Shown piece after piece: positions 1 through 64,000 of a stretch of 64,000 nucleotides of DNA (position 1 is its first letter; every line of letters begins with the position of its first letter). The stretch lies in the NCBI RefSeq assembly GCF_039962115.1, contig NZ_JAMPKJ010000025.1:1-64000 (forward strand). Reading direction: 5' to 3'. The notes beneath the pieces were generated by a model. It was not told where the DNA came from, did not search any database, and saw nothing but the letters and a program-made list of their open reading frames with translations. Origin of the DNA: Funiculus sociatus GB2-C1 (lineage in GTDB: Bacteria > Cyanobacteriota > Cyanobacteriia > Cyanobacteriales > FACHB-T130). The position numbers and the translations under genes are program-made.

Positions 1-178
1 TGTCGGCAAAAAAGCTGGCAAGGCTATCTCTAACTCCACTTGCCTTGCGTTTGCCTCGATTGCGCTCCACTAAATTATCCACTTGTGACAGTCAAAGGGC
101 GGAATGTGGGCTACATATTTACCACTACCCCTAAAAATTTTGCTTAATCTATTACACAGGGCAAGCGCATCTCAAATG

Positions 179-402
179 CTATTGACAAGCGGGTTGAGAG
201 TTTTCATCAATTTGGGTTAAACAAGCAGCCAAAATCTTGAGCATGTAATTATTATCCATAGCAGCTTGATTCGATTTTTGACGAGTGCTACGCCCTTAAA
301 GATTGTTCTCGATTTTAACCCAATGGAGTCGATTTTCAATCTGCCAATGTCCTTCAGTGAGGCTAATCGTTGTCCTGTAGCGCTCAGGCTAGTGCAGCTT
401 GG
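179..402 (-). pseudogene. Decayed ISAs1-family transposase, C-terminal remnant
   Basis: Read leftward, this stretch encodes the typical C-terminal end of ISAs1-type DDE transposases: GHWQIENRLHW, then a degraded part, then AAMDNNYMLKILAA and a stop at 179-181. An in-frame TAA interrupts the middle and another stop (TAG) lies upstream of ERYRTT, so no functional protein can be made. The N-terminal and catalytic parts are absent. I see no inverted repeats or target duplication. The call rests on the family's well-known HWxIENxLHWVxD motif and its conserved ending. Bases 1-178 hold nothing I recognise. Confidence 0.75.
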
Positions 403-534
403 CAAAAATAAGTGGCCCCACTCAACGGAGAACCGCTATATATCAAAGCCTAGATGTCTTCTGCGATGCAGACAGGTAAAATCAGCAAGCATGGAAGTTA
501 GCCAACGAACAGAGAAAGCCGGGAGTAATAAACT

Positions 535-2112
535 ATGAGATTCGTGTCCGACCCACCGATATCACTCAAAATCCGCAAAATGAAGGAGCGGGTGCGGTGG
601 CTGGAACCGAGTCTTGTGGAGCGGGGAATCGATCAAACCCGGATGGTTTTAGATGATGCCTGTGAGAGTCCAGAGTTTTCATTTTTAGTGGTGGGTGATA
701 GCGGTTCTGGTGCCTATCGGGGAGAAAACCCTCAACGGCAAGTTGCAGAACTAATGCTGCCCCACCGCGAAGAGAGTCGTTTCGTCTTGCACACGGGGGA
801 CGTGATCTATCTGGTTGGCTCCAGCGAATACTACCTGAAAAACTTCATTTCTCCCTACCGAGAATTTTTGGTGGGGGGCGAACAACCAGAGCGCATTACT
901 TATGACCAAATGGTCTTCAATACGCCGTTTCTTCCTGTACTAGGGAACCACGATTACTATGACGTGCCGATTATCTACGGTCTGATAGCACACGCGGCTC
1001 TGCCACTGCGCCGCCTGTTAAAGTCGAAGTTAGATGGCGGCTTCGACATTGGCTGGCATGGTTCGGGACAAGGCAATGCCTATGCACGGGCGTTTCTTGA
1101 CTACCTGAAGGCGTTTGACCCCAAGGGAGAATTGGAACATCATCTAGACAGTCATTACACCGCCAAAACCGAAACAGGTCGTTGTCTTCGTTATCAACCG
1201 GGACGTTTTACCCGCCTACCTAACCGCTATTACACCTTCCGTAGCGGTGGGATTGATTTCTTTGCACTTGACTCAAATACTTTTAACGCGCCATCACCGC
1301 TTCCAGCCACAAAAGAGGGGGACGCTTACCGCCGGGAACTGGAAAAGCGTCGGGATGACCTAGAGCGGCAAAAGCGGCAAATTATTGAAACTTCATCTGA
1401 ACTTGACTCTAACCAACCTGACGATGCGGAACAGCTTGATGACAATCGTACCAAGTTAGAGCAAATCGACGAGCTTCTGCTCGACATTGAGAAACAACTA
1501 GCAGCCGACGAAACAACTGTCATCGACCTGGAACAACTAAACTGGCTTCGACAAAAGCTAATTGAATCTTGGAATACAGCCCAGGTGCGCGGACGTGTGA
1601 TTTATTTTCACCATCCTCCCTATGTCACGGAAGCGACAAAGTGGCACCAAGCACAAACTTTAGCGATTCGCAACCGACTCCGCCAGGTGCTGGATGCGGT
1701 GGCTAATGCTGTAGGCAAGCAGGCGGCGGGGCGTCCGTTGGTCGATCTAATTCTCAGTGGCCATGCTCACTGCTTGGAATATATCCGTACTGGCGATACT
1801 GGACACGCAGATTCCAACCTGAACTGGATCGTGTGTGGTGGCAGTGGTTACAGTCTCCGCCGCCAACGCTCCGAAGGGCCGGAATTGACAGAAACTTTTC
1901 GGAATAGTCAGAGCGATCGCACCCGCTTGGTAGCGAAATCATTGCTTTTTGTGGGGCGCAATGGTCAAGGTTTCTACAAGCGACGACCGTACTCGTTTTT
2001 GCGGATCGATGTCCAAGACGGTCGCCCGCCTAAGTTCAAAATTCGACCGTTTATCGCTGAGCAATTTAGAAAACAGTGGAACAATAGCGAACTTGAACCG
2101 TTTGCAATTTAA
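535..2112 (+). CDS. Calcineurin-like metallophosphoesterase
   Basis: A 525-residue protein with the full set of dinuclear-metal phosphoesterase motifs: GDSG near residue 54, GDV near 88, GNHD near 139, HHPP near 357 and GHAH near 408. The family hydrolyses phosphomono- or diesters using Fe/Mn/Zn-type metals; the substrate here cannot be told. Between the GNHD and HHPP motifs is a charged, probably coiled-coil insertion (about residues 262-330, rich in E, D, R, K and Q), which lengthens the protein beyond a minimal phosphoesterase. No signal peptide or membrane segment is visible, so it is probably cytoplasmic. The start has a GGGAG ribosome-binding site upstream. The gene stands alone; bases 403-534 hold only the end of a repeat-like GAGAACCGCTATA string. 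Confidence 0.9.
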   Translation: MRFVSDPPISLKIRKMKERVRWLEPSLVERGIDQTRMVLDDACESPEFSFLVVGDSGSGAYRGENPQRQVAELMLPHREESRFVLHTGDVIYLVGSSEYYLKNFISPYREFLVGGEQPERITYDQMVFNTPFLPVLGNHDYYDVPIIYGLIAHAALPLRRLLKSKLDGGFDIGWHGSGQGNAYARAFLDYLKAFDPKGELEHHLDSHYTAKTETGRCLRYQPGRFTRLPNRYYTFRSGGIDFFALDSNTFNAPSPLPATKEGDAYRRELEKRRDDLERQKRQIIETSSELDSNQPDDAEQLDDNRTKLEQIDELLLDIEKQLAADETTVIDLEQLNWLRQKLIESWNTAQVRGRVIYFHHPPYVTEATKWHQAQTLAIRNRLRQVLDAVANAVGKQAAGRPLVDLILSGHAHCLEYIRTGDTGHADSNLNWIVCGGSGYSLRRQRSEGPELTETFRNSQSDRTRLVAKSLLFVGRNGQGFYKRRPYSFLRIDVQDGRPPKFKIRPFIAEQFRKQWNNSELEPFAI

Positions 2113-2213
2113 CTTTTGGCTTTGATCTCAGATAGCGGTTTGCAATTGGGTGTAGTACATTCTGACTTCTCCCCACCTCCTCTGTGTTACCCGCATCTGA
2201 CACACTTGGTTGA

Positions 2214-3245
2214 TTAAGTTTCCAACCCATCAGTAGCGGCTACTGGCAAGGCTACCGGAGGATTTGGGTCGTCTTTTCGCTTGTAGCTAGGCGTATCTGC
2301 TGCTGGCACAATAACTTTAAGCGCGTGCTTGATGCTTTTGAGGGTGACGGGCAATTCTCCCAACGGATGACCGTCGATGTGGACTGGTAACTTCGCCTTT
2401 GATGTTAGTCTTACCTCTGCAACTTGGTAAGTTTCGATTTTAGAACTCCGACGATATTGTCCCTTGCTAATCGACCAGAAGTGACGAATCAGTTCCCATT
2501 TACTAAAGTCGCGGAAGACGCTCACCGTCAGCAGACCATCATCCATAATGGCATCTGGAGCTACAGTAAAACCAGTACCGTAATAAGGGCCGTTGGCGAT
2601 CGCTACCAGCAAAGCTTCTATCCGAAACTTACTTCGGTTGCGCCCTAGTCGCCGCAGCAAAAATCGCCGCCGAGAGGCAGGTTGAAGGATAGCCTCAGAT
2701 ATTGGACGGTCAAACTGGATATTTAGCCGTTGCGGTTTATAGCCAATTGCCAGTTGAGCAGCTTGGAGCATCCGACCCCAACGCCCACCTTTGATTTCTT
2801 CACCTAATGGAAACAGGGCTGCATCCAGTCCCACACCAGCCGCCTCAAAGAAGTAATTTTCATTGTTGGCTTGACCTACATCAATGCTTTTAATTTCACC
2901 GTGCGCCAACACAGCGCAAGCTTCAGCGACATCGGTTGGCAGGTTGAGGCTGCGGGCGATATTGTTATAGGTGCCTATGGGGATAATGCCGAGCGGAATT
3001 GGTGCGTGGATTAAGCCTTTGGCAACTTCGCTTACAGTTCCATCGCCACCACCGACAACAACCATGTCGTAGCCTTCTTCTACTGCTCGTTGTGCAATCA
3101 AGGAAGGTGACTCTGAAGCAGTAGTAAATGCGAGGTCAGCTCGAATATCTTGGGCTTCCATCCCCGCGATGATTTCGGGCAGCTTCATCGGGTTGGGCTG
3201 AGTATCGCCCGAAATCGGGTTCATGATCAGGCGAGCGCGCTTCAT
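2214..3245 (-). CDS. Diacylglycerol kinase family lipid kinase (YegS/DagK-like)
   Basis: A 343-residue protein with the DAGK catalytic fold. It has NPISG at residues 9-13, the nucleotide-binding GGGDGT at 65-70, IPIGTYNNIAR, which corresponds to the family's IPLGTxNDFAR motif, and a C-terminal lobe with DGLLTV and HIDGHPLG. Members phosphorylate diacylglycerol, ceramide-like or other lipids with ATP at the inner membrane surface, feeding phospholipid turnover. The D-to-N change in GTYNNIAR is a small deviation from the usual motif. The last 25 or so residues are a poorly conserved tail. It is divergent from proA. Family assignment is secure; lipid specificity is not. Confidence 0.92.
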   Translation of the reverse strand: MKRARLIMNPISGDTQPNPMKLPEIIAGMEAQDIRADLAFTTASESPSLIAQRAVEEGYDMVVVGGGDGTVSEVAKGLIHAPIPLGIIPIGTYNNIARSLNLPTDVAEACAVLAHGEIKSIDVGQANNENYFFEAAGVGLDAALFPLGEEIKGGRWGRMLQAAQLAIGYKPQRLNIQFDRPISEAILQPASRRRFLLRRLGRNRSKFRIEALLVAIANGPYYGTGFTVAPDAIMDDGLLTVSVFRDFSKWELIRHFWSISKGQYRRSSKIETYQVAEVRLTSKAKLPVHIDGHPLGELPVTLKSIKHALKVIVPAADTPSYKRKDDPNPPVALPVAATDGLET

Positions 3246-3578
3246 GTAAAGGTTGTTGCAGAGTGGGGAACTATTAGACTCGTAGAGCTGCTAGTTTTAG
3301 GTTCACCTTAGCACACACAACTAGCGGTTTTGGGTAGAATACCAAAGTTGCTAGACTAAAGCGCGATTGACTTAAGAAAGCCAAACTTTCAATAAGATTG
3401 ATTTTGCACAATTATTTTGTACTGTGGCAGTGGCCACAATTCACCCTGTAGTAAAATTAAACTTTTATATCTCTGCAATTATCAACATCTAAAGGTGCCG
3501 TCAGGCAAGATGTAAGTAAAGGCATACAGAGATTTTTGACTAGACTTTGGCTTGCACGGCGGTACTCGATTCAATACT
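3246..3578. other. Intergenic region between divergent lipid kinase and proA
   Basis: About 330 bases that must carry both promoters of the divergent pair. It is moderately AT-rich. I see no convincing hairpin, riboswitch fold, direct repeat or operator. Confidence 0.5.
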
Positions 3579-4886
3579 ATGACTGCTTCCCAGATTGCTT
3601 CTTCATCCATAATTGACGACATTGCTCGACTCACCCGCGAAGCCGCACGTCAGCTGGCGGTTCTCTCAACTGATGCTAAAAATCAAGCAATCGTGGCGAT
3701 CGCGATCGCGCTTGAAGCCGCAACATCTGAAATTTTGGCGGCTAACGCGGCTGATTGCAAGGCGGCGGAGGCGGAGGGAATTCCTAAACCGCTTTATGCT
3801 CGGTTAAAGTTGGATGAGACAAAATTGCAGGGCGCGATCGCGGGTGTGCGAGATGTGGGACGCTTGAGCGATCCTGTCGGCGCAGTCCAAATTCATCGGG
3901 AACTAGATACAGGTTTAATTCTCAAGCGCATAACTTGTCCTCTAGGTGTTCTAGGAGTGATTTTTGAAGCACGTCCGGATGCGGTAATGCAAATTTCTAC
4001 TCTGGCGATTAAATCCGGCAATGGTGTCATTCTCAAAGGCGGACAGGAAGCAGTGCGTTCTTGCGAAGCTTTAGTAAAAGCAATTCGTCAAGGATTAACC
4101 CAAACTGGTATTAATCCAGATGTTGTGCAGTTGCTAACTACCAGAGAAGAAACGCTGGAATTGCTGAAGTTAGATCAGTATGTGGATTTAATTATTCCTA
4201 GAGGTTCTAACTCATTTGTCCGATTTGTGCAGAATAACACTCGGATTCCGGTCTTGGGTCATGCAGAAGGAATTTGTCATGTATATGTGGATGAAGCTGC
4301 TGATATTGAGAAAGCTGTAGCCATTACCGTAGATGCCAAAACCCACTATCCAGCCGCTTGCAATGCTTTAGAAACTCTGCTGGTGCATAACGCGATCGCT
4401 TCCGAATTTTTGCCGAAAGTTGCTAAATCTTTGCAAGAAAAAAATGTGGAATTGCGGGGAGATGAGAAAACCTGCCAAATTCTAGACATTGCAGCTGCTA
4501 CAGAAGCAGACTGGGTGACAGAATACAGCGATTTAATTCTCTCTATTAAAGTTGTGCATTCCCTGGAGGACGCGATTAACCACATCAATACTTATGGCTC
4601 AAAGCATACAGATGCTATTGTGACCGAAAGTTCCGAAGCTGCTGCAACATTTCTTGCTCAAGTTGATGCTGCTGGTGTCTTCCACAACTGTTCCACTCGC
4701 TTTTCTGATGGCTTCCGCTACGGATTTGGCGCAGAAGTGGGAATTAGCACTCAAAAAATGCCGCCTCGTGGGCCAGTGGGTTTAGAAGGATTGGTGACAT
4801 ACAAATATCAAATTGTAGGTGATGGGCATATTGCCGCCTCCTACAGCGGTGCAGATGCCAAACCTTTTATCCATCGCGATTTGTAA
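3579..4886 (+). CDS. proA: Gamma-glutamyl phosphate reductase (glutamate-5-semialdehyde dehydrogenase)
   Basis: Second step of proline synthesis: NADPH-dependent reduction of glutamyl-5-phosphate to glutamate-5-semialdehyde. The sequence matches ProA throughout, with [26 protein letters not shown], the [12 protein letters not shown] block, the catalytic cysteine in PAACNALET (about residue 260) and the C-terminal [21 protein letters not shown] motif. I chose the ATG at 3579; an in-frame TTG at 3552 would add nine residues but is less likely. The 435-residue product is about the usual length for the family. proB is not in the window. A HIP1 cluster lies near the 5' end of the gene. Confidence 0.97.
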
Positions 4887-4891
4887 TCTCT

Positions 4892-5033
4892 CGTTCCCAA
4901 GCGGAGCCTGGGAATGCCAATCAGCCGACTTTCTACTAAGAAATTCGTATAGCCCTACGTTATAAGCTTGCGATTAAACTAGGACAATTTCGGAACCAGA
5001 GGGAGAGCCTTTACGAGTGTATTCCCTGGTTCT
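4892..5033. repeat. Two degenerate palindromic repeat copies after proA
   Basis: An imperfect hairpin with arms CGTTCCCA (4892-4899) and TGGGAATG (4909-4916) lies just after proA and may end its transcript. A second inverted repeat, GGAACCAGAGGGA (4992-5004) with TTCCCTGGTTCT (5022-5033), follows. Both resemble the CTCGTTCCCAG/CTGGGAACGAG palindrome found at several other gene ends in this window. Confidence 0.6.
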
Positions 5034-5071
5034 AGCCGGGGAGCGAAAGAATGGCTAAGGGCTAATAATTA

Positions 5072-6007
5072 ATGATTAATGACGAATTAAACTGGTTTGC
5101 AATGGCTTTACAATTGCGGGGGTCAGTGGCTCCCATCATTTTTCCTCGTGTTTTGTTGTGCGGAGGATTTGGCTTTTTAATCTCTCTATTCTATTATTGG
5201 GGGTTACCAGTATCAGAGAATAGTTTGGCTAGCTTAGTTACTAATGTTGTCTACAACTTGGTATTAGGTTTATTATTAGTTTTTCGGACAAACACGGCTT
5301 ACGATAGGTTCTGGGAAGGTAGGAAATCATGGGGTATTTTAGTTGTGAATGTCCGCAACTTAGCGCGTCAGATTCGGGTAGCGATCGCTACTACAGAACT
5401 GATAGATAAAGACAACAAAGATTCAACGCTGCGCCTATTGGGTGCTTTTGCGATCGCTACTAAATTACAGTTGCGCCAAGAACCGATAAGCGAGTTGGAA
5501 GATATAATTACCCCATCCCAATCGCTCAAGCTCAAAAGTGTGAAAAATCCCCCATTAGAAGTTGCTCTTTGGATTGGCGATTACCTACAACAGCAGTATA
5601 ACCGAAATTTATTAAGTAGCAATCAGTTGATTGCTATGAACGAATTGCTAGATAAAATGGTAGAAGCTTTAACTGGCTGCGAACGCATTGTAAAAACGCC
5701 AATTCCTTTAGCTTATTCTATCTACCTCAAGCGATTATTGCTAATATATTGCTTTTTGTTACCTTTTCAATTAGTTGCAAAATCGGGATGGTGGACAGGT
5801 ATAATCGTTATTTTACTAAGCTTTGTTTTGTTTGGAATCGAACAAATCGGCAATGAGATAGAGAATCCTTTCGGACATGATACTAATGATTTGCCATTAG
5901 ATGAGATTTGTAGCTCAATGATTCAGAATATTGAGGATTTAATTATAGATAAACCTCAGGAGGCAGAAGTCTTAAGTGCAAATGTATCTGTACAGGATAT
6001 AGCATAA
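5072..6007 (+). CDS. Bestrophin family anion channel-like membrane protein
   Basis: A 311-residue membrane protein of the bestrophin (formerly UPF0187) family. Near the N-terminus are two hydrophobic segments (about residues 25-50 and 55-75), followed by the family signature FRTNTAYDRFWEGRKSWG and NVRNLARQI. A further hydrophobic pair lies near residues 225-260, and IENPFGHDTNDLPLDEIC matches the conserved acidic C-terminal motif. Bacterial homologues form pentameric ion channels; in phototrophs related proteins are linked to anion or bicarbonate flux at thylakoids. The actual ion is not readable from sequence. The following folB starts 35 bases downstream, so co-transcription is possible. 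Confidence 0.9.
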   Translation: MINDELNWFAMALQLRGSVAPIIFPRVLLCGGFGFLISLFYYWGLPVSENSLASLVTNVVYNLVLGLLLVFRTNTAYDRFWEGRKSWGILVVNVRNLARQIRVAIATTELIDKDNKDSTLRLLGAFAIATKLQLRQEPISELEDIITPSQSLKLKSVKNPPLEVALWIGDYLQQQYNRNLLSSNQLIAMNELLDKMVEALTGCERIVKTPIPLAYSIYLKRLLLIYCFLLPFQLVAKSGWWTGIIVILLSFVLFGIEQIGNEIENPFGHDTNDLPLDEICSSMIQNIEDLIIDKPQEAEVLSANVSVQDIA

Positions 6008-6042
6008 ATTTTGGCTTCTGAAAAATTAAACTCAAAATTGCA

Positions 6043-6408
6043 ATGGATAACATTCAGATAACAGGGATTCGCTGCTACGGCTACACAGGCTATTTACCAG
6101 AGGAACAGGTACTGGGACAATGGTTTGAAGTGGACGTGACTTTATGGCTGGATTTGGCACCAGCGGGAAAAAGCGATGCTATAGAAGACACTCTGGATTA
6201 TCGCACAGTGATTTCAACAGTAAAGAATCTGGTGAAAACGTCTAAATTTGCCTTGGTGGAACGATTAATCAGCGCGATCGCATCGAACATCTTAGAATTA
6301 GAGCAAGTGACACAAGTTCAAATTAGACTCAGCAAACCCGCCGCACCAATTCCAGACTTTGGCGGCAAAATCACCCTTGAAGTGACAAGAACGAAGCAAG
6401 AAGTCTAA
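6043..6408 (+). CDS. folB: Dihydroneopterin aldolase
   Basis: A 121-residue enzyme of folate synthesis that cleaves 7,8-dihydroneopterin to 6-hydroxymethyl-dihydropterin and glycolaldehyde. It shows IRCYGYTGYLPEE at the N-terminus (family pattern: G..G.ec...E....Q), GQWFEVDVTL, the DTLDYRTV segment, LVERLISAIA and the closing KPAAPIP motif. Length is normal for FolB. It sits 35 bases after the bestrophin gene and about 80 bases before the patatin gene, all on the same strand. Confidence 0.95.
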   Translation: MDNIQITGIRCYGYTGYLPEEQVLGQWFEVDVTLWLDLAPAGKSDAIEDTLDYRTVISTVKNLVKTSKFALVERLISAIASNILELEQVTQVQIRLSKPAAPIPDFGGKITLEVTRTKQEV

Positions 6409-6487
6409 TAGCTAATGGTTTATTGTTGATGATTATTAGCTATTAGCAACCTGACCGACAATAAAATTATACATAGGGACAAAAAAC

Positions 6488-7660
6488 GTGACTTTTCGGA
6501 TTTTAAGCTTTGACGGTGGCGGTATTCGAGGCGTAATTGCTGCAACGATGCTGGCAACAATCGAAAAAATGATCGGCCAACCTTTAAATCAGTATTTTAA
6601 CTTAATTGCTGGAACCTCCACGGGAGCAGTTTTGGCGGCGGGGATTGCCACAGGTCTTCAACCTTCCCAGATGGTGGAACTATACCAAAGAAAAGGTTCT
6701 AGAATTTTCCCTTATAGAAGCATTTGGTCGCCGCAACGGGCGGGATTAGTTCTTCAGTATGGAATTTCTGCTCCTAAGTATTCAGATAACGGTTTAATTT
6801 CCGTTCTCAAAGAAGAATTCAAATACACAAAACTGTCAGATATCACTTCAACAAATCTGCTGGTTACTGCCTACGATACAATTGGCCGGGAACCGCTGAT
6901 TTTTAAAAGCTGGCGCAAAATTTTTGGCGATCTTCCTGTGTGGGAAGCGTGTGTTTGTTCTGCATCTGCGCCTACCTTTTTTCCTGCACACAAATTGGAT
7001 CGGAAAGAAGAAGGCAAAGCTCAAGGTGGAGAGATAAACACTATAACGCTGAGTCCAGAGGCAGCGGACGACAATGGTGATTACAATCAAATGCTCATTG
7101 AGATCATCGGTGGTACGGGAAGGGGTCAAACTCGTACTATCATCGGGTACAGAGGGGCAATTCATCAGGCGATAGTGGATGAACCTTGGGCAGTGGTGCC
7201 TGACAATACTTCTATATACCGAGTGGCAAAGGTATATTCAGTTATTGACGGCGGTGTAGGCGCAAATAATCCGACAGCTTGCGCGATCGCTGAAGCATTG
7301 CGACTTGGCTATGAACCCAATGATCTTTCTGTCCTCTCAGTGGGTACAGGAAGTCTTACCCGTGAAATTCCCCTAGAATCTGCTCAACAATGGGGTGCAA
7401 CACAATGGGCGTTACCAATTCTTGATGTAATTTTTGATGCCTCATCTGACATTAATAATTACATCGCTAAGCAGATTATTCAGGATAATCGTTACTTGCG
7501 TTTGCAATTTAGATTAGATAGCAAATTGACCGGAAAACGCTTGAGTGACGATATAGATGATGCTAGTCCGGTGAATATTGCAAATCTGGTTGAAGCTGCA
7601 AGGGTTTACATCAGTCAACGACCAGTGCAAGAAGCGTTAATGAATTTATTGAAATATTGA
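6488..7660 (+). CDS. Patatin-like phospholipase with an inserted beta-rich segment
   Basis: A Ser-Asp dyad lipase of the patatin family: oxyanion motif GGGIRG near residue 10, nucleophile serine in GTSTG near residue 43, SASAPTFFP near 157 and the DGG aspartate motif (DGGVGANNP) near 253. Such enzymes release fatty acids from membrane or storage lipids. The unusual part is about 80 residues between SASAPTFFP and DGG, where a short linker is usual. It contains ITLSPEAADDNGDYN, GGTGRGQTRTIIGYRG and PDNTSIYRV, a pattern familiar from phage tail-fibre proteins. The start is GTG with GGGAC upstream. No signal peptide is seen. The frame is open, so the inserted gene is probably expressed. Confidence 0.92.
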   Translation: MTFRILSFDGGGIRGVIAATMLATIEKMIGQPLNQYFNLIAGTSTGAVLAAGIATGLQPSQMVELYQRKGSRIFPYRSIWSPQRAGLVLQYGISAPKYSDNGLISVLKEEFKYTKLSDITSTNLLVTAYDTIGREPLIFKSWRKIFGDLPVWEACVCSASAPTFFPAHKLDRKEEGKAQGGEINTITLSPEAADDNGDYNQMLIEIIGGTGRGQTRTIIGYRGAIHQAIVDEPWAVVPDNTSIYRVAKVYSVIDGGVGANNPTACAIAEALRLGYEPNDLSVLSVGTGSLTREIPLESAQQWGATQWALPILDVIFDASSDINNYIAKQIIQDNRYLRLQFRLDSKLTGKRLSDDIDDASPVNIANLVEAARVYISQRPVQEALMNLLKY

Positions 7661-7667
7661 GTTGATA

Positions 7668-7702
7668 TTTCTCGTTCCTAGTCAGAGGCTGGGAATGAGA
7701 AA
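7668..7702. terminator. Palindromic terminator-like hairpin between convergent genes
   Basis: Arms TTTCTCGTTCCTAG (7668-7681) and CTGGGAATGAGAAA (7689-7702) form a stable hairpin with a 7-base loop just after the patatin stop. It faces the leftward signalling gene ending at 7813, so it could serve both. It belongs to the CTCGTTCCCAG family of repeats. Confidence 0.65.
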
Positions 7703-7812
7703 CACAGGGCTTTCCCTTGTGAGTGAGCTACACAGATATCCGACAACTCCAAGAAGTCGGGTATCTCTCCACATAGCCTGTACTTCATCAGACTGCAAGC
7801 CGCTGTATCAAC

Positions 7813-10755
7813 TTAATAATTATTATCCAAATTTGAGGCAATGAATAAACCAGCCGCATTGCTATCAAGTGGCTTAGAGAAAAAGTATCCTTGCCCGAAT
7901 TCGCAGTTTAGCGATCGCAATTTCTCCAGCTGATCCGCCGTTTCTATCCCTTCTGCGATCGCATCCAGTCCCAGATTGTGAGCCAGGGTAAGAATTGTTT
8001 TTACAATTTCGGAATCTTCCCCTTCTCCCCGCATACCCTTAACAAAGGAACGGTCAATTTTTAGAGTATTGAGGGGGAAACGGTGCAGGTAGCTTAAAGA
8101 AGAATATCCTGTGCCAAAATCATCAATACTTAACCGAATTCCAGAGTTACTTAGTTGCTGAAGCATCGCGGTAGCAGCGGCGGCATTTTCCATCACCACA
8201 GTTTCAGTAATCTCCAGTTTCAGACAATGGGCTGGTAACTCGGTTTCCTCAAGAATTTGCTTAATTTGTTCAGTTAAATCGGGTTGGGAAAACTGTTTGC
8301 CGGATAAATTGACGCTCATGGTTAACGGCGCTAAGTCAGGAAATTCTAGTTGCCAGAGGTGCATCTGACGACAAGCTTCCCGCAAAATCCAGATTCCCAT
8401 AGGCACAATTAAACCAGTTTCTTCAGCGACGGGGATAAATTCAATTGGAGAAACTAAGCCGCGCATCGGGTGAGACAACCGCACCAATGCCTCAAAGCCA
8501 GCAAGTTTGCCAGTGGCTAAGGAGACAATTGGCTGGTAGTGCAGCAAGAGTTTTGATTTCTGAGCTTGGTTTTTTGAATTTTGAGTTAATGGAGTATTAA
8601 TTGAGAATTCAGAATTTTCTGGAAGGGCGCGTCTGAGGTCATTTTCTAAATGCAAGCGAGCCACAGCATGGGCGTGCATGGCGGTGGTAAACACCTCGTA
8701 GCGGGCTTTGCCGAGAGCTTTGGCGCGATACAAGGCGATATCAGCGTCGCGCAGAATGTCTCCGGGATAGGGACATACATTCTGGATGCCGGATGAGCCA
8801 TCGCTCATCTGGCCGCCACTCAGAGTAATGCCAATGCTGGCGGTAACAACTACCTCATGCCTATCGAGATTAAAAGGTGTCCGCAGTTCCTCTTGGATGC
8901 GTTGGGCGATCGCAATCGGAAAGCTGAGATCGCAAACATCCTCCAACAAGAGGACAAATTCATCGCCCCCAAGCCGCGCCACCGTATCGCCTTCCCGCAG
9001 GCAAATTTGCAGACGATTTGCGATCGCAATTAGCAGAGAATCGCCTGTAACATGACCCAGGCTGTCATTGACCACTTTAAACCGATCCAGATCCAGAAAT
9101 AAAACTGCAAACTGATACTCTGGCTGTCTTCTAGATCGCGCGATCGCTTGTCCCAGCCGATCCATAAACAATGCTCGATTTGGCAAACCAGTCAGCGGAT
9201 CGTGAAACGCATCATAAATCAACTGTTCCTCAGCCACCTTCCGGTCTGTAATATCAGTCTGCGATCCAGCCATCCGATACCCTTTCCCATCGGCATCTCG
9301 AATAGCTAGCCCCCGACAGAGCATCCAGCGGTAGTTTCCATCTTTATGCAACATCCGATACTCTTTCTCGAAGTGCTGAGTCAGCCCTTCCAGATGCGCG
9401 TCCAGTGTTGCTTTGACTCGATAAAAGTCTTCCGGATGCACCCGGTTAAACCACTCTTGGGGACTGTCGCTAATTTCGTCTTCTTGGCAACCCAACATGG
9501 ATTTCCAGCGGGGTGAAAAATAGACTGTTTCTGTTTTCAGGTTCCAGTCCCACAGTCCCTCATTGCTGCCACGAACCGCCAGCGCATAGCGCTCCTCACT
9601 TTCCCGCAGCGCCTCTTCTGCTTGCTGGCGCTCCTGAGCTGCCGCCAAAACATTCGCAACAGCTTGCAAGAAATGTACGTCATCTTCAGTAAACTTTCGG
9701 TGAGTCGTCGTGTGAACGCTCAACACCCCAAAAGGTTCGCCTTGACCATGAATAATCACACTCATGCCGCTGATGACCCGGTGGTTGTGCAGCAATGGTG
9801 TTCCAGAAAAGCGCGTTTCGATGCGGAGGTCTTCGACAATGACTGGCTTCCCTGTCAGCAGCGTATATCCTGCCTGGGAACGGTCGTGAGCGCCTACTTT
9901 TGCAGACCCGACAAACCCTTCCTGCCAACCGACACCCGCTCTGAGAAAGAAAGCATTACCTCCCGCCATCAGTTCCAAAACCATGCAATACTTCACTTCC
10001 AAGGTTTGGGCAACAATGGTGATGGCTTCATCCATCAGCTTGTCAAGACTCGTGCCAGAAAGCGCCCGTTGACCGAGTTGCGCTATCACTGCTGAGGCAC
10101 ACGCATGGGATCTTAGTTCTTCTTCAGCGGCTTTGCGTTCAGTGATATCGCGTTGCACCGCCAGCATATGGGTGAACCAACCGCTACTATCTGCCAGTGG
10201 CACGATATTCAGCTCTACCCAAAATTGCGAACCGTCTTTGTGGTAATTGATTAACTCGGCTCTGACTGACTCCCAGCGCGAAATAGCCTGACGTATTTTG
10301 TCTAGTTGCGATCGCTCGGTCTTTGGCCCTTGCAAAAACCGGGGAGTCCTGCCAACAACCTCTTCCAGGCTATAACCTGTCATCCTGGTAAAGGCTTCAT
10401 TGACATAGACAATCTTAGGGCCAAGCGGCTCCTCCATCGGTTCGGCTTTGGTAATTACAATCCCATCATTAGCGTTGACCACCACTGACTCTAGTAGGCG
10501 CAGGCGCTCCTCAGAAAGCGTGAAGAAACGTCCTAATTTTTCTACTTCTTGGTGTGGCGGGGCATAGGTCAAACGGGCCAAATCGCGGCGTAATTCTTGT
10601 TGGGCAACGATCTGACGTGCTAAACTTTGCAGTGCCTCTGCCTGTTTTGGGCTGAACTGGCGCGGCACTAGGCTCATATTGGCATCAATGATACGAGGTT
10701 GGGGATTTGTCTCTAGTTTAACTTTTTGATTACTAGCTAGTTGTGGTTTTATCAT
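7813..10755 (-). CDS. PAS-GAF-PAS-GGDEF-EAL cyclic-di-GMP signalling protein
   Basis: A 980-residue cytoplasmic sensor. Order: short N-terminal region; LOV-like PAS (about 85-205, ending DITERK); GAF (about 225-375); PAS_3 type (about 385-500, again ending DITDRK); GGDEF (about 505-700) and EAL (about 720-975). The cyclase motif is intact (GGDEF near residue 597) with an REGD inhibitory-site match (RxxD) five residues before it. The phosphodiesterase motif EAL (GFEALVRL, near 755) and DDFGTGYSSL are also intact, so both synthesis and breakdown of c-di-GMP look possible. The first PAS reads GRTPRFLQG where photoactive LOV domains have GRNCRFLQG, so the flavin-binding cysteine is absent. A roughly 12-residue insertion follows SIGITLS in the GGDEF domain. 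No membrane segment is seen. Confidence 0.93.
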   Translation of the reverse strand: MIKPQLASNQKVKLETNPQPRIIDANMSLVPRQFSPKQAEALQSLARQIVAQQELRRDLARLTYAPPHQEVEKLGRFFTLSEERLRLLESVVVNANDGIVITKAEPMEEPLGPKIVYVNEAFTRMTGYSLEEVVGRTPRFLQGPKTERSQLDKIRQAISRWESVRAELINYHKDGSQFWVELNIVPLADSSGWFTHMLAVQRDITERKAAEEELRSHACASAVIAQLGQRALSGTSLDKLMDEAITIVAQTLEVKYCMVLELMAGGNAFFLRAGVGWQEGFVGSAKVGAHDRSQAGYTLLTGKPVIVEDLRIETRFSGTPLLHNHRVISGMSVIIHGQGEPFGVLSVHTTTHRKFTEDDVHFLQAVANVLAAAQERQQAEEALRESEERYALAVRGSNEGLWDWNLKTETVYFSPRWKSMLGCQEDEISDSPQEWFNRVHPEDFYRVKATLDAHLEGLTQHFEKEYRMLHKDGNYRWMLCRGLAIRDADGKGYRMAGSQTDITDRKVAEEQLIYDAFHDPLTGLPNRALFMDRLGQAIARSRRQPEYQFAVLFLDLDRFKVVNDSLGHVTGDSLLIAIANRLQICLREGDTVARLGGDEFVLLLEDVCDLSFPIAIAQRIQEELRTPFNLDRHEVVVTASIGITLSGGQMSDGSSGIQNVCPYPGDILRDADIALYRAKALGKARYEVFTTAMHAHAVARLHLENDLRRALPENSEFSINTPLTQNSKNQAQKSKLLLHYQPIVSLATGKLAGFEALVRLSHPMRGLVSPIEFIPVAEETGLIVPMGIWILREACRQMHLWQLEFPDLAPLTMSVNLSGKQFSQPDLTEQIKQILEETELPAHCLKLEITETVVMENAAAATAMLQQLSNSGIRLSIDDFGTGYSSLSYLHRFPLNTLKIDRSFVKGMRGEGEDSEIVKTILTLAHNLGLDAIAEGIETADQLEKLRSLNCEFGQGYFFSKPLDSNAAGLFIASNLDNNY

Positions 10756-11058
10756 TTATAAATACTCATTTAAGCATGGGTATATATAGGCTGCAAAACC
10801 GTTTTATAACTAATATTTTACTATTTTTATTAATTTTTAATATTCTTGTTATTTCTTAACTATTCTCAATCTTTTACAGGATTGATATGTTGTTTGTATG
10901 AAGCTACGATTGCTCGTGTGAAGGCAAGGCAAAATATCAAAGTTATTATTATTATCATATTTTGCAGGCAAAATAATATCTAGGCTGTTTCTGGAAGTGA
11001 AGAAGGCAAAACTAAGCATTTTTACCTTCTTCCTTGTGGCTGATTTATTTTCTTTCGG
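10756..11058. other. AT-rich intergenic region upstream of the GGDEF-EAL gene
   Basis: About 300 AT-rich bases, presumably holding the promoter of the leftward GGDEF-EAL gene and the 3' end of the upstream transcript. No clear hairpin, operator or small gene is visible. Confidence 0.4.
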
Positions 11059-11742
11059 CTACGATTCTATGGGAAAAAACAGCCTACTTTTGGAGGAGTA
11101 TTTCCAGGCAATTCCTTCTGGATCTCGGCTCTTGCTCCAATCTGAAAAGTATGGCTCACTTCTGCGTTTGTAAACAGTGCTGGAATGAACATCAAGCCGC
11201 CTTGCCAGTTCGGATTGGATGATACCTTTAGAGCTTGTTGGTTTTTCAGTCGCTTGTTTGTCTTGTAAGCGCGTGCTTGGCTGCTCATCTAGTGAGGTTG
11301 TTTCGTCTTCTGAGGCATCATCATCGCTATCATCATCTAGACTGTACTCTTCGCTATCGTCAAATATGGTGCCTAGAGTGCTAGCGGTAACAAAGTAATA
11401 AACTGTGCCTTGGTCTTGATAGTCAAGGGCGCGAGCGCCGAATTCCTGAGATTTTGTCTCTAAGTACCGTTGCGCTGCTGATGCAGGCAGATTTGCTTTC
11501 ATTGCCAAGTCAAGTGCGGTAACGCGCCCTTGGGTTTCTTGGATCAGCTGATGAAAAAAAGGATTTACTTGCTGACTCCACTTTTGCCATTGATAGTTTT
11601 GCCAAAGCCTCAAAATAATTCCCAGCAACAGCAGTGCTAACAGCACAGGCCATGCTACAAACAGAAAGGCAATTCCAAAGGCAATAGGCAAAAGGACAAC
11701 CAGACAACCACCTGCACTACTATTTACGGGTTTTCCAGCCAT
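11059..11742 (-). CDS. Hypothetical membrane-anchored protein with C-terminal HTH-like region
   Basis: I do not recognise a named family. The 227 residues begin with a hydrophobic hairpin (about 12-46, two membrane segments) and then a region resembling a small winged helix (FFHQLIQETQGRVTALDLAMKANLPASAAQRYLETKSQEF). A very acidic linker follows (DDSEEYSLDDDSDDDASEDE), then a C-terminal helix-turn-helix-like block (IIQSELARRLDVHSSTVYKRR, ending near FFPIES). This suggests a membrane-tethered protein with two nucleic-acid-binding or protein-interaction modules. It is leftward, downstream of the macroglobulin gene but separated by a strong hairpin. The C-terminus looks conserved in style and the frame is clean. 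Confidence 0.75.
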   Translation of the reverse strand: MAGKPVNSSAGGCLVVLLPIAFGIAFLFVAWPVLLALLLLGIILRLWQNYQWQKWSQQVNPFFHQLIQETQGRVTALDLAMKANLPASAAQRYLETKSQEFGARALDYQDQGTVYYFVTASTLGTIFDDSEEYSLDDDSDDDASEDETTSLDEQPSTRLQDKQATEKPTSSKGIIQSELARRLDVHSSTVYKRRSEPYFSDWSKSRDPEGIAWKYSSKSRLFFPIES

Positions 11743-11864
11743 GTTGCTTATTGAATATACTTAGGTCTTGATATCGCAATAATTGCCGTTGTGGCAAATA
11801 ATCATAATATTTGCACGGCTATGGGCGATCGCAACCAAACCAAAAGGCAAAAGGCAAAAATAGG

Positions 11865-11894
11865 CAAAAGCAACGTCTCTACACGTTGCTTTTG
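11865..11894 (-). terminator. Rho-independent terminator of the macroglobulin gene
   Basis: Perfect 11-base inverted repeat CAAAAGCAACG (11865-11875) and CGTTGCTTTTG (11884-11894) with an 8-base loop, six bases beyond the macroglobulin stop. On the minus strand it is followed by TATTTTTGCC, a T-rich tail. Confidence 0.8.
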
Positions 11895-11899
11895 CGTTG

Positions 11900-14800
11900 T
11901 TACTTCGGTTGGGACACCTTCAATGTAGAAGAAGCAGTGCGTCCAAACTCTTCGGGAGCATATTGCAGATGAACTTCTGCACCGGGCCAGAGGAACGTGC
12001 CTGGGGTGACGGAACGGACGAGGTAGTGCAGGCTGTAAACTCCAGGTTCAAGGCGATCGCTATAAGCGACAATGCGATCGCTATAAATTGTCTTGAAGCC
12101 AAAGTTATCGGACTGTGATCGCACGTTGACACCGCTAGTCTGGAAACTGGCATCCACCGCCTCAAACCCCGCCGGGAGATGATCGGTAATCACAACCCGA
12201 TCCACAGGACGATCGGCGATAATCTCCAAACCAATATCAAACACCTGTCCCGCTTCCACAGTCAACGGCTCATCCTCAGCATAAAGACCTTGTTTTTGCA
12301 AGATTTTTTCTTGGCTAACCCGACGAATTTCCCGCACCACTCGCAAACCATTGAATCTCCCCGGCTGATTTCCCTGTAGGCGATAGCGATAAGCAACAAG
12401 GTAGTGTAGCGTACCCTGACCAGATTTTTGCAGAATCAGGTCGTGGCGCGATCGCGGTAACTGTGCCATTGGCACTTTAATATCCTGGCTGGGGTTGGTG
12501 TAACCTTTAAACTGAGCTGAACCTAAATTTTGCGAAGCTAGTTTCACAGTGGCGGCAAAATTAGGCGGTGTTGGCTGGAGTTGAGTGTATTCCACCAAAG
12601 CTGTCAATGCTTGGGCGTTATCATAAGTATTCGGCCAAGTGCCATCGCGCCGCAGTCCCAGAAGACTTTGCACTAGGCGATCCAAAGTTTCAAGCTTACT
12701 CTTTTGAGAAATAGCAAGACGTAAAGCTTCAGCTTGTGCAGTTGTTGGCGAACTTAGCCACGATAAGCCTTGGGGAAGATTTATTGTAGCTGTACGACCT
12801 GTTTGATAGATATTCTCCTGCAATTGATTCCATAGAGTTTGCGATTCTTCTTGCCACTCTGGAAACCCAGATAAGTAACGCGCCAGTTTAATCTGAGTAA
12901 CTAAATCAAATTGACTGCGTTGTGCATAGATATCTGCTAAAAAGTCATTGCGTTTTTCTCCCAGTTCTGATAATGCTATCAGGGCTTTTAGTCGCAACTG
13001 ATTTTTGCATTCTTGAGAACACAAATCATTTTGACCGGGAGCTGCTAGGATTTTCTTTAAGTAGGATTTCAGCCGAGACATCATTCGAGAATCTACTGTC
13101 AATCCTGCTTGAGAGGCTTTAGCCAAAGCTTGTGCGGCGTAGGGAGTCACAAAAGGATCTGATTTCTCTTGTCCGGGGAAAGCAGCAAAACCACCATCAG
13201 CCTGCTGGAGTTTTTGCAACTTTAAAATAGCTGTAGCTGCTTGCTGGCTGGGGTTAAATTGTTTGAAATTCCCATATTTTTCAGAAAGAGATTGTAAGCT
13301 GGATGCGATCGCTAACTGACTCGCCGCAGGTTCCAAGAAAGGTAATTGTTCATCCTGCAAAACTTGTTTCGCTGGTGCGGTAATTTCCGGTATCAGCGTA
13401 CTAGCTAGGGAAATCTCCAAACCTCCCGCATCAGGAACAACATTTTTATCAACATTCACAGGAATCTTCACCTCTCCCCCCCTTTTTGAAGGGGGGTTAG
13501 GGGGGATCGTTCCCGACTCTACAACCTGTTCAGTAATTTCTAACGGCTTCACCTGCAAAGGCACTTCAAAAGCATCAGATATACCGTTCAACTGCGTGGT
13601 AAACTTCACCTGAGATTCGCCTGCACTACCTGCAACTATAGGAAAGCGATAGGCGCGAGTTCCAGATTCTGCTTTGGTTTGTATCCCGCGATGATTGTCT
13701 GCAAACTGTAAGGAACCGCCGACAACACCGTTAATCGCCAAATTTCCTGTTTGTTGGGTGTTGTTAGTGACAGATAAACCAACTTCCAAGCGATCGCCTG
13801 GACGCGCAAACTGCGGCAATATAGGATTAGACAGCAACGGTTTAGTTGTGATAAACGTCGTCTCAGCGTTCCCAAAGCGCAAATTTCCATCAGTAGCAAC
13901 AGCCATGACCCGCCAAGTCGTCAAGTCATCTGGTAACTTAAAAGTCACGCTAGCTCGTCCACTTTCATCTGTGACGACGCTATTGTAGTAAGCTAAAGCT
14001 TGGAAATCCTTGCGGATGCGCGTACTTGCTGCGCCTGCTGATTGTCCCCCGCCATAACCCCAGCCTTTGGGTTTAGCTAATTGATTGGGTTGGACTACTA
14101 CATTCTGACGATTATCGCTGAAGCGAGTAGAAATAGACTGCTCTGCATAAACAGTTTTTACCAAATCCGGCGGATGGTATCCACTCAATTGCAACACCGC
14201 CTCATTCACCGCCATTACAGTAAATTGTCCTTTTACTGGGTTTCCGGTAGCATCCTTCAATTCTAGTTGTACTGTTTGTTCTGCACCGGGTTGTAAAGAT
14301 GGTGCATTCACCGTCTCGACAATTTTTAAATACTTGTCGTCCAAGTTGGTTTTGAAAGGTGCAAAACCAATTCGCATCAAGTTTTTCAGATTTCCCAAAT
14401 CCACCTGGTTTATATTAGCGCCTTGTCGAACCAAGACAGCCTCTACTGCTGCATTTGGCAGCATTTCTGGTGTCACTTGGAATTTAATTTGCGGCGCACC
14501 ACCTTTAACTTTGGTAATTGTTTTATAAAGAGGTTTGTCGCGGACAACTGCAAAGTATAATTCTGCTTCCGGATAGGGAGACTGGATTAAAGCTGTAGCA
14601 ATTTCACCGGGTTTGTAGGTGTCTTTGTCGAGTTTTACTTCTACGCGATCGCTTTCTCTTTCTCCCCAGTTTACCGCGTTGTCGCCAGTTGCCCAAATCT
14701 GTAAATCTGTGGCGGTTACTTCGTCTTTAGAATCAGCAAAGTTGGCGCGAATCCGATAAGAACCGGATTCTGTCGGAGTCAGCGAGACAGATTGAGGACT

Positions 14801-17707
14801 ATTTCCCGATTTTACCTCTACTTCTCCTACCGTCTTATATTCAACCTGATTTTTAGCAGTATTGCTGCCTTCCACTACTCGCGTGACACTGCTGTACTTT
14901 ATTTGTTGCAGTTGGACGCGCACCCGTTGACCTGCGATCGCTTTTCCGGTAGCATCGGTGACGATAACCTGGACGGGGAAAGGTTGAAGAGCATCAGCAA
15001 CGAAATTGCTGGAAAGTCCGATTAAGCGAGCGCTCGGCAATACCGTAAACGTTTTAGAATCAGAGACAGACAGATTAGAAACATCCGCAACTTGCACATC
15101 CACCCGATAAATCATCGGGTAAGGCAAATCCTTAGCAATTTTGACAATTTGACTACTCTTCCCGCCACCATCTAACACCTGATTTGATTGCAGCACATCG
15201 CTGGCGACAGTAGGACTTTCCTCCGGCCAAAACCACTGTCGCCCGAAAGAGAATTGCTCCCACCCTTTCGGTTTAAAATCAGCTTGCGACCTAGTGACAT
15301 AATATTGAGCTTTCCCTCCTTCCACAGGCGAACCAAACAGATAATTACTAGCAGCTTTCGCTTCAACTTGTTGCTCACCTATAGCAAATTCTTTGTCTAA
15401 ATTTAACTCAACCTTAAAATTGGGTGGTTTGAATTCAGCAACCCGAAAGTCGCCAGAAATTTCCCTACTATTTTTACCTTTAGCTTGAATGGAATAATAG
15501 CCGAGAGGCTGATTATTTCGCAAGGGCAATTCCAGGGAAAACGTGCCAAATTCATTTGTGCTTTGAGTGCCTAAATCTGTCTTTTGACCATCTGGATTTA
15601 ATACCGTTACTTTATAACTAGCATTTTTGTCCTGCTTGATACTGCCATTTTCTAAATAGTAAGCAAAACCAGTAAATGCCGCCTTTTCCCCAGGTTTATA
15701 AAGCTGTCTATCTGAGAAAATTACCCCCCGCGATTGTGGCTTACCATCATCCCAGCCAGAATCAATACCATAGCCATAAGCACCGCTATATTCCTCTGTC
15801 CGGGTAAATGCCCAATCTTGATTTTCACGAGCAATTACTAACAATTTCGGTTCTTTCTCAAAGCCAGTATTTCCACCCAAGCACTGCTGCAAATTCTGAC
15901 GATTTAACAACAGCGTACCATTTTGATCAGTTTCGCCAGTTGCACAAGGCGTAGGTTGAGGACGAGATTTTGCTTCCAACTTTGATTCATAAATCTCAAG
16001 GCGTGCAGCTACTACAGGAGAACCATCAGAAAGATGATGCACTCTGACGAAACCTGACTCTGGAAACCACTGTGTAAATACACCCAAATTAGTTAATTGC
16101 ACCATTCCATAATTCGTCGATTCGCGCCATTGCTGCTTATTATTTTCTAAGTAGCGATTAGTTCGCGCCTGAACGCCATAAGCTAACATTCCCGTAGCGT
16201 TACCCAATTTTTCTCGCAAAGGAACAGTAACATCAATAGACTGATTTTTCTTACCCGATACCTTGAAGCTTTGCCAAGAATTGGGATTAGGCAATAAATC
16301 GTTTCCCTCTCCTCTCGGATAAGCAGAATCGCTATAAACTAAATCTGTTGGTTGAACTACTCGATAAGCTGCTTTATACTTCGATTCCGGCAAATTTGTT
16401 GTAGAAATATTCAGTTGTAAATCTTTACCTGCGGGAAAAATATTCAAGCTGGAAGGCACCCAAATATCCCCAGCTACATCGCCTGTTTCATATTTCAGGG
16501 CCACTGGTTTATCCAAAGTTTGCCCAAACTTATCTTTGATGGCACCAATGGTAATTGTATAATTTGTAGCAGGTTCCAAAGCCCAAGGATTGAGGCTAAC
16601 CAAATTATCCCCATCCGCCGCTTGAATCAGTTTAGGAGCTTGTTTTGGTGCAGGATTTATGGTAATGTTCTCTATAGCTGAATCTGCAACAATGCCGTTA
16701 TTAAATTGCAGTTGTGGGCTACCTTTCACAAACCGCCCGTAGGTTCCGCCTGCATCCGACTGTCCGTAATATTGGATTTTTTCAAATTTCAGCGGCGAGT
16801 AGGTTGCTACTTTACTGACAATTGGCATTGCAGTAAGCAAATTACCACGCGCCGGACGCAAACCGGGAGAAAACTGTAAGCGGTAACGAGTTGCCTTTAA
16901 GAGAGTTTGTTGCGGTACTAAAGTATACGTCCAGGTGCGATTTGAAGGGTCAAATTTATCCTGCGGCTGCTCATTATCCGCTGGAGTTGCATCTTTTTCC
17001 AAGTCAACTTTGAGCCGCACGCCCTTATTCTTACCTTCTGGAATTAGCTGCGAATGTTCTTGTATTGAAGCAATATCCAATTCCACATTTGAGTTAAATT
17101 TCAGGGTTGGCTTTAAATCAATAGCTTGCTCATCGGGATTTTCACTATTAGTGTTAGGTAAATTAGTTAGTTTAATCGTTTCAGTATTGAAAGTCCAAGC
17201 CAAATCTTTATCCAGACGATGATTTTTTAGATCCGCTAAACCTGCCTTGAGGGTGACTCTAACTCGCGTTGATTTTGGCAGTGCTTTATCTGCCTGAAAT
17301 CCCACCATTCGCGGTGTCAAAAATCGAAATTGCCCCGGCAAAGGCGGTATAATTTCAAACTTTTGCAGTTTTTCCTGCTGATTTGGACTATCAAGACTCT
17401 CCACTGGAATTACAGCCTCTTTAAACCGGATCAAGATTTGGCTTAGAGGTTCAGCTTCCCCAGTCGGACTAATTTGCTCAATCCAATCTGGTAATTGCGG
17501 AGTGGGTAAAGATGGAACGGCTGGAAGTAGGTCATTTCCAGAGAGATTAATCACGCCGCATCCAGCGATAGCTAATACGAGTGCTACGACAACCAGAAAC
17601 CGCATCCAAATTCTCACGATTGTGCCTATCTGTTGTAAGGATTTATCTGTACTATCCTCTGCAAAAGGGGAAGACAGCGAATCTGTATCAGGAATTGAAA
17701 CTGGCAT
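11900..17707 (-). CDS. Bacterial alpha-2-macroglobulin family lipoprotein (YfhM/MG-domain)
   Basis: A giant protein of about 1935 residues. After a 34-residue cytoplasmic lead come a hydrophobic stretch and a lipobox (VLAIAGC), so it is probably a lipidated periplasmic protein. The body is a string of macroglobulin-type beta domains with family blocks GVIFSDRQLYKPGEKAAFTG, YNSVVTDESGRASVTF, LPDDLTTWRVMAVATDG and a helical late region (QQADGGFAAFPG) like the thioester-containing domain. However, the place where ECAM-type proteins have the CxEQ thioester reads LPFLEPAASQL, so the protease-trapping thioester is missing. I chose the ATG at 17707 because of a GAGGGGA ribosome site; the frame is open to 17797. 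Known relatives are linked to pbpC and are thought to guard the cell wall and envelope against proteases; pbpC lies 3.4 kb away. Confidence 0.93.
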   Translation of the reverse strand: MPVSIPDTDSLSSPFAEDSTDKSLQQIGTIVRIWMRFLVVVALVLAIAGCGVINLSGNDLLPAVPSLPTPQLPDWIEQISPTGEAEPLSQILIRFKEAVIPVESLDSPNQQEKLQKFEIIPPLPGQFRFLTPRMVGFQADKALPKSTRVRVTLKAGLADLKNHRLDKDLAWTFNTETIKLTNLPNTNSENPDEQAIDLKPTLKFNSNVELDIASIQEHSQLIPEGKNKGVRLKVDLEKDATPADNEQPQDKFDPSNRTWTYTLVPQQTLLKATRYRLQFSPGLRPARGNLLTAMPIVSKVATYSPLKFEKIQYYGQSDAGGTYGRFVKGSPQLQFNNGIVADSAIENITINPAPKQAPKLIQAADGDNLVSLNPWALEPATNYTITIGAIKDKFGQTLDKPVALKYETGDVAGDIWVPSSLNIFPAGKDLQLNISTTNLPESKYKAAYRVVQPTDLVYSDSAYPRGEGNDLLPNPNSWQSFKVSGKKNQSIDVTVPLREKLGNATGMLAYGVQARTNRYLENNKQQWRESTNYGMVQLTNLGVFTQWFPESGFVRVHHLSDGSPVVAARLEIYESKLEAKSRPQPTPCATGETDQNGTLLLNRQNLQQCLGGNTGFEKEPKLLVIARENQDWAFTRTEEYSGAYGYGIDSGWDDGKPQSRGVIFSDRQLYKPGEKAAFTGFAYYLENGSIKQDKNASYKVTVLNPDGQKTDLGTQSTNEFGTFSLELPLRNNQPLGYYSIQAKGKNSREISGDFRVAEFKPPNFKVELNLDKEFAIGEQQVEAKAASNYLFGSPVEGGKAQYYVTRSQADFKPKGWEQFSFGRQWFWPEESPTVASDVLQSNQVLDGGGKSSQIVKIAKDLPYPMIYRVDVQVADVSNLSVSDSKTFTVLPSARLIGLSSNFVADALQPFPVQVIVTDATGKAIAGQRVRVQLQQIKYSSVTRVVEGSNTAKNQVEYKTVGEVEVKSGNSPQSVSLTPTESGSYRIRANFADSKDEVTATDLQIWATGDNAVNWGERESDRVEVKLDKDTYKPGEIATALIQSPYPEAELYFAVVRDKPLYKTITKVKGGAPQIKFQVTPEMLPNAAVEAVLVRQGANINQVDLGNLKNLMRIGFAPFKTNLDDKYLKIVETVNAPSLQPGAEQTVQLELKDATGNPVKGQFTVMAVNEAVLQLSGYHPPDLVKTVYAEQSISTRFSDNRQNVVVQPNQLAKPKGWGYGGGQSAGAASTRIRKDFQALAYYNSVVTDESGRASVTFKLPDDLTTWRVMAVATDGNLRFGNAETTFITTKPLLSNPILPQFARPGDRLEVGLSVTNNTQQTGNLAINGVVGGSLQFADNHRGIQTKAESGTRAYRFPIVAGSAGESQVKFTTQLNGISDAFEVPLQVKPLEITEQVVESGTIPPNPPSKRGGEVKIPVNVDKNVVPDAGGLEISLASTLIPEITAPAKQVLQDEQLPFLEPAASQLAIASSLQSLSEKYGNFKQFNPSQQAATAILKLQKLQQADGGFAAFPGQEKSDPFVTPYAAQALAKASQAGLTVDSRMMSRLKSYLKKILAAPGQNDLCSQECKNQLRLKALIALSELGEKRNDFLADIYAQRSQFDLVTQIKLARYLSGFPEWQEESQTLWNQLQENIYQTGRTATINLPQGLSWLSSPTTAQAEALRLAISQKSKLETLDRLVQSLLGLRRDGTWPNTYDNAQALTALVEYTQLQPTPPNFAATVKLASQNLGSAQFKGYTNPSQDIKVPMAQLPRSRHDLILQKSGQGTLHYLVAYRYRLQGNQPGRFNGLRVVREIRRVSQEKILQKQGLYAEDEPLTVEAGQVFDIGLEIIADRPVDRVVITDHLPAGFEAVDASFQTSGVNVRSQSDNFGFKTIYSDRIVAYSDRLEPGVYSLHYLVRSVTPGTFLWPGAEVHLQYAPEEFGRTASSTLKVSQPK
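13474..13507. repeat. G/C-block dispersed repeat inside the macroglobulin coding sequence
   Basis: CCCCCC (from 13476) and GGGGGG (13491-13496) around TTTTTGAA, followed by another G-run. On the coding strand it adds a peptide containing PPNPPSKRGGE, which is the usual translation of a widespread cyanobacterial intergenic repeat. The reading frame is kept. Confidence 0.7.
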
Positions 17708-17900
17708 AAATTTTCCCCTCATTGCAGGTAATTCATCGGAGGGTAAACCACAAGAGTTACTCCTACATGACTCACTAACAAGAGGTCTACATCTCAACTA
17801 CTCAGCCTTCCGGGTAGCTGAATCATTACGCTTAAAATCTTTACTTTATGCTGAGCTAGCACTACTCACGCTCGGCTAAGCTCCAGGCAACAAAGTCTAG

Positions 17901-18595
17901 GGAAAGCAGTACAACTCATTGCCTTATCTACCATCCTCAACAGAACTACCTGATTCTGACGATACCCCTGTGGATGATGGACTGCAAAACCTAGTTCCAA
18001 CTTGCTAAGAGCAATTCTAGCTTTGCTCTGGCAATAGCGCATGGACTGGTTTTTTGGGGTAAACGTGGGCATCTACTACATGACAGATAGAGTTCGTCAA
18101 ACTCCTCTCGTTCCTGATGATTTTCTCCGCTTGAACGTAGAACGGCGTAAAAAGGCTAGGGGATTTTTAAGCTGTGTTTTGTGGGAAGAAAATTATGTTG
18201 TCTTAATTTTTGCATTAGAAGTCGTTTCTCAAACTTACGGCGTAGAATACGACGAGAAACAGACAAAATATTCTCAGTTAGGTGTGTTGTATTACCTAAT
18301 TTATAATCCTGAATATTCAAGGCGTGACTAACATGAACCTTTTGAAGTCTATGGCCTGGTTAATGGGAACTATGTGCGTTGCCCCGGTGAGCCTGTATGG
18401 ATGCCTGAAATTGGTTTGGGAATTGGGCGGGGACGAGGCACTTGTGAGAGATGGACGCGGGAATGGTTGTACTGGTACGACTCTGAGGGAAATCGGTTTC
18501 TCACTCCTGAAGAGCAAGCTGAACAAGCACAACAACAGCTTGAATCGCTAATTGCCAAGTTACGACAAAAGGGAATAGACCCCGATAATTTTTAA
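17901..18595 (+). pseudogene. Uma2 family (DUF820) endonuclease-like pseudogene
   Basis: The stretch reads as one Uma2-family protein only if several lesions are repaired. The first part (about 17916-17996) encodes SLPYLPSSTELPDSDDTPVD, typical of the N-terminus. A single-base deletion near 17997 shifts into a frame encoding LLRAILALLWQ, a TAG stop (18035-18037), then MDWFFGVNVGIYY, VLWEENYVV, EVVSQTYGVEYDEKQ and YNPEYSRRD. A TAA stop (18329-18331) replaces a sense codon, and the same frame continues HEPFEVYGLVNG, GEPVWMPEIGLGIG, EWLYWYDSEGNRFLTPEEQA and a coiled-coil end KGIDPDNF. The original start codon also seems lost. Uma2 proteins have a PD-(D/E)XK nuclease-like fold, are massively multiplied in cyanobacteria and have no firm role. 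Confidence 0.8.
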
Positions 18596-18673
18596 GTTTG
18601 GTAAGGTTAGCAGTGCCTACTTTAGTATTATGAATGACTGTAGATTGATGAGCTACTTCCTTGTATTGTTAAT

Positions 18674-18997
18674 TTAATATTCGTCAGGAGTACAGTAATT
18701 CCGGGTAATTTTGTCATATAAATTGAAAATATTTTTAGCTATTTCTTCCGCTTTTTCATCAGTCATTACTTTGATCGTTGACTCAATATTACGTTCTGCT
18801 CCAAAAGGTGCCTCTTTTAGCATTTCTTCACGTATTTTACTGAATTTTTCTTTCAATTCTTCCGGAAAATCTTTGACTTGAAGCGCCGATAAATATGCCC
18901 AAAAAGCTCGGATCAGTCTTTCTTGTAGTTTGTCTTGCGTTGAAGCCAAGTATTCTACAGCATTTCCCAGTCTTTCCCAAGTGTTATGTGTTGCCAT
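18674..18997 (-). CDS. Small helical hypothetical protein next to antitoxin gene
   Basis: About 107 residues, no family that I can name. The sequence (THNTWERLGNAVEYLAS at the start, LQERLIRAFWAYLSAL, DEKAEEIAKNIFNLYDKI near the end) is almost entirely helical and charged, with no membrane segment. I chose the ATG at 18997 because GGAG lies eight bases upstream; a GTG at 19006 would add three residues. It begins six bases after the stop of the short toxin-like frame and on the same strand as the AbrB-type antitoxin, so all three may share a transcript. It may be a bystander or a replacement partner for the antitoxin. Confidence 0.7.
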   Translation of the reverse strand: MATHNTWERLGNAVEYLASTQDKLQERLIRAFWAYLSALQVKDFPEELKEKFSKIREEMLKEAPFGAERNIESTIKVMTDEKAEEIAKNIFNLYDKITRNYCTPDEY

Positions 18998-19002
18998 AGT
19001 AT

Positions 19003-19104
19003 TCACTCCATACTTACACTATATGCCAAATACCAACTAGCAGTTTCAAGTAACGCTGCATAGATCGAGATTGGTGCTGTTTCTGACATCCATCGCGGTT
19101 CCAT
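19003..19104 (-). pseudogene. Possible truncated Doc-type toxin start
   Basis: One base after the antitoxin stop codon is an ATG opening a 33-codon frame that begins MEPRWMSETAPISIYAALLE and ends at TGA. Its position, and the EPxW start followed by a helix, resemble death-on-curing (Doc/Fic) toxins that usually follow AbrB/MazE-type antitoxins of this kind. The HxFxxxNKR catalytic motif and most of the domain are absent. The similarity is short, so this is an inference from position plus about 20 residues; it could be a non-functional leader. Confidence 0.4.
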
Positions 19105-19105
19105 C

Positions 19106-19330
19106 CTATTTAGCTAATTCACGAAGGGCATTACGGTAGTTTTTGCGGGTTTCGGCAAAAGCCTGCATCGCGGCTTCAAAATCAGGATCGTAAGCAGTTA
19201 TTTGAAAACCATCTGCCGTTTCTGTCAGAAAGATAGCATCTCCCTCGTTGACATTCAGTTTCTGCAATACTTCTTTAGGTAACGTTGCTCCCAAAGAATT
19301 GCCAATCCGTCGAATCTGGATGACGTGCAT
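19106..19330 (-). CDS. AbrB/MazE-type antitoxin
   Basis: A 74-residue swapped-hairpin (SpoVT-AbrB) DNA-binding protein: IQIRRIGNSLGATLPKEVLQ is the classic N-terminal motif, followed by LNVNEGDAIFLTETADGFQIT. The C-terminal tail (DPDFEAAMQAFAETRKNYRNALREL) is the toxin-binding type seen in antitoxins paired with Doc toxins. Such proteins repress their own operon and neutralise the toxin. Here the expected toxin gene is only a 33-codon frame, so the antitoxin appears orphaned. Confidence 0.88.
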   Translation of the reverse strand: MHVIQIRRIGNSLGATLPKEVLQKLNVNEGDAIFLTETADGFQITAYDPDFEAAMQAFAETRKNYRNALRELAK

Positions 19331-19508
19331 ACTATCACCTTTTGATTAGATAGTAGTTACGTATGTTATAACACTGTATTGCCAAAGGTCATCTCCCTAT
19401 TCAGCGATAAAAGTTTTGGCAAATTTTACTGATGCAAGAGGTGCGATCGCGTCTATCCAAAATCGCTCCAATCTTCTAAAGGCGCGATCGCATCTCTCCA
19501 CAAGATGC

Positions 19509-20819
19509 TTAAACAGGCGAGGCGGACACACGATGAAACGTAGGATTCTTATCTTTTTTCAATTGTGCTTCAATCGCATCGCAGGCAACCTTGACCCCAT
19601 TTTCTGCCTGTACCTTAGTGCCAACTTCTGCGGCTTTAGCTTGGTAGCGAGGTTCGCGCAACAGGTGATCGAGTTCCTTAGCTGCACGAGAAGCTGTGTA
19701 GCGATCGCGATCGATAGTCCGTCCGACTCCTAAACGAGTAATACGTGCTGCATTGTCTGGTTGGTCGTTACTAAAGGGTACCACCAACATCGGGCGACCG
19801 GAACGCAACACCTGTGCAGTTGTCCCCACGCCTCCTTGATGCACAATAGCAGCAGCCCGGTGAAACAGTTCCGAGTAGGGAGCGTAGTCAAAAACAGCAA
19901 TATCCTTAGATTGCAACTCTTTTGGCAGGTAGGGTTTATCTTTGCCAACCAGCAATACAGCCCGATGACCCAACTTTAAGGTAGCTTTGGCACTTTCGAC
20001 GTAAAACTCGTCAGCAACCCATACAGCGGAACTTCCCAAAGTAAAGACAATTGGCGGATCTCCCGCATCTAAAAATGATGCCAGTTCCGGAGATAGACCA
20101 GTATTGCCATTGCGATCGTAGAAAGTAAATCCGGTGACACAAGTCTGTTTTGGCCAGTCGGGTTGGGGAGTGGCGAAAACTTCTGAGAACAAAGCCAGCA
20201 CTAAGTCGGGGGAGTTCATCCCTTCAAACATAGGATCGGCAAGGGGAGATAAACCAAGCTGCGCCCGTAACTGTCGCAGGGGTTCACCCCAAGAACTGAA
20301 ACGACGTTTGGCAAGGCGGATGAGCGCTCCATTGACCCCAGGGCCAAGTATGCGTAGATTTAGCCAACTGGGGAAAGTCGCCACCACTGGCGGATCGTAG
20401 GCGGAGAGCAACGACATCGGAGACAACACGCTGGAAATCCAACGAATTCCTGTTTTCTCAACAACGGGCGTTCCTGCGAAGCTCAGAGGGTGTGTCACCA
20501 ACAGGTCTGCATCGCGCACTGCCGACATCAGATCCGCATAAGTTTCTTGGACATAGGGTAAGATTGCTTGGCGAAAGACGTATTCTGTGCCGTTTTGCTT
20601 GTCCATGATCAGACGCACAAGTTCTCGTTGCTGTTCAACTTCTGCGGGAAAATCGGGACGGACTGGGTGGAACTCAAGACCAGCCGCTGCGATTTTGTTA
20701 CGGTAGAACTCAGCTGTGGCAATTACTGCTTGATGCCCGCGTGCCTTTAATTCTAGGGCGATCGCTATATAAGGATGCAGGTCGCCTAGGGAACCATAAG
20801 TGTGTAGAACAATCTTCAT
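19509..20819 (-). CDS. UGT/MGT-type glycosyltransferase (GT1 family)
   Basis: A 436-residue GT-B fold glycosyltransferase. The N-terminus GSLGDLHPYIAIALELKARGH matches sterol/macrolide-type glucosyltransferases, and the C-terminal nucleotide-sugar motif reads FDYAPYSELFHRAAAIVHQG followed by GVGTTAQVLRSGRPMLVVPF and NDQPDNAARI. It should transfer a sugar from a UDP- or TDP-sugar to a lipophilic acceptor; the acceptor is unknown. No signal peptide. It is a single leftward gene between the antitoxin remnant and pbpC. It is related in fold, but not closely in sequence, to the second glycosyltransferase at 38.6 kb. Confidence 0.92.
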   Translation of the reverse strand: MKIVLHTYGSLGDLHPYIAIALELKARGHQAVIATAEFYRNKIAAAGLEFHPVRPDFPAEVEQQRELVRLIMDKQNGTEYVFRQAILPYVQETYADLMSAVRDADLLVTHPLSFAGTPVVEKTGIRWISSVLSPMSLLSAYDPPVVATFPSWLNLRILGPGVNGALIRLAKRRFSSWGEPLRQLRAQLGLSPLADPMFEGMNSPDLVLALFSEVFATPQPDWPKQTCVTGFTFYDRNGNTGLSPELASFLDAGDPPIVFTLGSSAVWVADEFYVESAKATLKLGHRAVLLVGKDKPYLPKELQSKDIAVFDYAPYSELFHRAAAIVHQGGVGTTAQVLRSGRPMLVVPFSNDQPDNAARITRLGVGRTIDRDRYTASRAAKELDHLLREPRYQAKAAEVGTKVQAENGVKVACDAIEAQLKKDKNPTFHRVSASPV

Positions 20820-21089
20820 AATGGCTACCGTATCTTTTTATAGATGAGTTACTTGTATTACTACAAAACTATGGCGGTTTAAGGGTACTTTCTTCACCCG
20901 ATTGGTGGACTCTATTGGGTGATTAGGAAGAATTACCCATCATTGTCTTGAGGTGGAAGCGTACCATCTGCCAGTTTCAAGCGCTTAGAGGGAAGATGCG
21001 ATCGCACTTCCCCTAAAAACACCCTCATCCGGTAAAGGCGATCGCCACAATGAAGTAATGGTAAGTCTTTGTTTTAGTGGGGTTATGTG

Positions 21090-23429
21090 ATGAGACAACC
21101 CAAAAATTGGTTGATTTGGCGTATAAACAAGAAATTTCGCGTATTGTTAGCTTTAGTGTTGCTGTGTTTGACAGTGCGATCGCTTCCTTATCTGGCACCT
21201 GTTCGCGCCAAAGATATTGCCCAGGACACGCAAGCAATAGAATTTAGCGATCGCAATGGACTTGCTCTCGGCACGTTACTCACTCGCGATCAAGAGCATA
21301 CTGCTGTTGTGCCGCTGAATCAAGTTTCGCCCCAGTTTATCAACGCTATTTTAGCTGCCGAGGATAAACGATTTTATCATCACGGGGCGTTGGATCTGAA
21401 GGCTGTAGCGCGATCGCTTAAAGATGCAATTCACAGCAAAAGAATTACGTCCGGTGCTTCCACTATTACTATGCAACTAGCCCGGATGTTAGATCCTGTT
21501 CCCCGCACTTTGCCGGGCAAAATACAGGAAATTTGGCTATCTTGGCGACTAGCAGCTGGCATGAATAAAGATGAAATTCTCGCTGCTTACATCAATCGCC
21601 TGCCAATGGGAGGAAATATTTATGGTTTAGAAGCTGCTTCCCGCAACTATTTCGATATTCCTGCAAGCGATCTTAATCTTGCCCAAGCTAGTCTTCTCGC
21701 AGCCGTTCCTAATAATCCCACCTACTTCAACCCCTACGACCATTGGAAACGCTTAAAAAAGCGGCAAATTTATGTCTTAAATCGCATGGTTCAAGACAAT
21801 TATATCACACGTAATCAAGCAGAACGAGCATATAAAGAAGAAATTTCCCTAGCACCTCGACAACAGGGAATTATTGCCGCACCTCACTTTTTATTCTGGG
21901 CAGCCAGCCAATTACCTCAGCATAATTCTTCTCAAATTCGCACCACTATAGATCGTCCCTTACAGCAATTTGTGGAAGCGCAAGTTCAGCAGGTAATTCG
22001 CGCCCTCACTCCAAATAATGTTCATCATGCGGCTGCTTTGGTAATTAACAACCACACTGGAGAAGTTTTGGCTTATGTCGGTTCTCCCGATTATTTTAAT
22101 GAAGAATCATTGGGGCGCAATGATGGAGTTCAGGCATTGCGTCAACCGGGTTCAACTCTCAAACCTTTTCTATATGAATTAGCTTTAGAAAATCGTACCA
22201 TTAGCCCTAATACAATTTTAGCTGATGTGCCAACTCATTACGCTATTCCCGGCGCAAAACTGTATAGCCCTACCGATTACGATGAAACCTTTCTAGGGCC
22301 AGTGCGGGTGCGCCTAGCTTTGGCAAATTCTCTAAACGTTCCAGCGGTGCGGGTGTTAGAAAAGGTAGGCGTACAAAATTTTCTTAATCGTCTACATCAA
22401 TTGGGATTTGAGCATTTAACTCAGTCGCCAGAATATTACGGTTTGGGATTAATTTTAGGTAGCGGTGAAGTTAGCCTATGGGAGTTGGCGAGGGCTTATG
22501 TCACCTTAGCAAGACTTGGAGAAGCGACACCGCTTGTAACCACATTTTATCAAACGGGAGATCTACAAAAGGGGGGATTTCAAAATCGAAAATCGGAATG
22601 GGAATTAATTACTGATATATTAAGCGATCGCTATGCTCGTGCTACAGCTTTTGGTGTAGAATCTGTACTAGCTTTACCGTTTCCAGCCGCAGTAAAAACT
22701 GGCACTTCTTCCGATTTTCGAGATACTTGGACTGTGGGATTTACCACCGATTATACTGTTGCAACTTGGGTAGGCAATTTCAACGGCGAACCGATGCGAC
22801 AAGTTTCTGGAGTGACAGGTGCAGCACCTCTATGGAATCGAATTATGTTACACCTGCACTCGCATCAAGAACCCGCCGCTTTTCCGCTTCCAAAAAATCT
22901 TGTGCAACGTCCTATATGTGCAATTTCTGGGTTGAAGCCTACGCCAGATTGTCCCTCGGTAGTGCAAGAATATTTGTTTACAGAAGATATTAGCAATTAT
23001 GAGCGTCAGTCACACACTGTTAACTTGGCTTCAGAGTATGATGAGTGGTTGGCAAGGCAGGATCAACCGAGTTTTACTTCTAGTAGTCTAAAGATTTTGT
23101 CGCCTCACAATGGCGATTTTTTCCTGTTGCATCCAGGTGAAGAAACGAACCGCAGAGGCGCAGAGGACGCAGAGGGAGGAGGAACGCAACGGTTGGAGTT
23201 TAGGTTGGCGGCAATGCCTACGCAGCCTGTAGAGTGGTGGTTGAATGGGGAGAAGTTAACTACCCAGTCGTCCAATTCTCTATTTTGGCAGCTTCGTCCT
23301 GGTAAGTGGACTTTGCAAGCTAAAAGCGGTGAAATGATGGATACGGTAAGCTTTCAAGTGCAGTTGGCTGAGTATAGGCAAACACGTCGGGGTTTCTCTA
23401 TTGCTAACCCTCCGGTGTTGTCGCCTTAG
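21090..23429 (+). CDS. pbpC: Penicillin-binding protein 1C (bifunctional peptidoglycan synthase)
   Basis: A 779-residue inner-membrane enzyme with an N-terminal signal anchor (about residues 12-35). The glycosyltransferase-51 domain shows AAEDKRFYHHGALD (near 90) and STITMQLARML. The transpeptidase domain has SxxK as STLK (near 354), SLN (near 414) and KTGTSSD (near 536), so both active sites look intact. A C-terminal BiPBP_C domain (from about 660, LKILSPHNGDFF) is characteristic of class 1C. In this domain a dispersed repeat is inserted in frame (near residues 685-696). I chose ATG 21090 over GTG 21087. In E. coli and others pbpC is linked to the alpha-2-macroglobulin gene; here they are 3.4 kb apart and divergent. 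Confidence 0.95.
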   Translation: MRQPKNWLIWRINKKFRVLLALVLLCLTVRSLPYLAPVRAKDIAQDTQAIEFSDRNGLALGTLLTRDQEHTAVVPLNQVSPQFINAILAAEDKRFYHHGALDLKAVARSLKDAIHSKRITSGASTITMQLARMLDPVPRTLPGKIQEIWLSWRLAAGMNKDEILAAYINRLPMGGNIYGLEAASRNYFDIPASDLNLAQASLLAAVPNNPTYFNPYDHWKRLKKRQIYVLNRMVQDNYITRNQAERAYKEEISLAPRQQGIIAAPHFLFWAASQLPQHNSSQIRTTIDRPLQQFVEAQVQQVIRALTPNNVHHAAALVINNHTGEVLAYVGSPDYFNEESLGRNDGVQALRQPGSTLKPFLYELALENRTISPNTILADVPTHYAIPGAKLYSPTDYDETFLGPVRVRLALANSLNVPAVRVLEKVGVQNFLNRLHQLGFEHLTQSPEYYGLGLILGSGEVSLWELARAYVTLARLGEATPLVTTFYQTGDLQKGGFQNRKSEWELITDILSDRYARATAFGVESVLALPFPAAVKTGTSSDFRDTWTVGFTTDYTVATWVGNFNGEPMRQVSGVTGAAPLWNRIMLHLHSHQEPAAFPLPKNLVQRPICAISGLKPTPDCPSVVQEYLFTEDISNYERQSHTVNLASEYDEWLARQDQPSFTSSSLKILSPHNGDFFLLHPGEETNRRGAEDAEGGGTQRLEFRLAAMPTQPVEWWLNGEKLTTQSSNSLFWQLRPGKWTLQAKSGEMMDTVSFQVQLAEYRQTRRGFSIANPPVLSP
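23145..23178 (+). repeat. Short dispersed repeat within pbpC
   Basis: The string starts ACGAACCGCAGAGGCGCAGA and goes on with GGACGCAGAGGGA; it is a repeat common in cyanobacterial spacers. Here it is translated as TNRRGAEDAEGG between the HPGE and TQRLEFR parts of the BiPBP_C domain. A shortened reverse-complement relative lies at 42344-42373. Confidence 0.7.
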
Positions 23430-23453
23430 ACTTTTTGACTTAATAAAGATTAG

Positions 23454-23576
23454 TATATAGCGTTTCTCAGTTGGGCGGAATATATCGCGGTTCTGACGTT
23501 CTCCCCACCTTGCTAGGGACATGGCAATGCCATATCCCTAAATATGTATCGCACCCAACCCTTGAATTGCTATATA
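23454..23576. repeat. MITE-like palindromic repeat, copy 1
   Basis: Begins TATATAGCGTTTCTCAGTTG and ends TTGAATTGCTATATA, with a central imperfect palindrome around ATGGCAATGCCAT. A clearly related copy, in the same order, lies at 44130-44239. It fills much of the pbpC-glucoamylase spacer. Confidence 0.75.
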
Positions 23577-23677
23577 TAGCAATCTTAAATAGATTGTGAA
23601 ATATTTTTTCGTTTGTAAACAGACTTTCTATCCTACCATCTAGTTATTTATAAAAGTGTAAGATTAAATCACATCTG

Positions 23678-26203
23678 TTGTCTGGTGCGAGAAAGTCTTT
23701 GAAGAAATTTAATTGGGTTGCAAGGGCCATCGTAGTCATTGTGTTGATGACTTTGGTTATATTAAGTAAAGTTTTATTTTCGGTTGCTATCACCAAAGAT
23801 GAAGCTTTTGGTTATCCGGGTGCTTGTCCCATTTGGTCGCCTTCAACCCTTACCTTTCTTGGTACTGCCCAAAATCCTACTAGCCAAGTGTGGTTCACTG
23901 GTTTTAATGGCATTATTGGTGAGGTATTTTACCCTTCTGTTGATAAGGCGGCTACGGTAGACTGGCAGTTTTTAGTGGGGGATGGTGCTAACACTTGGGT
24001 TGATGAAGAGAAGCAGGATACTACCAGTCAGGTTAATTTAAATAATACGCGATCGCTTTCTTGGAATATCACCAACAAAGCAAAAAATGGCAACTATCAA
24101 ATTAAAAAAACCATATTCACCGACCCCAACCGAAATACATTAATTCAGCAAGTGACTTTCACTGCTTTGAGGGGAACGTTAGATAACTTCAAACTTTATA
24201 CTTTGTACCATCCAGCAATTGGCAACGATGGAAAATCTACCACGGGTTACAACACCACCTACAACGGCATTGGGATGCTGATTGCTAAAAATTCAACCAA
24301 TGGTATGGCATCAGCACTAGCAAGTTCTCTAAATTTCAAAAAAGGTATGATGTCCTCTGGCTTTGTTGGACACAGCGACGGCTGGCAAGACTTAAAAGGT
24401 GGTAAAATTGATAATACGATGAACTGGGCTTATAAATCAGCAACCAATGGAAACATTGCACAAATGGCAATGTTTGATTTAAGTCCTTATGCTAAACAGA
24501 AATCAGTCACCTTTAACTTAGTTCTCGGCTTTGGCAACAACGAAACCAACGCTAAAAAAGTGGCAGCAGAAACTCTGAACGATAATGTTCCTGATATGCT
24601 GTCCGCTTACAACGCACAATGGAACAGCTACACCAATAATTTAAACAACTTTGGCGGCACCGCTGATACTCAATATTACGTAGCTGCAATGGCACTAAAG
24701 GCAGCTACTGACAAAACTTCTGGTGCGATGGTTGCAGGTTTAGGCAATCCTTGGGGTAATTCTAACTACTCAATCTGCAATCCGCTAGGCATCGAAATGC
24801 AAGGCGGCTACCATCTAGTTTGGCCTCGTGACTTGTATAAAACAGCTAGCGCCTTAATTGTAGCGGGTGACTCGGCTACTGCTTCTAAAGCTCTCGGCTG
24901 GTTGTTAACTACCATGCAACAACCCGACGGACATTTTCTTCAGAATGCTTTTGTAGATGGTACGCCTTATTGGACAGGAATTCAAATGGATGAGACAGCG
25001 TTTCCAATTATTTTGGCTTGGAAACTCGGTCGTAACGATGCAACAACTTATACAAATCATATCAAACCTGCTGCTGACTATATTGTAAAAAATGGGCCGT
25101 GGACTCAACAAGAGCGTTGGGAAGAAAATGCAGGTTATTCACCAGGAACCATTGCATCTGAAATTGCAGCTTTAGTCTGTGCCGCAGACATTGCTAAAGT
25201 CAACGGTGATACAACTAGCGAAACTAACTATCTCGCGAAAGCAGATTACTGGCAAGGCATGGTGGAAAATTGGACGTTCACGGCTAGCGGTTCTATCGGC
25301 AATGGCAAATATTTTCAACGGATTGATGATAATGGGAATCCCAACGACGGACACATTTTAAATATAAGCAACGGTGGCGGTTCTTATGATGAGCGTTCTA
25401 TCGTTGATACCAGCTTTTTAGAACTGGTACGTCATGGGGTAAAACCTGGAAATAATCCTTATATCTTATCCTCGATTGCTGCCATTGACTCGACCATTAA
25501 ACAAACAATTCCCGGTAAAGGAGACGGATGGTTTCGCTACAATCATGATGGTTATGGTGAAACATCAACTGGCGCTGATTATACTGGTGCTGGTATCGGG
25601 CGTTTGTGGCCTATTTTCACCGGAGAACGCGGTCATTTTGTCATTGCCAGTGGTGGAAATGCTGACTCTTATTTGGCAACAATGCGTGCATTTGCTAACA
25701 GTTCTTACATGATTTCTGAACAAGTGTGGGATTTAAACGCACCCTCTGGTTTTACGCCAGGAACTCCAACGAAATCAATGACACCGCTTTCCTGGTCGAT
25801 GGGAGAATACATCACGCTGTTGGCATCGAATTATACTGGCAAAGTAATGGATATGCCGGAGATTGTCTATCAGCGCTATGTGAGCAACTTATACAAGCCG
25901 CATAAGGATAAAACAGTTGATTACAACCAAGCTTCTGTGCAACCAGGGACAGCTTTAACGATTTACTACAAAGGTTTTTTGGCGAGTTCTGAACAGTTAA
26001 AATTACACTGGGGACACGACAACTGGCAAAGCGTCGCTGACAAGCCGATGCTTAAGCGAAATGATGGCTTTTGGGAAACCACAATTTCTATACCAGTGAG
26101 TGAAACCGCTTTAAATTTTGCTTTCACTGATGGGAACAATTGGGATAACAACGGAGGCAGCAATTGGAATGAAACCCTCTCCCCGGTTTCTTCCCGAAGA
26201 TAA
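23678..26203 (+). CDS. GH15 glucoamylase with C-terminal CBM25 starch-binding domain
   Basis: An 841-residue exported enzyme predicted to release glucose from the non-reducing ends of alpha-glucans. A hydrophobic segment (about 15-38) acts as signal peptide or anchor. Next come an N-terminal beta-sandwich domain of bacterial GH15 enzymes (about 50-320) and the catalytic (alpha/alpha)6 barrel with GYHLVWPRDLYKT, GIQMDE (near 434), ERWEE containing the catalytic acid (near 478) and SEQVWD with the catalytic base (near 678). The last 95 residues, GFLASSEQLKLHWGHDNWQ to DNNGGSNW, match CBM25. There is no upstream ATG: the start must be TTG (23678, or 23699 just before LKKFNW), so it is uncertain. 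In a phototroph this could recycle external or leaked glycogen. Confidence 0.93.
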   Translation: MSGARKSLKKFNWVARAIVVIVLMTLVILSKVLFSVAITKDEAFGYPGACPIWSPSTLTFLGTAQNPTSQVWFTGFNGIIGEVFYPSVDKAATVDWQFLVGDGANTWVDEEKQDTTSQVNLNNTRSLSWNITNKAKNGNYQIKKTIFTDPNRNTLIQQVTFTALRGTLDNFKLYTLYHPAIGNDGKSTTGYNTTYNGIGMLIAKNSTNGMASALASSLNFKKGMMSSGFVGHSDGWQDLKGGKIDNTMNWAYKSATNGNIAQMAMFDLSPYAKQKSVTFNLVLGFGNNETNAKKVAAETLNDNVPDMLSAYNAQWNSYTNNLNNFGGTADTQYYVAAMALKAATDKTSGAMVAGLGNPWGNSNYSICNPLGIEMQGGYHLVWPRDLYKTASALIVAGDSATASKALGWLLTTMQQPDGHFLQNAFVDGTPYWTGIQMDETAFPIILAWKLGRNDATTYTNHIKPAADYIVKNGPWTQQERWEENAGYSPGTIASEIAALVCAADIAKVNGDTTSETNYLAKADYWQGMVENWTFTASGSIGNGKYFQRIDDNGNPNDGHILNISNGGGSYDERSIVDTSFLELVRHGVKPGNNPYILSSIAAIDSTIKQTIPGKGDGWFRYNHDGYGETSTGADYTGAGIGRLWPIFTGERGHFVIASGGNADSYLATMRAFANSSYMISEQVWDLNAPSGFTPGTPTKSMTPLSWSMGEYITLLASNYTGKVMDMPEIVYQRYVSNLYKPHKDKTVDYNQASVQPGTALTIYYKGFLASSEQLKLHWGHDNWQSVADKPMLKRNDGFWETTISIPVSETALNFAFTDGNNWDNNGGSNWNETLSPVSSRR

Positions 26204-26360
26204 ATACGCCTGTTGATTGATGTCTAAATATATTTGCGTTTGCTAGGCTATTCAAAGTTTATTTTAAGGCAAATATAGCCATCCGGCTAATCGCGTTTGT
26301 TCGCCATTGACTTTAGCCGTCAAGCGTTTTTACCTCAATGATAGTGAGAAAAAGTACGGT

Positions 26361-27083
26361 ATGAAAAACTTAATACAAAAAATATTAAATTTTCCAAATA
26401 ACTTCAATAGTTTTGAAGGACGGAGCAAGCAAGATGTTCTCTTATTTGACTCCTCATTTGCTGCCCAAGACATTGCCTTTATAATTGACGGGGAGTGGGA
26501 TGGTTGTAATGGGGTTTTGGTAACTAAAAATGATGAAGTAGCGGTTAATACGGCTGCTGAATTGTTAGGGGCGCGATGGTGTTACAATGGTGCCAAAATC
26601 GCCCATACAAGCAGATTGAGTGCTGATGACTTAAGGCGACGTTATGCAGCAGGAGAAAGGCATTTTATCAATGCTAACTTGAGGTGCGCTAGGCTTGGTG
26701 AGTGTTTACTTAGTGAAGTTAACCTGAACTGGGCAAAACTGAGTTTAGCAAACCTGAGTGGAGCCAATTTAAGTAAAGCCAACTTAAGTGATGCAGATTT
26801 GATTGAAGCCAACTTGACCGAAGCCAACCTGCGTACAGCTAACTTGGCTAGAACAAACCTGGCTAAAGCTAACCTGCGGCTGGCAGATTTAAGAGGGGCA
26901 AATTTGAGTAAAGCTTTCTTGAGTGAGGCTAATCTCAGCGAAGCCGATTTAAGGGGAGCAAATTTAGAATTGGCAGACTTAAGAGGCGCTGATTTAACTG
27001 GAACTAACCTGAGTGGTGCTAACTTAAGTGGTGCCAAGTTAATTGAAGCTGATTTGGCAACAGCAACCCTATCTGATGACTGA
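26361..27083 (+). CDS. Pentapeptide-repeat protein with extra N-terminal domain
   Basis: About 240 residues. The C-terminal half (from about residue 105) is a run of A(N/D)Lxx pentapeptides that form a right-handed quadrilateral beta-helix, for example GANLSKANLSDADLIEANL. The N-terminal 100 residues are different: a region with FIIDGEWDGCNGVLVTKNDE and AAELLGARWCYNGAKI that I do not recognise. Pentapeptide proteins are abundant in cyanobacteria and most have no known role. I chose ATG 26361 (MKNLIQKIL); the frame is open from a TTG at 26307. Confidence 0.85.
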   Translation: MKNLIQKILNFPNNFNSFEGRSKQDVLLFDSSFAAQDIAFIIDGEWDGCNGVLVTKNDEVAVNTAAELLGARWCYNGAKIAHTSRLSADDLRRRYAAGERHFINANLRCARLGECLLSEVNLNWAKLSLANLSGANLSKANLSDADLIEANLTEANLRTANLARTNLAKANLRLADLRGANLSKAFLSEANLSEADLRGANLELADLRGADLTGTNLSGANLSGAKLIEADLATATLSDD

Positions 27084-27357
27084 ATTTGAGTATTATGGAT
27101 ACGTTATTAAGCATTGCTATTAGTTTGAGTGCGCGTTCATGGCAGGAATTGCAATGCTGTCCTTTCCACCATTAAAAGAGGCAGGAGGAAAAGATAATTG
27201 AGGTTAGTAAATCCAAGGAAATCTTAAAATTTTCCTGGTATAGCATCCGGCAATTTGCTCTCATGACGAGACGCTACAAACGAAAAAAAATTACAACTCC
27301 TTCAAGGACTATTATAAAATAAAATTGTGAGAAACACAATTTTATTAATTTCTAAAT

Positions 27358-28104
27358 ATGGCTAAAGGAGATTTTTGCTTTTATGCAGAACTCAATGATT
27401 TCTTGCCCCCTAAAAGAAGGCAAATAACAATTACTCATCTCTTTGAAGAACGAGCATCGATTAAGGACACAATTGAATCTCTGGGTGTACCCCATCCGGA
27501 AGTTGACTTAATTTTAGTTAATGGGAAATCTGTAGATTTTTCGTATATTTTAGCTGATAGCGATCGCATCCAAGTCTATCCGGTTTCCGCTGCCGATGAA
27601 AACGCAGCAATAATCTCTCTCGTGCGACCTCAACCGCTAAATGTTTTTCTCTTTGTTTTAGATATACATTTAGGTAAGCTGGCAACATCTTTACGAATGT
27701 TAGGCTTTGATACCCTTTACCGCAACGATTACGACGACGAAGAATTAGCCAAAATTTCATCTGCTGAAGAACGAATTCTCTTGACTCGCGATAAAGGTCT
27801 ATTAATGCGTAGTCTAGTAACATATGGATATTATGTCAGAGACACTAACCCAGAGCGACAAATTGTGGAAGTCCTGCGGCGCTTTAACTTATTTGAACGA
27901 GTTTCGCCATTGCAAAGGTGTCTGCGTTGCAATGGATTATTAAAACCCGTAGCTAAGGAAACCATCATTGATCAATTACCACACAATACCGCCTTGCAAA
28001 TTAATGAATTTCATCGCTGTACTGAATGCAGTCAAATTTATTGGAAAGGGGCGCATTATGAACGAATGCAGCAATTTATAGAAGGAGTGCTTTCTTCAGG
28101 ATGA
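27358..28104 (+). CDS. Mut7-C RNase-domain protein with N-terminal ubiquitin-like fold
   Basis: A 248-residue two-domain protein. Residues 1-80 form a ubiquitin/ThiS-like beta-grasp (FYAELNDFLPP, VDLILVNGKSVDFSYIL, DRIQVYPV). Residues 95-245 match the Mut7-C nuclease domain, a PIN-like fold named after the C-terminus of nematode Mut-7. It has FVLDIHLGKLATSLRMLGFDTLYRNDYDDEELA, ILLTRDKGLL and a closing zinc ribbon (CLRCNG and CTECSQIYWKG). The acidic residues of the nuclease are kept. Physiological RNA targets of the bacterial proteins are not known. It stands alone between the pentapeptide gene and the aminotransferase. Confidence 0.9.
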   Translation: MAKGDFCFYAELNDFLPPKRRQITITHLFEERASIKDTIESLGVPHPEVDLILVNGKSVDFSYILADSDRIQVYPVSAADENAAIISLVRPQPLNVFLFVLDIHLGKLATSLRMLGFDTLYRNDYDDEELAKISSAEERILLTRDKGLLMRSLVTYGYYVRDTNPERQIVEVLRRFNLFERVSPLQRCLRCNGLLKPVAKETIIDQLPHNTALQINEFHRCTECSQIYWKGAHYERMQQFIEGVLSSG

Positions 28105-28238
28105 AGGACTGAGGATTGGGGACTAGGGACTGGGGAAGAGAAGAATATAACCCTGAATTCTCCCCCTACCCCAATCCCTAATTACCTATTCTCAGCCTTT
28201 TTTTTGTCCCCAACCCCTAGCCACCAATCCATTCCTTA

Positions 28239-29408
28239 ATGTCAACCTTAAATGCTCGTATGCAGGCGGTACAATCGCCAATAATTCCCGTCGTCGGAGA
28301 ACTAATCCGCAACCATCCGGGGACGATTTCCTTGGGTCAAGGCGTGGTATATTACAATCCGCCAAAAGAGGCAATTGCACAGATTTCGCAATTTCTAGCC
28401 GAACCAGAAAATCATAAGTACAAAGCACTAGAAGGTATTGCACCTTTGTTAGATGTAATTGCGGAAAAACTGAAAGCCGATAATAATATCGAAATTAATA
28501 AAAAAAATTGCATCGTCGTCTCTGCTGGAAGTAACATGGCATTTATGAATGCGATTCTTGCTATCACTTCTCCAGGGGACGAAATTATTATCCAAACGCC
28601 TTATTATTTCAATCATGAAATGGCAATTACCATGTCGAGTTGCCGTCCGGTACTCGTTGCTACAGACGAAAATTATCAGCTGCGTCCAGATGCGATCGCA
28701 TCTGCAATCACAAATAAAACTCGTGCTGTCGTCACGATTTCACCTAATAATCCCACAGGCGCAGTCTACTCGCCAGAAGCCTTGCGCCAAGTTAATCAAA
28801 TATGTCGCGATCGCGCAATTTATCATATTAGCGATGAAGCCTATGAATATTTTACCTACAATAACGTAAAACACTTTTCTCCAGGCTCAATTTATGCTAA
28901 TACCGATTACACAATTTCACTTTATACCCTCTCAAAAGCCTACGGTTTTGCTTCTTGGCGTATCGGATATATGGTAATTCCAGAACATCTGCTGGTGTCG
29001 GTAAAGAAAGTCCAAGATACAATTCTAATCTGTCCGCCAGTCATCTCGCAGTATGCAGCATTAGGAGCATTGCAAACAGGAGTTGCTTACTGTCAGGAAA
29101 AAATTAGCGCGATCGCATCCGTGCGTCAACTCCTACTAGAAAAACTTAGTGGCATACAAGATATTTGTACAGTTCCCCCCGCAGACGGAGCATTCTATTT
29201 TCTGTTGAAAATTCATGCTAATCTGCACGCAATGGAGCTGGTAGAAAGACTAATTCGCGAACATGGTGTAGCTGTCATTCCCGGTACAACCTTTGGTATG
29301 GACGACGGTTGTTACTTGCGCGTCGCCTACGGTGCATTGCAACAAGAGACCGCAGCAGAAGGTATTGAGCGATTAGTGCGCGGTTTGAAGACAATTTTAG
29401 CGGCTTGA
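28239..29408 (+). CDS. PLP-dependent class I/II aminotransferase
   Basis: A 389-residue fold-type I aminotransferase. It shows TISLGQGVVYYNPP near the N-terminus, SPNNPTGAVYS, SDEAYEYFTY and the pyridoxal-phosphate lysine in TLSKAYGFASWRIGY (near residue 233), plus the C-terminal arginine region GCYLRVAYGAL. Aspartate, aromatic or branched-chain amino acid transamination are all possible; the substrate cannot be fixed. It is followed by a bidirectional hairpin and a convergent OYE gene. Just upstream (28105-28238) is a spacer rich in GGGGACT and CCCCAAT-type low-complexity sequence. Confidence 0.92.
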   Translation: MSTLNARMQAVQSPIIPVVGELIRNHPGTISLGQGVVYYNPPKEAIAQISQFLAEPENHKYKALEGIAPLLDVIAEKLKADNNIEINKKNCIVVSAGSNMAFMNAILAITSPGDEIIIQTPYYFNHEMAITMSSCRPVLVATDENYQLRPDAIASAITNKTRAVVTISPNNPTGAVYSPEALRQVNQICRDRAIYHISDEAYEYFTYNNVKHFSPGSIYANTDYTISLYTLSKAYGFASWRIGYMVIPEHLLVSVKKVQDTILICPPVISQYAALGALQTGVAYCQEKISAIASVRQLLLEKLSGIQDICTVPPADGAFYFLLKIHANLHAMELVERLIREHGVAVIPGTTFGMDDGCYLRVAYGALQQETAAEGIERLVRGLKTILAA

Positions 29409-29418
29409 TGTAACCTTC

Positions 29419-29447
29419 CTCGTTCCCAGTCAGTGGCTGGGAACGAG
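29419..29447. terminator. Bidirectional palindromic terminator
   Basis: Perfect 11-base arms CTCGTTCCCAG (29419-29429) and CTGGGAACGAG (29437-29447) lie between the stops of two convergent genes (29408 and 29452). This is the best-preserved copy of the palindrome family seen at several gene ends. Confidence 0.75.
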
Positions 29448-29451
29448 AGAT

Positions 29452-30558
29452 TTACACAGTTTGTAATTCCAGACTGGGATAGTCAATATATCCCTTCTCA
29501 TCTCCACCATAAAACGTGTCGCGATCCGGCTTATTGAGTGGAGCATTAGCTGCAAAACGCTCTGGCAAATCAGGATTTGCAATATACAGCCTACCGTATG
29601 CCACCAAATCCGCATCACCAGAAGCCAAGACAGCATTCCCCAACTCGCGGTCATATCCTCCCGCCGCAATCAGCATTCCCTTGAAGATGGGGCGGAAGTA
29701 TCCCACAGACAAGCCGCCTGTATTGACTTCTAGCGTAGTATTGCCATCAAGTCTCGGCTCCACAATGTGCAAGTAAGCCAAACCAAAACGGTTCAGTGCA
29801 GAAGCTACATAGCTGAACAAAGCTGCTGGATTTGAGTCAGACATACTGTTAAAAGTGCCACTGGGAGAAAGGCGAATTCCTACCCGTTCTCCACCCCAAA
29901 CACTTACCACCGCTTCAGTTACTTCCATCAAAAGTCGGGTGCGGTTCTCAATTGAACCCCCATACTCATCGGTGCGTTTATTCGTGCCATCCTGAAGAAA
30001 CTGGTCAAGTAAATAACCGTTAGCGCTGTGAATTTCCACACCATCAAATCCCGCCGCCAAAGCATTTTCAGCACCTTGGCGGTATTGTTCAACAATCCCT
30101 GGAATCTCTTGAGTTAAGAGGGCGCGAGGAGTTACAAAGGGTTTTGGCCCCTCATTAGTCATCGCTTCTCCGACGGGAGCGATCGCGCTTGGTGCTACTG
30201 GCAATTCTCCTCCCGGTTGCAGTGACGGGTGAGAAATGCGCCCAACGTGCCACAGTTGTAGAAAAATCCGCCCGCCACGCGCATGAACTGCATCCGTTAT
30301 CAATCGCCACCCAGCCACTTGTTCTTGCGAATGAATCCCTGGAGTATTGGCATATCCCTGTCCTTGCGGCGATACTTGAGTTGCCTCAGCAATAATTAAC
30401 CCCGCTGATGCCCGTTGTTCATAATAAGTAACATTCATTGCTCTGGGAACATTTCCTTCACCAGCACGCATCCGAGTTAACGGAGCCATCACAATTCTAT
30501 TAGGAAGTTCTAAGGAACCCAACTTAACAGGTGAGAAAAGATTGACATTAGCACTCAT
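29452..30558 (-). CDS. Old Yellow Enzyme family alkene reductase
   Basis: A 368-residue FMN-dependent TIM-barrel ene-reductase of the NemA/OYE class. Motifs: NRIVMAPLTRMRA at the N-terminus, the FMN-contacting LQLWHVGRISHPS, the HSANGYLLDQFLQDGTNKRTDEYGGSIENR signature region (substrate-binding H and N residues), and YGRLYIANPDLPER near the end. Members reduce the C=C bond of electrophilic enones and are tied to oxidative or electrophile stress. I chose ATG 30558, which has GGAG nine bases upstream; an in-frame ATG at 30573 is also open. It lies about 100 bases downstream of trxA on the same strand, so it is probably in the same redox operon. Confidence 0.95.
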   Translation of the reverse strand: MSANVNLFSPVKLGSLELPNRIVMAPLTRMRAGEGNVPRAMNVTYYEQRASAGLIIAEATQVSPQGQGYANTPGIHSQEQVAGWRLITDAVHARGGRIFLQLWHVGRISHPSLQPGGELPVAPSAIAPVGEAMTNEGPKPFVTPRALLTQEIPGIVEQYRQGAENALAAGFDGVEIHSANGYLLDQFLQDGTNKRTDEYGGSIENRTRLLMEVTEAVVSVWGGERVGIRLSPSGTFNSMSDSNPAALFSYVASALNRFGLAYLHIVEPRLDGNTTLEVNTGGLSVGYFRPIFKGMLIAAGGYDRELGNAVLASGDADLVAYGRLYIANPDLPERFAANAPLNKPDRDTFYGGDEKGYIDYPSLELQTV

Positions 30559-30659
30559 AGATAGAATCTCCATTGCAACGACATTAAAGTATCAGGAACT
30601 TCAGCCAGCTAGTACAATACTTTCGCTGGCTGAAATCACCGATATAAAAACTGACTAAT

Positions 30660-31025
30660 TTAAGCAGCTTGCTCTATTGTTGAGTTATTCTGTGGAAGTA
30701 AATCGTTGACTTTGGCAGCAAACACCCCCAGAGGCGCTACCCCAACTACTTGATCCACAACTTGACCATCTTTGAAAAACAAAACAGTTGGAACAGCTTG
30801 AATTTTGTATTGATTAGCCAATTGCCCGTACTCATCAATATTCAACTTGCCAACCTTAGCAACTCCTTCAAAATTGGCAGCTAATTCTTCAATCAAAGGA
30901 TTGAGCATTCGACAAGGCCCACACCAAGCAGCCCAGAAATCTACAACAACCGGAACTGAACTAGCAAGGACTTCGTTTTCAAAGTTATCTTCTGTCAAGA
31001 TGACATACTTAGAGTTGTCTGACAT
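30660..31025 (-). CDS. trxA: Thioredoxin
   Basis: A 121-residue thioredoxin with the redox-active WCGPC at residues 34-38 (FWAAWCGPCRMLNPLIEEL), the cis-proline segment AVPTVLFF and the closing GVAPLGVF region. It reduces protein disulfides in the cytoplasm. The ribosome site is strong (AAGGAGG). It is divergent from an ArsR-type repressor, with two palindromes in the 145-base gap, and is followed by the OYE gene. The layout is that of Anabaena trxA2 and its repressor RexT, so this is more likely a stress-regulated isoform than the housekeeping thioredoxin m. That subtype is inference. Confidence 0.96.
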   Translation of the reverse strand: MSDNSKYVILTEDNFENEVLASSVPVVVDFWAAWCGPCRMLNPLIEELAANFEGVAKVGKLNIDEYGQLANQYKIQAVPTVLFFKDGQVVDQVVGVAPLGVFAAKVNDLLPQNNSTIEQAA

Positions 31026-31080
31026 AATTTTCAGCCTCCTTCAGGCTGGAGCGCAACGTGAGGCGAATCAACTGGTTTAG

Positions 31081-31102
31081 TAGTTAAACAACCATTTAAC
31101 TA
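31081..31102. promoter_or_regulatory. Palindromic operator candidate 1 (trxA side)
   Basis: Perfect 8-base inverted repeat TAGTTAAA and TTTAACTA with a CAACCA spacer, 55 bases before the trxA start. It shares TAGTTA/TAACTA half-sites with the second palindrome, so both are probably bound by the divergent ArsR-type repressor. Confidence 0.7.
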
Positions 31103-31133
31103 AATACTAGAACAATCTTCTATAGTAGTCAAG

Positions 31134-31147
31134 TAGTTATTTAACTA
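31134..31147. promoter_or_regulatory. Palindromic operator candidate 2 (repressor side)
   Basis: Perfect 14-base palindrome TAGTTATTTAACTA, 23 bases before the repressor start codon, repeating the TAGTTA/TAACTA half-sites of the first site. A position this close to the start suggests autoregulation. Confidence 0.7.
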
Positions 31148-31170
31148 TTTTTAGACATAAAATAGAAATT

Positions 31171-31497
31171 ATGAATAACAACGATAGCGTTCAATCCCCC
31201 TCGGTGTATCGAGTTGCACAAGGGGACATAGAACGTCGGGCGAAAATATTTGCGGCTCTCGCTGACCCAACGCGCTTGCGGATTGTGGAGATGTTAGCTC
31301 TTTGCGACGAGTGTGGGGAAAAGAGCGGTTCCGAGATAGCCAATAAGTTAGGGATTAGTCTGGCTCTATTTTGTCATCACTCTAAGACACTGCTGGAAGC
31401 TGGGTTAATCCAAACCCGAAAAGAAGGGCAAACCAAGTATAACTCGCTGAATCGGGAGTTACTGCAAGATTGCTTCGCCAGTTTGATGCCCAAATAG
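31171..31497 (+). CDS. ArsR/SmtB-family repressor, RexT-like
   Basis: A 108-residue winged-helix regulator: FAALADPTRLRIVEML is the family hallmark, followed by GSEIANKLGISLALFCHHSKTLLEAGLI (recognition helix) and KEGQTKYNSLN (wing). It has cysteines at residues 45 and 48 (ALCDECGEK) and one in the recognition helix (LFCHHS). These could sense oxidant or metal; the typical ArsR metal-site ELCVC is not present. Position opposite trxA and cysteine content recall RexT of Anabaena, an H2O2-responsive repressor of trxA2. I therefore infer redox-responsive repression of trxA and the OYE gene through the two palindromes. A palindromic terminator follows the gene. Confidence 0.9.
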   Translation: MNNNDSVQSPSVYRVAQGDIERRAKIFAALADPTRLRIVEMLALCDECGEKSGSEIANKLGISLALFCHHSKTLLEAGLIQTRKEGQTKYNSLNRELLQDCFASLMPK

Positions 31498-31511
31498 CAG
31501 CTCTCTATCAT

Positions 31512-31544
31512 CTCTGGTTTCCAGGCTCTGACTGGGAACCAGAG
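31512..31544. terminator. Bidirectional palindromic terminator
   Basis: Arms CTCTGGTTTCCAG (31512-31524) and CTGGGAACCAGAG (31532-31544), one mismatch, 7-base loop. It lies between the convergent repressor (stop 31497) and amidotransferase (stop 31554) genes. Confidence 0.7.
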
Positions 31545-31553
31545 TAAAAGTAG

Positions 31554-32258
31554 TCACACTTTTGATTTTGTTGTTTGCAGCCAGAAGGGAAGAAAACCCT
31601 TTAGCCAATTTTCACATTCGCTGCCATAAAGTAATTGCTTTTGTATCTGTTCTTCGCGAGACTGTGCGCCTGGAAGTGTCAGCATATGAGCGCCAAGGGT
31701 AGTCCATTTTCTGAGCATTTTTTTGGTCATTTCAGGATGGAACTGTACGCCGTAAGCATTATCTCCATAACGAAAAGCTTGTGTTTCAAAAATCTCACCT
31801 TTAGCTAACTTAACTGCTCCTGTTGGCAGTCCAAATCCCTCAAGGTGCCAGTGATAAACATATCTAAGGGAGTCAAAAGGTTCTTGTGCTGCGTCTGCTG
31901 GCTCGACTGAAAAATAGCCGATTTCAGTCATGCCCTCTGGATGAGGTGCAATGGATGCACCAAGTACACGCGCCAATAACTGAGCGCCCAAACAAATTCC
32001 GAAAAAAGGCTTACCAGAAGAGAGAACAGTCGGTATCCAATCCAGTTCTGTACGGATAAATGGTAGGGTTTCGCTATCGTTTGCGCTCATAGGCCCACCA
32101 AATATGACAACAGCTTCGTGGCTGTCCATCGTGTGTGGTAGTTCCTCTCCGATGCTGGGACAACGGATATCAAGTTCATAACCGTTGCTGCGGAGAATTT
32201 GCCCAACAAGTCCGGAATCTGATGTTTTTTGATGTATAACTAAAAGAATTTTTTTCAC
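31554..32258 (-). CDS. Class I glutamine amidotransferase-like protein
   Basis: A 234-residue GATase1-fold protein related to the glutaminase half of GMP synthetase. It keeps the catalytic triad: the cysteine in GICLGAQLLA (C89), and H174 and E176 in VQFHPE. The oxyanion motif is FGGPMSAND. There is no synthetase domain, so it is a stand-alone hydrolase that removes glutamine amide, gamma-glutamyl or similar groups; the substrate is unknown. The C-terminal extension (residues 200-234) is not typical of the domain. It is a single leftward gene. Confidence 0.9.
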   Translation of the reverse strand: MKKILLVIHQKTSDSGLVGQILRSNGYELDIRCPSIGEELPHTMDSHEAVVIFGGPMSANDSETLPFIRTELDWIPTVLSSGKPFFGICLGAQLLARVLGASIAPHPEGMTEIGYFSVEPADAAQEPFDSLRYVYHWHLEGFGLPTGAVKLAKGEIFETQAFRYGDNAYGVQFHPEMTKKMLRKWTTLGAHMLTLPGAQSREEQIQKQLLYGSECENWLKGFLPFWLQTTKSKV

Positions 32259-32755
32259 TATTGCATCTGTGTAAAGTTAGATAAGAATTTTCCTTGGGGG
32301 AGGCAATATAAACTGTTTGTTCTGGTACTGCATTAATACGGTTGAAATACTGGTAATATCTTCCTTATACTGCCTGTGGCATTGATAATGAAATTTTAGG
32401 CGATGAGTGTGGTGGCTTGCGGTTTCTTTTAGACACCAATAGCATATTTTCCTCAAACGCCACCCACGTTGCTCAATGATAAAAATACAAAGCAGTACGG
32501 TACTGGCTTCCCAATCTACGTTCTGTAAGTCGCTTCGAGTAGTCCAGTAGAAGGCTGGGCTTGTGTTACGGTCTCCAAAGCGCACACTACGTCTGGTAAT
32601 GCAATTGTACTAAAGGGTAAAATAAATATAGGCTCAACTTGTTGAAACCTAGACTGTGTGAGACTTTGAAATATTTTTAAATAAAATATCCAAAAACAGT
32701 TACAGGTCAGATACTTGCGGGTACTCTAGATATATAACCTTGGGTAGATGAAGTT
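32259..32755. other. Intergenic region before the GH2 gene
   Basis: About 500 bases. An open frame of 102 codons on the minus strand (32277-32585) has no recognisable motif or good ribosome site and I do not call it. The last 100 bases are AT-rich and probably hold the GH2 promoter. Confidence 0.4.
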
Positions 32756-34738
32756 ATGCAATTTTTAGGCAAGTGGCTGGAAAACTGTTATATCCCCTGC
32801 AATCCTGCTGACTCCGCTGATTGTTACGATCGGCAACCAGCGTATCCGCGTCCGCAATTGGAGCGATCGCACTGGGTTTGTCTGAATGGCTCCTGGAAGT
32901 TTACATTTGATGACGATGGCAAAAAAATTCGTCCTTCAGATATTTCTGAGTGGACACATACCATTCAAGTCCCCTTTGCTCCCGAATCCGCCCAAAGTGG
33001 GATAGGCGATACGGGTTTTCATCCTAATTGCTGGTATGAGCGGGAATTTGACGTACCGGAAGGTGAGGGGCGGGTACTCCTCCATTTCGGAGCTGTAGAT
33101 TATTGTGCGAAAGTCTGGGTCAATGGTCAGTTTATGACTGAACATGAGGGCGGTCATACCCCATTCACTATAGATATTACATCTGTATTGAATAAAGATG
33201 AACCCCAGCGGGTAACACTTTGGGCGCAAGACGATCCGCAAGACTTAGCTAAACCTCGCGGTAAGCAAGATTGGCAGTTGGAACCCCACAGTATCTGGTA
33301 TCCGCGCACCAGTGGAATTTGGCAGACTGTTTGGGTTGAGCGCGTTCCCTCTACTTATATTCAGCGTATCCGCTGGACTCCGCACTTTGAGCGGTGGGAG
33401 ATTGGTTTTGAGGCTTTTGTTGGGGGTGAGCTGCGCGATGGCATCCAAATTAAAGTTAAACTAACCGTCGGCTGTCATCTGCTGGTAAACGATACCTACG
33501 AAGTGATTAACGGGGAGATTCACCGCCGCATTGCTTTATCTGACCCTGGTATCGACGACTACCGCAACGAGTTACTGTGGAGTCCGGAGAAACCGACTTT
33601 AATTGATGCCTCTGTGCAGTTGTGGTCTGATGACAAGCTGTTGGATGACGTAAGATCCTATACAGCGATGCGGACTGTGTCAACTCAGCGCGATCGCTTT
33701 ATGCTTAACGGTCGCCCTTACTATCTGCGGCTGGTTCTAGACCAAGGTTACTGGCCCGACACGCTGATGACTCCACCCTCAGATGAGGCGTTGCGGCGCG
33801 ATGTGGAGTTAGCCAAAGCGATGGGCTTCAACGGTGTCCGCAAGCACCAAAAGATAGAAGACCCCCGTTTCTTGTATTGGGCGGACGTACTTGGTTTGAT
33901 GGTCTGGGAAGAAATGCCCAGCCCCTATCGCTTCAGTCCCAAAGCCGTAGAACGCATTACGAAGGAGTGGACTGAGGTAATCGAACGCGATGCCAGCCAT
34001 CCGTGTATTGTAGTCTGGGTGCCGTTCAACGAATCTTGGGGAGTTCCCGACTTGACAGCAACAGACGCGCATCGCCACTGCGTGCAAGCACTCTATCACT
34101 TAACCAAAACTCTAGACCCGACTCGCCCTGTAATTGGTAACGATGGCTGGGAAAGTGCGGCGACCGATATTTTGGCTATTCATGACTACGATAATAAGCC
34201 GACTCGGTTATCCAAGCGCTATGGGCCAGAGGTGAAGTTATCGGATCTGTTCGATCGCCAGCGTCCGGGTGGGCGCGTCTTGACGCTTGACGGGTATCCT
34301 CATCAAGGACAGCCTATCATGCTGACTGAGTTTGGGGGCATTGCCTACGCACATCGGGAAAGCCCTGATTCTAACAAAATATGGGGATACGTGCGTTCTG
34401 AGAATCTCTCAGAACTGGAAGTAAGGTATACCGCGTTACTGAACGTGGTTAACAAAGTCGAATTATTTAGCGGATTTTGTTACACCCAGCTAACGGATAC
34501 TTTTCAAGAAGCTAACGGACTGTTGTATGCTGACCGGACACCGAAATTCCCCATAGAAGCGATCGCATCTGCGACTCTAGGTAGGGGCGGCGAAGACGAG
34601 GAAGACGCTATGCTCTCAGGGATGAAAGCTGGATGGTCGCAAGACAAAAATGCATTCCCTGGATCTGTTGAAACCGGATGGTCGCACTCTGAAGCTGTAC
34701 AGCAGATACCCCATTGCGGAGGGAATTATAGCTCCTAG
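32756..34738 (+). CDS. Glycoside hydrolase family 2 protein (beta-galactosidase/glucuronidase-like)
   Basis: A 660-residue retaining glycosidase. The N-terminal sugar-binding domain (LNGSWKFTFDDDG, VWVNGQFMTEHEGGHTPF) is followed by an Ig-like domain and a TIM barrel. The catalytic acid/base is in VPFNESWG (near residue 425) and the nucleophile in LTEFGG (near 524). No signal peptide is visible, so it probably acts on imported oligosaccharides. The next gene is galT, which supports a beta-galactosidase role, but the family also includes glucuronidases and mannosidases. The last 30 residues (after LGRGGEDEEDA) read through the first 89 bases of galT in another frame and look like a recent tail. 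Confidence 0.92.
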   Translation: MQFLGKWLENCYIPCNPADSADCYDRQPAYPRPQLERSHWVCLNGSWKFTFDDDGKKIRPSDISEWTHTIQVPFAPESAQSGIGDTGFHPNCWYEREFDVPEGEGRVLLHFGAVDYCAKVWVNGQFMTEHEGGHTPFTIDITSVLNKDEPQRVTLWAQDDPQDLAKPRGKQDWQLEPHSIWYPRTSGIWQTVWVERVPSTYIQRIRWTPHFERWEIGFEAFVGGELRDGIQIKVKLTVGCHLLVNDTYEVINGEIHRRIALSDPGIDDYRNELLWSPEKPTLIDASVQLWSDDKLLDDVRSYTAMRTVSTQRDRFMLNGRPYYLRLVLDQGYWPDTLMTPPSDEALRRDVELAKAMGFNGVRKHQKIEDPRFLYWADVLGLMVWEEMPSPYRFSPKAVERITKEWTEVIERDASHPCIVVWVPFNESWGVPDLTATDAHRHCVQALYHLTKTLDPTRPVIGNDGWESAATDILAIHDYDNKPTRLSKRYGPEVKLSDLFDRQRPGGRVLTLDGYPHQGQPIMLTEFGGIAYAHRESPDSNKIWGYVRSENLSELEVRYTALLNVVNKVELFSGFCYTQLTDTFQEANGLLYADRTPKFPIEAIASATLGRGGEDEEDAMLSGMKAGWSQDKNAFPGSVETGWSHSEAVQQIPHCGGNYSS

Positions 34739-35750
34739 TCCCAGCAATGAACCTGTAGCCGCAAATCCTCATCTACGTTGGCATCCCTTGCGGGGAGAAT
34801 GGATAGCTTATGCTTCGCATCGTCAGGGGCGGACTTTTATGCCGCCCCCAGAATACAATCCTCTAGCACCTACCACCGATCCTAACTTTCCCACTGAACT
34901 ACCCCAAGGTCGATATGATGTAGCGGTTTTCGATAACCGCTTTCCCTCAATGACGCTGGCGGCGCATAACCCACCCGCCAGCATTGTTGAAACTCTCCCC
35001 GCAGATGGTGCGTGCGAGGTGGTGGTTTTTACTCAAGATCCGCAGGCTACTATCGGTTCCCTGGAACTGGATCATTTAGAATTGCTGTTCCAAGTTTGGA
35101 GCGATCGCACTCGCGTTATCGGCGAAAATCCCCACATTCAGTATGTGTTGCCGTTTGAAAATAAGGGTGTAGAAATGGGGGTGACTTTGCAGCATCCCCA
35201 CGGACAAATCTACGCTTATCCTTTTGTCCCGCCTGTTCCCGCCCGAATGCTAGAGCGTCAGCAGGCTTATTATCAGGAAAAGAACCGGGGGTTGCTGCAA
35301 GATTTGATACAAAAGGAAATCGAAGACAAGCAGCGGATAATTTATCAGGATGAGCATGCGATCGCATTTATCCCCGCTTGTGCGCGTTATCCTTACGAAG
35401 TTTGGCTTGCGCCCATCCAGCCTGCTGCAACTTTCATGGATCTTACCCCAGAGCAACGGGCGGGACTTGCCAAAGCTTTAAAGACTGTTACTCTTAAATA
35501 CGATGGTTTGTGGAATCGTCCCTTTCCTTACTTGATGGCTTGGTTCCAAGCACCTACCGATGGACAACCGCATCCAGAAGCACACCTGCACGCTGAATTT
35601 TATCCGCCTTATCGTACCAAGGATCGGCTTAAGTATCTGGCGGGAACTGAACTAGCAGCAGGGATGTTTGCTAATGATGCGCTTCCGGAGGAGAAAGCTA
35701 AGGATTTACAAGCTGTAGCCATAACACTTGAAAATCCGGTACGGTTGTGA
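34650..35750 (+). CDS. galT: Galactose-1-phosphate uridylyltransferase
   Basis: A 366-residue enzyme of the Leloir pathway: swaps UMP between UDP-glucose and galactose-1-phosphate. It shows the N-terminal [19 protein letters not shown], the catalytic HPH of [12 protein letters not shown] (near residue 182) and the metal-binding end HLHAEFYPP. The start overlaps the GH2 gene by 89 bases. The ATG at 34650 gives [20 protein letters not shown], which fits the usual GalT start, so the overlap is genuine rather than a wrong start. galK is 5 kb downstream on the same strand; galE is not in the window. Confidence 0.96.
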
Positions 35751-35770
35751 ATCAAAACCTAACCCCCTTC

Positions 35771-35795
35771 CCCCCTTCCCTGCAAGGGAAGGGGG
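35771..35795. repeat. C-rich/G-rich palindromic repeat after galT
   Basis: Perfect inverted repeat CCCCCTTCCCT and AGGGAAGGGGG with a GCA loop, 20 bases after the galT stop; it could end the GH2-galT transcript. A close relative (CCCCTTCCCT and AGGGAAGGGG) is at 58538-58560. Confidence 0.7.
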
Positions 35796-35847
35796 AAGAA
35801 CTCCGGCTATGGGCTGGAGAGGGGTTTCCTGGTGTAAAAGGTGAGTT

Positions 35848-36945
35848 ATGAATCAATTTAGTGAAGAAGTTTCCTCGAAAATAGAGTTAATCCGAAAAGC
35901 CCTAACTGAAGCCGACGCGCAGGGTTTACGACTACGCGGCACAGATTGGTTCGCGTGGGCGACTGCTGGGGGTTCCAGCACCGTACTGCTAACCGCAGAA
36001 ACCGGAGTCGCAGAAGTGCTGGTGACAGCCCAAGATGCCTGGATATTAACTGACGAAATCGAAGCGCAGCGTTTTAAAGATGAGGAAATTTCAGCAAATT
36101 TCCAGTTTTACGTCAATCCTTGGGCTGATGCTGCGGCGCGTGAATCTTTTGTGCAGGAAGCTACTAATGGAGGGAAAGTTTTAAGCGATCGCCCGCTTCC
36201 TCATGTCGAGAAGCGATTACCCGCGTCTCTACAACATCATAAACGAACCCTGATGTCAAGTGAGCTGGAGCGATATCGCCAGCTAGGGCGTAAAGCAAGC
36301 GAAGCGATGACAGAGGTGCTAAAAGCTGCCAAGCCGGATTGGACAGAATATCAGCTTGCGGGTGCGGGTGCAGAGGCTTTGTGGGCGAGGGGCATACATC
36401 CAGCGCTGACGCTAGTAGCAGGCGAGAGACGTTTACCGCTTTACCGTCACGCTACCGCTAGCGGCGAAAAAATTGGACAGCAAGCGATGCTAGTGTTTTG
36501 CGCTAGGGAACATGGTTTGTATGCAAATCTTACCCGATTTGTGTCATTCGGTTCGTCCGATGAAAGCGCCAAATTACACCGCCATGTCAGGGAAATTGAA
36601 GCGGAAGCTTTAAATTTTTTAAAGCCTGGGGTATCGCTTAATGCAGTTTATGACACTTTGGCTAATGCTTATCAAAAGCACGGTTTTCCTAATGCCATCC
36701 GCCAACATCATCAGGGTGGAACTACGGGATATTTGGCGCGAGAAGTTGTAGCCAATCCCACGACTAATGACACGCTGGCGGAGAATATGGCTGTTGCTTG
36801 GAATCCAAGTGTACCAGGAGCAAAGATTGAAGATACTTTTGTCCTTGCTAATGATGGCAAGTTGGAAAATCTGACTTTAGATCCAAATTGGCCTAGCGTA
36901 GAGGTAGAAGGAAGGTTGCGCCCCGTACCCTTGGAAGTTGGATAA
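35848..36945 (+). CDS. M24 (creatinase/aminopeptidase P fold) protein, metal site degenerate
   Basis: A 365-residue protein with the pita-bread fold: an N-terminal creatinase-type domain and, from about residue 145, the M24 domain (ELERYRQLGRKASEAMTEVL). Active members bind two metals through D, D, H, E, E. Here the first two ligand motifs read VFCAREHG and ANLTRF (no aspartates), the histidine region is RQHHQGGTTGY, the first glutamate region is VAWNPSVPG (asparagine in place of E) and only KIEDTFVL keeps its glutamate. At least three of five ligands are lost, so classic metallopeptidase activity is doubtful. Its genomic place between galT and a DUF6745 gene gives no functional hint. Confidence 0.88.
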   Translation: MNQFSEEVSSKIELIRKALTEADAQGLRLRGTDWFAWATAGGSSTVLLTAETGVAEVLVTAQDAWILTDEIEAQRFKDEEISANFQFYVNPWADAAARESFVQEATNGGKVLSDRPLPHVEKRLPASLQHHKRTLMSSELERYRQLGRKASEAMTEVLKAAKPDWTEYQLAGAGAEALWARGIHPALTLVAGERRLPLYRHATASGEKIGQQAMLVFCAREHGLYANLTRFVSFGSSDESAKLHRHVREIEAEALNFLKPGVSLNAVYDTLANAYQKHGFPNAIRQHHQGGTTGYLAREVVANPTTNDTLAENMAVAWNPSVPGAKIEDTFVLANDGKLENLTLDPNWPSVEVEGRLRPVPLEVG

Positions 36946-36953
36946 TGGAAATG

Positions 36954-37080
36954 CCCTAGCGAATGGAATTCGCGGCTATACACACGAAACCTGCTTTACA
37001 AAGGTTTCAAAATACCAAATTTTCTTAAGTCCGCGCAGGCGGACTTTGTTTGTATAGCCGCGATTTCTAATCGCCAGGGG
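36954..37080. repeat. Structured MITE-like element with terminal inverted repeats
   Basis: A 127-base element. The left end (36954-36982, containing AATTCGCGGCTATACA) is an imperfect inverted copy of the right end (37051-37080, containing TGTATAGCCGCGATTT). Inside are two hairpins: GAAACCT...AGGTTTC and AAGTCCGC/GCGGACTT around GCAG (37027-37046). It fills the spacer between the M24 and DUF6745 genes. Confidence 0.75.
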
Positions 37081-37118
37081 ATTTTCTGCCAAAGGTATAT
37101 TCAGCAACGCGGGGTAAT

Positions 37119-38159
37119 ATGTCACAGGAAAGGATTGAAAAGCTGACTCCAGAGAAAGAAGCTTTAATCCCTGTTTATCGCGAAAAGTGGCGAAAGATTG
37201 CGCTTTCTACTGAACCGATTGATAAAGAAAAAGCTGCAAAAGCGATAAAAAAAGCCTATGCTTTTATAGGCTTGTCTCAGCCTGAAGTTATTTTTTATTC
37301 TAGTCCATATTCAGGATTCAGATATTTACAGCAATTAAAGGGCTTTAGTGACTGGATTGGCGAGCAAATGAGGGCCGAATTAACTACAAAACTGTGTAGC
37401 GAGTTAAGGAACAAACTGCAAAACCAATGTGGTCAAGTATGGATGCAACTAGAGAGGCACTTGGAAAGCAGGCAGTTCATTACACTATGTAGTCAACTGG
37501 AGAATCAACTCAGAAATCAATTTGGTAGTTCTTGGATTACACGTTTGTATATTCAATCCGAAGTGTGGAGCTTTCATGGAAGTAGATTTGATTTTTGTAT
37601 TTCAGCCTTAAATTGTGCATATCCTCGAAGAGAATGGGAAGTATTTAAGCTGCTAGTCAAGGATTGTGGCTGGATTTTGTTAGATGATAAAATTTGCCTC
37701 GTATGCGATCGCCCTCGCGTCCTCTCCTTCGACAACCAGCAGCGTCTCCACGGGGAAGGCGCACCAGCAATACAGTTTGCCGACGGATACAGTCTCTACG
37801 CCTATCATGGCGTGACATTACCTAAAAAATACGGCACAGATCACCCGCACCACTGGCAAGCTTCATGGCTTTTAGAAGAAAATAACGCCGAACTGCGGCG
37901 AGTGTTAATTCAGGGAATTGGCTACGATAGGATTGCCCACGAATTAGGGGCAATTGAGTTAGATTCATATCAAGAATATACTTTATTAAAAATTGATACT
38001 GATATTGATATAGAGCCAATATATTTATTAAAGATGACTTGCCCAAGCACCAAATTTATTCATGTTTTGCGCGTACCGCCTGATGTAGTATCGGCGCGAG
38101 AGGCTATTCGTTGGGTGAATTGGGGAATTTCCCCGGAAGAGTTTGCCATTCAAACTTAA
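37119..38159 (+). CDS. DUF6745 domain-containing protein
   Basis: A 346-residue protein without an assigned function. It opens with LTPEKEALIPVYREKWRKIALSTEPID, a typical start for this family. The C-terminal half has CDRPRVLSFDNQQRLHGEGAPAI, ADGYSLYAYHGVTLP, ASWLLEENNAELRRVLIQGIGYDRI and LRVPPDVVSAREAIRWVNWG, which match the DUF6745 pattern (RP..., LH..GPA, WHG, ExNxExRR, LRVPP). The central part (about 80-130) has short Q/N/L-rich repeats of unclear meaning (LCSELRNKLQNQ, LCSQLENQLRNQ). Probably cytoplasmic; no membrane segments. Confidence 0.85.
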   Translation: MSQERIEKLTPEKEALIPVYREKWRKIALSTEPIDKEKAAKAIKKAYAFIGLSQPEVIFYSSPYSGFRYLQQLKGFSDWIGEQMRAELTTKLCSELRNKLQNQCGQVWMQLERHLESRQFITLCSQLENQLRNQFGSSWITRLYIQSEVWSFHGSRFDFCISALNCAYPRREWEVFKLLVKDCGWILLDDKICLVCDRPRVLSFDNQQRLHGEGAPAIQFADGYSLYAYHGVTLPKKYGTDHPHHWQASWLLEENNAELRRVLIQGIGYDRIAHELGAIELDSYQEYTLLKIDTDIDIEPIYLLKMTCPSTKFIHVLRVPPDVVSAREAIRWVNWGISPEEFAIQT

Positions 38160-38626
38160 ACCAAAGTCATGTACATTAGGGCTAATAATATAAAACCTAC
38201 GTAGGTTGTCTTGAGTAACGAACCCCAATTATTATAAGAATTTGTTGAGTTTTACTATCGTTCAATGAACTTACACTTATTTTTAGTTGACAAGAACTAA
38301 CATTTTTAGTATTTAAAATTACAACCTACCTTAACAGTAAGACTATTCTTTAGCTAGAAGTATAGATTAAGTAGTAGCAATTACTTTGGTTAGTAGCAAC
38401 TAATAAAAAATATTCTTGTAGGGTTTAAATACCATAAGACAAGAATCTTTTATGCTCTTTCGTGCTTTAATTATTGACTTAAGCTTTTAGCTATCAGTCT
38501 CAGAAGTTAACTGCGCGATCGCTCTTGAGGCAAATTTCTCGGCGATTACTTTTGGTAGTTTATCTTCTGAATCTATAGCACTCCCATAAAACCCAAACAT
38601 CGTTAAAACTTTATTTGATCCAAGCC
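38160..38626. other. AT-rich intergenic region upstream of glycosyltransferase
   Basis: About 465 bases. It contains a perfect 14-base palindrome AACCTACGTAGGTT (38194-38207) followed by TTGAGTAACGAACCCC, a decayed copy of a common cyanobacterial repeat, and a HIP1 site near 38516. No gene is visible. The rest is AT-rich and presumably includes a promoter. Confidence 0.45.
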
Positions 38627-39937
38627 ATGACTCACTTTGGTGTAATTTGCCCACCTTTTGCTGGTCATATTCATCCTATGGCAGCCTTGGGACGAGAGCT
38701 GCAACGGCGCGGTCATCGCATCACCTTCCTGCAAATACCCGATTTAGAAACAGCAGTGCGCTCAGAAGGACTAAACTTTTGGCCTATTGGAAAGTCTGCT
38801 TATCAACCGGGCGAACTTGCCGAAAGCTTTACAGAATTAGGTAAATTAAGCGGTATAGAATCCCTACGTTATTCAGTGGAAGTGTGCCAACGTTTCACAG
38901 CTACGATGTGCGAGGATGCCCCCCGTGCCATTGCAGAAGCGGGAATTGAAGCACTGCTGGCAGATCAGCTAGAACCAGCAAGCGAAACGGTAGCCGAATA
39001 CTTGGGTATCCCTTTTGTTACCGTGTCCTGCGCCCAAGCTATCCACCGCAAAGCAGAAATTCCTCCCTTCTTCACTCTTTGGAACTACGAGAATAAGTTG
39101 TGGGCGCGTCTTCGCAATCAGGCTGCTTATTACCTATTAGATCGCAATAGCCAACCACTTCTGCAAGCCCTCAATCAGTATCGTAAACAGTGGAAGTTAC
39201 CAGTCGTTCGCAAATTGTATGCCTCCCGTTCTCGACTTGCCCACATTAGCCAGCAACCCGCTGCTTTTGATTTCCCCTGCACCAACCTACCAAAGCACTT
39301 CCATTACGTCGGGCCTTTTCGCAATCCCTCGCCGTGCAAAATTTCCTTTCCCTACGAACGGTTGACCGGGCAACCGCTGATCTATGCTTCGTTGGGAACT
39401 GTGCAAAATACTAAAGAGGATATTTATCACTGCATCGCCGCAGCCTGCGAGGGGCTGGATGTGCAACTGGTTATCACTCTTGGGGGCGGGATGGATGTAG
39501 AAGCGGTGCAAGGACTGCCCGGTTCTCCCTTAGTTGTAAAATATGCCCCTCAACTAGAACTGCTTTCCAAAGCTAGGTTAACCATCACTCACGGAGGACT
39601 CAACACGGTACTAGATTCGCTGAGTCACGGGGTTCCTATGGTTGCCATCCCAATTACATACGAACAGCCAGGAACGGCAGCGCGAATTAAGTGGACAGGG
39701 ACTGGGGAAGCGCTTCCTTTGGCTAGCCTGAACGCGACTGAACTGCAAGCAGCTATTCAACGGGTGCTAACGGAGGATTCTTACTTAAATAATGCCTTAA
39801 AGTTGAAGGAATCTATCCGTCAATCAGGCGGCGTAAAAAGAGCTGCTGATATTGTTGAGCAGGTGGTCAAGTCCGGGCATCCCGTCCTGTCGGGGTTAAC
39901 TCCAGTTGTATCTAGAGGGGTTGCCTATTCTACCTAA
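38627..39937 (+). CDS. UGT-type glycosyltransferase, CrtX-like
   Basis: A 436-residue GT-B glycosyltransferase. The N-terminus MTHFGVICPPFAGHIHPMAA and the segment LEPASETVAEYLGIPFVTVS resemble cyanobacterial proteins often annotated as zeaxanthin glucosyltransferases. The C-terminal donor motif is KYAPQLELLSKARLTITHGG followed by LNTVLDSLSHGVPMVAIPI and EQPGTAARI. It probably glucosylates a lipid or carotenoid-like acceptor, using a UDP-sugar. I chose ATG 38627 over TTG 38615. The neighbouring galactose genes could bear on sugar donor supply, but that is only context. Confidence 0.92.
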   Translation: MTHFGVICPPFAGHIHPMAALGRELQRRGHRITFLQIPDLETAVRSEGLNFWPIGKSAYQPGELAESFTELGKLSGIESLRYSVEVCQRFTATMCEDAPRAIAEAGIEALLADQLEPASETVAEYLGIPFVTVSCAQAIHRKAEIPPFFTLWNYENKLWARLRNQAAYYLLDRNSQPLLQALNQYRKQWKLPVVRKLYASRSRLAHISQQPAAFDFPCTNLPKHFHYVGPFRNPSPCKISFPYERLTGQPLIYASLGTVQNTKEDIYHCIAAACEGLDVQLVITLGGGMDVEAVQGLPGSPLVVKYAPQLELLSKARLTITHGGLNTVLDSLSHGVPMVAIPITYEQPGTAARIKWTGTGEALPLASLNATELQAAIQRVLTEDSYLNNALKLKESIRQSGGVKRAADIVEQVVKSGHPVLSGLTPVVSRGVAYST

Positions 39938-39989
39938 TGATTTTGGTAGTGAGGAGGTTCTCAACTTTAGTTAATCCTAGTGATGCCAC

Positions 39990-40208
39990 TTAACTTATGG
40001 CTTGGGAATTATTAGCTTCCTGCCAAGCTGTCCATGCGGAATATATGTCTTCCTCCACAAGTCCTTTCTTACTAAAATCTACGGTATGATCGACTAACAC
40101 TTTGAGTGTTGAAGTGTAAGTGTTCCCAATTATTTCATGCCCGTAGCCGATAACTTTGCCGATGTGTCCTGTTTTTTTGCTTAGGACATAATCACCTATA
40201 TTAAGCAT
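39990..40208 (-). CDS. Small KOW/SH3-like hypothetical protein
   Basis: A 72-residue protein starting MLNIGDYVLSKKTGHIGKVI and continuing GYGHEI, a pattern of small SH3-like barrels (NIGDYVL, GKVIGYG, LKVLVDH). It ends with a charged helix (LVEEDIYSAWTAWQEA). The ATG at 40208 is preferred over the start three codons upstream. No family name is secure and no function can be inferred; the neighbours on both sides are on the other strand. Confidence 0.65.
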   Translation of the reverse strand: MLNIGDYVLSKKTGHIGKVIGYGHEIIGNTYTSTLKVLVDHTVDFSKKGLVEEDIYSAWTAWQEANNSQAIS

Positions 40209-40633
40209 AATTACCAAGCCTCTTTGTTTTCTTAAAAGATTTCTGTTTGTCTAATTAATTTTATAAAAGCTCTACTTATTATTTACTCTTTCTAGGAGCT
40301 AATTAAAGCTAATTTTCAGGACTATCTGCGGTAGGATGTAGTGTTAAGGGCAATTGTGATAAATTATACTAAACTTATTATAAAATAGTAAAAGATGTAG
40401 AGTTAAATTAAATATTGAAAGAATAACTATTGCTGGTTGAGGTAAAGGTTAACGAAATGAGGCATACTATGATGTTAATAAAAGTCAAGTTTTTATATAG
40501 ATATCATAGTTAGTGGGAAATTATATTTTCCTGGTTCAGTTAGGGATAGCCAGCCACAAAAAAATTACTTTTCCAAATTTTTCGTTGAGAAAATACGAAA
40601 AAAAGTCAATGTAACGCTAGTTCGTAATAAATT
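40209..40633. other. AT-rich intergenic region upstream of galK
   Basis: About 425 very AT-rich bases between the divergent small gene and galK. I see no hairpin, repeat or riboswitch-like structure; it presumably contains both promoters. Confidence 0.4.
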
Positions 40634-41701
40634 ATGATGGACTTCCAGCAGATATTTGGTAAAACACCTGAAATGCAAGCCAGCGCACCAGGGCGGGTGA
40701 ATTTGTTAGGCGAACACACCGACTACAATGATGGATTCGTGTTACCAACAGCGATTCCACAACGGACAACGGTAAATTTGGGTTTCAGCAAGGATGGACA
40801 GCACCACTTTTACTCACAAGAACTCGACGAACGGGTAAGCATTTCAGACAACGAACACACGCCGCCAGGATTCGCCAGCTATATATTAGGGTGCATCAGG
40901 CTTTTGCAGCAGGAAGGACAAGCAATACCGCCGCTGAACCTGCACGTTAGTTCGTCGGTACCGATGGGGTCGGGTTTGTCTAGCAGTGCGGCTTTGGAAG
41001 TTGCAACGCTCAGGGGAGTGCGATCGCTCCTCAATCTCGATCTCGATGATGTCCGCATCGCCGAAATAGCACAACAGGCGGAAATTCAATATGCTGGCGT
41101 CAACTGCGGCATTATGGATCAGATGGCTTCGAGCTTGGCTGACACAGATTCTATGCTGTTTTTAGACACGCGATCGCTAGAACGCCAAGTTATCCCTTTC
41201 CCTGCTGGTGCAGAAGTTTTGGTAATCGATAGTGGCGTACCGCGCACTTTGGCGACTAGCGGATACAACCAGCGTCGCGCTGAGTGCGAAGAAGCGGCGC
41301 GATCGCTGGGAGTTAAAGCACTCAGAGATATCAGCGATCCGCAAGCAGTGGAAAATTTACCCGAACCTCAGCGGCGTCGCGCTCGTCATGTCGTCACCGA
41401 GGATAACCGAGTGCTGGAGGTTCTGCAAGGAGTGTCAGCACAGCGGTTTGGGGAATTGATGAATGCTTCACATGCCAGCTTGCGCGACGATTACGAAGTT
41501 TCCGTCCCAGCGCTGGATACCCTCGTGGCGATCTTGCAAGAAACTCCGGGAGTTTTTGGTGCGAGGCTGACTGGTGCTGGTTTTGGGGGCGCGTGCGTAG
41601 CTTTGGTTGAGGCGGGAAAAGCGGGCGCGATCGCGCAAAACGTACTTGAACGTTACAACAATGCAGGTAACACCGGACGCATTCTAGTTCCAGAAATTTA
41701 A
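40634..41701 (+). CDS. galK: Galactokinase
   Basis: A 355-residue GHMP kinase that phosphorylates galactose with ATP, the entry step of the Leloir pathway. It has the galactokinase signature [15 protein letters not shown] (residues 21-35), the ATP-binding loop [13 protein letters not shown] (near 110-121), the catalytic-aspartate region [10 protein letters not shown] and the C-terminal [13 protein letters not shown]. Together with galT and the GH2 enzyme it suggests that this organism can use galactose or galactosides. The start could be either of two adjacent ATGs (40634 or 40637). A strong hairpin follows the stop. Confidence 0.96.
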
Positions 41702-41717
41702 TTGTAGTCTTTTAAAA

Positions 41718-41759
41718 CCTTCCCCAACCCTCGCCGTAAATGGCGAGGGTTGGGGAGGG
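41718..41759 (+). terminator. Terminator-like hairpin after galK
   Basis: Long near-perfect inverted repeat: left arm CCTTCCCCAACCCTCGCC, right arm GGCGAGGGTTGGGGAGGG, loop GTAAAT. It begins 17 bases after galK and also faces the convergent cupin gene. Confidence 0.75.
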
Positions 41760-41778
41760 CTGGCATTAGTTTTAGCAA

Positions 41779-42150
41779 TTAGCCAACTTCTATGCTATCG
41801 CCTGAAATTGAAGGCCATCGGACAGTCAGAATAATAGAATCTTCAAGAGCAGACCAAGAATGAGCTACACCAGGCACCCAAAGAACATAGTCACCCTCAC
41901 TAGATAATAATACTTCTTCCTCCGGAAATTGCAGGCGAAATCGCCCTTTAATCAGAATAGAAAGTGTAGTTGCTTCCTCGTTCGTTGCCCACTGATTTCT
42001 ACTATCTCCTGCTTGGTGGACAGCCCATTTTACCTCTAAATCCGTGGTCGAACGCGGGTCATCCGTCGGAGTTACAAAGTGACCAAGAATCCAACCCCAA
42101 CGTTTTTTACCTTCAGTCTGAGCGTTTCCAAAAATAACTTTAGGCTGCAT
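41779..42150 (-). CDS. Cupin-like small protein
   Basis: A 123-residue protein with a single cupin-type beta-barrel: WAVHQAGDSRNQWATNEEATTLSILIKGRFRLQF is motif 1-like, and EGDYVLWVPGVAHSW is motif 2-like with a histidine. The strict metal-binding set (HxH, E, H) is incomplete, so it may bind a ligand without metal catalysis. The substrate is unknown. It is convergent with galK across a shared hairpin. Confidence 0.75.
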   Translation of the reverse strand: MQPKVIFGNAQTEGKKRWGWILGHFVTPTDDPRSTTDLEVKWAVHQAGDSRNQWATNEEATTLSILIKGRFRLQFPEEEVLLSSEGDYVLWVPGVAHSWSALEDSIILTVRWPSISGDSIEVG

Positions 42151-42203
42151 TAGGTAATATCAAGTAGCGTTCAAATATGTCATGCTGTCTTCAGCATCGC
42201 ATA

Positions 42204-42415
42204 TATAGCCATCCTATTTAAGTTGTGAACAAGTATTCCCTTGGTGTAAGGGGACGGCAATGCCTTGTCCCTACAGGGGTTGACAAATCATTTGAGATTG
42301 CTATAGCCATCCTAATTTATTTAGATTCTCCCTTTTCTCCTCTTCTGCGCTCTCTCTTTCCCCTGCGGTTCGTAAAAAAAAGGTAAATTTCACACATAAA
42401 ATAGGATTGCTATAG
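42204..42415. repeat. Nested MITE-like repeat cluster
   Basis: Outer ends TATAGCCATCCTATTT and AAATAGGATTGCTATA are near-perfect inverted repeats. Inside is a palindrome centred on GGCAATGCC (42245-42273), an internal GATTGCTATA junction (about 42297) and a reverse-complement relative of the repeat inside pbpC (42344-42373). It fills the spacer between two leftward genes. Confidence 0.75.
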
Positions 42416-42440
42416 TTCCTATGAATGCAATTTGGTACAA

Positions 42441-42647
42441 TCAAACAATTTTGACATTGCTTCCCTTAGCTTTCTTCGGCTTACAACGAGACAAACAAGC
42501 CTCAAGATAAGGACAGTCTTCACACTTGATTGCTTGCCCTGGATTAGCACACCCACAGGGAAGATGCAGCAAACACTCTTGAGGTTTTTTCAGTGCAAAA
42601 CTGAAGGTTGTTTCTCGCAAACAAATAATGAAATCTCGTGCAATCAT
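42441..42647 (-). CDS. Small cysteine-rich hypothetical protein
   Basis: A 68-residue frame with eight cysteines, mostly in the block LPCGCANPGQAIKCEDCPYL followed by EACLSRC, a spacing suited to binding zinc or an iron-sulfur cluster. The N-terminus is MIARDFIICLRETTFSFALK and the tail is basic. I cannot name the family. The ribosome site is weak. Its compact cysteine motif argues for a real gene more than a chance frame. Confidence 0.5.
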   Translation of the reverse strand: MIARDFIICLRETTFSFALKKPQECLLHLPCGCANPGQAIKCEDCPYLEACLSRCKPKKAKGSNVKIV

Positions 42648-42664
42648 AATAATTTTGTTTTTCC

Positions 42665-43039
42665 CTATTTGATATTTAAGACAGATTTTGCTGTTGATTT
42701 CACAGCAGAACTCATATCAGCCAGAGTCTGAGCAATCGGACGCTGATTATGCAGAAAAACCCGCGCACACTTGCGTCCCGGCATCCCGGAAGCCGCCTGA
42801 TTTTTCGACTCCTCAGTCCATCCTGTACCGTTTAAACCAGTACCTGCTGCACCTTTAATTTGATAAGGGGCAAAAAACTCAATCCACGTATGTTTACCAG
42901 GCAGTGCAAGGGATGTTTCTAGCATTGAAGGTACAGCTTGAAACATCGCAGCATCTTTTGGAATCTTACCCACACTGGGGTCAGCTTGAGCTTCCTCCAC
43001 ATAGCCAACTGAATCCGCAATTAACACCGAGGGAATCAA
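42665..43039 (-). CDS. Hypothetical protein, non-ATG start
   Basis: A 124-codon frame with no recognised family: LIADSVGYVEEAQADPSVGK, PGKHTWIEFFAPYQIKGAAG, ASGMPGRKCARVFLHN and a helical end. The composition looks protein-like, but the only in-frame starts are TTG at 43039 or an internal GTG or ATG, and a stop lies four codons upstream. It may be a shortened gene or begin inside. It is on the same strand as the cysteine-rich gene. Confidence 0.45.
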   Translation of the reverse strand: MIPSVLIADSVGYVEEAQADPSVGKIPKDAAMFQAVPSMLETSLALPGKHTWIEFFAPYQIKGAAGTGLNGTGWTEESKNQAASGMPGRKCARVFLHNQRPIAQTLADMSSAVKSTAKSVLNIK

Positions 43040-43164
43040 ATACTTCTTTTATTTTCGATATCCTGGGAAATTTCAGCTTCAGCCTAAAAGCTTGTCTTAC
43101 TTCTACTTAAGGAATAGTTTTATGTTAAATAAGATTGTATTTTAATATACAAAATACTTGCAGC

Positions 43165-43198
43165 GTAGGGTGCGTTAGCCAAGCGTAACGCACCCTAC
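43165..43198. terminator. Palindromic terminator/repeat after the DUF4383 gene
   Basis: Perfect 13-base arms GTAGGGTGCGTTA and TAACGCACCCTAC with an 8-base loop, just beyond the leftward DUF4383 stop. It is a widespread cyanobacterial intergenic palindrome and likely works as a terminator. Confidence 0.7.
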
Positions 43199-43202
43199 CA
43201 AA

Positions 43203-43694
43203 CTAGACGCCAGGCGATACACCAACATCCTTTAATTTTGCAGGCTTAAAGAACCCATAATAACCTGCTGCTGCCGCCGTGAGAGCATTAAGCCAAACAT
43301 TGTTTCCTAAGATTGGCATTAAGCCGAAAGTTGTGTTCGTTAAGGGCAACAAACCCATAATTGCTATCAAGGTATATACAATAGCAAAACCTTGATTGAA
43401 TACCAGCGCACCACTAGGGCTAGTAGCCGCAGCAATTCCCAGAATACCCACTACAATGTGTACGGCATTATGCAAATAATTGGTGGGAAATAGTCCCAAC
43501 ACATTGCCGTATCCGTCACTAAACTTGAGATTAGGTACATAAAGCGGCGCATCGGATGCAACTTCAGGCATAGCAGTAAAGCCTGGTATAAATCCAACAA
43601 TGCCTACAAACAAAAAGAAGATGCCAATGGCTAGGGCAAAAGCACGCTCTTTGTCGCTAATCCGGTTGATTAAATCAGCATAACGCTGTTGCAT
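43203..43694 (-). CDS. DUF4383 domain-containing membrane protein
   Basis: A 163-residue protein with four hydrophobic segments (about 19-40, 74-94, 103-122 and 128-146) and the family features FALAIGIFFLFVGIVGF, NYLHNAVHIVVGILGI and GFAIVYTLIAIMGLLPL. The histidine in HNAVH is characteristic. Function is unknown; members are small integral membrane proteins. The ATG is well placed. It is a single gene with a strong hairpin after it. Confidence 0.88.
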   Translation of the reverse strand: MQQRYADLINRISDKERAFALAIGIFFLFVGIVGFIPGFTAMPEVASDAPLYVPNLKFSDGYGNVLGLFPTNYLHNAVHIVVGILGIAAATSPSGALVFNQGFAIVYTLIAIMGLLPLTNTTFGLMPILGNNVWLNALTAAAAGYYGFFKPAKLKDVGVSPGV

Positions 43695-44078
43695 ATTGAT
43701 ACCTCATTTCTAACAAAAATCACTCACAATTGGTCAGGGAGGAATTTCGGTTTAACTTACTATCCGTCATGATGGTAAGAAGTAATCCGGGGAACTTCCT
43801 GCCGGATACTATACTTTTTATTAAACTGATTTAATATCGCTTTAAATCTACCCAAAGGCATTATTGAATTGGGTTGAGCAGTTTATTGCTCTACATAATA
43901 AGGAATAGTTCTGCGTTTAGTTTACTTGGTTACTATAAATACAAAAAATCACACTCATCAAAGCTTAGAATCTAGCAGAGCTTACACACGCTTACTATGC
44001 CGAATAGGATAATATTCGGGGTAACTGTAGACATATACATAAATACCTCATTAACTGTTTAGTGTATTTTCCATTACA

Positions 44079-44266
44079 TATAGCAATCCTATTTGATTTG
44101 TAAACTGTATGCGTGGCTTACGAAAAATATATATAGCGTTTCTCAGTTGGGTGGAATATATTGTGGTTCTAACGTTGGTAGGGGCATGGCATTGCCATGC
44201 CCCTACAGATGTATCGCACCCAATCCTTGAATTGCTATAGTTCACGTCTCAGATAGGATTGCTATA
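44079..44266. repeat. Nested MITE-like elements in the DUF4383-dapL spacer
   Basis: An outer element has terminal inverted repeats TATAGCAATCCTATTTGA (44079) and TCAGATAGGATTGCTATA (ending 44266), 17 of 18 matching. Inside it, 44130-44239 is a second copy of the element at 23454-23576, with a perfect 14-base palindrome around 44178-44206 (GTAGGGGCATGGCA and its complement). The rest of the 635-base spacer (43695-44078) is AT-rich and holds no gene I can see. Confidence 0.8.
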
Positions 44267-44329
44267 CTTACCACTACCAATACAAGGTCTAGTATGATCA
44301 ACGAGAATCGATAGTCAAAACTACTCGCC

Positions 44330-45565
44330 CTAGACCTTAAATTGCTCGGTAATCCGTTTCATTGCCTCTTCCACATTTTCCCGACTATTAAACGCCGAGA
44401 TGCGGAAGTAGCCTTCGCCTGCTGCACCAAAACCAGAACCGGGGGTTCCCACAACATTCGCTGTGTGCAGCAACTTATCGAAGAAATCCCAACTAGACAA
44501 ATCATTGGGCGTTTTCACCCAGACGTAAGGTGCATTCACGCCGCCATATACTTGCAATCCGGCTGCTGTCAGCTTCTCGCGAATAATTTTGGCGTTTTCC
44601 ATATAGAAGTTGACAAGCGCCTTAGTTTGTGAAATACCTTCTGGGGAGTAAACCGCTTCGGCTCCGCGTTGCACGATATAAGACACGCCATTAAACTTGG
44701 TGGACTGGCGGCGATTCCACAGCTTCCAGAGTTCCACATCAGAACCATCGGTGGCTTTTGCTGTGAGCGTTTTTGGTACTACTGTTAACGCACAACGGGT
44801 GCCAGTAAAACCTGCATTCTTGGAGAAGGAGCGAAACTCGATCGCGCAATCCCTTGCTCCTTCAATTTCGTAGATGGAGTGAGGAAGGTTGGGATCGGTG
44901 ATAAATGCTTCGTAGGCTGCATCGAAGAAAATGATGGAGCCATTGGCTTTGGCGTAGTCTACCCATGCCTTCAGGTGTTCTCTGGTAGCGATCGCTCCCG
45001 TAGGATTATTCGGGAAGCACAGATAAATCAAATCAACTTTCTCGCGAGGTATCTCTGCGGTAAAGTTGTTCTCTGCGGTGATCGGCAGATACACTAAACC
45101 TTTAAATTCGCCCTTCTCGTTAGCGTCTCCCGTATGTCCTGCCATCACGTTAGTGTCTACATACACCGGATAAACAGGATCGGTAACAGCGATCGCATTA
45201 TCATCTCCAAAGATGTCGAGAATGTTGCCTGTATCGCACTTGGAACCGTCGGAGATGAAGATTTCCGACGCATCAACCTCGCATCCCCGCGATTGGAAGT
45301 CATTAATAGCAATTTTCTCGCGTAACCAGGCGTAGCCTTGCTCTGGGCCATAACCTTTAAAACTAGCGCGATCACCCATTTCTTCCACAGCTTTGATCAT
45401 AGCCGCGCGGCAGGCTTCCGGCAGTGGTTCCGTGACATCGCCAATACCTAGCCGAATAATGTTGGCATCAGGATTGGCTTGTGCGAAAGCATTCACCCGT
45501 CGAGCAATTTCGGGAAACAGATAGCCTGCTTTCAGCTTCAGGTAGTTGGTGTTAATTGTTGCCAT
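44330..45565 (-). CDS. dapL: LL-diaminopimelate aminotransferase
   Basis: A 411-residue PLP enzyme converting tetrahydrodipicolinate directly to LL-diaminopimelate, the lysine and cell-wall route of cyanobacteria and plants. It shows [20 protein letters not shown] at the start, [12 protein letters not shown], the conserved [22 protein letters not shown] and the PLP lysine in [15 protein letters not shown] (about residue 249). Length and motifs are typical. It stands alone; the upstream region (45566-45769) has no evident feature. Confidence 0.97.
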
Positions 45566-45769
45566 ACTAGATTGTTCTAAACACGCTCCGCGACAGAACC
45601 AGTAAAATATTATATTGACATCCTGGGGTCGCTATAACATCTTTGGCGTTTAGCGGGGGTTCCATTCACATCTAGGCTAGGCATTTCTGCCTCCTGCTGG
45701 TCTGAAGTTAGCCGCAGCAGAAGTTTGGATGATAGAAACAGTCATTCATCCTGAGTAATAAAAGCAAGT

Positions 45770-47218
45770 TCACTTTTTCTTTTCAAAATCCGCAGCTGGC
45801 TGAGTTGATTCTTCATGCCAGTAGGCAGGGGGTAAAGCGATCGCTTTCGGTCGAGCAATTGGGTTAGACTTTAACTGCTTCTGGGCCTTAATATCTGTCA
45901 AAGGGCTAGAGGAGAACGATGAAGAAACGTCTTTATTCATTTTTCCGGCGGCAACTTGCGTGTTAATCGCCGCTCTTGCTGGTTCCAAAACCTCAGCTAT
46001 CTGAACCTGCTGCTCTAGCTGCTCCGTTGAAGACACCAAACCGCTGAGTCCATTGACCAAATTTCGTAAATTGTTACGGAAAGCTTGATCACCTGTGAGA
46101 TCGTCCAAATCGGATGTGATTTTCTGGGCGTTTTCAAAAGTTGTCCGCGCCGAATCCAATGTTTGTTGTAACACCACCAAATTTGTTGGACTATTAAGAG
46201 CGGTGGTAAGGTCGCGCAAGTTAGCTGATGCCTGCGCCGCATTAACAGATGCCTGCGCTGCGTTGGCCGAAAGAACTTCTAAATTACGCCGCAGTTGCGT
46301 ATTGCCAAACTGGTTGACTTGTCCTGTCAGGCTGTTTACTGTAGTGCGTAGTTGCTGGCTGCTGGTGGAAAAGTTATCTAAAGTGCTGAGCAGAGTCGAG
46401 CGATTTTGTACCACTAAGCTGTTGACATTGCCAAGCAGTTGGTTTAACTGAGTGGCAGTTAGGCTGTATTGATTGGCAGTTCTAGTAATCTGATTTGCTG
46501 CCAAACCGAATTGATTTGCTGTACCGCCAATTTGATTAAGTTGGGCGCTGGTTTGGTTGGCGGCACGGGTTACAGCATTGGCAGCACCTGAGAAGGTTTT
46601 TATCTCTTGTTGTACTGTCGCGCTCAAACCGGAGAAATCGCGAGTGAGTTGCGCCACTCCAACTGCGGCATCGCTGGTATTTTTAGTGGCTGCTTTCAGG
46701 TTAGCTAATAAAGTTGGGTCGTTGTACAGATTGGCAATGCGGGTAGTGCTGCGAAGCAGTTCATCGAAACTAATACCAATTTGACCTCTTACACGCTCGT
46801 TGTTACAAACAATCAGGCCCGTCGGGCATTGGGGGTCAAGTGGCAGCGCAACTTTAACTTCAGGGGGGAGCTGCTTGAGGGGATTAATGTCGATGGAAGT
46901 TTCGCTCAACAGACCGGATTGATTGGCTTCAACTACGACTTCATTTGGCATTACCAAGTCTGCTGGGGAAATTTCCATTGTCACATCCACGCCATTAGAG
47001 CGAGGGTTAATGGCGGTAATTTGACCGACGTTAACGCCGCGATAGCGGACGGAAGCGCCTTGTTGCATTCCTCCAACATTGGCAAATTCTGCGATTACCG
47101 TGTAGCTTTTTTTACCATACCTGATGTCACGTATCCAAAAGATTAGTCCACCAAACAAGAAAAGGGACACTAGGATTAACAAACCGACGGAGCCTTCTCG
47201 AACTGTTCGCGATCGCAT
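45770..47218 (-). CDS. MCE/MlaD-family lipid transport protein
   Basis: A 482-residue periplasmic substrate-binding component of an MCE-type lipid ABC transporter. A single N-terminal membrane segment (about 12-32) precedes the MCE domain (about 37-115: VIAEFANVGGMQQGASVRYRGVNVGQI). The remainder is a long Ala/Asn/Gln/Thr-rich helical region of about 300 residues, likely forming the tunnel or needle that spans the periplasm. It lies directly downstream of the ATPase gene on the same strand. Such systems move phospholipids between membranes (in plants the homologues TGD2 and TGD3 act at the chloroplast envelope). The permease subunit is not in the window. Confidence 0.93.
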   Translation of the reverse strand: MRSRTVREGSVGLLILVSLFLFGGLIFWIRDIRYGKKSYTVIAEFANVGGMQQGASVRYRGVNVGQITAINPRSNGVDVTMEISPADLVMPNEVVVEANQSGLLSETSIDINPLKQLPPEVKVALPLDPQCPTGLIVCNNERVRGQIGISFDELLRSTTRIANLYNDPTLLANLKAATKNTSDAAVGVAQLTRDFSGLSATVQQEIKTFSGAANAVTRAANQTSAQLNQIGGTANQFGLAANQITRTANQYSLTATQLNQLLGNVNSLVVQNRSTLLSTLDNFSTSSQQLRTTVNSLTGQVNQFGNTQLRRNLEVLSANAAQASVNAAQASANLRDLTTALNSPTNLVVLQQTLDSARTTFENAQKITSDLDDLTGDQAFRNNLRNLVNGLSGLVSSTEQLEQQVQIAEVLEPARAAINTQVAAGKMNKDVSSSFSSSPLTDIKAQKQLKSNPIARPKAIALPPAYWHEESTQPAADFEKKK

Positions 47219-47303
47219 CTGTCTTCCTCATAAAATTAAAAATGCAAAACTAAAGATTAAAAAAGCAGATTTTTAATTTTTAATTTTTAATTTTTAATTG
47301 ATT

Positions 47304-48086
47304 TTAGCCGACAACATGAATTGGTCCGGTTACACTGGCGCTAAAAAATTGTCGCACCAGAGGATCATCTGTAGTGTCAATCTCGCTCGTTGCACCTGAC
47401 CACTGTATCTGTCCTTGATAGAGAAACACAATTCGGTCAGAGGTGCGGCGAATGGTACTATCTTGGTGCGTCACCATCACGTAACTGCCGCAACCGCCTT
47501 GCTGACGTTGCAACTGCCGGACTAAATCTTCTATCACCGTAGAGGCGATGGGGTCAAGTCCAGCGGTAGGCTCATCATACAGTAAAACTTCTGGCGTGTC
47601 CTGGGAGCTGTCTGGATTCGACATTATAGCACGAGCGAAACTGACTCGCTTCCGCATCCCGCCGGAAAGCTGGGAGGGGTAGCGATCGCTCATTCCCCCC
47701 AACCCGACCATCTCCAACTTTTCCTCTACCAGTTCTCGTATCCGCCGATACCCTAGTTTAGAATGCTCAAACAGCAGAAAGCCGACATTTTCTTCCACTG
47801 TCAAGGAGTCAAACAAAGCCGCCTGCTGGAACACCATGCCAATGTTTATCGGATCTTCAGCATCTTCAATTAAACCCTGACGACGCTTCCCCCCGACATA
47901 AATCTCGCCAGCATCGGGAGCCAGCAGTCCGGCAATAATTCGCAAAATCGTCGATTTCCCAGTTCCAGAGGGGCCAATAATTGCCAGCGCATCACCCTGA
48001 TAAATCGTCAGATTAACCTGATCTAGGATGACACTGCTGCCAAAAGATTTAGAAATTCCCTTTAGTTCAATTAGCGGTTCAGACAT
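47304..48086 (-). CDS. MlaF/TGD3-like ABC transporter ATPase
   Basis: A 260-residue ABC ATPase with Walker A GPSGTGKST (near residue 37), the Q-loop FQQAALFDSL, signature LSGGMRKRVSFARAI and Walker B with VLLYDEPTAGLDP. The HQDSTIRRTSDRI switch region follows. FDSLTVEENVGFLL is typical of the MlaF/TGD3 branch, in line with the MCE gene 85 bases downstream, so the pair is an operon. It powers lipid movement across the envelope. The tail beyond residue 235 (after the nucleotide-binding fold) is short. Confidence 0.94.
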   Translation of the reverse strand: MSEPLIELKGISKSFGSSVILDQVNLTIYQGDALAIIGPSGTGKSTILRIIAGLLAPDAGEIYVGGKRRQGLIEDAEDPINIGMVFQQAALFDSLTVEENVGFLLFEHSKLGYRRIRELVEEKLEMVGLGGMSDRYPSQLSGGMRKRVSFARAIMSNPDSSQDTPEVLLYDEPTAGLDPIASTVIEDLVRQLQRQQGGCGSYVMVTHQDSTIRRTSDRIVFLYQGQIQWSGATSEIDTTDDPLVRQFFSASVTGPIHVVG

Positions 48087-48164
48087 ATAGGGTTAGGGGC
48101 TGGGGACTGGGGGCTGGGGGCTGGGGACTAGAGACTAGGGGCTAGGGACTAGATAAGACTTTTT

Positions 48165-48222
48165 CCCAATCCCCAATCCCCAATCCCCAATCCCCAATCC
48201 CCAATCCCCAATCCCCAATCCC
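48165..48222. repeat. CCCCAAT heptamer tandem array
   Basis: About eight direct copies of CCCCAAT in the gap between chlI and the ABC ATPase gene, right after the chlI stop on the minus strand. On the other side (48088-48150) is a related G-rich run of GGGGACT/GGGGCT units, so the two could pair as a long imperfect hairpin. Confidence 0.85.
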
Positions 48223-48223
48223 A

Positions 48224-49348
48224 TTACCTTACGCCCTGACGGACTCCGTTCGATGTAGCCGTGCCAGTTTCTTCTGAGGACATCTCCAGTCCGAAGACAC
48301 GCCCGAAGACCTTTTCTACCTTGTAGCCGGAATCAATCGACTCTAAGGGGTCTTTGCGGAGACGGTGGCGTAGACAAAGGGCAATGACGCGGCGGATGTC
48401 GTCTACAGTGGCTTCGGTGCGTCCTTCCAAGGCTGCGATCGCTTTGGCGGCCCTGTTGGTCACGATGTCACCCCGCAGACCATCCACATCCAATTCTGAG
48501 CAAACAGAGGAAATGTTTACCCGCAGTTCGTACTCCATCTTGACCGAGGGTAGTAACTCCTGGGCGCTGACTAGCTTTTGTTGCAACTCTTGTTGCTTGT
48601 CCTGGTACTTTTCGAGAAACTGCTGCGGATTTTGGTCAAACTCGGCTCGTTGCTCTACAATTTCCACTCGCAACGCTGGTTCTTTCACCGTGCGGATTTC
48701 AGCGTGCATTCCGAAACGGTCGAGCAATTGGGGGCGCAGTTCGCCTTCTTCCGGGTTGCCGGAACCCACCAACACAAACCGGGCAGGGTGGCGAATCGAA
48801 ATGCCTTCCCGTTCTACGGTGTTCCAGCCACTAGCTGCTGAGTCCAGCAGCACATCTACCAGGTGGTCGTCAAGTAAGTTGACTTCATCCACGTAGAGAA
48901 TACCCCGGTTAGCTTTAGCGAGGAGTCCAGGTTCAAAGGCTCTGACTCCTTGGGATAAAGCTTTTTCGATGTCGATGGTGCCGCAAACGCGGTCTTCTGT
49001 GGCACCAAGGGGCAGGTCAACCATCTGGACTTTTTTCTTGGCGACGGGTATTTCCTGTTGCTGTGCAACCAGGTCGCGCACGGTGTCGCTCATCACGTCG
49101 GGGTCGTTGGGATCGCTATTGAAGGGGTCATCAGCAACGACTTCGATTTCGGGCAATAGGTCAGCCAACGCCCGGATGGTGGTGGATTTGCCAGTGCCGC
49201 GATCGCCCATAATCATGACACCGCCAATTTTGGGGTCAATTACATTCAGCAGCAAAGCCAGTTTCATCTCTTCCTGACCGACGATCGCAGTGAAAGGAAA
49301 AACCGCACGGCTTGCTCTTTTTTCAGGCGCTGAGGCAGTCGGACTCAC
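48224..49348 (-). CDS. chlI: Magnesium chelatase ATPase subunit I
   Basis: A 374-residue AAA+ ATPase of chlorophyll biosynthesis: with ChlD and ChlH it inserts Mg2+ into protoporphyrin IX. It shows [19 protein letters not shown], Walker [10 protein letters not shown] (near residue 48), [20 protein letters not shown], Walker [14 protein letters not shown] (near 150), sensor 1 [22 protein letters not shown] and the C-terminal helical lid. It is a strong sign of a photosynthetic host. It is leftward; a tandem-repeat spacer separates its 5' end from the upstream kinase gene. Confidence 0.97.
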
Positions 49349-49445
49349 AGAATTTTTACTCCGGGCTTGTTATTGACAGACTTTCATTGTGCCACTTTTA
49401 TCCCTTAAAAATTCTAATTCACAACTTAAAAATGATTACATTTTC

Positions 49446-49655
49446 AACTATGGAGTGCTAATCCCCTAGCTCCCTGTGCTACCCAGTCCCCAATCCCCAA
49501 TCCCCAATCCCTTATTAACTATGGAGTGGTAATCCCCTAGCTCCCTGTGCTACCCAATCCCCAATCCCCAATCCCTTTATTAACTATGGAGTGGTCATCC
49601 CCTAGCTCCCTCTGCTACCCAGCCCCCAATTCCCAATCCCCAGTCCCCAATCCCC
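49446..49655. repeat. Three tandem ~67-base units upstream of chlI
   Basis: Three copies of a unit starting AACTATGGAGTGxTxATCCC at 49446, 49517 and 49582 (periods 71 and 65), each ending with a variable run of CCCCAAT heptamers. The unit lengths differ by about one heptamer, as expected from slippage. The array fills most of the 308-base spacer from the chlI start to the upstream kinase stop and could affect chlI expression; 49349-49445 shows nothing else. Confidence 0.85.
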
Positions 49656-49656
49656 C

Positions 49657-52122
49657 TCATCGCGGCACCCCTGAAGAGGTACTTCTAATTTCTGGCTCCG
49701 CACTTGTGAGTCCCAAATCTTGTCTAGGCATGACCGACTGTTGTAAAGTGCCAGAATCTATTAGGCGTTTCAAATCGTTTAGCACCTCTAAAGTTGTCTG
49801 GTAACGGTCGAGGAAGTGGTAACGCACCATTTTATCGATGATGTTGGCAAATTCCTCCTGAACTGAGGCGAAATCGCGCCAGATGACGTTGCAGGTTTCG
49901 TCACTTGAAAGCTTTTGGGGAGATATGCCCGTCAGCGCCTCAATGCCAATTATGCCAACAGCGTAGATATCGCTACTGAAGTTTGGCTTACCTTTGTATT
50001 GCTCAGGCGGCGTGTAACCTTTCGTACCAATGGCAACGGTGAGATTTTCCTGTTCGTTAGGGTTTTGGGGTTGCATTTGTTTAACCGCTCCAAAGTCAAT
50101 CAAAAACAGTTTATTGTCTTTTTCGCGGCGGATAATGTTGCTGGGTTTGATATCCCGGTGGATTACGTAGTTTTCATGGATAAAAGCCAAAGTTTCCAGA
50201 ATCCCATACAGTATTTCAGCTACTTGCGCTTCTGGTAGGCGCTTGTCTACTGGTAATTCGTCGCTCAACGGATGACCTTTGACAAATTCTTCAACTAAGT
50301 AAAATTCTTGGTTTTCTTCAAAATAAGCTAATAATTGGGGAATTTGAGGATGATGACCCAACTGTTCTAGAATTTCAGCTTCTGTGTGAAACAGTCGTCT
50401 TGCCAGTTGCAAGAATTTTTCATCGCGATGAGCAGGCATCAAGTGCTTAATTACACACAGGGGATTACCAGGTCGCTTGGTATCTTCTGCTAGATATGTG
50501 TGACCAAAACCGCCGGAAGCTAAACCCCGAACGGTTTTGTAGCGTCCTGCTAGTAGGGAACCACCCCGGCGATCGCCTATTTGTCCGGCTAAGGACAATG
50601 GTAAGAGAGGCCGCTTTGATTGCTCGTTGTGCAGATCGGCGGCTTTGGTAGTCGCGTCTGGATTGTCTTCCCAGACCGCAGTCGAACTATCATCTGTGAC
50701 CGAAGATTGTTCAGGAGCGATCGCTGTTGAATCATCATCCTTTAGCGCCCAAGATTGTTCAGGAGCGATCGCTCCTGTCGCTAACGTCTCCTGCCGTTTT
50801 TCTTTCAGCAGCGCTTGCATCTCCAGCAGGTTGTTCTGCTGTTCCCGAACCAAAAGCGCAATCTTTTTATGCTCTTTCTCGGCTTGGTGAGTATTGTAAG
50901 CCATCACCCCAGCACCAGTCATCACCAAAGCCAAGGCTGGCGGCACCAGCGGCACCCATCCCGCCTGAGTAAACAGAAGCCAGCAAGTTCCAGACAAAAC
51001 CGCTAAGCACGCCCCTTCTGCTAGTGCCAGATGCCCTGGATGCCGCAGCCGAAAAGCCACCAGTCCGCCGACTACAGACCAGCCTACCAGCCAAAGTGCT
51101 TCTCCCCACTCAGGCCAGAACCAAAATTGACGATGGCCATCCAGACTAGCACTGAGAATCTGACTTACCATCTGGGCATGAATCACAACTCCGGGCATTT
51201 TGCGGTTTCCCGTCACTCCAGCGCTGTAAGGAGTATAAAAAGCATCATCAACGCTGGCGGCGGTGACACCGATGAGAACGATGCGGTCTTTTACCAAGTT
51301 TTCGTCAACCTGACCGTTGAGAACTTGGGACATTGTGACTTGCTTTGCCGGATATTTGGGGGCGCGGTAATTTAGCAGGATTTGATAACCGCGTGTATCT
51401 TCCCCTATATATCCTCCATCATTGGCTTCTAGCGGTTTAAATACGGCATTTTTTATTTTGAGATAACCTTCCTCACTCTCTGTTGGTTTAATTCCTTCTT
51501 TTTCCAAGTAACGTTGTACCAGCTGGAAGCCCAAGGAGTTAAAGTTAGGACAAGGCTGGTGAGCGGATGGAGAGACAAATAACAAACCCCGGCGGATAAC
51601 GCCATCAGAATCAGTTTTCCCTATATCGGCAAAGCCAGCGCGGTCATCGGCAATCTTGGGCGGTGGTGGCGTGCCAGGGGCTTCCCCGTCTTTGACTGCA
51701 CACACAGGAACGATGCGGCGATCGCTACTCATCAGCTTGGAGAATGCCGCATGACCCGGTTCTACTGGCAAATCGCGATAAATATCTAGCCCGATAGCAC
51801 GCGGATTTTTTGAGAGCAATTTTGTCAATAACTGCTGCATCACGCCATCAGTTATTGGGTACTTTTTGTAAGTTTGGATGTCCGCTTCCGTGACAGCCAC
51901 CACCAACAGCCGGGGGTCTGGTTCTTTCTCAGGTAGCAGCCGCACCATTTGATCATAAGCACCCAGTTCCAAGGTTTCCAGCAGACCCTGCTGCCGCACC
52001 CCCACCACAAAGATACTGACTGCCACACTCACTACAACTGTTGGTAGCCTCCATACTGAGGCACCTGTGCGTACCAGACGCGATCGCATTCCACTGAAAT
52101 TCGGCTTTGAGAGCTGAGCCAT
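49657..52122 (-). CDS. CHASE2-domain serine/threonine protein kinase
   Basis: An 821-residue membrane receptor kinase. Order: N-terminal signal anchor (about 25-45), extracytoplasmic CHASE2 sensor (about 50-330, with NPRAIGLDIYRDLPVE and VKDRIVLIGVTAASVDDAF), three hydrophobic helices (about 335-410), a coiled-coil and low-complexity linker, then the kinase domain (about 530-790). In it are the glycine loop GLASGGFGHTYLAED, VIHRDIKPSNII, LIDFGAVKQ and GTKGYTPPEQ, so the kinase is intact. The linker has two AIAPEQS copies, each coded around a GCGATCGC octamer. Ligand and targets are unknown. Confidence 0.94.
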   Translation of the reverse strand: MAQLSKPNFSGMRSRLVRTGASVWRLPTVVVSVAVSIFVVGVRQQGLLETLELGAYDQMVRLLPEKEPDPRLLVVAVTEADIQTYKKYPITDGVMQQLLTKLLSKNPRAIGLDIYRDLPVEPGHAAFSKLMSSDRRIVPVCAVKDGEAPGTPPPPKIADDRAGFADIGKTDSDGVIRRGLLFVSPSAHQPCPNFNSLGFQLVQRYLEKEGIKPTESEEGYLKIKNAVFKPLEANDGGYIGEDTRGYQILLNYRAPKYPAKQVTMSQVLNGQVDENLVKDRIVLIGVTAASVDDAFYTPYSAGVTGNRKMPGVVIHAQMVSQILSASLDGHRQFWFWPEWGEALWLVGWSVVGGLVAFRLRHPGHLALAEGACLAVLSGTCWLLFTQAGWVPLVPPALALVMTGAGVMAYNTHQAEKEHKKIALLVREQQNNLLEMQALLKEKRQETLATGAIAPEQSWALKDDDSTAIAPEQSSVTDDSSTAVWEDNPDATTKAADLHNEQSKRPLLPLSLAGQIGDRRGGSLLAGRYKTVRGLASGGFGHTYLAEDTKRPGNPLCVIKHLMPAHRDEKFLQLARRLFHTEAEILEQLGHHPQIPQLLAYFEENQEFYLVEEFVKGHPLSDELPVDKRLPEAQVAEILYGILETLAFIHENYVIHRDIKPSNIIRREKDNKLFLIDFGAVKQMQPQNPNEQENLTVAIGTKGYTPPEQYKGKPNFSSDIYAVGIIGIEALTGISPQKLSSDETCNVIWRDFASVQEEFANIIDKMVRYHFLDRYQTTLEVLNDLKRLIDSGTLQQSVMPRQDLGLTSAEPEIRSTSSGVPR

Positions 52123-52393
52123 TACATAAATGTCAGGTTATAAGATTAGAAGCCAAGGAAGGCTGTCAGCCTAAAACGTTCCCTACCCTTAAAGAACCCT
52201 TACGGTGTCAGAACTTGCTAATTTTTCCCACCGCTACGGCTGTTGGGTAAGAGCTTGCCTACAGACGTTTGGAGCCTTCAACAGCTTCTTTGAACCAATG
52301 CCCCTGACCATGCTTGCATTTTAGTACCCATCGTTGGCAGACTTAATCTACCATTTAGCTTGATTTTAATTTTTTTTTGAGATATTTGCCGAT

Positions 52394-52804
52394 TTATAGC
52401 TCGGTTTTTGATATTTCAGAGCGAATCTTATGTACGTTTTCCTCCCAATTCATGCCATCAAAAGGAACGATGTAAAAACGAGACAAGACATCACCATCCA
52501 AACAGCGCACGTTGACATCAATCGAGTCGGGATGGGAGCGGGGGCGATAAAATGGGTGAATCCCACAAACACGACAGAAAGTGTGCTTGGCAATACCAGT
52601 GTTGAAGGTATAGGTTGTCAAAACCTCTGCACCAGACAGTAAGGTAAAATGCTCCGGTGGCACGATTAAATGTAAAAAACCCTTCTTTCTACAGATGGAG
52701 CAGTTGCAATCATCTGCCTTATGCTCGTCCACTATGACGCGAAAGCGCACTGCGCCACAGTGACAGCCGCCTTCATAAGTAACCAGTTCTTCTGATGCGC
52801 TCAT
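52394..52804 (-). CDS. GFA (CENP-V/glutathione-dependent formaldehyde-activating) family protein
   Basis: A 136-residue zinc-binding Mss4-like fold protein: GGCHCGAVRFRV, DDCNCSIC and HTFCRVCGIHPFY provide the zinc cysteines, and YIVPFDGMNW is the conserved end motif. Related enzymes were named for combining glutathione with formaldehyde, but most members have no proven substrate. The start is ambiguous: ATG 52804 gives a normal-length protein, while an ATG at 52864 would add 20 residues with a fair AGGCGG ribosome site. It stands alone; bases 52131-52393 and 52870-53131 show nothing notable. Confidence 0.88.
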   Translation of the reverse strand: MSASEELVTYEGGCHCGAVRFRVIVDEHKADDCNCSICRKKGFLHLIVPPEHFTLLSGAEVLTTYTFNTGIAKHTFCRVCGIHPFYRPRSHPDSIDVNVRCLDGDVLSRFYIVPFDGMNWEENVHKIRSEISKTEL

Positions 52805-53131
52805 TTCGCAGAATCTTGGGCTAAATGGCGGTGGTTTTGATGCCGATGGTAGACCCCAAGACATGATAACCGCCTAGTGTGGCAAGCATAGCACCGATGA
52901 GTATGTAGGTGGGCAAAAGCCTAGGTAAAAAAATTTGAAGTAGACAGCTAAAATATTCTGGTGCATGAATGTATTAGAAGTATTCATAAACGATATGATG
53001 TGTTAACAATTTGCTCAATACCCCATATACTCAGTTGCGGTGTTCAACGCCAGTAAAGTCGGGTTAAAGTGAGGTTGGTCAGAGTGCGTCAGTTCTGTGT
53101 GTGGTTAAGTTGCAGTTAAGAAGCAAGAACG

Positions 53132-53791
53132 ATGAGTGATAAAAGTATGGCATTTCTGGCCGGGGCTGCCTTCGCTGGAATTGCGGCTATCGTCTTGCTG
53201 AAGACAGGAGGTAGTGCAGGCCAAACTAACCTATCCGCTTATACTGCGGTGCCACCGCCACCGCTTGGTCAGCCTTCGATGACCGGGCAGCTGCCGCCGC
53301 CTCCTCCTGCTGCTAACGCGATCGCGCCGCAGGATCAGACTCAATCTTCTTCCTATTGTCTACGACAGCAGAACGACACAGAACGTCTCAGAGATCAGCT
53401 GGAACAGCAGCGGAATGAAACTGAGCAGATGAAACTTCAACTGCGGAATCAGCAGACGCTTATCGAGGCTCTGACGACGCAGGCAAAAACAAATGTGCTG
53501 GGGGGACAGGTAAACTCAGCGACTTTGGCAACCGCGGGGCAGCCGAATAATCAAATTCTTTCCGGTGTACTCTGGGCATTTGGAGGAATCGTTTTAACTT
53601 TGTTTGGTGGCATTGTCGTTGCAGGAATTTTTGTTGTGTTCTCGCAACAGCAGCGTCATTCCCGGACAGTGCAAGTGATTCATCCGATTCCTACTCATCC
53701 GCCAAGTGTAACTCAAAGAAGGCGTTCTGAGTTTCTGCCGCCTCGGTTGGAAAGCAGACGAGATGACCCGATAGATTATGACAGGTATTAG
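53132..53791 (+). CDS. Hypothetical membrane protein with coiled coil
   Basis: A 219-residue protein of no named family. An N-terminal hydrophobic segment (about 7-24) is followed by a proline-rich part (VPPPPLG, LPPPPPAA), a coiled coil (about 78-115, QQNDTERLRDQLEQQRNETE and on), a second membrane segment (about 141-170, LWAFGGIVLTLFGGIVVAGIF) and a basic tail with proline and arginine. It is probably an inner-membrane protein with the coiled coil on one face. It is convergent with the hybrid kinase gene, only 31 bases away. The coding frame is clean. Confidence 0.75.
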   Translation: MSDKSMAFLAGAAFAGIAAIVLLKTGGSAGQTNLSAYTAVPPPPLGQPSMTGQLPPPPPAANAIAPQDQTQSSSYCLRQQNDTERLRDQLEQQRNETEQMKLQLRNQQTLIEALTTQAKTNVLGGQVNSATLATAGQPNNQILSGVLWAFGGIVLTLFGGIVVAGIFVVFSQQQRHSRTVQVIHPIPTHPPSVTQRRRSEFLPPRLESRRDDPIDYDRY

Positions 53792-53822
53792 TCAAGGGTT
53801 AATGACATTTAGCAATTAGCAA

Positions 53823-56171
53823 TTAGCACCGAATTCCACTTCTCCCAGCGAGGTTTGCAACTACCGCAGCTAACTCGGCTGGTTCCACAGGTTTAGGTAA
53901 ATGTATCTGGAAACCGGACATAAGCGATCGCGTCCGATCCTCAGCCCTAGCGTATGCTGTTAGTGCAGCAGCTGGAATCAGACCCCCTTGCTCTGGCGAT
54001 AGCGCTCGTACCTTGGTGATCAAAGTATAGCCGTCTTCTTCAGGCATCCCGATATCACTGACTAAAACATCTGGCTTTGACTGTTTAATCAGCTCCATTG
54101 CCTCGCTCACCGATGCAGCTGCTTTTACTTGGGCTTTGCACTCTTCGAGTACCGTAGTCAGAAACAGGCGAGTATCAGCATTGTCATCGACCACAAGTAC
54201 CTTTAACCCATCCAGCGAGGGCGGATTGAACGATACTCCACTTTCAACAGCTGCTGGCTGTACCCGCTCCCCATTGCTTGCCTCCACACGGACAGGCATA
54301 ACTGGAAGTTTGACAATAAATGTCGCTCCCTTCCCCGCGCCTTCGCTGTGGGCGCGAACTGTTCCCCCGTGCAGTTCTACCAAGTTGCGGACAATCGCTA
54401 AACCTAGTCCGAGTCCGCTGTATTGCCTAGTGATAGAGCTATCAGCTTGACGAAACCGCTCAAAAACATAAGGCACAAAGTCGGGGTTGATGCCTTCTCC
54501 GGTATCGCTGATTGTAATCTCCACATGAGAGTTAATCCGTTCCAGGCTAACTTGAACACTCCCTTCCTTGGGCGTAAACTTAATCGCATTAGATACCAGG
54601 TTCCAGATTACCTGCTGCAAACGGTCTGAGTCGCCTGAAACTGGCCCGGCTGCCGGGTCGAGTATGCTTTGCAGCCGGATTGCCTTAGCCTCAGCCGCTG
54701 GGCGGACGGTATCAAGAGCCGCCTCAATCACTGTGGACAGTTCCACTGGGCGGACACTCAAGCGGAGTTTGCCTTGAATAATCCGGGAGACATCCAGCAA
54801 ATCCTCAACCAGTTGTGCTTGCGCTCTGGCAGAGCGTTCAATTGTCTCCATAGCTCTAGCAGTAGTCGCTTCGTCAAACTTTCGAGTATTCAGCAGCCGC
54901 AGCCACCCTAGCATGGCATTTAGTGGCGATCGCAATTCGTGGGAAAGTGTCGCCAAAAATTCGTCCTTCATTCGGTTGGCTGCCTCGGCGGCGGCGCGTG
55001 CTTCCTGTTCCGAGGCGAGTAGCTGGGCACGTTCGTCCTCAGCTTGCTTGCGTTCGGTGAAGTCGCGCATGATTTTGACAAAGCCTCGCAACCCAGTTTC
55101 ATCTTTTAAGGGTGTTACGAAGCCACTTGCCCAGAAACGGCTGCCGTCTTGGCGAACGTGCCAGCGCTCATCCTCAGCCCGACCTTCCGCTTCTGCTGTG
55201 TGGAGTTCCTTTTTGTCCTCGCCGCGCTCCAGGTCTTCTAGGGTAAAGATAATTGAAGAATGTTGTCCCAGGATCTCTGCTTCCTGATAGCCTAAAATGC
55301 GTTCTGCCCCAGCGCTCCAACGGACAACACGCGCCTCTGTATCGAGAAAGAAAATCGCGTACTCCTTCACATTTTCCAACAACAGGTGGAACCGCTCTTC
55401 GCTTACCCGCTGTGCTTCCTCGGCAAACTTGCGATCGCTGATGTCAGCTACTATGTAAACGGCACCTGTGAAAGCTTTGCTCTGGTCAAATATCGGATCT
55501 GCGGTGATGGCAAACCAGCGCGTACCGTTCTTTAGCTCTCTGCTTTCGCGACGCTGAGTTTGCTGAATGCTAGAAAAGGGACACTCCTCGATAGAACTCA
55601 GTATTTGTTGTAGGAGTTCCTGGTGAAAGCTACCCTCGATGTGGCTGAAGGGTTTCTCCAGAAGCTGACACATGGCGCTGTTACATCTCACAACTTTTCC
55701 TTCGGCATCGAGTAAACAAACACCGTCGCTTATTGCATCAAAGGTAGTCTGCCACTCCTTCGCTAAAGCCAGGGCCGATTCCTCAGCTTCTCGGATGCGG
55801 AGCAGCGCTTTGACAGTGGCGATCAATTCTATTGGCTCTACAGGTTGGGCTAGGTAGCCATCTGCACCGCCTTCTAATCCCTGTGCCTTATCTCGGCTCT
55901 TGACAAAACTAGCGGATAAATGTAACACGGGAATAAAGGACGTTTCAGGGTTTTCCTTAATCCGGCGACATACCTCAAACCCATCGATATCTGGAAGCTT
56001 TACGTCAAGGATTATTAAGTCGGGTTGTTGTGCTACCACCATTCGCAGACCAGCTTCGCCTGTTGCTGCTTCCTTCACCAGAAATCCGGCTTGTTTTAAC
56101 ATCCGGCTGACGACATAGCGGTTGGTTTCGTTGTCGTCTACGTGCAGAATAGTTACAACGCTATCATCCAT
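53823..56171 (-). CDS. Hybrid sensor histidine kinase (REC-PAS-PAS-HisKA-HATPase-REC)
   Basis: A 782-residue soluble hybrid kinase. Order: receiver (about 5-120, LIILDVKLPDIDGFE with phosphoacceptor D), PAS (about 145-250), PAS (about 265-380), HisKA with phosphorylated histidine in LATLSHELRSPLN (near 405), HATPase_c (NAIKFTPKEGS, DTGEGI, GLGLGLAIV) and a C-terminal receiver (VLVVDDNADTRLF, PDVLVSDIGMPEEDG). It overlaps the upstream kinase by 8 bases (ATGGATGA), so the two are translationally coupled. As the last gene of the Rsb-containing run it is a candidate output kinase. No DNA-binding domain is present, so it must pass phosphate on. Confidence 0.94.
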   Translation of the reverse strand: MDDSVVTILHVDDNETNRYVVSRMLKQAGFLVKEAATGEAGLRMVVAQQPDLIILDVKLPDIDGFEVCRRIKENPETSFIPVLHLSASFVKSRDKAQGLEGGADGYLAQPVEPIELIATVKALLRIREAEESALALAKEWQTTFDAISDGVCLLDAEGKVVRCNSAMCQLLEKPFSHIEGSFHQELLQQILSSIEECPFSSIQQTQRRESRELKNGTRWFAITADPIFDQSKAFTGAVYIVADISDRKFAEEAQRVSEERFHLLLENVKEYAIFFLDTEARVVRWSAGAERILGYQEAEILGQHSSIIFTLEDLERGEDKKELHTAEAEGRAEDERWHVRQDGSRFWASGFVTPLKDETGLRGFVKIMRDFTERKQAEDERAQLLASEQEARAAAEAANRMKDEFLATLSHELRSPLNAMLGWLRLLNTRKFDEATTARAMETIERSARAQAQLVEDLLDVSRIIQGKLRLSVRPVELSTVIEAALDTVRPAAEAKAIRLQSILDPAAGPVSGDSDRLQQVIWNLVSNAIKFTPKEGSVQVSLERINSHVEITISDTGEGINPDFVPYVFERFRQADSSITRQYSGLGLGLAIVRNLVELHGGTVRAHSEGAGKGATFIVKLPVMPVRVEASNGERVQPAAVESGVSFNPPSLDGLKVLVVDDNADTRLFLTTVLEECKAQVKAAASVSEAMELIKQSKPDVLVSDIGMPEEDGYTLITKVRALSPEQGGLIPAAALTAYARAEDRTRSLMSGFQIHLPKPVEPAELAAVVANLAGRSGIRC

Positions 56172-58326
56172 GATTTTTTTCTCCAGGTTCCAGCACTAGC
56201 CCAGCTTTAAGCAGTGCTTCCCGACTTCGGGCGATCGCATCTTCCCGCAATGGATCTTTAGAGAGAATCGCTACCGTCCTCCGGGCAAGATCCCTTTTTT
56301 CCTCTTCTTCTAGCACTTTTGATGTATTAATAATTACCGGTATATTGCTAGTAGCGCGATCGCTTTTTAGAAGTTCTATCACCTCAAATCCGTTCATGTG
56401 TGGCATTGCCAGATCCAGAAAAATGCAATCCGGATTTTCTTCTCCCGCTAAGCGGATACCTTCGCGTCCATTTTCGGCTTCAAGGATTGTAAAATTAGCA
56501 TAAGCTAATAATTGCTTTAGTAAATATCGGGATACTTTGTCATCGTCAATTATCAAAATTTTCTGTTGTCTCTTTTTATTAATAAGTTTATTAAAGTTAT
56601 CCAATAGTAATAATCGCTCTACTGGTTTGACAAAAAACGCATCTGCTCCCAATTCTAGCGCTTTTTTATCGTTATTGATAACGGTAATCACGAGCAGGGG
56701 GATATCCCGCGTTGCTTCATTTTGTTTCATTTCTGAAATCAAATTCCAGGTATTTTGCTCTTTTAGTAATATGTCAGATATTACCGCAACAGGTTTAAAC
56801 ATCTCAAGAGCAAGTTGGGCTTCTTGGAGCGATCGCGCCTGAATAAGCTGATAATTTGAACCCTGGAAATACTTCTCGTAAGTAAAGAATGTCTCCTCGT
56901 TGTCCTCTATTACGAGTACAGGAAAACGAGACGGATCTAACTGCCAGTTTACATCTGGCACCACTGCCCCAAACTCGGAATTATTGTAGCTAATCGGTAT
57001 GGTAGCAAAGAACGTTGACCCCTTTCCTAGCTCACTTGTTAAAGAAACATTGCCGCCCAGCAATTCGGTTAAATGCCGTGATAGAGAAAGTCCAAGTCCT
57101 GTGCCTTTAACCCGCTTTTGAAAAGCGGAATCTACCTGGACAAATTCCTCAAAAATTCGCTTTTTATCCTCCGGTGCAATGCCAATTCCGGTATCAGCCA
57201 CCGAAAAAACTACCGTTCTACCAACCAATTTGGCAGCAATGCGAACTTCACCTTTTTCTGTATATTTGATTGCATTAGAAACAAAATTTCTCAGAATCTG
57301 AGCAACTTTGCCTTCATCAGTGTAGAGTGTGGGAATACCAACGGGTTCTTCAAAAATCAGAGAAATTGAAGAATTATAGGCGAGAAGAGGACGCAGCATC
57401 CCTCTTAAAGCGCCGAAAAGCTCGCTCACCTCAAACTCATTCGGATGAATAACAATTTTTCCCGCTTCAATCTTTGCCAGATCCAAAAGGTCGTTAACTA
57501 ACTCCAAAAGGCCTTCACCTGATTGGCGGATAAACCTTACTTGCTTTTCTTGCTCATCTGTCAATTCCCCATCCATCCGATCTAGCAGTAGGCGGGACAG
57601 AGACAAAATAGAGTTTAGCGGTGTGCGAAACTCGTGACTCATATTCGAGAGAAATCGAGTTTTAAGTTCATTAGCGCGCTGTAAAGAATCAGCTTTTTCG
57701 TCTAATTCTGCATATAGTGCCACAACACCGCGATTAGTATCCTCCAGCTCACGATTGAGCTGAGCTAGCTCGGCTTGACGTTTTTCTAGTTCTTCTAGAG
57801 TGCGAAGCAGTTCTTGGTTTTGCTGCTGAATTTCCGAATAAGGATTTTCAGGCGATCGCATTATCAACTCATTAGCAATCTCACCCAAACGTTTTGTGGT
57901 GACTATAGGGCTGCGTTTAGGCAAATTTTTCCCCATCACCACTACTGTTCCTTGCTCAGGGGTTGAGTCAATGCGAAACTGATCCATCAGTCGTTTGCTG
58001 CCAATAATGCCTAACCCCATTCCCGTATTCGATGTATATTGTCCCTCTAGAATAGTCTTGAGATTAGGGATACCCCGCCCTTTGTCACGAATGGAAACCA
58101 TGAATATTTGAGGCGATTCGCCTTCCACCCAAAATTGAATTTTTCCACCCTTTGCATATTGAAAAGCGTTGCGGGCAATTTCAGAAACCGCAGTAGCAAT
58201 GCGCGTCCGATCTTGAGAGTCAAAACCCAACAACTCAGTAATCTGGCGCACCCGCTGACGTGTCATAACGACATCTTGTTCAAAGCGTATTTCTATAGTG
58301 AGGATAGTTATCTCTTCCTTAGCCAT
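56164..58326 (-). CDS. Hybrid histidine kinase with N-terminal RsbT-like ATPase domain
   Basis: A 720-residue protein. Residues 1-135 form a GHKL domain of the RsbT/RsbW type (AVSEIARNAFQYAKGG, DKGRGIPN, GMGLGIIGSKRLMDQF). A coiled coil (about 165-225) leads to HisKA (LSNMSHEFRTPLNSIL, near 235), a second, kinase-type HATPase_c (NAIKYTEKGEV, DTGIGI), receiver 1 (about 470-580) whose aspartate region reads VISDILLKEQN, and receiver 2 (about 590-710, CIFLDLAMPHMNGFE). The N-terminal ATPase resembles the switch kinase encoded two genes upstream. It could couple stressosome state to phosphorelay, which is inference. It follows the phosphatase gene after a 355-base MITE-filled gap. Confidence 0.93.
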   Translation of the reverse strand: MAKEEITILTIEIRFEQDVVMTRQRVRQITELLGFDSQDRTRIATAVSEIARNAFQYAKGGKIQFWVEGESPQIFMVSIRDKGRGIPNLKTILEGQYTSNTGMGLGIIGSKRLMDQFRIDSTPEQGTVVVMGKNLPKRSPIVTTKRLGEIANELIMRSPENPYSEIQQQNQELLRTLEELEKRQAELAQLNRELEDTNRGVVALYAELDEKADSLQRANELKTRFLSNMSHEFRTPLNSILSLSRLLLDRMDGELTDEQEKQVRFIRQSGEGLLELVNDLLDLAKIEAGKIVIHPNEFEVSELFGALRGMLRPLLAYNSSISLIFEEPVGIPTLYTDEGKVAQILRNFVSNAIKYTEKGEVRIAAKLVGRTVVFSVADTGIGIAPEDKKRIFEEFVQVDSAFQKRVKGTGLGLSLSRHLTELLGGNVSLTSELGKGSTFFATIPISYNNSEFGAVVPDVNWQLDPSRFPVLVIEDNEETFFTYEKYFQGSNYQLIQARSLQEAQLALEMFKPVAVISDILLKEQNTWNLISEMKQNEATRDIPLLVITVINNDKKALELGADAFFVKPVERLLLLDNFNKLINKKRQQKILIIDDDKVSRYLLKQLLAYANFTILEAENGREGIRLAGEENPDCIFLDLAMPHMNGFEVIELLKSDRATSNIPVIINTSKVLEEEEKRDLARRTVAILSKDPLREDAIARSREALLKAGLVLEPGEKNHG

Positions 58327-58344
58327 CGGTTATTTATTAATAGA

Positions 58345-58611
58345 TATAGCAATCCTAAATCATTTATAAAACCTTCCGTCTCTCCTCTTTCTCTCTTGTT
58401 TCTCCTTTCTCTTCCTAAGCCTAAAGCGTAGGCTGAGCGGTTCATCAATTATTACAAACCCTGCAAAGATTGCTATATAGCGGTTCTCGGTTCGATGCGG
58501 TACACTCTGCTCTCTGTCTTGAGATTTGATTCTTACTCCCCTTCCCTACAAGGGAAGGGGTTGGGGGTTAGGTTATTCTGATGTACTTCACGCAACTGAG
58601 AACCGCTATAG
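58345..58611. repeat. Two adjacent MITE-like elements in the stress operon
   Basis: First element 58345-58477 with perfect 10-base terminal repeats TATAGCAATC and GATTGCTATA. A second, 58473-58611, abuts it with ends CTATATAGCGGTTCTCGGTT and AACTGAGAACCGCTATAG, and encloses CCCCTTCCCT/AGGGAAGGGG (58538-58560). Together they fill most of the gap 58327-58681 between kinase and phosphatase genes. Confidence 0.75.
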
Positions 58612-58681
58612 TTTTTCAGTAAAACAAGCATCTTCCCCACCTTATTTGATAGCAGACAAGATGCCCGCCCAACAGTTATTA

Positions 58682-59716
58682 TTAATTTTCCCGTGCGACC
58701 AGTACCGTGACATCATCGCGGTGTCGGGTAAAATCCCGGTATAGAACTCCAGCGAGCAGGCTGGGATGTTTTGCGGCTAAACCAGGATAACGATCTAAAC
58801 GCCACTGCGTACCTAAACCGTCGGAGTGCATTATCAAAATCCCCCCTTTAGACCACTGATAAACAAACTCCTGAATTTTGCGAACCTCATGCCCGACAGT
58901 GCCGTTATGGGAAACCATACTGTAAGAACGGGCTAGTCCTATCTCTTGGTTGGGAGAAAGAACTGTGGCAGAAATGTTGCCCACTCCAGCAAAACAAACT
59001 GCTTGTTTTTCAAAGTTTACTTCAGCGATCGCCATTGCTGCTCCCCGTGTACTTCGCAAAGCTGCATGAGCTGCTTCAATAATTTCTTTAGGACTTTGAC
59101 AGACATTCTCTCGAAATATCCTCACCGCTTCTAACGACGCTTCGGCGGCTAGAGGCCCGTGACCTAAACCATCTGCAACTAATAACAGAGTGCGATCGCC
59201 ACAGCGATCTATTGCCCAAGCATCACCGGAAACCTCCTCACCTATTTTGGGCAAGCACACTACACCTATATCTATATCTATGTCTATATTGCTGCGTAGC
59301 GGCAATTCTTGGTTAGGACTAGCCCAGAGTTGGCTTAATAAGGCTGTCCCGACACTGGGAACAGAATGAATATCAAAAACAGTGGAGAGGCGAGCGATCG
59401 CGCCTAAGCCATTTCCCGGAGTTCCCGCCGTAGAATAGCCATCACGCAAACACTCGCTGATATTGCTCATTCCTGGCCCTTTGTCCAGCGCTAGGATTTC
59501 GATCCCCACGATGTTGTTTTTTTCCACAGCTTGGAGCAGCAACTGACCGTCGGTAGCGTGACGAACCAGGTTATTTGCCATCTCGGTGACAACAATGCCT
59601 ACCTTCCCTCGTTCTGTTTCGTTGAAACCGAGACTACTGGCGAGGGATAAAGCCATCCGTCGCGCTTCACCAGCCTGACTAAACTCTAAGATGGGCAAGC
59701 CGACTGGATCTTTCAT
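58682..59716 (-). CDS. RsbT-like ATPase fused to PP2C/SpoIIE-type phosphatase (RsbX-like)
   Basis: A 344-residue fusion. The N-terminal half (about 1-135) is an anti-sigma-type GHKL domain (VTEMANNLVRHATDG, DKGPGMSN, GNGLGAIARL). The C-terminal half (about 150-344) is a PP2C-like phosphatase with SGDAWAI, LLLVADGLGHGPLAAEAS, GVGNISATVL, IMHSDGLG and the closing RDDVTVLVA, so the metal-binding aspartates appear intact. In Bacillus RsbX removes phosphate from RsbS and RsbR to reset the stressosome; the gene order here (just after RsbT, 4-base gap) supports the same job. The fused ATPase domain is not present in Bacillus RsbX. Confidence 0.92.
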   Translation of the reverse strand: MKDPVGLPILEFSQAGEARRMALSLASSLGFNETERGKVGIVVTEMANNLVRHATDGQLLLQAVEKNNIVGIEILALDKGPGMSNISECLRDGYSTAGTPGNGLGAIARLSTVFDIHSVPSVGTALLSQLWASPNQELPLRSNIDIDIDIGVVCLPKIGEEVSGDAWAIDRCGDRTLLLVADGLGHGPLAAEASLEAVRIFRENVCQSPKEIIEAAHAALRSTRGAAMAIAEVNFEKQAVCFAGVGNISATVLSPNQEIGLARSYSMVSHNGTVGHEVRKIQEFVYQWSKGGILIMHSDGLGTQWRLDRYPGLAAKHPSLLAGVLYRDFTRHRDDVTVLVAREN

Positions 59717-59720
59717 ATAG

Positions 59721-60125
59721 TTACTTCCACTTGGTTATTGTGACGCAGGTGCCTTCGCCGACGTGGGAAACAATATTAAATTCGTTCACCAGCCGCTTTG
59801 TCCCGCTTAAGCCCATACCGAGTCCACCTCCGGTGGTGAAGCCGTCTTTTAGCGCTAGATCGATGTTTGGAATCCCTGGCCCCGAATCTTCAAAAGTCAA
59901 ACGCAGACCACGACGAATTCCTTCATCTAATGCTTCTAGTTTGACTGTCCCGCCACCGCCGTAGTCCAAGGTGTTGCGTGCTAATTCGCTCGCCGCCGTG
60001 ACGATTTTAGTCTGGTCTATCAGGCTAAAACCCAGTTCTACGGCAAACTGACGCACAGCTTGCCGTACTAGCACAACATCTGCCGAAGTGTTGATGCTCA
60101 TGGTTTCATGCTTGTGCATCACCAT
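59721..60125 (-). CDS. rsbT: Stressosome switch protein kinase RsbT
   Basis: A 134-residue GHKL serine/threonine kinase. N box ASELARNTLDYGGGG, G1 box FEDSGPGIPN and G2 region GGGLGMGLSGTKRLVNEF match RsbT closely. In the known system RsbT is held by RsbR/RsbS, phosphorylates them on stress and then is free to activate a target (in Bacillus the phosphatase RsbU). I prefer ATG 60125, with AGGGGG seven bases upstream; the frame overlaps rsbS by 20 bases. RsbU and a SigB operon are absent here, so its target must be different. Confidence 0.93.
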   Translation of the reverse strand: MVMHKHETMSINTSADVVLVRQAVRQFAVELGFSLIDQTKIVTAASELARNTLDYGGGGTVKLEALDEGIRRGLRLTFEDSGPGIPNIDLALKDGFTTGGGLGMGLSGTKRLVNEFNIVSHVGEGTCVTITKWK

Positions 60126-60522
60126 CCAGAAACCCCCTTGGAGTGGAGACGCGATAGCCGCTGTCTCTACGTAGCGATCGCTGCAAAAGAGTCATTCCCT
60201 TCTCAACATTTAAGGCTGTGCGAACGCCTGTTAAGGAAAGTCCCAACTCTACTAAAGTGATGGCGACTGCTGGCTGCATTCCTACGACAACCGTTTGTGC
60301 ATCTAGCACCTGCGACATCTTGGCAATGTTTCCCAGTATCCGCCCAATAAAGGAATCAACTATTTCCAATGCTGAGATATCGATCAGGACACCACGAGCA
60401 TTTGTCTGGGTAATCCGGTTTGTCAGATCGTCCTGCAAGGTCATCGCTAGGCGATCGTGCATATCCACCTGAATAGTGACTAGGAGGAATTCGCCCATCT
60501 GAAGAATGGGGATGCGTTCCAT
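60106..60522 (-). CDS. rsbS: Stressosome core protein RsbS (STAS domain)
   Basis: A 138-residue single STAS-domain protein that closely resembles Bacillus RsbS: IPILQMGEFLLVTIQVDMHD, GVLIDISALEIVDSFIGR and GMQPAVAITLVELGLSLTGV. The conserved serine that RsbT phosphorylates is S57 in VDSF. It carries about 18 extra C-terminal residues (RRDSGYRVSTPRGFLDG). RsbS and RsbR build the stressosome scaffold. It lies 16 bases after rsbR and overlaps rsbT by 20 bases, so expression is coupled. Confidence 0.94.
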   Translation of the reverse strand: MERIPILQMGEFLLVTIQVDMHDRLAMTLQDDLTNRITQTNARGVLIDISALEIVDSFIGRILGNIAKMSQVLDAQTVVVGMQPAVAITLVELGLSLTGVRTALNVEKGMTLLQRSLRRDSGYRVSTPRGFLDGDAQA

Positions 60523-60538
60523 TACAACTCCTTGCTTA

Positions 60539-61405
60539 TTAAGTGGGTGTCTGGGAGCGAACGAACGCCACCCCCGTTCGCTTCAAGGCTAGAGCAAAGG
60601 CATCGGCTAAGGTAGCTTTGGTAATTACATCAGCCAGATCCACGCCTAGGTAGACGATGGTTTGAGCGATTTGGGGACGAATACCGCTGATGATGCAATC
60701 AGCACCCATCAGTCGAGCAGCTGTTACTGTTTTTAGTAGGTGCTGTGCTGTCAGGGTATCTACGGTTGGCACTCCGGTAATATCGATGATGGCAACTTCT
60801 GCACCCGTTTCGACGATTTTGTTTAGTAGAGATTCCATGACAATCTGAGTGCGGGCGCTGTCGAGGGTGCCAATAATGGGCAATGCTAAAATCCCTTCCC
60901 ACAGTTTTACGACTGGCGTTGAGAGTTCCATCAATTCCTCTTGCTGGCGGAGGATTACCTCTTGGCGGGCTTTTTGATAGCTTTCCGTCGTCCAGAGTCC
61001 TAGCTTATCTAGGAGGTTAGTGGCACACCAAATCTCATCTATAAGTGTCTCGACATCCTGTGCTAGTTCCTGGCGCAAGCGGCTGAATAAAGGCTGCTTA
61101 AAGGAAAGAACAAAGATGGCGGTTTCTGATGGGGTGAAGCCTTTAATCGAGCGCGACCGCGAAATCGAAGCCAGCAAATCCCGCACGCCACGCCACTGAG
61201 ACGTTTGGATGTCGGTTAAATTACCTCCCTGTACTGCATTTGTAAACAAGTCAAGGAATTCTTTGCACTCTTCGCGCAGTTCTGTTTCCCTGAGCAAGTC
61301 TTTACGGATACCAGCAGCTAGTTGCTCGTTTAGCCACTCTGTCAACAGTTGGGCTTCGTAATTTTTGAGAATTGCCGGAATTTTGCTTTTGCCGTTCAAG
61401 TTCAT
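60539..61405 (-). CDS. rsbR: Stressosome sensor protein RsbR-like (RsbRD_N plus STAS)
   Basis: A 288-residue protein whose C-terminal STAS domain (about 155-280) has IIDITGVPTVDTLTAQHLL and GADCIISGIRPQIAQTIVYL, the two threonine-containing motifs (VDT, AQT) in the region phosphorylated by RsbT. The N-terminal part (about 1-140, AILKNYEAQLLTEWLNEQL and on) resembles the RsbRD_N domain rather than the non-haem globin of Bacillus RsbRA, so the sensed signal may differ. It is the first gene of a tightly packed leftward set rsbR-rsbS-rsbT-phosphatase. Confidence 0.92.
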   Translation of the reverse strand: MNLNGKSKIPAILKNYEAQLLTEWLNEQLAAGIRKDLLRETELREECKEFLDLFTNAVQGGNLTDIQTSQWRGVRDLLASISRSRSIKGFTPSETAIFVLSFKQPLFSRLRQELAQDVETLIDEIWCATNLLDKLGLWTTESYQKARQEVILRQQEELMELSTPVVKLWEGILALPIIGTLDSARTQIVMESLLNKIVETGAEVAIIDITGVPTVDTLTAQHLLKTVTAARLMGADCIISGIRPQIAQTIVYLGVDLADVITKATLADAFALALKRTGVAFVRSQTPT

Positions 61406-62243
61406 TTCAACGCCTCCCGCCGCTGACTGGGTTAAAAAAAGTGCAGTATTTAGGCTTTTAGGATAACTAACATTAACTAGAGCTGTTTACTAGGAGGCGC
61501 TTGGCGTGAGTTGTTGCAAGCTGCATACACTTGACACCAGTAGCTAACTGTTCAGTCTGGGGTAGTTTCTAAAAGGCTATTTGGCCAACATTTTATTATA
61601 CGGCTTAGGTTGGACAAATGGACTAGGCATCACCATTATCTTTGCACTCACGCGATCGCGCTTCTTTGCTCGTTGTGGTGTAGATGGTGGGACGGGAAGC
61701 TTGAGTTTTCCAAATTTTGCCAGATGAAATATCAGGAGTTGTGGAGAGCGATCGCTAGACCAGAAGTTGTTCATATCATCCCAACATCTTGAATCGTTCT
61801 TTAGCCATCCAGTCAAATAAACTGACATATTGCGTCCCCATTCTGATAGATATTTTGTATATTATTCCGAAAATTAAGATTAATTGTTTATTAATTTCTC
61901 CATAGTTAAATACAACTTAAACATTCCCTAAAAGTGGCAAATATTACAGCAGCAAATGGGATGAAAGAGTTAACTAATTTGTAAGTAGATGGACAAAGGT
62001 AAACATCATAAAAACCTAACTCCCAATCCAAACTTCTCCTTTTAGGAGGAAGCCCAACAAATCTTTTTTTGCAAAGGGGAGGCTGATTCTGGCTCCCCGC
62101 ACCTTGCACCTGATGAGTTGGGAAGGCAGCGCCTTGCAGGGGTTCTCCGATTGTGGCGACTGGAGTGGAGAGGTTAGATAGTTCGGTTCACCTACCCAAC
62201 TGCTAATTGATTCTAAAAAATTGTTGTTAAGGGGGAGATACTG
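61406..62243. other. Long intergenic region between divergent rsbR and gap
   Basis: About 840 bases that must carry the rsbR and gap promoters. A minus-strand frame of 83 codons (61577-61828) has no recognisable motif. 62117-62163 is a common cyanobacterial repeat (contains AGGCAGCGCCTTGCAGGGG). HIP1 sites occur at 61653 and 61749. No RNA gene or riboswitch is recognisable; the gap ribosome site GGGGGAG is at 62230. Confidence 0.5.
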
Positions 62244-63239
62244 ATGAAACGTGTAGCCATCAACGGTTTTGGCAGAATTGGACGAGCCTTCTTTCGCATT
62301 GCCGCCTCTAAAGGCGATCTGGAAGTTGTAGCCATCAATGACGTTGCCTTAAAATCAGACCAAGCAGCATATTTACTGCAATACGACTCCGTATATCGAC
62401 GCTTCGAGAGCGAAGTGGGATATGACGATAAAAGTCTGATAATTGGCGACAAGCGAATTAACCTACTAGCTGAACGAGATCCCGCCGCCCTTCCCTGGAA
62501 AGAATCGGGAATTGATGTCGTAATCGAGTCTACTGGCATCTTCCGCACGGCAGAAAAAGCCGGAATGCACTTAGAAGCGGGAGCGAAAAAGGTAATTATC
62601 AGCGCCCCTGCTAAAGGTGCAGTTCCTACGTTCGTGTTTGGAGTTAATCACGAAAAATATGATGCTGAGCGAGATAATGTCATTTCAGCTGCCTCTTGTA
62701 CCACCAATTGCTTATCCCCCATCGCCAAAATTTTAAATGATGAATTTGGCATTGAGAAGGCGCTGATGACTACGGTACACGCTTATACTGCCGACCAGCG
62801 TTTAGTAGACACTGGACATCCTGAAGAGTGGGCGCGGGGACGCGGCGCAGCGCAGAATATTGTCCCCACGACTACTGGCGCAGCAGTTGCAGTGGCGTTG
62901 GTGTTGCCGGAATTGAAAGGGAAACTTGATGGTATGGCTTTGCGCGTCCCAACCGCGACTGGTTCAGTCACAGACTTGAGTGCAGTATTGGAAAAATCGG
63001 TGACGGTGGAGGAAGTTAACGACGCTTTACGCAAGTATGCCAGCGGTTCGATGCAGTCAATTCTCAAGGTGAGTGAGGTGCCTTTGGTGTCTTCCGACTG
63101 CGTGGGCGATCCTAGTTCGGCTATTGTGAATTTACCTTCGACTAGCGTCCTTGCCGATAACTTCGTTAAGGTACTGGCATATTACGACAACGAGTGGGGA
63201 TACACTAACCGCTTGGTAGATTTGACTAGCTACGTGTAG
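62244..63239 (+). CDS. gap: Glyceraldehyde-3-phosphate dehydrogenase, type I
   Basis: A 331-residue NAD(P)-dependent dehydrogenase. It has the Rossmann start MKRVAINGFGRIGRAFFRIA, AINDVAL, catalytic C152 in SAASCTTNC, TTVHAYTADQRLVD, the GRGAAQNIVPTTTGAA loop and YDNEWGYTNRLVDL. Compared with the usual cyanobacterial Gap1 and Gap2 it is noticeably divergent (for example QYDSVYRRFESEV), so it may be a third isoform. The coenzyme preference cannot be set with confidence; a D follows AIN in the position typical of NAD binding. ppsA follows on the same strand after a hairpin, so the two may be separate units. Confidence 0.95.
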   Translation: MKRVAINGFGRIGRAFFRIAASKGDLEVVAINDVALKSDQAAYLLQYDSVYRRFESEVGYDDKSLIIGDKRINLLAERDPAALPWKESGIDVVIESTGIFRTAEKAGMHLEAGAKKVIISAPAKGAVPTFVFGVNHEKYDAERDNVISAASCTTNCLSPIAKILNDEFGIEKALMTTVHAYTADQRLVDTGHPEEWARGRGAAQNIVPTTTGAAVAVALVLPELKGKLDGMALRVPTATGSVTDLSAVLEKSVTVEEVNDALRKYASGSMQSILKVSEVPLVSSDCVGDPSSAIVNLPSTSVLADNFVKVLAYYDNEWGYTNRLVDLTSYV

Positions 63240-63255
63240 GTAAGAGGCTGGAGCC

Positions 63256-63296
63256 TTTTCCCTCGTTCCCTGGCCCAGCCAAGGAACGAGGGAAAA
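63256..63296 (+). terminator. Terminator hairpin after gap
   Basis: Arms TTTTCCCTCGTTCCCTGG (63256-63273) and CCAAGGAACGAGGGAAAA (63279-63296), one mismatch, CCCAG loop, 17 bases after the gap stop. It belongs to the same CTCGTTCCC palindrome family. Confidence 0.8.
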
Positions 63297-63400
63297 TTCG
63301 ATGATCCCAAAGAAATTGTAAAATAAATTACGAAGTAATGCAATATACCTCTTTAGGGGGTAGCGATAGCTAAAATAAACCTACAAGAGGAGAAAAAGCT

Positions 63401-64000
63401 ATGGTTACAGCGGCTACAGAAAGGACTTCTCGGTTTTCTAAAGAGCGATCGCTGGTTCTGTGGTTTGATGAAGTTGGGATTGTCGATGTCCCAATAGTCG
63501 GTGGTAAAAATGCTTCCTTGGGGGAAATGATTCGACAACTGACCAAGCAGGGGGTCAGGGTTCCCGGTGGGTTTGCAACTACTGCCTATGCTTACCGCCA
63601 TTTTATTCAAGCTGCGGGGTTAGAAAAGCAGTTGCGCGAACTGTTTGCTGACTTGGATGTAGAAGACGTGCAGAATTTGCAGGAACGGGGGAAAAAAGCC
63701 CGGTCGTTGATTCTAAAAACGCCGTTTCCAAGGGAATTGCAAGAAGCGATCGCGTCCTATTATCACCAGATGTGCGAAATATATGGTTATGATACCGATG
63801 TAGCCGTCCGTTCATCCGCCACCGCTGAAGATTTGCCCGATGCCAGTTTTGCCGGACAGCAAGAAACCTACCTGAATATTAACGGCATCAAAGACGTTTT
63901 AGAAGCCTGCCATAAATGCTTTGCTTCGATATTCACCGACCGGGCAATTTCCTATCGTCACACCAAAAATTTCGACCATTTTAATGTTGCCCTCTCCGTT
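63401..64000 (+). CDS. ppsA: Phosphoenolpyruvate synthase, 5' part (runs off window)
   Basis: The first 200 codons are present, cut by the window end. ATG 63401 follows AGAGGAG at good spacing. The N-terminal PEP-utilising ATP-grasp domain is recognised by LWFDEVGIVDVPIVGGKNAS, GVRVPGGFATTAYAYRHF, the ATP-contacting DVAVRSSATAEDLPDASFAG and GQQETYLNI. The enzyme makes phosphoenolpyruvate from pyruvate and ATP; next to gap this suggests control of lower glycolysis/gluconeogenesis. Pyruvate phosphate dikinase is related, but the ATP-binding sequence reads as PpsA. The central histidine and PEP-binding domain are beyond the window. Confidence 0.92.
   Translation, partial: MVTAATERTSRFSKERSLVLWFDEVGIVDVPIVGGKNASLGEMIRQLTKQGVRVPGGFATTAYAYRHFIQAAGLEKQLRELFADLDVEDVQNLQERGKKARSLILKTPFPRELQEAIASYYHQMCEIYGYDTDVAVRSSATAEDLPDASFAGQQETYLNINGIKDVLEACHKCFASIFTDRAISYRHTKNFDHFNVALSV

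Follow-up and report, generated by a model that had tools for sequence, protein, structure and literature searches.

The question raised by this locus is what a stressosome controls when no sigma factor pathway lies next to it. The window, by which we mean the whole stretch of 64,000 nucleotides of Funiculus sociatus GB2-C1 DNA that was analysed, contains a set of six genes encoded on one strand (Table 1). Open reading frames and Pfam searches bore out the gene order given in a preliminary description of this DNA, namely rsbR, rsbS, rsbT, a fusion of an RsbT-like domain with a PP2C phosphatase (XT) and two hybrid histidine kinases (HK1 and HK2). The tight packing claimed there applies to most junctions (gaps of 16 bp between rsbR and rsbS and of 4 bp between rsbT and XT; overlaps of 20 bp between rsbS and rsbT and of 8 bp between HK1 and HK2), but not to the 355 bp separating XT from HK1. 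The arms of the inverted repeat found in this gap occupy positions 58476-58504 and 58582-58610, and its end sequence, TATAGCGGTTCTC, occurs 5 times in the window at up to 1 mismatch, versus 0.02 times expected. No promoter is claimed, since the 14 promoter-like and 6 terminator-like sites counted compare with means of 11.1 and 10.2 in shuffled sequence.

Table 1. Features of the stressosome gene set and of the first kinase, in window coordinates.
Feature	Position	Strand	Basis
rsbR: RsbRD_N sensor + STAS	60539..61405	-	Pfam (RsbRD_N + STAS)
rsbS: lone STAS protein with Ser57 in the phosphosite position	60106..60522	-	Pfam (STAS), match to 6qcm
rsbT: GHKL Ser/Thr switch kinase	59721..60125	-	Pfam (HATPase), identity to Listeria RsbT, ATP-site residues
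XT: RsbT-like domain + RsbX-like PP2C phosphatase	58682..59716	-	Pfam (HATPase_c_2 + SpoIIE), Listeria RsbX score, AF2
XT-HK1 intergenic gap, 355 bp, with 29-nt imperfect inverted repeat	58327..58681	.	
HK1: RsbT-like GHKL, helical linker, HisKA, HATPase, REC, REC	56164..58326	-	Pfam (HATPase_c_2 + HisKA + HATPase + 2 REC), AF2
HK1 RsbT-like domain, about aa 7-134	57925..58308	-	nt coordinates derived from aa numbering
HK1 conserved helical linker, about aa 162-222	57661..57843	-	nt coordinates derived from aa numbering
HK2: REC, PAS, PAS, HisKA, HATPase, REC	53823..56171	-	Pfam (REC + PAS + PAS + HisKA + HATPase + REC)

A stressosome module and its relation to known systems

The sequence hallmarks of an RsbRST(X) module are present: an RsbR with sensor and STAS domains, the Ser of RsbS and the Thr of RsbR, the ATP site of RsbT and an RsbX-type PP2C. 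At E<=0.01, RsbR matches RsbRD_N (E 4e-28) and STAS (E 3e-14) only, the globin sensor family remaining unmatched. Its Thr217 and Thr249 align with Thr209 and Thr241 of Listeria RsbR, and Ser183 occupies the position of Listeria Thr175, so that the second Thr site is a Ser here. RsbS matches the RsbS of solved stressosome entries (6qcm) with an E of 2.1e-32, its Ser57 aligning with Listeria Ser56, and RsbT shares 41.8% of its residues with the Listeria protein (E 9e-36) and has an intact set of ATP-site residues.

Sequence and predicted fold together indicate that XT is RsbX-like, with an extra N-terminal RsbT-like domain. Its PP2C part scores 38.6 bits against Listeria RsbX versus 5.1 against RsbU, and the best PDB matches of its AF2 model (pTM 0.87) are RsbX (3w40) and 3zt9, an entry whose title refers to a stressosome adapted to second-messenger signalling. 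It differs from a single-domain RsbX in matching both HATPase_c_2 and SpoIIE in Pfam.

The absence of a sigma factor, an anti-sigma factor and RsbU, also noted in the preliminary description, was corroborated: no sigma factor, RsbW or RsbU is encoded by the six genes, and none of the 10 sigma-70 region-2 matches found genome-wide falls on this contig. Likewise, RsbU_N had no match in any of the six proteins (Pfam; E<=0.01 for HK1 and HK2). The module thus has in common with the Bacillus/Listeria RsbRST-RsbU-RsbVW-SigB system RsbR, RsbS, RsbT, an RsbX-like phosphatase and phosphosites aligned with those of Listeria, but lacks the RsbU, RsbV, RsbW and sigma factor that make up a SigB-type operon, the apparent output being a histidine kinase instead.

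Modules of rsbRSTX with two-component outputs have already been described, and Cyanobacteria have been named as rsbRSTX carriers (PMC9237108). In Vibrio vulnificus RSTX-D1-D2, as here, a two-component pair follows directly downstream of rsbRSTX and SigB is lacking (PMC9237108, PMC10014275). In contrast, the Vibrio RsbR bears a globin sensor where the present one bears RsbRD_N, and X is described as a single-domain PP2C in the clusters surveyed (PMC9237108), whereas here X and the kinase each have an RsbT-like domain. That 2022 Vibrio study reports no RsbU_N in D1 or in most of the downstream proteins considered, and no interaction of the V. vulnificus output kinase VvD1 with RsbT (PMC9237108). 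The stressosome of Moorella thermoacetica is also coupled to a non-sigma effector, in that case a diguanylate cyclase with RsbU_N, in place of which an RsbT-like domain and a specific linker are found here (cited in PMC4976288 and PMC12143880). A histidine kinase output is shared, too, with the RsbU_N histidine kinases that adjoin rsbRST (PMC9237108, PMC12143880; here loci L128, L129, L206 and L210). In these four loci, however, RsbU_N, detected with the same Pfam library, takes the place of the RsbT-like domain and X is a single-domain PP2C; neither HK1 nor HK2 is of this type at E<=0.01. The earlier suggestion that this exact set is undescribed must therefore be narrowed: a stressosome with two-component output was known, and what sets the present set apart is HK1, with its RsbT paralogue and conserved linker, although these domain layouts may have been depicted earlier in the comparative literature.

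The RsbT-like domain and the linker of HK1

HK1 contains the elements of a hybrid histidine kinase (HisKA with its His, HATPase and receiver by Pfam), H231 being invariant in 26 aligned rows. Its N-terminal domain (HK1_N) is, judging from sequence, a paralogue of RsbT whose ATP site is intact. It is 40.6% identical to Listeria RsbT, with an E of 7e-28 versus 0.09 to RsbW, and its predicted structure retrieves SpoIIAB in Foldseek (E 1.2e-7; pLDDT 87.5 for the AF2 model of residues 1-290). A quick tree of 141 columns unites the 41 HK1_N rows (SH-aLRT 98) and puts them amid the RsbT rows; RsbT and XT are each not single groups (4 changes each). The ATP-site residues are mostly kept, with the N-box Asn in 78/84, and the stretch at aa 39-54 (entropy 0.81) is almost as conserved as the linker. 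The earlier suggestion to test whether RsbT binds HK1 at its N-terminal domain has to be revised accordingly: the domain is there, but as an RsbT paralogue it is not an obvious target for RsbT. It more probably docks directly on RsbS/RsbR, or else RsbT acts on the conserved linker.

This linker joins the RsbT-like domain to HisKA within a single predicted helix (aa 162-248, AF2) and contains ELEDTNRGVVALYAEL (aa 193-208), which of all 16-residue windows in HK1 is the best conserved (mean entropy 0.68). The invariance of EIQQQNQEL was discounted as evidence, because EIQQQNQE was one of six search patterns that defined the sample and biased it. TNRGVVALYAEL, which was not among the patterns, has by itself an entropy of 0.59, whereas the H-box SHEFRTP has 0.84 and the catalytic ATPase 1.68. 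TNRGVVALYAEL thus clearly surpasses the H-box in conservation, but across 16 residues the margin is slight, since TNRGVVALYAELDEKA (aa 197-212) and aa 195-210 have entropies of 0.86 and 0.90, to be compared with 0.84 for SHEFRTP and 1.05 for LSNMSHEFRTP. Of the 85 matches having both motifs, 84 place the HisKA His at a distance of 31 residues from the core Gly; the one that deviates is the first core in Embleya, which has two. By eye, the linker bears no likeness to the TNRGVV core of Listeria RsbU, and its core is absent in loci L080, L085, L137, L138 and L139.

A possible origin of Vibrio-like outputs from a decayed RsbT was also considered, using the first ~140 residues of the output proteins at eight loci with a distant RsbS, which were chosen by eye for their resemblance to a decayed RsbT. 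Five of them (L211, L213, L214, L217, L220), when pooled, matched the HK1_N profile with a probability of 88 (E 3e-6; negative controls at most 1.4), which gives some support for these five taken jointly. Individually they scored lower, with maxima of 5 for L220 and 28.5 for L217, and one negative control came to 3.2. The Vibrio-like three (L212, L218, L219) gave a probability of about 1, and the claim for Vibrio was dropped.

Linkage of the kinases with rsbRST

The distribution of the module was analyzed in genome samples from three phyla (386+398+203 = 987 genomes), with cut-offs for the linker (E<=1e-4) and for a close RsbS (at least 62%) that were both chosen afterwards, at score gaps. Genomes with a close RsbS and genomes with the linker are the same 33 among the 987, and on the same strand as rsbS each of the 33 linkers is found 1431-2915 bp downstream of it. 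RsbS is also present in 28/28 plasmid records having the linker. Lack of conserved linkage between the kinases and rsbRST had been named in advance as a ground for abandoning their association; yet all 29 loci of the rsbS-anchored sample (29/29) place a kinase gene behind XT, which supports a stressosome that has no sigma pathway nearby and whose likely output is the kinase. The kinases of 21 of these 29 loci have the RsbT-like domain.

As to the proposed pair of kinases, HK2 is a less constant partner than HK1. A receiver-first gene comes next on the same strand in 21/29 loci; in many loci the next gene begins with a match to the N-terminal REC of HK2, but the remaining domains differ. Among the 55 loci of the HK1-anchored set for which the upstream sequence exceeds 4 kb, 5 have no adjacent rsbRST (L052, L060 and L077 with XT only; L059 and L044 with XT missing as well), and rsbRST is inverted nearby in L061 and L076. 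The order recurs in other phyla and is therefore not a chance neighbourhood; gene transfer of the cassette as a unit may account in part for how well operon and linker are conserved.

Proposed coupling of the stressosome to HK1

We consider it fairly probable that HK1 is the direct output of the stressosome, coupled through docking of its RsbT-like domain and/or through free RsbT acting on its linker. In the resting state, the STAS core of RsbS/RsbR would hold RsbT along with the RsbT-like domains of HK1 and XT. A signal at the RsbR sensor domain would cause RsbS Ser57 and RsbR Thr217 to be phosphorylated and the docked proteins to be released. Freed RsbT would act on the HK1 helical linker as RsbT does on that of RsbU, and/or the freed RsbT-like domain of HK1 would let both linkers zip into a coiled coil; either route would set an in-phase dimer and switch HisKA on or off. 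Phosphoryl groups would pass to the receivers of HK1 itself and probably also to the N-terminal receiver of HK2, a likely candidate acceptor. XT, tethered through its RsbT-like domain, would dephosphorylate the STAS proteins and thereby reset the system.

It is possible, though doubtful, that free RsbT alone binds and stiffens the linker, the RsbT-like domain being an auxiliary for dimerisation or ATP sensing that does not touch the stressosome. Such wiring would follow the precedent of RsbT and the RsbU linker (PMC12143880), and the HK1 linker is kept in 8/17 Pseudomonadota kinases with no detectable RsbT-like domain and, in variant form, in the archaeal Halobaculum. Also, at the position of RsbT Asp92, which touches the RsbU linker (PMC12143880), an Asp or Glu occurs in 49/55 RsbT and 57/57 XT, as against Gly in 33/44 HK1_N, a region that adjoins the ATP-binding loop and in which a change could have other causes. 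Retention of most ATP-site residues in HK1_N argues against a mere auxiliary, however, as does the fact that some outputs retain the RsbT-like domain yet are devoid of the linker core.

The converse, in which the RsbT-like domain tethers HK1 to the STAS core as a client of the RsbT type and free RsbT only phosphorylates the core, is rather unlikely. The mostly kept active site of an RsbT paralogue, together with the matching layout of XT and the occurrence of both fused copies in one operon, would fit it, but kinases lacking the RsbT-like domain are found next to RsbRST-XT genes that do not otherwise differ much. Conventional partner switching, with HK1_N or RsbT acting on STAS or sigma proteins elsewhere and an alternative sigma factor as final output, appears highly improbable: besides its sigma-70 region-2 matches the genome has 13 STAS matches and further SpoIIE/HATPase_c_2 proteins, yet the contig is free of sigma matches, HK1_N is not RsbW-like and RsbU_N is missing from the module. 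That the kinases adjoin the stressosome by chance or shared transfer only, as the wide XT-HK1 gap and the few HK1 loci without adjacent rsbRST might suggest, is hardly credible and largely refuted by linkage (29/29 loci, 33 genomes matching both ways), HK1_N moreover grouping with RsbT.

Returning to HK1 as direct output, we tentatively propose, as a quite conceivable extension, an ancient and separate class of stressosomes that spans Cyanobacteria, Deinococcus and Actinomycetes and partly includes an archaeon. In this class RsbT would have been copied inside the operon and fused to the reset phosphatase and to the output kinase, the kinase being a client of the stressosome and the linker its output port. 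If so, one chain would combine a GHKL domain of the Ser/Thr type with the engine of a histidine kinase, the sequence-specific helical linker would be a port onto which kinase or phosphatase effectors plug, and the signalling of stressosomes without RsbU_N outputs would be explained. Streptomyces has a degenerate RsbT-like domain and a linker variant with a PP2C effector, a phosphatase in place of the kinase. Since the output kinase here has both an RsbT paralogue and a linker whose conservation equals or exceeds that of the H-box, candidate coupling parts can be named, and the HK1 layout offers point mutants to try and a sequence signature for finding stressosome outputs. The coupling step of stressosomes lacking SigB thereby becomes testable, including in Deinococcus radiodurans, a tractable laboratory organism where the set is located on plasmid MP1.

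Stressosome genes of the locus

The genes rsbR, rsbS, rsbT, XT (an RsbT-like domain joined to an RsbX-like PP2C phosphatase), HK1 and HK2 (the first and second hybrid histidine kinases) lie in this order on one strand, and ORF coordinates and Pfam domains confirm the preliminary description on this point. The genome comprises 6.47 Mb in 142 contigs, and none of its sigma-factor matches falls on the contig carrying the stressosome locus, in agreement with the earlier remark that no sigma factor is visible.

Genes of the stressosome locus, with positions in the window and Pfam domains
Gene	Position	Strand	Pfam domains
rsbR	61405-60539	minus	RsbRD_N+STAS
rsbS	60522-60106	minus	STAS
rsbT	60125-59721	minus	GHKL ATPase
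XT	59716-58682	minus	HATPase_c_2+SpoIIE
HK1	58326-56164	minus	HATPase_c_2+HisKA+HATPase+REC+REC
HK2	56171-53823	minus	REC+PAS+PAS+HisKA+HATPase+REC

Judged by sequence, the stressosome part (RsbR, RsbS, RsbT and RsbX-like) is orthodox. RsbS matches the RsbS of solved stressosome entries (E 2e-32), its Ser57 and RsbR Thr217 align with Listeria Ser56 and Thr209 (Listeria phosphosite numbering after the available part of PMC9237128), and RsbT shares 41.8% identity with its Listeria counterpart. The phosphatase part of XT scores 38.6 bits to RsbX versus 5.1 to RsbU and by these alignments is RsbX-like, not RsbU-like; in the PDB, the XT model is matched best by RsbX (3w40) and by 3zt9, whose title refers to a stressosome adapted to second-messenger signalling.

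An imperfect inverted repeat (58476-58610; 29-nt arms, TATAGCGGTTCTC ends) separates XT from HK1, in a gap that several relatives lack, and looks like a small mobile repeat; with one mismatch allowed, its end motif is found 5 times across the window versus 0.02 expected. Near the stressosome, a large minus-strand ORF (49657-52122) appears by eye to encode a Ser/Thr protein kinase with a fused CHASE2-type sensor.

Linkage of the output kinase to the stressosome

Loci were sampled independently of the kinase with RsbS as query. Matches were found in 16/386 cyanobacterial genomes (in 13, identity is at least 77%) and in 40/398 Pseudomonadota genomes (17 at 62% or more, here called close RsbS; those below are called distant). 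The search of cyanobacterial relatives for the gene order, suggested in the preliminary description, bore it out as far as the first kinase: in all 12 close-RsbS loci read downstream, the window aside, XT is followed by a kinase with an RsbT-like domain. XT and then a kinase gene also follow in 17/17 close-RsbS loci of Pseudomonadota, two of which (L193, L200) have kinase parts matching HK1/HK2 weakly (26-32 bits). The linkage thus holds in 29/29 rsbS-anchored loci and lends support to the earlier idea that the stressosome is wired to kinases. A same-strand gene with an N-terminal receiver (receiver-first gene) follows the kinase in 21/29: 6/12 cyanobacterial (L116-L121) and 15/17 Pseudomonadota loci (all but L193 and L200).

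The linker, a conserved helical stretch of HK1 between the RsbT-like domain and HisKA, was searched alone as a 45-residue peptide, a match being E 1e-4 or better. It was found in 13/386, 17/398 and 3/203 genomes of the three phyla sampled, precisely those with a close RsbS (33 both ways), the genomes being related to each other, so that chance figures for this overlap are not strict probabilities, three of them (G000, G391, G386) included by choice as centre genomes, and both cut-offs, 62% and 1e-4, having been set afterwards at visible score gaps. All these linkers lie 1431-2915 bp downstream of a close rsbS on the same strand. Weaker matches occur in genomes with no RsbS match (G607, E 0.0096; G823, G949, G988, G989 and G994, E 6.5e-4 to 0.0096) and as a second copy in G689 (E 0.002); the cyanobacterial search covered matches to E 0.001. 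In plasmid records, 28/28 with the linker carry RsbS, among the best 60 of 99 RsbS records.

A biased yet wider sample of 55 HK1-anchored loci spans Cyanobacteria, deltaproteobacteria, Spirochaetes, Rokubacteria, Bryobacterales, an alphaproteobacterium and a verrucomicrobium. rsbR-S-T-XT lies upstream of HK1 in 37/55 by script, and also in L068, missed owing to an ORF start placed too far upstream. Three loci (L052, L060, L077) have XT only, and two Rhizonema MAGs (L059, L044) carry an HK1-like kinase and a receiver-first gene with neither XT nor rsbRST, all five having more than 4 kb upstream; the full set occurs in a third Rhizonema (L046). rsbRST is nearby in the other orientation in L061 and L076, and contig ends truncate ten further loci. 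Plasmids of Deinococcus radiodurans (MP1), Sphingomonas, Paraburkholderia and others carry all or most of the set; on MP1 of the radiation-resistant Deinococcus (L083, 3134-8938) it is the full rsbR-S-T-XT-kinase-REC kinase set. On a plasmid of the haloarchaeon Halobaculum (L140, 4792-9190), rsbR-S-T-XT precedes a different (PAS) kinase, with an N-terminal variant of the linker core (its most conserved residues), TNEGMVALTLEL, and a response regulator.

A receiver-first gene follows in 33/55 HK1-anchored loci; 14 others have room for one but lack it, and 8 are truncated. What follows the receiver differs: GGDEF (Desulforhopalus), HisKA_2, or HisKA with PAS domains. As the receiver recurs while the rest of the gene varies, the N-terminal REC of HK2 is a plausible cognate acceptor. 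Five cyanobacterial loci (L122-L126) have a shorter HK1 of 518-530 aa, with no match to the HK1 receivers inside it and no HK2-like gene after it in the stretch read.

The RsbT-like domain and linker of HK1

Residues 1-137 of HK1 share 40.6% identity with Listeria RsbT (E 7e-28) and 38.8% with RsbT of their own operon, with no significant similarity to RsbW or to the catalytic domain of HK1 itself. Among the records searched, Trichocoleus sp. FACHB-40 has the nearest named relative of this N-terminus (97%). For residues 1-290, the model (pLDDT 87.5, pTM 0.61; top Foldseek match SpoIIAB) predicts an RsbT-type fold at 7-134 and a single helix, 162-248, running into HisKA. All ATP-site residues scored (N-box Glu and Asn, G1 Asp, both Gly) are intact in 102/102 RsbT and 98/98 XT domains, while 78/84 HK1 domains retain the N-box Asn and 77/84 the G1 Asp. 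These counts include near-identical records and exclude a short RsbT (L085), X proteins of at most 290 residues (16/113) and 4/88 HK1 sequences (L081 short; L068, L193 and L194 unplaced by script).

In a quick tree (148 rows, 141 columns), a single group of 41 HK1 domains (SH-aLRT 98) sits among the RsbT rows, anti-sigma kinases fall outside (support 97), and RsbT and XT are each not a single group (4 changes each). The grouping fits a single copying event of rsbT, most simply inside the operon, as the source of the HK1 domain.

Across 88 HK1 sequences (48 clusters at 80%), no 16-residue window anywhere in the protein is better conserved than ELEDTNRGVVALYAEL in the linker (aa 193-208, mean entropy 0.68), the non-overlapping runner-up being aa 39-54 in the RsbT-like domain (0.81). 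Entropy is 0.59 for TNRGVVALYAEL alone, 0.84 for SHEFRTP of the H-box, 1.55 for HisKA and 1.68 for the catalytic ATPase. The core Gly stands 31 residues before the HisKA His in 84/85 matches with both motifs, some genomes being counted twice and 8 more matches lacking the His motif as searched. The sole exception is Embleya (L135, 7888-9654), where two copies of the core stand 18 residues from each other, the first 49 and the second 31 residues before the His.

The linker is present in 29/29 rsbS-anchored kinases (28 by pattern, L122 by peptide search), and an RsbT-like domain is detectable in 21/29, the 8 without all being Pseudomonadota. Conversely, by eye the domain is kept and the core absent in Phaeobacter, Salipiger, two Paraburkholderia and the verrucomicrobium. 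Domain and core, each occurring without the other, are therefore two separately dispensable parts that recur beside RsbST and XT. In Streptomyces sp. Mg1 (L136, 8062-9432) the output is a PP2C phosphatase, not a kinase, preceded by an RsbT-like domain in degenerate form and by a variant of the linker.

For Bacillus, a contact is predicted between RsbT Asp92 and Arg91 in the RsbU linker, and RsbU R91E is partly rescued by RsbT D92K (PMC12143880, in the part available). Position 92 is Asp/Glu in 49/55 RsbT and 57/57 XT domains and Gly in 33/44 HK1 domains (dereplicated at 80%). This pattern fits free RsbT as the partner acting on a linker, with the fused copy of HK1 doing something else, e.g. 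docking, but is suggestive only.

Known and distant stressosomes

A stressosome with two-component output is, as a general idea, already known. In the parts of the literature available, rsbRSTX is described as widespread, Cyanobacteria included, globin-RsbR clusters have eleven downstream architectures, with RsbU_N in some and none in the majority, and RsbT gave no positive interaction with VvD1, the output kinase of the Vibrio vulnificus RSTX-D1-D2 stressosome (Heinz et al. 2022, PMC9237108); RSTX and D1 deletions have similar phenotypes (Cutugno et al. 2023, PMC10014275). The same parts of these two papers mention neither the linker nor an output kinase with an RsbT-like domain; neither a description of such a domain (titles and abstracts) nor a paper on the linker peptide was found in the open-access library searched. 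What appears to be new here is that reset phosphatase and output kinase each carry an RsbT-derived domain, together with the linker signature; any mechanism going further we infer.

Many distant-RsbS loci have a single-domain X. Pfam places RsbU_N on the kinases of four (L128, L129, L206, L210), and the genomes of these four gave no linker match (G044 at E 0.001; G535 and G734 at E 0.01). A 1058-aa output (L219, 3760-6936; PAS, HisKA, HATPase, two REC, Hpt) is similar in size to VvD1, and neither a Pfam family (E 0.001) nor an RsbT profile matches its first 160 aa. Five other outputs of distant stressosomes (L211, L213, L214, L217, L220) seem to have at their N-termini a decayed RsbT-like domain without ATP-site motifs, with a pooled probability of 88 against the RsbT-like profile in profile comparison; in L217 this start precedes, by eye, a GGDEF-like region.
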